Virus record (IMG/VR): IMGVR_UViG_3300037147_000127
Coordinates: 1 to 26,841 of that record
DNA length: 26,841 nucleotides
Origin: a virus
Direction: 5' to 3' (one strand)
Within the stretch, counting starts at the first letter, position 1, and each line of letters begins with the position of its first letter. The position numbers and the translations under genes are program-made. The notes under the pieces are model-generated. The model was not told the origin of the DNA. It saw only the letters and a list, made by a program, of their open reading frames with translations, and made no database searches. Shown here piece by piece: positions 1 to 26,841 of this stretch.

Positions 1-2
1 TG

Positions 3-87
3 CCAGCTGCCGCAGTTTCAGCTGGATGCTGTCGCTGAAAGCGCCAAAATGCGCCAGCGCCAGCACAGCTGAAACAGCGGCAGCTGG
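3..87. repeat. Long imperfect hairpin upstream of the first gene
   Basis: The 22-base arms at 3-24 and 66-87 are inverted copies with one mismatch (21 of 22 pairs). The inner part (gctgtcgctg...gcgccagcgcc) can extend the stem imperfectly. It ends about 10 bases before the ribosome binding site of the gene at 104. It could be a terminator or processing hairpin of the gene before the window, or a leader structure of the gene after it. There is no T-tract after the stem, so a simple intrinsic terminator is not well supported. An open frame (1-72, ending in TGA) crosses the left arm and could be the last 23 codons of an upstream gene. Confidence 0.7.
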
Positions 88-103
88 CCGGTGAGGAATC
101 GGC

Positions 104-814
104 ATGAGCAACAACAAGCTGCCCGAGATCGTGAACCTGAAAGCGGGACCCCTTGACGTTCGATTCACCGGCGAGGCGCACTGGTGCCTGATCCACTGGC
201 TGCCCCACAGCGGTCGACGCGGGGGGACGTTGCCCTGCATTGGCGACGCATGCATGGTACACGTCGACCGTCCACGTTGGTGCGTACTCACCGCGGGCGT
301 GCGCCGGGTCCAGCGAAAGGGCCCGACTACCGACCGCGGCAATGCGACCAATGAAATGCACGCCAATTTCCTTCGTCTGCCGGAGGAGGTCCGCGTGCGG
401 CTGCTCGCCGAAGCGCGACGCGGGCGGCCAGACGGCACCTACTCGAAGTTTCTCCTGGAGGTGGAGGCGGCAAAAATCATGTGGCCGAATGCGCTCCAGG
501 CGGAGCAACCGGCGGAATACGCCTTCGAGCCGATCGTGACGGACCTGCCGAATGGAGCCGCGCTTGCCCTTGCAGGCAAGCTCGATGGCGCTTCCTGGCG
601 AGGCAACCGCGTGCTGTTCACGCGCCCGCACGTCGGCGCCGACACCATGGTGCAGATCCTCGACCGCCCGGCGAGCTGCGACCATGTTCCTGAGCCATTC
701 GCGATGTCCGAGCGGATGGCGCAGCATTGGGGCATTAGCCCCAAGCGAGCGCGTCTCACCGTCAACGAGTTCGGTCAGACAGTGCTGAATTTCACGGGCG
801 TCTCGGAGCTTTAA
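104..814 (+). CDS. Conserved-looking phage protein of unknown function with Cys motif
   Basis: This 236-residue soluble protein was not recognised. The ATG is preceded by GTGAGGAA at a good distance. A Cys/His-rich stretch near residues 27-62 (HWCLIHWLPH, then CIGDAC and WCVL) may bind zinc. The middle (about 83-125) looks helical and charged, and the C-terminal part looks mixed alpha/beta. The CIGxxC pattern recurs as CIGEGC at the start of the partial gene at 26205, which may be coincidence. It is followed without a gap by the gene at 815, so it is probably first in an early operon. Zinc or nucleic-acid binding is only inferred from the cysteines. Confidence 0.75.
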   Translation: MSNNKLPEIVNLKAGPLDVRFTGEAHWCLIHWLPHSGRRGGTLPCIGDACMVHVDRPRWCVLTAGVRRVQRKGPTTDRGNATNEMHANFLRLPEEVRVRLLAEARRGRPDGTYSKFLLEVEAAKIMWPNALQAEQPAEYAFEPIVTDLPNGAALALAGKLDGASWRGNRVLFTRPHVGADTMVQILDRPASCDHVPEPFAMSERMAQHWGISPKRARLTVNEFGQTVLNFTGVSEL

Positions 815-1030
815 GTGACCACCGATGCCGACTACTGCCGGCACAAGGGGTGGACGGCCGGGACTGTGCTGCATTTGCTCGACGGCAGCTATCGCATTAT
901 TGCGATCGGCGAAGACGCAATCTGGGTTCGTTTTCTGCGACATGACGGCACCCGGCTTGCCGAGGTTCGCTGGGTGCGGACGCTGCTCGATCGGGAAGTT
1001 ATTAGTGCGGAGAAAGCTGGTGATCCATGA
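815..1030 (+). CDS. Small protein of unknown function
   Basis: This 71-residue protein starts with GTG directly after the TAA of the previous gene; CGGAG lies six bases upstream. The composition suggests a small beta-rich fold (repeated short strands such as YRIIAI and AIWVRFL) with a charged C-terminal end. No family was recognised. It overlaps the next gene by four bases (ATGA), so the three genes 104-1476 look translationally coupled. No membrane segment or signal peptide is present. Confidence 0.6.
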   Translation: MTTDADYCRHKGWTAGTVLHLLDGSYRIIAIGEDAIWVRFLRHDGTRLAEVRWVRTLLDREVISAEKAGDP

Positions 1031-1476
1031 AGTCGGTCCTAAGTATCCTGTTCGAGGCGGAGGGGTACACGTTCCTCTGCCAGGAATGTTACGCCGCATT
1101 CAGTCATTTGACCTCGCCGGCCGACCTGTTTCTTCACGACGAGGCCTTCGCCTACTTGGACCGTCACGTCCTGGCCGGCGGCGGCTGCCAGTGGTGCGAC
1201 ACCGTGCTCAATCTGACCGCCGATCGCCTCCCCGTACCGATCGAGGGCGTGCGCTTTATCGAGGCGCTGGGCCCAGGCGATCGCTGGATTGAGTGTCGCC
1301 TCCATTGGAGCGGTCAGTTGGCCACGCTCGCCGGCGACGTCGGAGATACCGTGCCGCTGATGATCACCGTCGAGCGTGGTTGCCGGCGGCGCGTGCTGCA
1401 TTTGCTGCGGGAGCGCTGGCCACGACGGCGCATCGAAGTTAAGGCGGAGGCCAGTCGAAAAGGAACCACCACTTGA
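1027..1476 (+). CDS. Small zinc-ribbon-like protein of unknown function
   Basis: This 149-residue protein starts at an ATG overlapping the previous stop (ATGA). Two CxxC pairs (CQEC near residue 19, CQWC near residue 57) are spaced like a treble-clef or zinc-ribbon fold. They are followed by a hydrophobic central part and a very basic C-terminal tail (about 115-145). A basic tail behind a zinc ribbon would fit nucleic-acid binding, but this is inference. It ends 10 bases before the ParB-like gene and probably shares its transcript. A longer reading of the ParB frame overlaps its end but has no ribosome binding site. Confidence 0.65.
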   Translation: MKSVLSILFEAEGYTFLCQECYAAFSHLTSPADLFLHDEAFAYLDRHVLAGGGCQWCDTVLNLTADRLPVPIEGVRFIEALGPGDRWIECRLHWSGQLATLAGDVGDTVPLMITVERGCRRRVLHLLRERWPRRRIEVKAEASRKGTTT

Positions 1477-1486
1477 GGAGCCACCA

Positions 1487-3439
1487 ATGAGCAAGAACGG
1501 CAAACCGCATCCGGGCATCGGCCAAATGATCGCCCTGGCAAAAATCGTCCCCTGTCCGCTCAATCCGAGGCGCACGTTCGACAAGGACAAGTTGGCGGCC
1601 CTCGCCACCTCGATCGCCGCGACGGGCGTCCAGGTCCCGCTGATCGTCCGGCCGGTCAAGCGGCGGGCGGGGCATTTCGAGCTGGTCGATGGCGAGCGCC
1701 GCTATCGAGCGGCCAAGATCGCCGAGCTGGTCGAGGTGCCCGCGATCGTCCGGGAGCTGACGGACGCCCAGGTCCTCGAGGCCATGCTGGTCGTCGAGGT
1801 GCAGCGTGCCGACATCGACGATCTCGAGCGGGCGGACGGCATCTTTAAGCTGCACACTGAACTGAGGGTCCCGCTCGAGGACATCGCTACGCGCATCGGC
1901 CGATCGGTCAGCACCATCCGGCATCTGCTGCGGCTGCGGGACCTGCCCAAGATCGTCAGGCGGGCCATGCAGGCCGGCGAGCTGCCGACCAGCACGGCCA
2001 TGGCCATCGCCCGCGTGCCCGGCACCGCCGCCCGCGAGAAAGTGGCTCGCCTGGTTTTGATGGGCGAGATCTACTGGAATGGCGAGGGCCCCACCGACGC
2101 GGACTTGGCCGCTCGTCAAAAGGACATGGAGTGCGCGCCGCTGAACTATCGCGATGCGCGGAAGTTGATCGCCAAGGATTGCTACCGCGGTCTCGATGGG
2201 GCGCCATTTAGCCGCCAATCCCTGGACCTGATCCCGGCCGCCGGCAGCTGCGACGCGTGTCCCAAGCGCGCCGGCAATCTCAAGGAAGACCCGGAGTACG
2301 CCCACGTGCGCGAGGACATGTGTATCGACCCCGAGTGCTACGAGGCGAAAATCACGGCCCACACGGCTCTGATGCTGACACAGTACGAGGAGAGCGGCAC
2401 GCCCGTGATCGCCGGCGACGAGGCGCGGAAACTCTTCGACCGGTGGAACCCTACCCAACTGGATAGTCACGATTGGGTCGATCTGGACAAGAAATGTGGC
2501 GAGGACCGCAAAAACCGGACCTACGAAAAACTCATCGGCAAGTCGCTCGCCGACCAGGTCAGGATGGCCATGGATCCCGCCGGCACCTTTCACCGGCTGG
2601 TACCGGCGGCGGCAGCGACGAAGGCGCTGAAAGACCAGGGCATCAAAACCGGCGGTGGCGGCGGCGATAGCGGCGGCGATAGCAGTTGGCAGAGAGGGCA
2701 GGCAAAGCAGCGCGTCGAGGACCAGAAAGAGGCGGCGCGGCGGTCCATGGGCCTGGTCGCTGAGATGGCTACCACGATCGCCTGGGCCGGTTTCCCGCCA
2801 ACGGGCAACCCGGCCTATCTCAAGCTGCAGGACATGCTGCGGCTCATCGTCGAGGGCGTGATCGATCGGACCTGGGACCACGTCAGCCGCCAGGTGAAGA
2901 TGCGCCGCAAACTGGCGCCGAAGACAAAGGAGCGCTCCACGAGCGGCGGCAATAAAGACCTCGTCGCCGAGCTGCCGGCCACCCTCGACGTGCCGGACCT
3001 GATCGGCCTGATCGCGGAGCTGGTCGCCGGCGAAAAGGCGATGGGCTTTGGCGATGGGGCAAAGGCATGGTGGGAGTTTTTCGACGTGGACCCGAAAGCG
3101 GTGCTGGCGGAAGTGAAGGCTGCGAGGGTGGAGAGCAAGGACGCTGCAGCCAATGGCGAGGCCTGGCGCAACGTCACGCTCACCGACATGGGACTGCGGG
3201 CGGCGACAGAAAAGCTGATGCGGAAAAAGGGCTACCTGCAGGCGGGCGACGTCGCCGACTTTGTCGCGAGGACGACTCCTGCCACCGGCCGGCCGTCGCG
3301 CCTGCGGGAAGAAATCCTTAAGGCGATCGAGATCCTGCGCTCCGAGCATAAGCCCGGCGCGGTGGAACGCGCGGCCGCGCGCCAGCAAGAGCAAGATGCC
3401 GACTTCGATTTCGCAGAGAAGGAGGCGGCCGATGTCTAG
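1487..3439 (+). CDS. ParB/Spo0J-like nuclease-fold DNA-binding protein
   Basis: This 650-residue protein starts at the ATG preceded by TGAGGAG (1474-1480); an earlier in-frame ATG at 1376 lies inside the upstream gene and has no ribosome site. Residues about 15-100 form a ParB/Srx-type domain with NPRRTF and the signature GERRYRA (69-75), which in this family binds CTP or acts in a nuclease-like fold. A helix-turn-helix follows (about 125-150). A Cys-rich segment (C255xxC258, then C279 and C284) matches the metal-binding-like patch of ParB-like proteins found on phages and integrative elements. The long C-terminal part (300-650) is charged and helical with a glycine-rich linker near 385-400. 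Its role could be partition, transcription control or DNA nicking; no parA gene is next to it, so a classical partition pair is not supported. It ends in TAG. Confidence 0.9.
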   Translation: MSKNGKPHPGIGQMIALAKIVPCPLNPRRTFDKDKLAALATSIAATGVQVPLIVRPVKRRAGHFELVDGERRYRAAKIAELVEVPAIVRELTDAQVLEAMLVVEVQRADIDDLERADGIFKLHTELRVPLEDIATRIGRSVSTIRHLLRLRDLPKIVRRAMQAGELPTSTAMAIARVPGTAAREKVARLVLMGEIYWNGEGPTDADLAARQKDMECAPLNYRDARKLIAKDCYRGLDGAPFSRQSLDLIPAAGSCDACPKRAGNLKEDPEYAHVREDMCIDPECYEAKITAHTALMLTQYEESGTPVIAGDEARKLFDRWNPTQLDSHDWVDLDKKCGEDRKNRTYEKLIGKSLADQVRMAMDPAGTFHRLVPAAAATKALKDQGIKTGGGGGDSGGDSSWQRGQAKQRVEDQKEAARRSMGLVAEMATTIAWAGFPPTGNPAYLKLQDMLRLIVEGVIDRTWDHVSRQVKMRRKLAPKTKERSTSGGNKDLVAELPATLDVPDLIGLIAELVAGEKAMGFGDGAKAWWEFFDVDPKAVLAEVKAARVESKDAAANGEAWRNVTLTDMGLRAATEKLMRKKGYLQAGDVADFVARTTPATGRPSRLREEILKAIEILRSEHKPGAVERAAARQQEQDADFDFAEKEAADV

Positions 3440-3668
3440 GCTTAGCGGCGGTGCCTGCGAGGAAATCCGCACTGACGACGCGCCGCAATGCCCGTGGTGC
3501 GAAACGATCGATTTCGATTGGTGGGACGGCCGATCGCAAAAGAGTCTCGTGCAGGGTACCGAAATGCAGTGTGGTGCCTGCGAGAAAACGTATGTCGTGA
3601 CCGCCGATTTCAGGGTGAGCTTCACGACCAAGAAGCAACTGGCCGGCGCCGGCAACCAAGGCATGTAG
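3432..3668 (+). CDS. Small zinc-ribbon protein
   Basis: This 78-residue protein begins at an ATG overlapping the end of the ParB-like gene by eight bases and is preceded by the strong ribosome site AAGGAGG at a spacing of six. Two CxxC knuckles (CPWC near residue 17, CGAC near residue 43) separated by about 25 residues are typical of a zinc ribbon. The rest is a short beta-rich region with a basic C-terminus (TTKKQL). Small single-ribbon proteins are common in phage early regions, where they often touch DNA or RNA polymerase; its exact function cannot be told. It ends in TAG. Confidence 0.7.
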   Translation: MSRLSGGACEEIRTDDAPQCPWCETIDFDWWDGRSQKSLVQGTEMQCGACEKTYVVTADFRVSFTTKKQLAGAGNQGM

Positions 3669-3710
3669 CTCGGCGCCGACCACGGGGGAAGGGGCAGAAA
3701 GGAGCGACCC

Positions 3711-3779
3711 ATGATGGCAACGGTAATGCGGGCACGGACGCCGAAGGCGCGCGATCCGCCCGATCCGCGCCGAACCTGA
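3711..3779 (+). CDS. Possible 22-residue leader peptide
   Basis: A tiny ORF with an ATG preceded by GAAAGGAG at good spacing. It encodes a basic Arg/Pro-rich peptide and stops just before the stem-loop at 3785-3814. The good ribosome site followed by a short peptide and a hairpin resembles a leader, but the sequence shows no stalling motif. It may equally be non-coding spacer. Confidence 0.25.
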   Translation: MMATVMRARTPKARDPPDPRRT

Positions 3780-3784
3780 TCCGA

Positions 3785-3814
3785 GGCGCCGAGGGGAGAC
3801 AGCCCCTCGGCGCC
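3785..3814 (+). terminator. Perfect 12-bp stem-loop
   Basis: The arms ggcgccgagggg (3785-3796) and cccctcggcgcc (3803-3814) pair perfectly around a six-base loop. There is no T-tract after it, so it may be a weak or Rho-assisted terminator, an RNA-processing site or a stabilising hairpin between the zinc-ribbon gene and the methyltransferase gene. Confidence 0.55.
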
Positions 3815-3863
3815 GACTTCGCAGACCATTGTAACGCGCGCGAGGGCCTTTTGGGGAGACAGG

Positions 3864-4772
3864 ATGGAGCCGACCCGACCGATTTACGCCACCCGCCTTG
3901 GCCGTGCCTTTCAGGGCGACTGCCGCGAAATTCTGCAATCGATTCCGTCCGGCTCGGTGAGCCTGTGCTGCACGTCGCCGCCGTTCCCGCTCCGGCGAAA
4001 AAAGGCCTACGGCAACGTGACGGCGGAGGAATACCCCGATTGGATCATGCCGATCGCCAAGGAGATCTACCGCGTGCTGCGCCCGGAGGGCAGTCTGGTG
4101 TTGGAGCTCGGTGGCGCGTGGAACAGCGACGGCAGCCGAAGCCTAATGAACTACGCCCTGGTCGTGAAGTTCGGCGGCCTGTTCCATCTCGCCGACGAAT
4201 TCGTCTGGACGAATCCGCGGGCGTTGCCGGCGCCGGCGGAATGGGTGTGCAAACAGCGCGTCCGCTGCAAAGATGCCGTCACACACCTCTACTGGTTCAG
4301 CAAAACGCGCCACCCGCAGGCGGATAACCGTTGCGTCGTCATCCCCTACGTCAGGCCCGCCGGCACGTTCCGCAATGGCACGCACCCGAGCGGACACAAA
4401 TTAGTCGCTGAGACGTGGCAAGCCGACAACGGCGGCGCGATCCCGCCGAATTTCTTTACCGTGCCCGGCGTCGCCTGCGACGACTACATGCGCCGCTGCC
4501 AGGCGGCCGACCAGGTCGTCCATCCGGCGAGGCAGCCGCCCGAGCTGCCAGACTTTTTTATTCGCTTCCTGACGCGCCCGAACCAGCTCGTGCTCGACCC
4601 GTTCGCCGGCAGCAACACCACCGGCCAGGTCGCCGAGGGCCTCGGCCGCCGCTGGGTGTCGATCGAGATTCTGCCCGAATACGTCGAGGCGTCGAGGCTG
4701 CGGTTTCAGTTGCCGAGCGCGGTCCGGAGGTCGGCCGTTACAGGGCCTGGGCGAGTGCCGCCGGCGGGGTGA
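3864..4772 (+). CDS. Site-specific DNA amino-methyltransferase, beta class (probably N4-cytosine)
   Basis: This 302-residue enzyme transfers a methyl group from S-adenosylmethionine to an exocyclic amino group in DNA. Motif IV, TSPPF (37-41), comes before motif I, DPFAGSNTTG (245-254); this order defines the beta class. SPPF rather than DPPY favours N4-cytosine as target, though N6-adenine cannot be excluded. The region between (about 100-220) is the expected place for target recognition. HPARQPPELP just before motif I is typical of the family. The start has GGGGAGA upstream. No restriction nuclease lies nearby, so it is probably a solitary phage methyltransferase protecting DNA. Its TGA overlaps the next gene's GTG (GTGA). 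Confidence 0.92.
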   Translation: MEPTRPIYATRLGRAFQGDCREILQSIPSGSVSLCCTSPPFPLRRKKAYGNVTAEEYPDWIMPIAKEIYRVLRPEGSLVLELGGAWNSDGSRSLMNYALVVKFGGLFHLADEFVWTNPRALPAPAEWVCKQRVRCKDAVTHLYWFSKTRHPQADNRCVVIPYVRPAGTFRNGTHPSGHKLVAETWQADNGGAIPPNFFTVPGVACDDYMRRCQAADQVVHPARQPPELPDFFIRFLTRPNQLVLDPFAGSNTTGQVAEGLGRRWVSIEILPEYVEASRLRFQLPSAVRRSAVTGPGRVPPAG

Positions 4773-5434
4773 CAGTTGTGATGGGCATCGTGCTCAGCTT
4801 ATTTCCAGGCATCGATATTCTCGGCCGCGGCTTCGAGGAAGAAGGCTGGTGCGTCGTCCGCGGGCCCGATCTGCTCTGGGCCGGCGACGTACGGCGCTAG
4901 CCTGGCGCATTCGACGGAATCATCGCCGGGCCGCCTTGCCAGGATTTCTCGTCGTCACGGCGATCGGCGCCGACCGGCGAGGGAGTCGAGCTGCTCGGGG
5001 AACTGGCGCGCATCATCGACGAATGCCGGCCGGATTGGTGGCTGATGGAGAACGTGCCGCGCGTGCCGTCGCTGCAGGTCCTCGGCTATACCTGTCAACG
5101 GATCGACGTGACGGCCAGCGAATTCGGCTTGCGGCAACGGAGACTCAGGCACTTCCAGTTCGGCAGCCGTCACGCATTGATGTTCGTTCTGCCGCGCGGA
5201 GTGACACCGGTTGAGCCGGTGGAGCAGGCGGCAATGGCATCCGAGGGGAAGCGGCGGAAAAGGCGGGGCTGGGCCGAATTCTGCGCATTGCAGGGAGTGC
5301 CGCCGCTCGCGCTACCAGGCATGAGGCTGGCCGACCGCTACAAGGCGGTCGGCAATGCCGTCCCTCTGCCCGTGGCGCGAGCTTTTGCCCCGCCGTCCGT
5401 CTCGCCACGTGCAACGCCGTCGATCGCGGAGTGA
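4769..5434 (+). pseudogene. Cytosine-5 DNA methyltransferase interrupted by an in-frame amber codon
   Basis: Translating straight through gives a near-complete, short C5 methyltransferase of about 220 residues. It has motif I (LSLFPGIDILGRGFEE), the catalytic loop GPPCQDFS just after the stop, MENVPRVP (motif VI), GLRQRRLRHFQFG (motif VIII) and GNAVPLPVARA (motif X). A single TAG at 4898-4900 splits it in the same frame, between DVRR and PGAFDG. Homologues as I remember them carry a few more residues there, so a small deletion may have made the stop. Intact motifs on both sides suggest a recent event, a sequencing error or amber readthrough. The first piece (43 codons) starts at GTG 4769, coupled to the upstream gene, or ATG 4781; the second could restart at ATG 5045 but would lack the catalytic Cys. 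Other genes here end in TAG, so TAG is not recoded generally. Confidence 0.8.
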
Positions 5435-5589
5435 CGGCCTGCGAATGCGGCTGCGGCCGCCCGCTCTCCGGACGGCAGCACCTGGCGACCGGCGGCTGCC
5501 GGCAGCGGATGTATCGGCGCCGTCACCCGACGGCTGCCAACGGTCACGGCCGTGTCACGGAGCTGGAGCCAGCGGCCGCCGCGGGGTGA
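5431..5589 (+). CDS. Small Cys-rich (zinc-finger-like) protein
   Basis: A 52-residue ORF starting at a GTG that overlaps the previous stop (GTGA). The N-terminal half has CECGCGRPL, then CRQRMYRRRH, resembling the short zinc-knuckle proteins with a CxCGxPL...CRQRxYRxR pattern that are common in phages and mobile elements. The C-terminal half is low complexity and may be noise. The GTGA coupling to the gene before it supports translation. Against it stands the short length and that the region also contains the GTSAC array. Confidence 0.5.
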   Translation: MTACECGCGRPLSGRQHLATGGCRQRMYRRRHPTAANGHGRVTELEPAAAAG

Positions 5590-5727
5590 CAGTGTGCGCC
5601 GCCGGCGAACGCTGTCACCCCGCGCGTGACAGTGAGTCGAGCTGCGTAACGGCGAGCCGTCACTGTCCGCGGCACGCTCGCCCAGGTCCTGTGACGCTCC
5701 GGACCCCGGCGGACGCTGCGACGTGAC
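5522..5727. repeat. Cluster of GTSAC pentamers, partly spaced 32 bp
   Basis: GTGAC or GTCAC occurs at 5522, 5543, 5554, 5586, 5614, 5626, 5659, 5691 and 5723 (and at 5431 just before). Seven of these form a near-regular ladder: 5522, 5554, 5586 (32 apart), then 5626, 5659, 5691, 5723 (33, 32, 32). This is far denser than expected for a pentamer pair in this base composition. Thirty-two is not a multiple of three, so codon repetition does not explain the spacing. It may be a protein-binding array. Confidence 0.5.
5586..5726 (+). CDS. Possible tiny Cys/His-rich protein
   Basis: A 46-residue ORF whose GTG start overlaps the stop of the previous small ORF (GTGA), the third such junction in a row. 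It contains four Cys and several His (VCAAGERCH, SSC, HCPRH), which could bind a metal. It lies completely inside the GTSAC cluster and has no recognised family, so it may be non-coding. Confidence 0.3.
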   Translation: MTVCAAGERCHPARDSESSCVTASRHCPRHARPGPVTLRTPADAAT

Positions 5728-5734
5728 GGCGTGG

Positions 5735-6277
5735 TCAGTTGCCGAGCGCGGCGCGCAGGTCGTGAATACGGCGCGCGAGATCGTCCAGGTCTGCCGCGCG
5801 GAGACTATTCGCCGGCGGCATGGTGCACGCTGGACAGGGCGGACATAGATAGGCAGGGGGCTGCGCCTGGATCGGCGCGGAGAAGCTAACCGGCTGCACG
5901 TACTGTTGCACCAGCATGGGCGGCAGCGGCACGGCGACCGGTCGCAGGTACGGGATTGGCAGCGGGAAGAAATCGAGCACCAGGCCCATGGACCATGGCC
6001 GGCTGATCGCGACGGCCGGCGCAGGCGATGGGGCAATCGCCTGCGGCACGGCCGTCGCCGGGGGTAGCGCCTGTCGCGTGGCCAGCTCGGCCGTCTTTTG
6101 CGTAACCTGCAGGTCAACGATCACGCGCTGCGGCTGCTGCACAGGGGGCGTGATCGCCACCGGCGTGGCCACAGGCGCGGCGATCGCCACTGTCGCCTCC
6201 TCGCAGGGACAGGGGCGCCGCAGGGCGCAGCAGCCGGCGGCGAACAGGCAGCACGCGACGAATGTGAGTGAGCGCAT
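5735..6277 (-). CDS. Pro-rich secreted or lipoprotein-like protein
   Basis: This 180-residue protein is read leftward. The ATG at 6277 is preceded on its own strand by GGGGGAA at ideal spacing; a TTG two codons earlier is less likely. It has an N-terminal hydrophobic signal (residues 1-18, ending AAGC, a weak lipobox) and then a Cys cluster (CCALRRPCPC). A long Pro/Ala/Val-rich extended region follows, with CPPCPAC near residue 148 and a short C-terminal helix (ADLDDLARRIHDLRAAL). It probably acts outside the cytoplasm. It lies downstream of the gene at 6365-6772 and may share its transcript. No function is recognised; a lysis or envelope-modifying role is possible but unproven. Confidence 0.6.
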   Translation of the reverse strand: MRSLTFVACCLFAAGCCALRRPCPCEEATVAIAAPVATPVAITPPVQQPQRVIVDLQVTQKTAELATRQALPPATAVPQAIAPSPAPAVAISRPWSMGLVLDFFPLPIPYLRPVAVPLPPMLVQQYVQPVSFSAPIQAQPPAYLCPPCPACTMPPANSLRAADLDDLARRIHDLRAALGN

Positions 6278-6364
6278 TGACAATTCCCCCGATTCGTGGA
6301 TACCAATATTCCCATCGTCATTCCGGCTCGCGCACCTGATGCGACCCGCACAATCGGCACTCGG

Positions 6365-6772
6365 TTATTTCGACGGCACCGCCTGCCGTTTCTCCAGTTC
6401 GATCACGCGACTTTGCAGGGCCCGCACATTGGCCTCCTGAGTCAGCAGCCGGACCTCGGCCTGCAGCCTGGCCAAAGCCGCCGCCGTATCGTCACTCGCC
6501 GCCGGCATCACGGCGGCTTGCGGCATCACGTAAGACGCGGCCGGAGCGACCGAGACCACCGCGGGCATGGAGTAGGAGTAGTAGGAGAGCAAAGGCCGAC
6601 TGTACTGCAGGTACATGGGCGCAGCCGGAGCGACCGGACCAACGGCGAGCACCCGACCGTATTGCACGTACACGGGACCAGGCGGAGCGACGGCCACGTA
6701 CACGCTCGGCCACGCCCAGGCCGAGGAAGAACTGAGCAGGCAAGCGATGGCCGCGAAGAGCAGGGTTCGCAT
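6365..6772 (-). CDS. Small secreted protein with Tyr/Pro-rich middle and C-terminal coiled coil
   Basis: This 135-residue leftward protein starts at the ATG at 6772, with GAGAGG seven to eight bases upstream on its strand. The signal peptide is clear (MRTLLFAAIACLLSSSSAWA, cut after AWA). The middle is rich in Pro, Tyr and Val with repeated YVQYGR and YLQYSRP pieces. The last 45 residues form a heptad-like helix (LARLQAEVRLLTQEA through VIELEKRQ). It resembles the protein encoded just downstream in overall plan (signal, Pro-rich stretch, C-terminal helix), so the two may be diverged relatives. Function unknown; extracytoplasmic. Confidence 0.6.
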   Translation of the reverse strand: MRTLLFAAIACLLSSSSAWAWPSVYVAVAPPGPVYVQYGRVLAVGPVAPAAPMYLQYSRPLLSYYSYSMPAVVSVAPAASYVMPQAAVMPAASDDTAAALARLQAEVRLLTQEANVRALQSRVIELEKRQAVPSK

Positions 6773-7010
6773 TGTATTACCTCTCGTCAAGGTTTTGTGG
6801 ATCTACCCAAACCATATCATCGGCTGCGCCCCATTTCTGTGCCGACCCCTTTTCCCCCGGCGATTCTGCCGCCGCCGGTGCAGGTTGCGCCGTCCCCGCC
6901 GCTTAAAGGGTCCTTCCCCCGACCCTGGCCGAGGGGCGGGGTTCCGGGAACAGCCACGCTATGAGACACACTTTCTTGATTTCGACGATCGCCGCGCGCA
7001 GGGTTGTCAC

Positions 7011-7442
7011 ATGTTGTTAACCGACGCACAAATCCTGCGGGTACTTGGCGCCGAGCTGGAGAGTGAGCACGGCAAAATAGCCTTCGTTGAGGGGCAGCAC
7101 GCGCTCGGTGCGCAGCTCTCGCTGAGGATCCTCGGCACTGTCGAGCAAGGGGCTGACCAGCTCATCGCGCCGACGGCACAGATTCCGCTGCATGCGGTAC
7201 TCGCGCTGGCATGCGACGACGGCGGGATTGGCTGGCCGCGCATGAAACGGCTAATTCTGGAGGCGATGAGCGAGCCGCTGAAGGGCGGCAAAAAAGTTGG
7301 CGATTGCGTCGGGTCCAAAGCGGCGGAGGCGGCGACCAAGGACATAATCGACGCGCTGCCCCGCGTCTCGCGGAGGGGGGCGCTCAGGCGCTTGGTGCGG
7401 ATGTCTCACCTCCGGTTGCGCCCGCTTGTCCAGTCATCGTGA
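7011..7442 (+). CDS. Hypothetical protein upstream of the terminase
   Basis: This 143-residue protein starts at the ATG at 7011, with AGGG about ten bases upstream. The first 100 residues look like a helical, soluble domain (ILRVLGAELESEHGKIAFVEG and on); the C-terminal 30 residues are strongly basic. Position before the large terminase is where a small terminase subunit often lies, but I see no helix-turn-helix and do not assign it. Its 3' end overlaps the end of a leftward ORF (7384-7569). Confidence 0.55.
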   Translation: MLLTDAQILRVLGAELESEHGKIAFVEGQHALGAQLSLRILGTVEQGADQLIAPTAQIPLHAVLALACDDGGIGWPRMKRLILEAMSEPLKGGKKVGDCVGSKAAEAATKDIIDALPRVSRRGALRRLVRMSHLRLRPLVQSS

Positions 7443-7569
7443 CCGTTTTCGGCGTGTCCAGGACCGCGCGTTTCACTGGGTCGTAATCGACCCAGACTTG
7501 CAACGCAGCGTATAGATACCGGCCGACGCCGAGCGCCAGGCATTTGACTTCCCCCCACAGCACGCGCAT
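7384..7569 (-). CDS. Small membrane-associated protein (holin-like position, unproven)
   Basis: This 61-residue leftward ORF starts at ATG 7569; a TTG at 7614 would add 15 basic residues. The stretch VKCLALGVGRYLYAALQVWV (about residues 7-27) could form one membrane helix, followed by a polar tail (DYDPVKRAVLDTPKTVT). The protein reads like a real sequence, unlike its shadow frames, but no good ribosome site is visible. It overlaps the end of the rightward gene 7011-7442 tail to tail. With the two secreted proteins downstream it makes a leftward block of envelope-directed genes. Confidence 0.42.
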   Translation of the reverse strand: MRVLWGEVKCLALGVGRYLYAALQVWVDYDPVKRAVLDTPKTVTMTGQAGATGGETSAPSA

Positions 7570-7771
7570 AAACGATAGGGCTCGAACGCTGCGCCGGCTA
7601 AAGCTCCCACCCAAAAGCGCGAGACCGCCGGCGGAGCGCGCCCCTCAACGGATAGACACACTCTAACCAGGCGTCGATCCCATCGACGACAGCACGGACT
7701 ATGGCAGGCACCGCAAGCGGGCAGCACGCCGCGCGGCGGCGGCCTCGGCGGAAGGGCGCGACATCGGGCCC

Positions 7772-9814
7772 GTGCCGGCGATCGCCGACATTGAGCGGCG
7801 CCGCCGCTGTCGCGACCCGAAGCTGTTTTGCCGCACGTACAACCCTGAGACGTTTTCACTGGCCTGGTCGGACGACCAGAACGCGGCCATCGATCGGATC
7901 AAGGAAGCCGTCGAGCTGAGCGCGCTGTTCGCCTTGGCCATGCCACGCGGAAGCGGCAAGACCACGGTCAACCGGATGCTGGCGTTATGGGCGATCAGTT
8001 ACGCCCTGCGCCGCTATGTGCTGCTGCTCAACGCGACGAACTCCAAGTCGCGCGAATCGCTCGACGCGCTCAAAAAATTCATCCGCTTCCTGCCGCTGTA
8101 CACCGCCGACTTTCCTGAGATCGCCTACGCCTGCCAGCGCGTTGCGGGCATCGCCCAGCGCGCGAATGGCCAGACCTCTGACGGCGAGCCGACGATGTTG
8201 GAATGGGGCAAGGAGCGGATCGTGCTGCCCACGATCGCGCCCCCCGATAACTGGCCGGCCGACTGGCCCCTGCGGGATGGCATGGTGCCGACCTCGGGGG
8301 CGGTATTGGCAACCGCCGGCATGACCAGCGAGGGCGTCCGCGGCAGTCTGTTCACGATGGTGTCCGGCGAGAGCGTCCGCCCCGACTACGTGCTGCTCGA
8401 CGATCCGCAGACCAAGCAATCCGCCAACAGCCCGCTGCAAAACCAGACACGCATCGAAACGATCCAGGGCGACGTCCTCGGCCTGGCGGGGCCCGACAAG
8501 GCGATGTCGGCGGTCATGCTCTGCACGGTGATCGCGCCGGAGGACCTGGCGGACACGTTCCTCGATCGGGAGAAGCAGCCGCTGTGGCGCGGCGAGCGTT
8601 ACCAGCTCCTGCCGTCGATGCCGGCGAACCTGGAGGCCTGGGACCGCTACTTCGACGTCTACCGCGGCTGCGCGCTGAAACAGCCGCCCGACTTCGCCGA
8701 GTCCACGGCCTATTACCTCGAGCATCGCGTCGAGCTCGACGAGGGCGCCGTGCATTCGTGGCCCGCACGCGTGCTGCCTGGCGACGTGTCCGCCCTGCAA
8801 TCGGCGATGCACTTGTTTCTGCGCGACCGCCGCGCGTTCATGGCCGAATACCAGAACTCGCCCTTGGCACGCGTCGAGGAAGAGGAGCCGATCGACCCGC
8901 GCGCGATCTGCGCGCGTCTGTCACGCGTGCCGCGGTGGCACGTGCCCGCGGAAGCCACCAACCTCACGGCGTTCATCGACGTGCAGCGGAAGCTGCTCTG
9001 GTACACGGTGATTGCCTGGGACGAAACATTCGGCGGCTCGATCATCGACTACGGAAGTTACCCCGACCAGCGCCGGCTGTACTACACGCTGGCCGACGCC
9101 AAACGGACGCTGGCCGCGGTAACGCACGTGTCCGGGCTCGAGGCCCAGCTCCGCGCCGGCCTGGACGCCCTGGCCGGCCAGCTCCTCACCCGCGAATATC
9201 CGGGCCAGGGCGGGGCGAACATGCGGATCGCGAAACTTCTGGTAGACGCCAATTGGGGGCAATCCACCGAGGTCGTCAAAAAATTCTGCCGTGAGAGCCC
9301 GCATGCCGCGCTGCTCGTACCCTCGCACGGCATATTTGTGGGCGAGCGCTCGCCGCCTCTATCCGAGCGCAAGCCCAAGACGGGCGAGCGCGCGGGGCTC
9401 AACTGGTTCATTCAGGCCGCGCCGTCCAAGGGCGTGGTGCGCGCCTGTCTCTACGACACCAATTGGTGGAAGACGTTTCTGCACGCGCGCCTTGCCGCGC
9501 CGCTCGGTGCCAGCGGGGCCCTGACGTTGTGGGGCGGCGAGGCCGAAGCGCATTCGATGCTGGCCGACCATCTGTCGGCCGAAATCCGCAAGTCGCGTAA
9601 GGGCCACGGCCGCGAGCTCGAGGAGTGGTACGAAAAGCCGGGCAGGCCAGACAATCACTGGCTCGATTGCGCCGTCGGCTGCTGCGTGGCCGCCTCGATC
9701 CTGGGTGTCAGACTCGAAGCGATGCCAGACCTCAAGCCCAAGCCGGCCAGGCCGGTGGATTACCGCGAGCTGTACGACCAGGCCCGCGCGAAGCAAAGGG
9801 AGGGCAAAAAATGA
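7772..9814 (+). CDS. terL: Phage terminase large subunit
   Basis: This 680-residue ATP-driven motor cuts and packages phage DNA into the capsid through the portal. Walker A is PRGSGKTT (58-65). Walker B is YVLLDDP (206-212). The C-terminal RNase H-like nuclease has the expected acidic residues in FIDVQ (D403), LVDANWG (D492) and HWLDCAVG (D632). Motif layout and length fit the GpA-like large terminases. The start is uncertain: GTG 7772 has no good ribosome site, and the same frame stays open back to the TAA at 7664 with plausible coding sequence but no standard start codon. The gene overlaps the next by four bases (ATGA). Confidence 0.92.
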   Translation: MPAIADIERRRRCRDPKLFCRTYNPETFSLAWSDDQNAAIDRIKEAVELSALFALAMPRGSGKTTVNRMLALWAISYALRRYVLLLNATNSKSRESLDALKKFIRFLPLYTADFPEIAYACQRVAGIAQRANGQTSDGEPTMLEWGKERIVLPTIAPPDNWPADWPLRDGMVPTSGAVLATAGMTSEGVRGSLFTMVSGESVRPDYVLLDDPQTKQSANSPLQNQTRIETIQGDVLGLAGPDKAMSAVMLCTVIAPEDLADTFLDREKQPLWRGERYQLLPSMPANLEAWDRYFDVYRGCALKQPPDFAESTAYYLEHRVELDEGAVHSWPARVLPGDVSALQSAMHLFLRDRRAFMAEYQNSPLARVEEEEPIDPRAICARLSRVPRWHVPAEATNLTAFIDVQRKLLWYTVIAWDETFGGSIIDYGSYPDQRRLYYTLADAKRTLAAVTHVSGLEAQLRAGLDALAGQLLTREYPGQGGANMRIAKLLVDANWGQSTEVVKKFCRESPHAALLVPSHGIFVGERSPPLSERKPKTGERAGLNWFIQAAPSKGVVRACLYDTNWWKTFLHARLAAPLGASGALTLWGGEAEAHSMLADHLSAEIRKSRKGHGRELEEWYEKPGRPDNHWLDCAVGCCVAASILGVRLEAMPDLKPKPARPVDYRELYDQARAKQREGKK

Positions 9815-9996
9815 GCGACTCGGAGGCGGGCCTACGTTGCCCGAAATGCCGGTCCACGTGCTCGCGTGTCGTCAACACCCGGCGCCGCTCCGGCGCGGTT
9901 CGCCGGCGGCGCGTCTGTCTCGCCTGCGCGCGTCCGTTCTGTACCGTCGAGCTTCCCCAAGCCGCGGCGGGTGTGAACGTTCACACATCCTCTTGA
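9811..9996 (+). CDS. NrdR-like zinc-ribbon small protein
   Basis: This 61-residue protein overlaps the terminase stop (ATGA). It has CPKC (10-13), then VVNTRRRSG, RRRRVCLAC and FCTVE, closely following the plan of the zinc ribbon at the start of NrdR repressors, but without the ATP-cone domain. It therefore could bind DNA as a small stand-alone ribbon. The last ten codons contain the palindrome GTGTGAACGTTCACAC, so the C-terminal end may not be part of the ancestral protein. Confidence 0.6.
   Translation: MSDSEAGLRCPKCRSTCSRVVNTRRRSGAVRRRRVCLACARPFCTVELPQAAAGVNVHTSS
9971..9986. repeat. 16-bp perfect palindrome, copy 1
   Basis: GTGTGAACGTTCACAC, inside the last codons of the small zinc-ribbon gene. 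Two more copies lie at 16296-16311 and 16343-16358. A perfect 16-bp palindrome found three times in 27 kb is not expected by chance; it may be an operator for a dimeric regulator or a dispersed host repeat. Confidence 0.85.
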
Positions 9997-10026
9997 CAGC
10001 GAGGGCGGCTACCGGAGATTGGCTCA

Positions 10027-10428
10027 ATGAGCGAACGAGAAAAATACGGCAAGCTTTGTTCGCTGCCGACGACGTGTGGAACCTGCTCGACGGTGTTTAA
10101 CTGGGTTTGCCTGCGCTGGTGCGCATCGTGCGGAGAGGCGATCTGCCCGAGCTGTTATCCGGCCGCGCAGGATGAGCCGCTGGGTCAATGCCGACGCTGC
10201 ATCGAGGAGGGCCGGCCCAAGGCTTTGTATCTGGCCTGCTTCGCGGCCGGCCGCGCTCGCGCCGAGGAATTTGAGCGGCGCTTCTGGGAAGCGTTCCTCG
10301 GCCGCCGCGAGGGCGCTGGCCGGCTGCCGCCCGAGGAGCGGGCCCACGTCGAGCAGCTCGGCGGCGGCTCGGCTCAAGCTGGCCTGCGCGCACTGGTCGC
10401 CGCCAGTATGGCACGCACAGCGAAATAG
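10027..10428 (+). CDS. Multi-cysteine zinc-binding protein
   Basis: This 133-residue protein has eleven cysteines in the first 70 residues, arranged as repeated CxxC pairs (CGTC, CASC, CPSC, CRRC), consistent with two or three zinc sites as in FYVE- or B-box-like modules. The second half is helical and rich in Glu, Arg and Ala. GGAG lies about ten bases before the ATG. It sits between terminase and portal genes, an unusual place for a zinc protein. No family was recognised. It ends in TAG. Confidence 0.6.
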   Translation: MSEREKYGKLCSLPTTCGTCSTVFNWVCLRWCASCGEAICPSCYPAAQDEPLGQCRRCIEEGRPKALYLACFAAGRARAEEFERRFWEAFLGRREGAGRLPPEERAHVEQLGGGSAQAGLRALVAASMARTAK

Positions 10429-10488
10429 CCCGCCAATTCACTTCCCCGCCGCTTTCGCGCCCCTGAATGCCACATATAGCACCACTCC

Positions 10489-10848
10489 GTGAATTCCCAG
10501 CCCGCCGCTTTGCCTTTGCGCCCCCGCGCGCGCCTGATGGAACCTGATGGCAAGAGTGAAGTCTGCGCCTCCAGGTTGTGCATGCCCATGGCCGCCCAGG
10601 ACCTCGCCCCGAACATCGGCACCAACTCGACGGGCCCCAAGAAGGTCAAGACGGACGCCCTCGAAGTCGAGCAGATGCCGATCGGGGACCTGATCAGCGC
10701 CGATCGTTACCTTGCGGCCAAGGCCGCACGCGCCACGCCGACGCGAGGCATCATGTTTTCGAAGCTGATCCCGGCCGCCGGCAACCCCGATCAGCAGGGC
10801 ACCAGCAGCGGCGCCAGCCAGTTCGATTCTCCGGGGGACGGCGCATGA
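10489..10848 (+). CDS. Small protein of unknown function before the portal gene
   Basis: This ORF overlaps the portal start by four bases (ATGA), which supports translation. The start is uncertain: GTG 10489 gives 119 residues, ATG 10537 gives 103; neither has a clear ribosome site. The sequence is soluble, with a polar middle and a short helix (LISADRYLAAKAAR). Its position matches that of the small head-joining gene (gpW type) or small terminase gene in lambda-like clusters, but the sequence does not clearly match either. Confidence 0.55.
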   Translation: MNSQPAALPLRPRARLMEPDGKSEVCASRLCMPMAAQDLAPNIGTNSTGPKKVKTDALEVEQMPIGDLISADRYLAAKAARATPTRGIMFSKLIPAAGNPDQQGTSSGASQFDSPGDGA

Positions 10849-12305
10849 TCGACTGGCTGAAAAAGCTGGTCGGCCGCGGCATGCCCACGGCCCCGATCGT
10901 AACGCCGCGAATCCGCGCGCGATTTGAAAACGCGCTGTACAACGACGAGAACGCCCGAAACTGGGCCCAGGTCGATTACCTCTCGGCGAAGGCAGCCAAC
11001 AATTTCCAGATCCGGCGCACGCTCCGCAACCGCTCGCGCTACGAGCTGAGCAACAACCCCTACCTGTTCGGCATCTGCAACGGCAACGCCGACGATTTGA
11101 TCAGCACCGGACCGACGCTGCAGGTCAATCTGCCCACGGCGGCCAAGCGCCAATTCGAGACGGGCTGGCGCAACTGGGCCCAGGAAGTCAACCTCCCCGA
11201 AAAACTGCGCACGCTCAAGCTGGCCAAGAGCGTCGACGGCGAAGGCTTCCTTGTCCTCAAGACCGTGCGCGATCTCTTGCACCCGGTCAAGATTTACCCC
11301 GTCGACGTCGAGGCCGACCAGGTCACCACGCCCAGCCCGCGGCGCATGGAGGAGTTGTGGATCGACGGATTGATCCTGCACCCGGTCACCGGCCGGCCGA
11401 CCGGGTACACGATCCTTCGCCATCACCCAGGCGACTTCTTTTTCGCGGGCCACAACCCGCTCGAGGCGGACACCGTCAAGGCCCGCTTCGTGCTCCACTG
11501 GTTTAGCAAATGGCGACCGGGCCAGGTCCGGGGCGTGCCGGTTTTCACGACCGCCCTCGATCTATTCAACGAGCTGCGCTCGTTCCGGCGCGCCGAACTG
11601 CAGAAGGCGAACCTCGCCGCGAACCTGACCGCAGTCATCGAGACGGAGTCGCCGGCCGACGACACCGGCGCCCAGACGCCGACGCCGTTCACGAATATCC
11701 CGATTGACCGCGGCACGATGGCGGCGCTGCCGGCGAACACGAAGCTCAAGCAATACCAAACGGGCGGCCCGGGAGCCACCTACGAGATGTTTCAGCAGGC
11801 CTGCCTGGGCGAGGCCTGCCGGCCGTTGAATTACCCGCTGAACCTCGCGCTCGGCACGAGCCAAAAATTCAATTTCTCTAGCGCGCGCCTGGACCACATC
11901 AACTATCGCAACGGCCTAAAAATCGAGCGGGCCGATTGCGACGCGCAGATCCTCGACAAGCTGCTCGCGGCCTACATCGAAGAGGCCGCCCTGGTCCCAG
12001 GTCTGTTGCCCTGGGGCATCGAGTCGATCGCCGACCTGCCCCACGAGTGGCACTGGCCCGGCTTCGAGCCGCTCGACCCGGTGAAGGACGCGCTCGCCGA
12101 TCACTCCCGCATCGCCAACGGCACGCTTACCTGGCAGGAGTTCTGGGCGTCGCGCGGCAAGGACTGGCAGGACGTGCTGAAGCAGCAGGCCCTCGAACGA
12201 GACGAGATCGAGCGCTTCAAGCTCGTCTTCAGCGACCCGATGAAGAAGACGCAGACCGAGACCATCGACGCCACCGACGGCAAGGAGGGGCGACGTGCCG
12301 CGTAA
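10845..12305 (+). CDS. Phage portal protein, lambda family
   Basis: This 486-residue protein forms the ring at one capsid vertex through which DNA enters and to which the tail attaches. The N-terminal part has the typical order ARFENAL, then ALYNDENARNW and NPYLFGICNGNADDLISTGP; the centre has VLHWFSKWRPGQVRGVP, a hallmark of lambda-type portals (PF05136), and ELRSFRRAELQKA. SQKFNFSSARLDHINYR near residue 345 and the C-terminal VKDALADHSRIANGTLTWQEF also fit. Length is normal. It starts at ATG 10845 coupled to the upstream ORF, and its end overlaps the next gene by 11 bases. Confidence 0.95.
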   Translation: MIDWLKKLVGRGMPTAPIVTPRIRARFENALYNDENARNWAQVDYLSAKAANNFQIRRTLRNRSRYELSNNPYLFGICNGNADDLISTGPTLQVNLPTAAKRQFETGWRNWAQEVNLPEKLRTLKLAKSVDGEGFLVLKTVRDLLHPVKIYPVDVEADQVTTPSPRRMEELWIDGLILHPVTGRPTGYTILRHHPGDFFFAGHNPLEADTVKARFVLHWFSKWRPGQVRGVPVFTTALDLFNELRSFRRAELQKANLAANLTAVIETESPADDTGAQTPTPFTNIPIDRGTMAALPANTKLKQYQTGGPGATYEMFQQACLGEACRPLNYPLNLALGTSQKFNFSSARLDHINYRNGLKIERADCDAQILDKLLAAYIEEAALVPGLLPWGIESIADLPHEWHWPGFEPLDPVKDALADHSRIANGTLTWQEFWASRGKDWQDVLKQQALERDEIERFKLVFSDPMKKTQTETIDATDGKEGRRAA

Positions 12306-14751
12306 ATGGAAAAACCGTCGCCCGGTGCCGATCAAGGCCGCGCGGCGCGACGCCCCGAAAGCGTTTCGCATCGCCGCCGTGGCGTCCGGCGCCTGCGCGA
12401 TTCAGGCGGCCGAGGGCGAAGGCAAGCTCGCGACCTTCAAGGGCGTGGCGTACACCGGCGCGCAAATGCGGCCGATGGGCTGGTGTAACGACGTCATCAT
12501 TGACATCGCCGGTGTGCAGGTCCCTTCCCAGCAACGCCCGGCACTGAGGCAACATGACCATGAACAGGTTGTTGGGCATACCACCGCTGTCACTCTCGAC
12601 GGCGAGATCGCCATCGAGGGCGTCTTCAGCGGCGAAAAGCAACACGTCGACAAGGTCGTCATCCCCGCGCGAAACGGATTCCCCTGGCAGCTCTCCGTCG
12701 GCGCCGATCCCATCCGAACCGAGTTCCTCGAGGCCGGCGAAGAAACCAAGGTCAACGGCCGGACTGTAACCGGTCCCCTCACGATCAGCCGCGAAACCCG
12801 GCTGGGAGAAATCAGCTTCGTCCCCCTCGGCGCCGACGGCGACACCTCGGCGACCGTGGCGGCTCAAAAAGGTGACACCATGAATCCGTTCGCGATCGCC
12901 CTCAAGGCGTTGATGGCCGACCTGCGCGCTGCCGGCAAGGTGAAGGCAGCCAAGTACAGCGACGACGAGGTCGACGCGATGACCGCCGACGAGGCCCGCG
13001 CCGCCCTCAAGAAGTGCGCGGCCAAGGCCTCCGACGACGAGGAGGAGGACGAGGAGGACGACCCCAAGGAATCGAAGTCGGCACGCCGGCAGCGGCTGAA
13101 GGCCGAGGCCGAGGCCATCTTCGGCGACATGGCCAAGAAGCATGCGCAGGTCCTCGCCGGCCAGCAGCTCCGCGTCAGCTCGATCACCGCCGCGGCCGAG
13201 AAATACGGCGTTACCAAAATCGAGATCGAGGCGGACGGCAAGACGAAGACGGTGGACCTGGTGCCCCACGCGCTCGCGCACGACTGGTCGGCCGACAAGG
13301 TCGAGCTGGAAGCCCTCCGCGCCTCGCGCCCCGCGGCCGGCCTCGGCGTCCCTGGCGGCCTCGCCTACACGAGCAGCCGGCCGGACGTCAACGACGCGGT
13401 GATCGAGGCGGCCGTGCTGCACGCCTGCCGTCACCAGTTCCTGCTCGAGGACGACGAGTTCTACAGCGACCTCGCCCCGGACGGCAAAGCGAAATTCCGG
13501 CGCGTGCCGATGCGCTTGCAGAAGCATGCGCAGGACGGGCTCAAGACCCGCTACACCGACCAGGTCCAGCAGGCCGCCCACACGATTTTCAAGGGCCGCA
13601 TGGGCCTGCACCAGCTCCTGGAATGCGGCATGCGTGGCCTCGGCTACCGCGACTCGCTCGATCTCAAGAGCGAGCAGGGCATGACGAGCATGCTCAAGGC
13701 CTGGGACTTCCTCGACCGCTCCGCGTCGATCCGCGCGGAAGGATCGAGTAACATGTCGATCCAGAACATTCTGTCCAACGTGCTGAACAAGTTCGCGCTG
13801 CAGGGCTATCTCTTCACCGAGCAGTCCTGGCGCGAGATCGCCGCCATCCGCAACGTGACCGATTTCAAGCCTTCGAAATCGATCAATTTGCTCGGACAGA
13901 CGATGTTCAAGCAGTTCGGCCCCAGCGGCGAGCTCGCCAATTTCAGCCTGGGCGACCAGGCTTTCGCCAATCAGGCCGCGCCCTATGGCGGCATTCTGAC
14001 CATCCCCTGGACGCACCTGGTCAACGACGACATGGGCATCCTGGCCAGCGTGCCGCTCAAGGTCGGCCAGGGCGCCGGCCTAGCGCTCAACGATTGGTTC
14101 TGGTCGCTGATGGCGTCGCTCATCACCGGCAGTGCCGTCGGCAGCATCCCGTCCGGCTACACGCTCACCGCGGACGACGGCAACGCCTTCTGGCGCACGA
14201 CGACCGGGACGAACAACGCCGCCAATCAAAAGTCGGGCAAGGTTTACAACCCCAACAAAATCAGCGGCGGCTCCTCGGCCCTCAGCAGCTCCTCGCTGCA
14301 GACCGCGAAGAAGTATTTCGACAACCAGGTCGATCCGAACGGCAGCCCGCTCGGCATGGAGGGGATGATGCCGATCCTCCTCTTCGGTTCGGACAACTGG
14401 GTGACGGCCATGGAGCTGGTCACCTATCGCGAGCTGGTCGGCACCGGCCAGACCTCCACGCCCAAGCAGCCCAACGGAAACATCTGGGGCGGCAAGATGA
14501 AGCCGGTCATGAGCCGGTACGTCGACAACGCCAATTACGTCAACAACACCACGGCGTTCTGGGTGCTCTTCAACCCGGCCGTGCTGGCCGTGATTGAGGT
14601 GGCGTTCCTCCAGGGCGTCGACACGCCCGAGGTCCTGCAGGCCGGCCCCGACTACCAGTTCGACCGGCCCGGCATTTCGATCCGCGGCACCATGCCGTTC
14701 GGTGCGAACCAGCAAAACTTCCGCGGCGGCGTGTACAGCGCCGGCGCGTGA
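12295..14751 (+). CDS. Prohead protease / scaffold / major capsid protein fusion
   Basis: This 818-residue polyprotein starts at GTG 12295, overlapping the portal gene. Residues about 40-195 look like an HK97-type prohead protease, with probable catalytic His at 87 or 89 (RQHDHE) and Ser134 (QLSVGAD). Residues 196-486 form a charged, helical scaffold-like region with an acidic run (DDEEEDEEDD, near 243-252). Residues 487-818 are the major capsid protein (SIQNILSNVLNKFALQGY onward; NDDMGILASVP). Fusions of this type are known and are named prohead protease/major capsid protein fusion. Two internal in-frame ATGs with ribosome sites (12880 and 13753) could supply scaffold-plus-capsid or capsid alone. 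The protease would cut near residues 485-490; the site is inferred. Confidence 0.9.
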   Translation: MPRKWKNRRPVPIKAARRDAPKAFRIAAVASGACAIQAAEGEGKLATFKGVAYTGAQMRPMGWCNDVIIDIAGVQVPSQQRPALRQHDHEQVVGHTTAVTLDGEIAIEGVFSGEKQHVDKVVIPARNGFPWQLSVGADPIRTEFLEAGEETKVNGRTVTGPLTISRETRLGEISFVPLGADGDTSATVAAQKGDTMNPFAIALKALMADLRAAGKVKAAKYSDDEVDAMTADEARAALKKCAAKASDDEEEDEEDDPKESKSARRQRLKAEAEAIFGDMAKKHAQVLAGQQLRVSSITAAAEKYGVTKIEIEADGKTKTVDLVPHALAHDWSADKVELEALRASRPAAGLGVPGGLAYTSSRPDVNDAVIEAAVLHACRHQFLLEDDEFYSDLAPDGKAKFRRVPMRLQKHAQDGLKTRYTDQVQQAAHTIFKGRMGLHQLLECGMRGLGYRDSLDLKSEQGMTSMLKAWDFLDRSASIRAEGSSNMSIQNILSNVLNKFALQGYLFTEQSWREIAAIRNVTDFKPSKSINLLGQTMFKQFGPSGELANFSLGDQAFANQAAPYGGILTIPWTHLVNDDMGILASVPLKVGQGAGLALNDWFWSLMASLITGSAVGSIPSGYTLTADDGNAFWRTTTGTNNAANQKSGKVYNPNKISGGSSALSSSSLQTAKKYFDNQVDPNGSPLGMEGMMPILLFGSDNWVTAMELVTYRELVGTGQTSTPKQPNGNIWGGKMKPVMSRYVDNANYVNNTTAFWVLFNPAVLAVIEVAFLQGVDTPEVLQAGPDYQFDRPGISIRGTMPFGANQQNFRGGVYSAGA
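12866..12882 (+). promoter_or_regulatory. Internal ribosome site and ATG (scaffold start)
   Basis: AAAAAGGTG followed after five bases by an in-frame ATG (residue 196 of the fusion protein), just where the protease-like domain ends. This resembles the nested scaffold gene inside protease genes of other phages. Confidence 0.5.
13737..13755 (+). promoter_or_regulatory. Internal ribosome site and ATG (capsid start)
   Basis: GGAAGGA at 13737-13743 precedes an in-frame ATG at 13753 (residue 487) by nine bases. Translation from here would give the capsid domain alone (332 residues). It would raise the capsid-to-protease ratio. Confidence 0.45.
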
Positions 14752-14808
14752 TCGGGGTCACGAGCCAGGATGAATCACGAGTCAGAGCCTTACTGAGAGA
14801 TAACAACC

Positions 14809-16284
14809 ATGACGATGGCAGCCTTCCTCCGCGGCAAGCCGATCATGCAGCCCTACAGCGTGGGCGCGGGATCGTGCAATGCCGGCGACGTGGTCGTGGT
14901 GAACGACCTGCCCTGCGTCGCCCACGAGGACATTCCGGCGTTCACGGGGGGCGAGACGACCGACTCGCTGGCCGTGTCCGGCGGCATTTACCAGATCCCC
15001 GCCGACGCCGCGTATGCGGACGGCACCTATGTCCTGTGGGACACGTCGAAGCTGCAGGTGACCACGGTCTCCGCCATCACGACCTATCCGTTCGGCTGGA
15101 TCGTCGGTGGCCCGAACGACCTGGCCTCGGACGGCGGCCCGACCGGCGCTGCCAGTTTGGCCTCGGTGCTGCACCATCCGGTTCCCTCCGCGATCTCGGG
15201 CAAGGGGTCGCCCGAGATCAACACGGCCTACACTGCCACGGCCGCCACCGGCACGCTTACCGCCGCGGCGATTGCCGGCGGCGTCATCACGCGCAGCGGG
15301 CCGACCGCGGCGTTCACCGACACGACCGACACCGCCGCGCACATCATCGCTGCGATCCCCGACGCGGTCGCCGGCCAGTCGTTCAAGCTGCAGATCAAAA
15401 ACACCACCGCCTTTGCCGAGACGCTCGTCGGCGGCACCAACGTCACGCTCAGCGGCGGCCAGACGATCATTCCGCCGAACAGCGTCGGCGTGTTCCTGAT
15501 CACGTATGTCTCGGCGACCAGCGTGACGATGCTGGGCCTCTACGTCGTCCCGATGACGACGGACGTCCTCGAGGTCGCCACCGGCCTGACCACGGTCGGC
15601 GCCGGCACGATCACCGCGGCCGGTATCGCCGGGGGTGTCACGCTCCGCACCGGGCCGACCTCGGCGTTCACCGACACCACGGACACGATCACGAATATCG
15701 TGGCCGCCCTGCCCAACGGCAACGTCGGCCAGAGCTGGGAGTACACGTACCTCAATCAGACGCAATACGTGGCCACGCTCGCCGGCGGCACCGACGTTAC
15801 GATCACGCTCAACAGCGGCCAGCTCCTGGTCCCCGGCAATTCCTACGTGCGCTTCCTCGTGACCTACGTCTCGGGGACGTCGATCACGATGGTGCAGATC
15901 GGCGGCGGACTCAACGCCACACTGCCCACTGCCAAATTCACCACGTTCAGCGCGACCACCGGCACGCTCGTCGCGGGCGAGGCCAGCGGTGCGGCCTTCA
16001 CCTGCCTGACCTCGACCAACGCCACGCCCGGCAGCCAGGCCATGCGGACGCCCGCGCAGATCCTGGCCGACACGCCCGGCCTGGTCGTCGGCCAGAGCTA
16101 CATGCTGCTCATCACGAACAGCGGCGGCTCCGGCACGTTGACGCTGGCCACCGACTCCGGGACCGGCTTCACGATGACGGGCACCATGACCGTGGCCAAC
16201 ACCGCCACGAGGCTGTTCATCGTGACGCTGAACAGCGGCACCACGGGCACCGTGCAGGGCGTCTCGATCGGCACGATCGCGTAA
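14809..16284 (+). CDS. DUF2190-like capsid decoration protein with three beta repeats
   Basis: This 491-residue protein follows the capsid gene. Residues 1-125 fit the DUF2190/capsid cement family (GAGSCNAGDVVVVND, then VWD-like YVLWDTS). After a linker come three repeats of about 100 residues: 147-244, 265-364 and 383-491. The first two share TGPT(A/S)AFTDTTDT, (V/N)GQS, LxGGTxVT and ITYVS; the third is diverged and lacks the first motif. The repeats are beta-rich and almost without charge, as in exposed immunoglobulin-like or fibre domains on phage capsids. They may bind carbohydrate or stabilise the shell. GAGAG lies before the ATG; ATG 14815 is an alternative start. Confidence 0.75.
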   Translation: MTMAAFLRGKPIMQPYSVGAGSCNAGDVVVVNDLPCVAHEDIPAFTGGETTDSLAVSGGIYQIPADAAYADGTYVLWDTSKLQVTTVSAITTYPFGWIVGGPNDLASDGGPTGAASLASVLHHPVPSAISGKGSPEINTAYTATAATGTLTAAAIAGGVITRSGPTAAFTDTTDTAAHIIAAIPDAVAGQSFKLQIKNTTAFAETLVGGTNVTLSGGQTIIPPNSVGVFLITYVSATSVTMLGLYVVPMTTDVLEVATGLTTVGAGTITAAGIAGGVTLRTGPTSAFTDTTDTITNIVAALPNGNVGQSWEYTYLNQTQYVATLAGGTDVTITLNSGQLLVPGNSYVRFLVTYVSGTSITMVQIGGGLNATLPTAKFTTFSATTGTLVAGEASGAAFTCLTSTNATPGSQAMRTPAQILADTPGLVVGQSYMLLITNSGGSGTLTLATDSGTGFTMTGTMTVANTATRLFIVTLNSGTTGTVQGVSIGTIA

Positions 16285-16295
16285 CACCGCGGGGA

Positions 16296-16311
16296 GTGTG
16301 AACGTTCACAC
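16296..16311. repeat. 16-bp perfect palindrome, copy 2
   Basis: GTGTGAACGTTCACAC, extended by one pair on each side (16295-16312). It lies 11 bases after the stop of the decoration protein gene, 47 bases centre to centre from copy 3. Confidence 0.85.
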
Positions 16312-16337
16312 TACCGCCAGCCTGCGACACGACGAGG

Positions 16338-16363
16338 GGGGAGTGTGAACGTTCACACTCCCC
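16338..16363. repeat. Palindrome copy 3, extended to 26 bp
   Basis: The 16-bp core GTGTGAACGTTCACAC (16343-16358) is extended on both sides by A/T and four G/C pairs to a perfect 26-bp palindrome. It ends immediately before the ribosome site GGAGGA of the next gene. Confidence 0.85.
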
Positions 16364-16378
16364 GGAGGATTCGCGGTG
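16364..16378 (+). promoter_or_regulatory. Ribosome site deciding a GTG start
   Basis: GGAGGA at 16364-16369, six bases before GTG 16376, adjoining the 26-bp palindrome. A hairpin or bound regulator at the palindrome would sit right against the ribosome site. Confidence 0.7.
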
Positions 16379-16792
16379 GACTTCGCGACGATGGGAATGA
16401 GCTGGCTCAATCAGGAAATCAAGGGCTTTGCCTCGACCGTGCTGACGTACCAGCGGCCGTCGACCAGTGAGACCGCTCAGATCGCCATGGCGATCGGCGG
16501 CAAGCAAAACCCGCTTTACAGCCTGCTCGGCAGCCAGCCGGGCACGCTGGACCTGATCCAGCAGACACCCGAGAACGCGGTCCGCAGCTTTTCGTTCGAC
16601 GCCGGCGACCTGGACTTCACGACGCCCACGCCGGAGACCGGGGACCAGGTCCTGGAAGTCATCAACGGGGTGTCGTGCGTTTTCCAGGTGATGCCGCCGG
16701 TCAGCGGCAAGCTCGCCTGGGAATGGCAAAACGAGTTTCGGCAATCCGGGGCGCGGTACCTGGTGCACACGCAGCTCGTCGCAACGCAGTGA
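16376..16792 (+). CDS. Putative head-tail connector (neck) protein
   Basis: This 138-residue protein starts at GTG behind GGAGGA. An N-terminal helix (MSWLNQEIKGFASTVLTYQR) is followed by beta-rich sequence ending in GKLAWEWQNEFRQSGARYLVHTQLV. The plan (short helix, ETxxYxR, dense strands, PxWRW-like patch, RIHT-like end) resembles small neck or head-closure proteins placed between capsid and tail genes in many siphophages. Position and size support this; no firm family match can be given. Confidence 0.55.
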   Translation: MDFATMGMSWLNQEIKGFASTVLTYQRPSTSETAQIAMAIGGKQNPLYSLLGSQPGTLDLIQQTPENAVRSFSFDAGDLDFTTPTPETGDQVLEVINGVSCVFQVMPPVSGKLAWEWQNEFRQSGARYLVHTQLVATQ

Positions 16793-16798
16793 GGAGTT

Positions 16799-16834
16799 TT
16801 CACCACAGAGAACGCAGAGAGCGCTGAGAGGAAA
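16799..16834. repeat. Degenerate CCACAGAG-type intergenic repeat
   Basis: Starting at ttttcaccacagagaac and ending in a purine run, this 36-base gap sequence resembles one arm of the repeats at 19317 and 24505, without the second arm. It passes directly into the ribosome site AGAGGAAA of the next gene. Confidence 0.4.
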
Positions 16835-16839
16835 TCGCC

Positions 16840-17382
16840 ATGGAGTTCTGGATCGCCGGCATTTTGCTTGTGCTTGTCCTGGCCTGCTGGATCCCGTTGG
16901 TGGCGCGGTCGGCCACGTACACGGGCAAGATGGACGTGACGCGGACCATCACCGGCGAGGGGATTCCGCCCAATTCGAGTTACGTGGTGAACGGTCTCGA
17001 CACGTTGACCACGATGAACGGCGCGACGACGCCGGCGTGCAGCGCCGACGTCTGCTTCACCGAGGCGCTATCGTCCGGCGCGGTGACGATCGACCTCACC
17101 AATATCACCGACCCCGTCCTCGGCACCGTGACGCTCAGCGGCCTGACGCCGTTCATGATTTTGTTCCAGAATCCGTCGGCCAACGCCAACGCCATCACGA
17201 TCGCCGAGGGCGCAAGCAACGGTTACTCGGGCCTCGGCGCCAGCTTCAAGATCGTGCTGCAGCCTGGCGAAGAGTGCCGCATCCTCAAGCAGGCCGCCTC
17301 CGCGGTCGGCAGCGGCTCGAAGACGTTCGACCTGACCGGCACGGGCGCGCAGGCCCTGGGCGTCCAGATCGCAGCGGGGTAA
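16840..17382 (+). CDS. Structural-looking protein with N-terminal membrane segment
   Basis: This 180-residue protein starts at ATG 16840 behind AGAGGAAA. Residues 4-22 (WIAGILLVLVLACWIPLVA) form a strong membrane helix or uncleaved signal. The rest is a beta-rich, nearly uncharged domain ending in KTFDLTGTGAQALGVQIAAG, much like phage decoration or tail domains. A later start, ATG 16930, would remove the membrane part but has no ribosome site. It lies between neck genes, so either a membrane-docked assembly factor or a virion protein is possible. Confidence 0.55.
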   Translation: MEFWIAGILLVLVLACWIPLVARSATYTGKMDVTRTITGEGIPPNSSYVVNGLDTLTTMNGATTPACSADVCFTEALSSGAVTIDLTNITDPVLGTVTLSGLTPFMILFQNPSANANAITIAEGASNGYSGLGASFKIVLQPGEECRILKQAASAVGSGSKTFDLTGTGAQALGVQIAAG

Positions 17383-17385
17383 CCG

Positions 17386-17886
17386 ATGGCCGCGGGCAGG
17401 ATTATCGAGGTCGCGAACTTTGTCGTGGCCGCGCTGAACGCGGACGTTGCCGCGCTCGACGAGAGCGGCGACCCGATCAGCCCGCCGCTGTTCGAGGCGG
17501 ATCGGAGCTATTACGCCGAGTACACGAACGTGCAGCTCGCGACCCTACAGGTCGACGTGCGGCATCCGGCCGTCGTGACGGCCGAGGAATCGCGCGACGG
17601 GACGGAGGACACCTACGGGATCGAGATCGCCCTGCAGCAGACGGTCAACAGAACCGACCAGGCCGCGATCGATGCCCTGGTCACCCTGGCCCGGCGAGCC
17701 GCCCGGACCTTCCCGGTCGCCGCAGTGATGGCGGTCGCCGGCAGCGATCCGGACCTGCTCGACGTCCAGGTCGCCGAGAACGTGCACCTGGTGTTCGACC
17801 CGGACAAGTTGGCGGGCAACCGCTTTTACAGCTCGATTTCCCTGGCCATCAAGGAGTATGCGCCCAACGCGGCGAACGCACAATGA
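17386..17886 (+). CDS. Putative tail terminator / tail completion protein
   Basis: This 166-residue protein begins three bases after the previous stop, with GGGG upstream. An N-terminal helix (VANFVVAALNADVAAL) is followed by a strand-rich core and RFYSSISLAIKEY near the end. This matches the general plan of small tail terminator proteins (lambda gpU-like), and the gene order connector, terminator, gp10-like, tube is usual. It overlaps the next gene by four bases (ATGA). Assignment rests mainly on position and fold impression. Confidence 0.5.
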   Translation: MAAGRIIEVANFVVAALNADVAALDESGDPISPPLFEADRSYYAEYTNVQLATLQVDVRHPAVVTAEESRDGTEDTYGIEIALQQTVNRTDQAAIDALVTLARRAARTFPVAAVMAVAGSDPDLLDVQVAENVHLVFDPDKLAGNRFYSSISLAIKEYAPNAANAQ

Positions 17887-18404
17887 TCGGCGCCCAGCTT
17901 AACGATCTGAAGGTCCTTTGGAACTCCCAGGCCATCATGACGCCGGCGGAGAAATTCCAGTCACGCCTGCTCTTCCAGTTTGGCAGCTACTGCCGGAACG
18001 TCCAGCGCAACTCAATCAAGAAGGCTAATCGCCGTCGCGCCGTCTCCCAAGCCGGGGAGCCGCCGGTCTATCACGAGGTCCAGCTCCCTGGCGGCATCGG
18101 TTACAAAGGCACGATTTTCTATGCAGTGGACCTCCGCAACAAGTCCGTCTCGATCGGCCCTGTACTGCTCAGCCGCAAGGCCGCGATCGGCGGGCGGCCT
18201 CCGCCGGAAGTCCTCGAGCACGGCGGCGTGGCATACCTGGTGATCTCGCGTGCCGCTAAAGTCAGGCGGCGCCATATTTCAGAAACGCTTTCCGTGCGGC
18301 CCATTAATGTCCGCGCCCGGCCGTCGGCGGGGCCGGCATTCCGAAAAACAGTCGACAAAAAGCTTCCCGCGCTGATCGCGGGCGGCATCATGCGGGAGGT
18401 CTGA
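17883..18404 (+). CDS. HK97 gp10-like / minor tail (head-tail joining) protein
   Basis: This 173-residue protein starts at an ATG overlapping the previous stop. An N-terminal helix is followed by a basic stretch (KKANRRRAVSQAGEPP) and, near the end, RPSAGPAFRKTVDKKLPALIAGG. The pattern of Pro-rich motif in the middle and RPxxxPAFxKxxxKLP at the end is common in gp10-like and gpZ-like tail components. It probably acts at the junction of head and tail before tube assembly. Confidence 0.55.
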   Translation: MIGAQLNDLKVLWNSQAIMTPAEKFQSRLLFQFGSYCRNVQRNSIKKANRRRAVSQAGEPPVYHEVQLPGGIGYKGTIFYAVDLRNKSVSIGPVLLSRKAAIGGRPPPEVLEHGGVAYLVISRAAKVRRRHISETLSVRPINVRARPSAGPAFRKTVDKKLPALIAGGIMREV

Positions 18405-18407
18405 TCC

Positions 18408-19310
18408 GTGGGGAAAAACCTTGGCAAAAACAATTGCTTCTGCCTCAACAGCGGCAGCTTCGGTGCGAACAAGTTCGTGCCGATCATCAGCGCGCGCGAC
18501 ATCAAGGTCGCGCGCAAGCCGGCCGCCTCGTTCGACAGCACCGACCGCACCACGCAAATCTCGACGGTCATCCCGGTCCGCCAAAGCGCGGAGGTGACGT
18601 TGTCGGCGATCTGGAACGGCGGCGCCGGCCTTACCGCCCTGCGCAACGCCTGGCTCAATGGCACCGTCCTCTCCGCGGCGGCCTACCTCGAAGGGCCGCC
18701 GGCGACGGGCGCCTATGGTCTTATTGGCGACTGGATCGTCTCGAAGTTCCCGATCAAACAACCGCTCGCCGGCGGCCAGATGATCGACATCACACTGCAG
18801 CCCGCGGCCAACTACGTCAACCGCGTGCAGATCTTCACCGACGCTACCAGCGGCACGCTCGGCACCGCCGAAACCCAAGTCAACAAAAAGGTCGGCTTCA
18901 TCGCCTCCGTCAATACCACGGGCGGCACTCCGGTCCCGACCGCGCGGGATATTTCCTGGTCGCTCGAATGGCAGCTCGAGGAAGCCAGCGATCGCGCCCA
19001 GGAGGAGGACGGCAACGGCATCGCCTTTCAGCAGTACCTCTGCTGCCTGCCCAAGGTCAGCGCCGAGTTCGAGGTGATCTGGAACAACGCCGTCCACAGC
19101 GCCTTCCGCACGGCCTACGACAGCGGCAACCCGATCACGCTGTATTTCCTCGACGGTCCCTACGCCACGTCCGGGAGCTGGGGCCCGTACACCGACTGGG
19201 CGATCACCGACTTCCCGGTCGACGCGCCGCTGCTCGACGGGCAAAAAGTCAAAATGAAATTCGAGCCGCACGGGCTGGCGACCAACTTGTTCCAATACCG
19301 CACGTCGTAA
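18408..19310 (+). CDS. Major tail tube protein with internal duplication
   Basis: This 300-residue protein starts at GTG behind GGGAGGT. It looks like two copies of one tube domain: residues about 31-132 and 171-287. Matching parts are SAEVTLSAIWNG and SAEFEVIWNN, ALRNAWLNG and AFRTAYDSG, AAYLEGPPATGAYG and LYFLDGPYATSGSWG, IGDWIVSKFPIKQPLAGGQ and TDWAITDFPVDAPLLDGQ. Tube proteins polymerise around the tape measure; here each chain would supply two units of the hexameric ring, or three chains would make one ring. A hairpin repeat follows, as expected if this abundant protein needs more transcript than its neighbours. Confidence 0.75.
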   Translation: MGKNLGKNNCFCLNSGSFGANKFVPIISARDIKVARKPAASFDSTDRTTQISTVIPVRQSAEVTLSAIWNGGAGLTALRNAWLNGTVLSAAAYLEGPPATGAYGLIGDWIVSKFPIKQPLAGGQMIDITLQPAANYVNRVQIFTDATSGTLGTAETQVNKKVGFIASVNTTGGTPVPTARDISWSLEWQLEEASDRAQEEDGNGIAFQQYLCCLPKVSAEFEVIWNNAVHSAFRTAYDSGNPITLYFLDGPYATSGSWGPYTDWAITDFPVDAPLLDGQKVKMKFEPHGLATNLFQYRTS

Positions 19311-19316
19311 ACACAA

Positions 19317-19430
19317 AAAAGCCTAACCACAGAGGCACAGAGGCACAGAGGAAGACCACAGAGGAAAATTTGGGTGGAACGCTTCTCTGTGAGTTTCTCT
19401 GTGCCTCTGTGTCTCTGTGGTTAGGCTTTT
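19317..19430. repeat. CCACAGAG-type inverted repeat, terminator-like
   Basis: The arm at 19317-19353 (starting aaaagcctaaccacagag) and the arm at 19395-19430 (ending tctgtggttaggctttt) pair with few mismatches. A-rich and T-rich ends make it look like a terminator in both directions. The stem is internally repetitive (cacagagg units). The same family occurs at 24505-24606. It fills the gap between the tube gene and the ribosome site of the chaperone gene. Confidence 0.8.
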
Positions 19431-19447
19431 GAATTTTGGAGGGACCG

Positions 19448-20029
19448 ATGGAATATCCGAGGACTTTCACCGACGGCTTGGGCCGGGAATGGACGCTGGA
19501 GTTTTCGCTCGCGGCCGGCCGGCGGCTGCAGGAGTTCGCCGGCGTCACTACCGAGCAGCTTGTGCCGGATCCGCGCGCGAAAAACAAGGAGGATGCGGTG
19601 TTGCCGGTGGTCAACCTGCTCGGCGATCCGTTCCAGGCGTTCGGCGTGTTCTACGCCCTGGTCAAGCCCGCGGCGGACGCCAAGGGGCTGTCGCGCGACC
19701 AGCTCCTGGAGGGCTTCACCGACGACTCAGTCTCGGAGCGTCTGAGCAAGGCGATCATCGGTGCGTTACTTTTTTTTTCCCGGAATGCCCCGCAGAAGAC
19801 GGCGGCGCTCCGGACGCTGGCGGCGAACTGGGATCAGTTCCTGGGGCGGATCAACAAGAGGATCGAGAGCGGTATGAGCAAGCTCGATTTTGGCGCAGCT
19901 CTGGACGCCATGCCCGAGATCGACGTCGAGGGGTTGAATCGGCAAATTGCGGAACGATCGAGGAGCTTTGCTACTGGATCGGCGGCTTCGTCGGGCTCGA
20001 CCCCGAAACCCATTCCCTGCGTCAGCTGA
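19448..20029 (+). CDS. Tail assembly chaperone G-like protein
   Basis: This 193-residue protein starts at ATG 19448 behind TTGGAGGG. The position between tube and tape measure genes, the mostly helical sequence and the overlapping downstream frame match the lambda gpG plan. The last 30 residues (SRSFATGSAASSGSTP...) look like out-of-frame extension. A run of nine T (19770-19778) lies inside it as T_TTT_TTT in the right phase for slippage, and a G_GGG (19930-19933) lies where coding character switches to the other frame. Confidence 0.75.
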   Translation: MEYPRTFTDGLGREWTLEFSLAAGRRLQEFAGVTTEQLVPDPRAKNKEDAVLPVVNLLGDPFQAFGVFYALVKPAADAKGLSRDQLLEGFTDDSVSERLSKAIIGALLFFSRNAPQKTAALRTLAANWDQFLGRINKRIESGMSKLDFGAALDAMPEIDVEGLNRQIAERSRSFATGSAASSGSTPKPIPCVS

Positions 20030-20340
20030 AGTGGGCCCAGCGCGGCGAGAAGTCGCGGCTGTGCATGGAGCAAGATTCCGACTGGGACCGTGCCTGTCTG
20101 ATCGCCTATTTCTCGGGGAATGCCAAGGACGCCAAAGGTCCGGATGAGCTGAACGTGACACTGAGGCGCACCGATCGGGAGCGGATCGAGGACGACCAAT
20201 GGCTGGCGGAGCAGGTCGAGCCCGGGACAGACGACACCGAGGAAAGCTGGATAGCCGAGGCCACCCGCAATGCTCCTGCCCGCCCTGCTGCTGTGCCTGA
20301 CGGCCGCAATCCTGTGGATGGCCAGCAAAAGCTCGATTGA
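19448..20340 (+). CDS. Tail assembly chaperone GT-like fusion made by -1 frameshift
   Basis: The frame reached by slipping back one base stays open to 20340. From about 19945 it has clear coding character (TIEELCYWIGGFVGLDPE, then LRQLKWAQRGEKSRLCMEQ and ACLIAYFSG), with no start codon of its own nearby. This T part resembles the T extension of GT proteins, which bind the tube protein while G binds the tape measure. If slippage occurs at the G run, protein would read DVEG then VESANCGTIEE. If it occurs at the T run, about 50 residues of unlikely sequence would be included, so the later site fits the coding pattern better although it is a weaker slip sequence. The end overlaps the tape measure gene. 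Confidence 0.65.
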
Positions 20341-23212
20341 GGCTGGCCGCGGCCACGTCACCCTCGGCGTCAACATCGACCCGCTGGTCAAGGGGCTCGA
20401 AGCAGCACAAAAGAAATTCGCCGCCTGGGGCAAAGGCATGGAGGTCGCCGGCGCCGCCATGGGCGCGGCCAGCACCTCGATGCAGGCGCCATTTATTTAC
20501 GCGCTGCACGTCCTCACCGAGGACGGCAACCACCTTTACCAGGTCGCCCGGCAAACCGGGATCTCGATCGCCGAGCTGGGCCCGCTCGCCTACGCCACCG
20601 GCGGCGACCTCGACGCCCTGGCGACGGCCGTCCGCAAAATGAACAGCTTCCTCGAGCAGGCCTCCCACGCGGCCCCCAACGCCCAGCGCGCGCTGAACGA
20701 GCTGGGCCTGACCTTCCAGGAGCTGAACGGCCTGACCACCGAGCAGCGCCTGGAGCGGATCGCCGACGCGCTAAGCCACGTCCACGACGCCGGCCAGCGC
20801 TCCGCCCTGCAGACGCAGATCCTCGGCCGCGCCGCCGGCGCCCTCAACCTCTCCGGCGGTCAGGAGGGCCTGCAGCGGCGTCAGGAAAATGCCCGACGCC
20901 TCGGCGTGCTGTCGCCCGAGGACGTCGCCCTGGCCCGCCAACTCAGCGTCGCGGAGCGCGAGTTGGGCACAGCTACCCGGACCACTTGGGGCTTTATCGG
21001 CGCTGCCGTCGCCCCCTACATGACCACCTTCGTTCGGCAGGTCACCGAGATCGTGCTGGTGATCCAGCATTGGGTGCGCGAGAACGGCCCGCTGCTGTTG
21101 ATCCTGTTCAAGGTCGCCGAATGGGTGGGCATTATCGGCGGCGTGATCGGCGCCCTGGGCGTCGGCATCTACGTGGCCAGCTTCGCGTTTTCGTTTTTGG
21201 CCGGCGCCGTCGGCATCGTCGGCGCTGCGCTCAGCGCGCTGTGGGGGTTCGCCGTCTTCGCGTCGAGCGGCTTCGGCATCCTCGGCGCCTCGGTGTTTAG
21301 CTGGTCCACGATCACGAGCGCGGCGAGCGGTATTGCCACGGCCGCAATGTGGGCCTGGGGTGCCGTCGTCGGCGTAGTGACTGGCGTGCAAAGCGCCTAT
21401 AACGCGGTGCTGGGCATATTCGGGCTCGGCGCCACGGCCGCGGCCGGTGCTTCTGGCACAGCGGCGGCGGCTACCGGCGCCTGGGGCATCGTCACGGCCA
21501 CGGCCAGCGGAATCGCCACGGCCGCAATGGCTACGTGGGCGGCGGCAGTGTTTGCCGTGCAGACGGCGCACGCGATTGGCCTGTTCGCGGTCACCGGGTT
21601 TGGCCTCGCCACCGCGGCGGCAACGGCGTTGACCTGGCTTGACAACGCGGCACTCGGCGTGTGGACCGCCGGCACAATCGCGGCCTCGATCGCTTCCAGC
21701 GCCTGGACGGCGGCCGTCTGGCTGCTTACCACGGCGTACGCGGCTTCGACTGCTTCGCTGTGGGGCTTCGGTGCGGTCGGTGTTGCGATGGATGTGCTCA
21801 GCTTCGCAGCGGCGGCCGGGGCGGCGGTGTGGAGCGCCGCGACATGGGCGCTGAGCGCGGCGACGACGGTTGCTACCGCCGTGCTGGGAATCTTCACCGG
21901 GGCGACCGCAGCTTCGACTGTATGGGCGTGGGCGAGCAACGCCGCTTTGGGAGTCTGGGCCGGCGCGGTTTGGCTGGTCAGCGCAGCCCACGCTGCCGCA
22001 GTTGGAGTGCTGGCATTGTTTACCGGCGCGACCGTGGTTGCGCAGGCCGGCACGCACGGCTTTTCTTTGGGCCTGATTTTTGCGTGGATTTGGGAAAATA
22101 TCGCCAGTGCCGGCATCTACTTGCTGGTGACGGCCATTGGCGTGCTGATCGTAGCCCTGGGTGCCGTGGCGCTTGCTCTCGGCGCGGGCGTGCTGATCGC
22201 ATTTGTTGGGCTGCTCGCCGACCTCGTCGTCGAATCCGGAGTGGCGCAGTCTGCGTGGGGACAGTTCGTGGATTTTTTCGGCGCGACGGCGGGTCGCGCG
22301 TGGGAATCCTGCAAACAGGCGTTCGCGGGAATCCTCGACACCGTTAAGACCACGATGGGCGGCGTCATGGACGCCGTTTCTGCCGGCAACTGGGGGCTCG
22401 TTTGGGACCTCGTGAAAACGGGCGCGGAACTCGCATGGCGGCAAATCACGCTGTTCGTCCAACAGCAATGGATCATTTGGAAAGGCGCTGCCCTCGACGT
22501 TTGGCACACGATCACCGATTGGCTCGAGGACGCCTTCCATGACGTGGTGACGTCGATCGAAGTGCTTTTCGCAATGACGTGGAGCGAAATCGGCGACAGC
22601 TTGAAAGAGACGTTCGCCGGTATCTTCGACTGGATCGCCAGCAAGATCCACGATGTAATGGCAACCATCCTCACGACCGTCGCCAACGTCTTTCGCGCTC
22701 TCTGGCAGACTGACAGAGCAAACGCCGCCCAAACTGCGGCCGCCGAGCAGACGGCATTGGCGACGACGCCGGCCGCGGCGACACCCCGCACCCCGGCAGC
22801 CATCCGAGAGGCGGCTGCCGAGGCTCAGCGCGCGCGCGACGCCGCGCGACGCGAGCGCGCCCGCATTGCCGCGGAACTGGCGGCAGCGGAAACGGCCGGT
22901 CTGGATGACGGCGAAATCGATCGGCTGCGCGAGCGGCTCCAGACCCTCCGTGACGACGCACACGAAGAAGCGGCGATGCGCGAATGGATGTCCCAAACCG
23001 GAGAGGCAGGCCCGCACGGCGGCGAGGAGGGCTTCACCTCCAAGGCCAAGGCCGGCCCAGGCTCGTTCTTCGCCGACGCCCTGGCCGGCATGTTCGGCGC
23101 CGGCGGGGCGACCGTGCAGGACCGCCAATTGCGCGCGCAGAATCGTACCAACCAGCTCCTGGCGGAAATCGCCAGCCGGCTGAACAGGATGGACGGCGGA
23201 GCATTCGCGTGA
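20318..23212 (+). CDS. Tail tape measure protein
   Basis: This 964-residue protein sets tail length and helps DNA cross the host envelope. I prefer ATG 20318 (MASKSSIEAGRGHVTLGVNI), because that beginning is typical of the family; ATG 20270 would add 16 residues read in the coding frame of the chaperone. Residues about 40-220 are helical with amphipathic repeats. About 220-640 is very hydrophobic, Ala/Trp/Gly-rich and built from degenerate repeats (for example SGIATAAM twice, 60 residues apart). From about 825 to 895 there is a long charged coiled coil. The C-terminal end (RTNQLLAEIASRLNRMDGG) is usual for tape measures. It overlaps the T frame by 23 bases. Confidence 0.85.
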   Translation: MASKSSIEAGRGHVTLGVNIDPLVKGLEAAQKKFAAWGKGMEVAGAAMGAASTSMQAPFIYALHVLTEDGNHLYQVARQTGISIAELGPLAYATGGDLDALATAVRKMNSFLEQASHAAPNAQRALNELGLTFQELNGLTTEQRLERIADALSHVHDAGQRSALQTQILGRAAGALNLSGGQEGLQRRQENARRLGVLSPEDVALARQLSVAERELGTATRTTWGFIGAAVAPYMTTFVRQVTEIVLVIQHWVRENGPLLLILFKVAEWVGIIGGVIGALGVGIYVASFAFSFLAGAVGIVGAALSALWGFAVFASSGFGILGASVFSWSTITSAASGIATAAMWAWGAVVGVVTGVQSAYNAVLGIFGLGATAAAGASGTAAAATGAWGIVTATASGIATAAMATWAAAVFAVQTAHAIGLFAVTGFGLATAAATALTWLDNAALGVWTAGTIAASIASSAWTAAVWLLTTAYAASTASLWGFGAVGVAMDVLSFAAAAGAAVWSAATWALSAATTVATAVLGIFTGATAASTVWAWASNAALGVWAGAVWLVSAAHAAAVGVLALFTGATVVAQAGTHGFSLGLIFAWIWENIASAGIYLLVTAIGVLIVALGAVALALGAGVLIAFVGLLADLVVESGVAQSAWGQFVDFFGATAGRAWESCKQAFAGILDTVKTTMGGVMDAVSAGNWGLVWDLVKTGAELAWRQITLFVQQQWIIWKGAALDVWHTITDWLEDAFHDVVTSIEVLFAMTWSEIGDSLKETFAGIFDWIASKIHDVMATILTTVANVFRALWQTDRANAAQTAAAEQTALATTPAAATPRTPAAIREAAAEAQRARDAARRERARIAAELAAAETAGLDDGEIDRLRERLQTLRDDAHEEAAMREWMSQTGEAGPHGGEEGFTSKAKAGPGSFFADALAGMFGAGGATVQDRQLRAQNRTNQLLAEIASRLNRMDGGAFA

Positions 23213-23223
23213 GGCAGGTTGAT

Positions 23224-23281
23224 CCGCAGATTTCACAGATTTGCGCAGATTTCAATCTGCGCAAATCTGTGAAATCTGCGG
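23224..23281. repeat. Perfect 28-bp inverted repeat with two-base centre
   Basis: Arms 23224-23251 and 23254-23281 are exact inverted copies of ccgcagatttcacagatttg and onward, built from cgcagattt/cacagattt units. It starts 11 bases after the tape measure stop and ends 18 bases before the next ATG. It is a different repeat family from the CCACAGAG type, and similar cgcagattt repeats are known as dispersed intergenic elements in many bacterial genomes. A terminator or RNA-stabilising hairpin is possible. Confidence 0.85.
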
Positions 23282-23299
23282 AGAAAACTGGGGTGACCG

Positions 23300-24499
23300 A
23301 TGGCAGTGATGAACGTCAACGGGATCTCGATTATCGAGAAGCCCATGCAGGAGGGCTCGATCCAGTTCAAGGGCCCGACCGCCAAGCGGGTCTACGCGCT
23401 GACGGGCTCGACGCAGAAGTTGGCTATCCAGATCGCGGTCATTACCGCCGCGCCCCAGACCGAGACCAGCATTTCGAGCACCGGGCAGCAGCTCAGTCTC
23501 TTCCTGGACAAGGTCTCCGTCAAGGAGATCGGCGGCGGCGTCTGGGAGGCGACGTGCGATTACGCCGACACGCCGCAGCAGTTCGATTTGAAGTTCAATA
23601 TCGGCACTCAGACCGTCAAGCGGCAGCAGGCCCTGGAGCATATCGCCACCTACGACTGCATTCTCGGCGGCGTGCTGATGGGCGACGGGGCGTTCACGTC
23701 CGGGATCCCCGATTTCAACGGGGCGATCGGCGTCAGCGAAACTGAGGTTGCCGGCGTCGATGTCGAGATTGCCAAGATCGAGTTCACAATCACGCTGCGG
23801 CTCAACACCGCCAACCCGATCGGCTTCGACGGCCAGCCGCTGAGTCCGCTCTATTTTTGGCAGGTCGCGAACATCACGCCCTGCGTGAACGCCACCGATT
23901 TGACGATCATCTACAAGGGCCAGACGTTTCTGTTTCCCAAGGGCAGCGTGCTGTTTCGCGGCGCGCCGATGAGCACCAACAGCGACACGCAGCTCGACAT
24001 CACGTTCATGTTCGCTTACTCGAAAAACCTCACCGCGACAGCCGCGGATTGGGTGAGCACCGAGACCTATCAGATCGGCTCCCAGGTCACCTACAACGGC
24101 TACCTCTTCACCTCGACGATGGTGGGCAACCTGGATAACGCCCCGATCGGCAACGCCTGGTCGACGTCGGCTACGTACCAGGTCGGCGATCTGGTGATCT
24201 TCAACGGCGCGATCTACGAGGCGCTGCAGGTGACGACGGGGAATCAGCCCAACATTTCGGCGGCACAATGGAACGCCGTCGGCAGTTCCTCCTGGACGCC
24301 GAACGGCCCGTCCGTGCCCGCGCTGGTGGTCGGCGCCTCCGACCCGATCATCAAGGAGGGCTGGTGGTATGCGTGGCCCTGGTACAAGACGGGCACGAGC
24401 GGAGGCACCGCTCACCCGTTGCCCACGGCGATCGTGGTTGATCGCGTGTATGACTACGGCGACTTGGCGCTGCTGGAGATCCCGAGCACGACGAACTGA
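23300..24499 (+). CDS. Distal tail protein with two chitin-binding-type modules
   Basis: This 399-residue protein starts at ATG 23300 behind GGGGTG. Residues 1-250 form a mixed, strand-rich domain of the sort found in distal or baseplate-hub proteins right after the tape measure. Residues about 251-287 and 288-326 are two short modules of the W...Y..G..V.Y.G..(Y/F)......W type (WVSTETYQIGSQVTYNG; ATYQVGDLVIFNG and GNQPNISAAQW), as in family 5/12 carbohydrate-binding modules. The last 70 residues return to tail-like sequence. The modules probably stick out and bind a polysaccharide on the host; substrate unknown. Confidence 0.65.
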   Translation: MAVMNVNGISIIEKPMQEGSIQFKGPTAKRVYALTGSTQKLAIQIAVITAAPQTETSISSTGQQLSLFLDKVSVKEIGGGVWEATCDYADTPQQFDLKFNIGTQTVKRQQALEHIATYDCILGGVLMGDGAFTSGIPDFNGAIGVSETEVAGVDVEIAKIEFTITLRLNTANPIGFDGQPLSPLYFWQVANITPCVNATDLTIIYKGQTFLFPKGSVLFRGAPMSTNSDTQLDITFMFAYSKNLTATAADWVSTETYQIGSQVTYNGYLFTSTMVGNLDNAPIGNAWSTSATYQVGDLVIFNGAIYEALQVTTGNQPNISAAQWNAVGSSSWTPNGPSVPALVVGASDPIIKEGWWYAWPWYKTGTSGGTAHPLPTAIVVDRVYDYGDLALLEIPSTTN

Positions 24500-24504
24500 T
24501 CGGC

Positions 24505-24606
24505 CTAACCACAGAGACACAGAGGCACAGAGGAAAGATCACAGAGAAGATTAACCCAATGAATTCCTCGGTGAGTTTCTCGGTGCCTCTGTGCCTCTGT
24601 GGTTAG
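24505..24606. repeat. CCACAGAG-type inverted repeat, second copy
   Basis: Arms ctaaccacagagacacagag (from 24505, through 24528) and gtgcctctgtgcctctgtgg (from 24583, through 24606) pair at 23 of 24 positions, one being a G-T pair in RNA. The loop contains gtgagtttct, also found in the copy at 19317. It fills the gap before the fibre gene, which starts 21 bases later with no clear ribosome site. Confidence 0.8.
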
Positions 24607-24627
24607 TTCTTCGATTCGAGACCAGAA

Positions 24628-26205
24628 ATGGCTGACCCATTCAAAAAGGTCCGCGCCGGCGACCGCTTCAACGGCTCGATCAGCGCCGACCTGTACAACC
24701 TGCTCGTCGATATGGCTCAGCGCTATGTCCGCGAGCAGCGCGGCGACTTCCACGCGCCGCCGAGCAAGGGCCCGGGCGACTTGTCGCTGCGGATCCAGAA
24801 CGCCACGCCCAGCCCCGGCATCGACCTGCCCCAGTACGCCGTCGTGGGCATCGGCGCGCCGCTCGTTGTGCCGGCGGAGACCGACACGTCGTTCTTCGGC
24901 GCGACCTATTTCGGATCGGCCGCGCCGGTGGCCGGCCAGCCGTTCGCGATCTTGCAGCGGCCGGCGACGTGCGGCACGTTTGACGGCAAGGGCAATGTGA
25001 TCTCGCCGGGCGACATCCAGCCGGCGCTTGTCGTCGGCATGACCTTCGCCATGGTCGATATCGGCACAGTTGGGGATGGTTTTGCCGACTGCGGCACCGG
25101 CAACTATGCCAATTTGTTCAGCAACAATACCGGCGTCGGCCAGGTGCAGATCCTCTGGACCGAAACACAATTGACCGGCGTTCAATGGACGCTTGTGCGA
25201 TTCCTGGACGTGGGCGTCGCTTCGCAGGCGGCGACCACCACTACCATTTTCGACTGCCTCGACGGAAGCCTCTATACGATCACTCTCACCAATGGGATCG
25301 TCACCAACGTGGTGGTCACGCCGGCATGCTGCGGCAGCGGAGGCGGAGGGAGCGGCGGAAGCGGCGGCGGTGCGTACGTTGGCTCGATCGGCTTCAGCCT
25401 CGGATGCGGTTATTCGATCGCGTGCATGGGCTTGCCGGCGGCACTCGATTTGCCCTACTGTTTGACGTACGACGGCGTGGTTGGCGGGTTTCAGCAATGG
25501 AGCTACACGGCGTCCGGCGTTTCGATCGTCGTAAACCACGTCGGCTGCATTTGGTGGGTCAGCGCCACTTTCGGAACCATCGTTGTCGGCGGCTGGTATC
25601 TCGACCCGACCTGCGGATCGTCGCCGCCGGCGACGATAGCGATCTCCAACGGCGGCCTGGGCGGCGGGACCGCCTGCAATTTCAACCTCACGACCTTTTG
25701 TCCCAATCCAAACAACTATTGGTGCGTGCAAAACAACGCCAATGGCATTTACGCGTGTCTGATCGACGGCTCGCTTAGCCCACAACCGGTGAGTGTCGGC
25801 GAAACCGTCACGTGGACCGGAAATACTGGAGTAGTGCTGAGCGGGCCGTATGCGGACGCCGGAACGTGTGCCGGCGTTTGCAGCACGCCGCCGAGCTGCT
25901 GTGGCTGCACAGAAGGAGCTACGCTCAGTTTCACCGTTACCGCGAAAACGGGATGCTTTACAGGGTGGCCGAACTCTGGCACCGTCACTTGTCACGACGG
26001 CGGCTGGTCGTTTCCGTCAGTCACTGCGTGCTCCGGAACCCAGCAAGCGTCTATCGGCTGCGCCAACAGCACTGATCCGCCTGTGCTCGACTACGTCGAC
26101 TTTGAAGTGACGGCCCAATCTGGATATACCTGCGACCCGACTTTTAGTGCGGTGTTCCTGCTAAATGACGGCGCGGGCAACTCCTGCACAATCACGGTGG
26201 CCTGA
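24628..26205 (+). CDS. Putative tail fibre / receptor-binding protein, Cys-rich
   Basis: This 525-residue protein has two parts. Residues 1-230 are a virion-type domain (MADPFKKVRAGDRFNGSISA, with strand-rich sequence such as VVGIGAPLVVP). A glycine/serine linker (about 235-250, CGSGGGGSGGSGGG) leads to a C-terminal region of about 275 residues with some twenty cysteines, many Trp/Tyr/Asn, and almost no charge. Disulfide-rich sequence points to an extracellular part. Position after the distal-tail gene fits host recognition. Base composition appears lower in G+C in the second part than in the first, consistent with domain swapping. No enzyme motif was found. Confidence 0.65.
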   Translation: MADPFKKVRAGDRFNGSISADLYNLLVDMAQRYVREQRGDFHAPPSKGPGDLSLRIQNATPSPGIDLPQYAVVGIGAPLVVPAETDTSFFGATYFGSAAPVAGQPFAILQRPATCGTFDGKGNVISPGDIQPALVVGMTFAMVDIGTVGDGFADCGTGNYANLFSNNTGVGQVQILWTETQLTGVQWTLVRFLDVGVASQAATTTTIFDCLDGSLYTITLTNGIVTNVVVTPACCGSGGGGSGGSGGGAYVGSIGFSLGCGYSIACMGLPAALDLPYCLTYDGVVGGFQQWSYTASGVSIVVNHVGCIWWVSATFGTIVVGGWYLDPTCGSSPPATIAISNGGLGGGTACNFNLTTFCPNPNNYWCVQNNANGIYACLIDGSLSPQPVSVGETVTWTGNTGVVLSGPYADAGTCAGVCSTPPSCCGCTEGATLSFTVTAKTGCFTGWPNSGTVTCHDGGWSFPSVTACSGTQQASIGCANSTDPPVLDYVDFEVTAQSGYTCDPTFSAVFLLNDGAGNSCTITVA

Positions 26206-26841
26206 TGATGCACGCCAACGCATTCAAACACACGGGTTGCATCGGCGAGGGCTGTCCGCACTGCCCCAAGCTGGACTTACCGGGCAACGAGGCGATGCGT
26301 GCTCACCTGATGGGGTTGCCGGCGCTGGCGACGGGCCCAAAGGCGCCCGCCTCCCGTTACGGCACCGCCTGCGTACACCGCGGCGCTGCGCTCCCCGAGC
26401 TTGCCTGGTGTGATACATGCCAGGCCGGCAAGCAACGGAATGTGCCGCTCTACGCGTGTAGCGTGCACGGGCAATGCACCGTCGAAAAAAAGGGCTTCGC
26501 AGGACGCGATAGCCGCGCGCCGGCCGAGCCGTGGTGCAGGGTGTGCCCCGACAAAACCGTCTTGGCGCCCGTGTTGAAGCGCAACCTGCTCTATCACGTT
26601 TACCCGGTTGCCGGCAACGGAGTCTGGCAATGGAACGTGCGGCAGATCGTGCGCCGTCTCGGCCAATTCAACGGGCGTCGCATCGTCGCGATCATGACCG
26701 AGCCGGGCCCGGTCACCATCGGCCGATACGGCGGCAGTAAGCCGCGCTTGAACGCCAGCATTGACCGGCCGTCGGCGGTGCGCGCCGAGTTCGGCGCGCA
26801 CGACGTGGTGTTTTTCGAGCTGCCGAACGACCCGCAGTTTC
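26205..26841 (+). CDS. Partial protein with Cys-rich N-terminus, unknown function
   Basis: The ATG overlaps the previous stop by one base (TGATG), so it is coupled to the fibre gene. The frame is open to the window end (212 codons seen). The N-terminus has CIGEGCPHCPKLD, then C-rich stretches (CDTCQAG, CSVHGQC, CRVCPD), suggesting several metal sites. From about residue 127 the sequence changes character (NLLYHVYPVAGNGVWQWNVRQ, then GRRIVAIMTEPG and HDVVFFELPND), reminiscent of proteins of planctomycetes with a glycosyltransferase-like or nucleotide-binding fold; that resemblance is from memory and unproven. A role in modifying a surface sugar near the tail genes would make sense but is only inference. 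Confidence 0.65.
   Translation, partial: MMHANAFKHTGCIGEGCPHCPKLDLPGNEAMRAHLMGLPALATGPKAPASRYGTACVHRGAALPELAWCDTCQAGKQRNVPLYACSVHGQCTVEKKGFAGRDSRAPAEPWCRVCPDKTVLAPVLKRNLLYHVYPVAGNGVWQWNVRQIVRRLGQFNGRRIVAIMTEPGPVTIGRYGGSKPRLNASIDRPSAVRAEFGAHDVVFFELPNDPQF

Follow-up and report, generated by a model that had tools for sequence, protein, structure and literature searches.

Organization of the late operon and its repeats

The window, i.e., the whole stretch of DNA analysed, is the 26,841-nt IMG/VR virus record IMGVR_UViG_3300037147_000127 (positions 1 to 26,841). From the portal gene to position 26205, its late genes follow one another in head-to-tail order. Six gaps of at least 40 nt lie in this interval, a count that omits 20030-20269, into which the overlapping ORF 19417-20340 partly extends; four of the six are occupied by heptad repeats, in agreement with the preliminary description of a packed operon with four repeat-filled gaps. 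The relevant genes and repeats are:

16376-16792, + strand, phage head-tail joining protein gene (PF25138 match)
16802-16832, + strand, solo arm of three tandem heptads (CACAGAG / CGCAGAG / CGCTGAG), 9 nt past the stop codon that ends the head-tail joining gene
18408-19310, + strand, putative major tail protein gene, located before the chaperone and tape measure, without a family match of its own
19317-19430, no strand, gene-less heptad hairpin of CACAGAG type (arms 19317-19353 and 19394-19430)
19448-20029, + strand, putative tail assembly chaperone gene, named by position, without a family match
20270-23212, + strand, tape-measure protein gene
23215-23290, no strand, gene-less heptad hairpin of CGCAGAT/CACAGAT type after the tape-measure gene (arms 23215-23251 and 23254-23290)
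23300-24499, + strand, late gene with a CBM_5_12 domain
24503-24606, no strand, gene-less heptad hairpin of CACAGAG type
24628-26205, + strand, late gene with homologues in relatives, function unassigned

The putative major tail protein is similar (39% over 60 aa) to a protein of the related phage G279 that itself matches the PHROG 1407 major tail protein; its structure model was too poor for use (mean pLDDT 49). The ORF 19417-20340, in frame 1, overlaps the putative tail assembly chaperone gene, and small ORFs running through the heptad arms are probably annotation noise.

Both CCACAGAG inverted repeats (19317, 24505), the cgcagattt repeat (23224) and the one-armed copy (16799) were found at the positions first reported for them. 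The cgcagattt repeat had been described as different, but the arms of each consist of three tandem heptads, and the two are therefore one build. Each window arm contains CACAGAG x3 or CGCAGAT/CACAGAT x3, with spacers of one to three bases. The window has 15 copies of CACAGAG versus 2.6 expected, a number reached in 0 of 100 shuffles, and the first arm of the 24503-24606 hairpin is 97% identical over 33 nt to the arm at 19321. Without gaps, the arms are complementary at 95% (19317), 92% (23215) and 90% (24505) of positions. RNA folding gave -82.7 kcal/mol (z -11.9) for 19309-19446, -57.7 kcal/mol (z -11.8) for 23210-23300 and -57.9 kcal/mol (z -6.3) for 24500-24627, and in each case 0 of 200 shuffles folded as well as the native sequence. 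The region of the solo arm (16790-16842) showed no structure of its own on folding (z -1.0). The loops of the hairpins measure 2-40 nt and hold no S23-type gene. The three hairpins have inverted arms of at least two tandem 7-mers, and the solo arm is single-armed; the window copies stand close behind a stop codon.

All four repeats begin 2-10 nt past an upstream stop codon; the hairpin at 19317-19430, for example, starts 6 nt past the stop codon of the gene for the putative major tail protein and ends 17 nt ahead of the next ATG. The repeats had been described as placed just before ribosome sites, and a purine-rich, ribosome-site-like stretch does follow the copies at 16799, 19317 and, more weakly, 23224, but none is evident ahead of the ATG at 24628. 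Nearness to the upstream stop codon is the sharper rule. The GAGAGG end of the solo arm may itself be the ribosome site for the next gene.

One reading takes the hairpins mainly as intrinsic terminators or attenuators of transcription within the operon. The hairpin at 19317 ends GGC-UUUU-GAAUUUU, and in G269, the nearest relative, the gap behind the putative major tail protein gene contains an added terminator-like hairpin followed by six T. However, the 23224 and 24505 copies have no U run at the stem, the tape-measure and other tail genes lie downstream, and a + strand terminator scan lists none of the three hairpins, although it was blind to the two large ones because only loops of 3-8 were allowed. 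We regard this reading as very unlikely.

An Rfam search of 16000-26841 returned 13 microRNA-family matches and a match to one archaeal RNA; none reached the gathering score, and they were judged to be chance matches of long hairpins.

Distribution of the arms in other genomes

The core of the arms, CCACAGAGNCACAGAG, was found in at least 119 IMG/VR stretches; among the 34 facing-core pairs listed, 29 span 59-264 nt. At least one copy of the 16-mer core is present in 38 of 246 Planctomycetota genomes, with 68 matches in the Gemmataceae genome G001, and relatives of the window terminase occur in 53 of 392 Planctomycetota genomes. These counts support the proposal that the elements are of host type, with Planctomycetota as the candidate host phylum. 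A longer arm, GCCTAACCACAGAGNCACAGAGGCACAGAG, is present in two GTDB contigs only, one from a Gemmataceae MAG and one from a gammaproteobacterial MAG (G002); in the latter it forms a hairpin between dnaK and dnaJ, both genes being confirmed.

Placement next to stop codons extends beyond the window. In 46 of 108 tandem-arm hairpins, one or both sides have an ORF stop at a distance of 0-20 nt, versus 55 of 1080 random positions, the control consisting of random positions and not of other intergenic hairpins. Several heptad families can be present within one contig.

Gene-bearing forms

In several genomes, GxxExxY genes (TIGR04256; PDDEXK_3 nuclease) are located between opposite-strand core matches. 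Of 61 rows, the first 41 supplied 40 genes with flanks, one being omitted for its position at a contig edge, and these were searched for flanking arms. Inverted arms within 300 bp (score 16 or more) enclose 35 of the 40 genes; the controls gave 0.7% of 735 random windows and, for ORFs of 100-170 aa, 1 of 84. Of the 35 left arms, 33 have at least three units when up to two mismatches are allowed, a count that has no control and for which two arms were shortened by hand. A CRC-type pattern is present in 30 of the 35, and at least two of the non-CRC arms (L210, L213) look unrelated. Most arms are tandem heptads of one type per element, including CACAGAG, CGCAGAT, CACGAAT, CGCCAAG and CGCAAAG, and the arm of locus L212, CTAACCACAGAGGCACAGAGACACAGAGA, resembles the phage arms.

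The active site D..ExK..QxxxY is kept in 35-37 of 38 aligned GxxExxY proteins, two broken or partial proteins of the 40 being omitted. Both proteins scanned match PF13366, and one of them gave a weak Cas4 match below the cut-off; a cas4-adjacent case in which a pipeline reported only the GxxExxY domain appears in the accessible text of one report (PMC8934634). A comparison with solved structures returned no relative (best E 0.26). No GxxExxY gene was found in the viral loci L005-L125, and the phage copies are therefore gene-less members. The possibility that GxxExxY genes are commoner in repeat-rich genomes was also considered (11 of 13, versus 6 of 13 genomes without the 16-mer) and set aside as too weak; two of the 13 repeat-rich genomes have no such gene.

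A second gene family shows similar flanks. Inverted arms surround 29 of 41 TIGR02436 genes (PF05635, the four-helix 23S IVS protein) sampled from 40 stretches and are absent by the same score from the other 12; the control value was 1.7% of 629 random windows, the ORF control having been made for GxxExxY only. At a stricter score, 23 of 41 genes were flanked versus none in the control. Their arms are built of 7-9 base units with letters unlike those of the GxxExxY arms. Longer members of the class have a gene in the loop: one for a GxxExxY PD-(D/E)XK nuclease or, where the units differ, one of four-helix IVS type.

Phage relatives and planctomycete prophages

A terminase probe identified 43 IMG/VR loci, one of which is a near-identical contig (99.98% identity to the window, no gaps); no insertion polymorphism was seen against this contig, the only phage sibling. 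Probes of viral contigs with the major tail protein, capsid and tape measure returned the near-identical contig only, the capsid probe of GTDB genomes yielded no relative, and in an annotated phage collection the tail protein was unmatched and the capsid and terminase had distant matches only. After-stop tandem heptads were detected in 3 of the 42 non-identical terminase relatives (G269, G278, G279) and in none of the stretches from the other 39, many of which are short and without tail genes. In G279 a single family, GTRCCTRA, stands behind at least six stop codons, and some phages may carry sets of their own, with one heptad family running through many late-operon gaps. As to the origin of the G279 heptads, their pattern was found in 0 of 246 Planctomycetota genomes and in 22 viral stretches, two of them from G279's own record.

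The gap behind the putative major tail protein gene contains heptads in the window, G269, G278 and G279, i.e., in 4/4 heptad-bearing phages, with four different families. The repeat is a full hairpin in the window and short or one-armed in G269, G278 and G279, where it folds weakly (z -3.2, -1.9 and -2.2, respectively); the G269 array scores below the scan threshold. As to whether the same gaps are filled in relatives, this one is filled in the three phages; the stretches of the other 39 terminase relatives have no such repeats behind stop codons, and the gap after the G269 tape-measure gene is only 12 nt long and has no strong hairpin. Both latter observations count against the earlier proposal that the repeats act as attenuators between proteins needed in different amounts.

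Among 20 planctomycete prophage stretches from 17 genomes, clear heptad hairpins were found in two, both in genome G388, and a third had one doubtful array; the remaining 17 stretches, six of which match the putative major tail protein, had no heptad hairpins. The two G388 stretches, recognized as prophages from the phage genes they carry, share 86% identity over 15 kb; their BLAST blocks (86-87% identity) are interrupted at two places only, about 6.0 kb and the gap that precedes the tape-measure gene. Their tape-measure ORFs match that of the window with blastp E values of 2e-6 and 2e-5. At that gap, the array is CACAGAG x3 in one prophage and CACAGAT x3 in the other, families close to the two in the window; the same TAAAGRCATTTTT lies ahead, the outer CCACAGA is the same, and the last base of every unit differs. 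The family was swapped, and no hairpin was gained; there is no clean empty site.

Such a pair could also arise if heptad arrays form locally, through replication slippage and fold-back template switching, each site evolving alone with no transfer between sites. The G388 prophages, with their common outer CCACAGA and a different final base in each unit, would be explained in this way, as would the likeness of units within an element and the joint change of both arms. A purely local process is at odds with the presence of one family at many places per genome (68 core matches in G001; at least six stops with GTRCCTRA in G279) and with gene-bearing forms at the same site, and we consider it unlikely.

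Bacterial gaps that keep the hairpin and change the heptad family

Three gaps were followed across a proteobacterial group (dnaK-dnaJ, purH-purD and the gap behind an RND adaptor gene), chosen for the hairpins that G002 has there, and heptad families were assigned by eye from the sequences. The dnaK end was recovered from 21 of 22 genomes in the family of the gammaproteobacterial MAG. All 20 dnaK-dnaJ gaps read have a hairpin behind dnaK; one further locus (L276) was ended by the contig end and, like five paralogue matches (L294-L298), is omitted from the count. The families found there are CACAGAG, CGCRGAG, CGCAAAG, ATGGG-type, GTGAGG-type and GTAGC. In L286 an IVS-type gene lies between heptad arms, and a dnaK-dnaJ element was seen to contain a PF05635 gene. 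The L290 gap contains a shortened IVS-type ORF and then a CACAGAG hairpin at the contig end, and that of L289 another palindromic repeat with a worn heptad relic.

On a DnaK tree with 19 typed rows (L276 and L289 being untyped), at least 11 type changes are required among seven types, or 8 with the three CR types pooled; support was under 80 on 8 of 18 inner branches. The DnaK proteins of L284 and L285 are 98.9% and 99.3% identical to that of L286, yet an ATGGG hairpin replaces the IVS-gene element. Across nine CR-type dnaK-dnaJ sequences, none of 17 consensus pairs is broken and 5 show double changes. At purH-purD, a full hairpin is present in 10 of 11 loci with four families and is collapsed in one (G248), the count omitting L365 (a 23-base match). 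Behind the RND adaptor gene, 1 of 3 loci (G002) has a full hairpin and two relatives have collapsed remnants; a 110-aa ORF following this gap has no family match. Hairpin retention is thus strong at two of the three gaps.

These gaps bear on whether the repeats are purely selfish host elements of MITE or REP-like kind, tolerated in gaps without any effect on expression, the pattern being produced by recurrent insertion behind stops and loss by collapse. Their many copies and patchy spread in bacteria speak for such elements, as do the collapsed remnants at the RND-adaptor gap and G248 purH-purD, the presence of several families within one contig and the fact that the repeats were not seen in most phage relatives. 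For the phage, where many relatives lack the repeats, a purely selfish reading might apply. In bacteria, however, no empty site was found in 20 dnaK-dnaJ and 11 purH-purD gaps despite many family changes, and double changes preserve pairing. As a general account we find it rather doubtful. The suggestion that the phage tolerates the elements only in gaps is accordingly not the whole story: homologous gaps in bacteria and prophages can keep the hairpin while the sequence family swaps, which goes beyond what pure tolerance predicts.

Proposed role of the heptad hairpins

The four window repeats are gene-less members of one intercistronic class, widespread in bacteria and defined by inverted arms of about three tandem 7-base units behind a stop codon, with CRCRRAN as the unit in the window's branch. 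Considering that one heptad family replaces another at the same gap in both bacteria and prophages, we hypothesize that heptad hairpins are exchangeable elements, presumably mobile, that act like REP elements on mRNA; judged from sequence comparison, this is on balance the probable reading. As the site and the fold can persist under exchange of the repeat sequence, the hairpins appear to be exchangeable RNA-control parts rather than plain debris.

Copies could spread or be exchanged between gaps via their arms, perhaps with the help of the nuclease, and an element may be able to overwrite another where their arms have similar heptads. The phage would have acquired its repeats from a host, probably a planctomycete, and solo arms such as 16802-16832 would be collapsed hairpins. 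If the hairpin works in mRNA like a REP element, place and fold would be kept and the letters would not. It may shield the upstream message (the major tail protein mRNA, for example) from decay starting at the 3' end, or may undergo RNase III cutting, and neighbouring genes within one operon would then reach different expression levels. Higher levels of DnaK than of DnaJ, or of the major tail protein than of the chaperone and tape measure, would fit this scheme. The attenuator idea is likewise consistent with hairpins kept under swapped families and with heptads behind the major tail protein gene in all four heptad-bearing phages.

Comparison with known systems

REP, BIME and REPIN elements (RAYT-associated) are likewise short intergenic palindromes with many copies per genome, and the REP element between malE and malF protects the upstream mRNA. 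The heptad elements differ in that the window arms are tandem heptads and in that gene-bearing relatives carry a PD-(D/E)XK nuclease. According to the accessible text on REP/REPIN palindromes, these have a GTAG or CGTC tag at one end (PMC3733652); none of GTAG, CTAC, CGTC and GACG is found in the four window copies or in the 10 nt on either side of them. As in MITEs, gene-less inverted-repeat elements have gene-bearing relatives: the three window hairpins, and not the solo arm, have terminal inverted repeats without a gene, and in the related elements GxxExxY genes lie between like arms, where the nuclease may play a role in movement.

The 23S rRNA IVS, viewed in the available part of one account as a selfish element that carries an S23p ORF and is excised by RNase III (PMC4990558), resembles the heptad elements through the PF05635 gene within a dnaK-dnaJ element; in contrast to the IVS, heptad elements lie outside rRNA and the phage copies are gene-less. 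Intergenic stem-loops acting in selective RNA processing (PMC4423207) can be likened to the heptad elements by their proposed stoichiometry effect, as the description accessible there gives it.

Tandem heptamer repeats have been reported in single groups: GGGAATC in Xanthomonas, two genomes of which have 70 and 75 convergent pairs (PMC4692102), GGGACCG in Geobacter (PMC2700814) and TAACTGA in Beggiatoaceae (PMC4679880). As far as the accessible text of these reports goes, they likewise have a 7-base unit, few copies and a largely intergenic location but, unlike the elements described here, are not tied to GxxExxY/IVS genes, to swapped homologous gaps or to phages. The accessible part of the open-licence literature, in which GxxExxY is seldom named, yielded no report linking heptamer repeats to GxxExxY genes, fixed-gap swapping or phages; within that same text, the heptamer repeats of those single groups and IVS elements with S23p genes are what was already known. 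Joining heptamer repeats to GxxExxY yields a testable element with arms, a loop gene and a preferred place, and the sites that keep the hairpin while changing its letters provide a natural experiment on mRNA-control selection of intercistronic hairpins, in phages and hosts alike.

Hairpins and a heptad-flanked ORF in the window and its nearest relative

The gap behind one late gene and the start of the contig can both be compared with G269, the nearest relative.

23300-24499, late gene encoding a carbohydrate-binding domain (CBM_5_12)
2-88, strong hairpin at the contig start, upstream of the first ORF (-69.7 kcal/mol over 1-110)

Where the window carries a hairpin between genes 23300 and 24628, G269 (locus L343) has a 172-aa ORF between the homologues of these genes, flanked on both sides by GATCAGT-type heptads in inverted orientation. 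G269 also has a hairpin, at 2459-2528, upstream of the homologue of the window's first ORF.

An operator-like palindrome

The perfect palindrome GTGTGAACGTTCACAC occurs three times in the window.

9970-9985, first copy
16295-16310, second copy
16342-16357, third copy

For its 14-base core, 0.06 occurrences are expected with up to two mismatches allowed, against the three copies found, two of which share one gap and form a long hairpin. Among 342 loci examined, the palindrome was present only in the near-identical contig and G269. It looks like an operator, distinct from the heptad repeats.

Mixed heptad families in other loci

Two IMG/VR contigs (L012 and L016) hold several hairpins of differing heptad families within 11-14 kb. 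Six bacterial purH loci (L354, L356, L359, L360, L361 and L362) carry second hairpins at another gap, probably that upstream of purH, with the families swapped (GAGTGAG and CACGGAT types). At L290, 1828-2240, 3' of dnaK, an early-stopping IVS-type ORF is followed by a CACAGAG hairpin; one element type appears to have landed upon another.

Tail chaperone region

The putative tail chaperone gene (19448-20029) has an overlapping ORF in frame 1 (19417-20340), and a T run lies at ~19770. The two reading frames may be joined by a programmed frameshift of the gpG/gpGT type.
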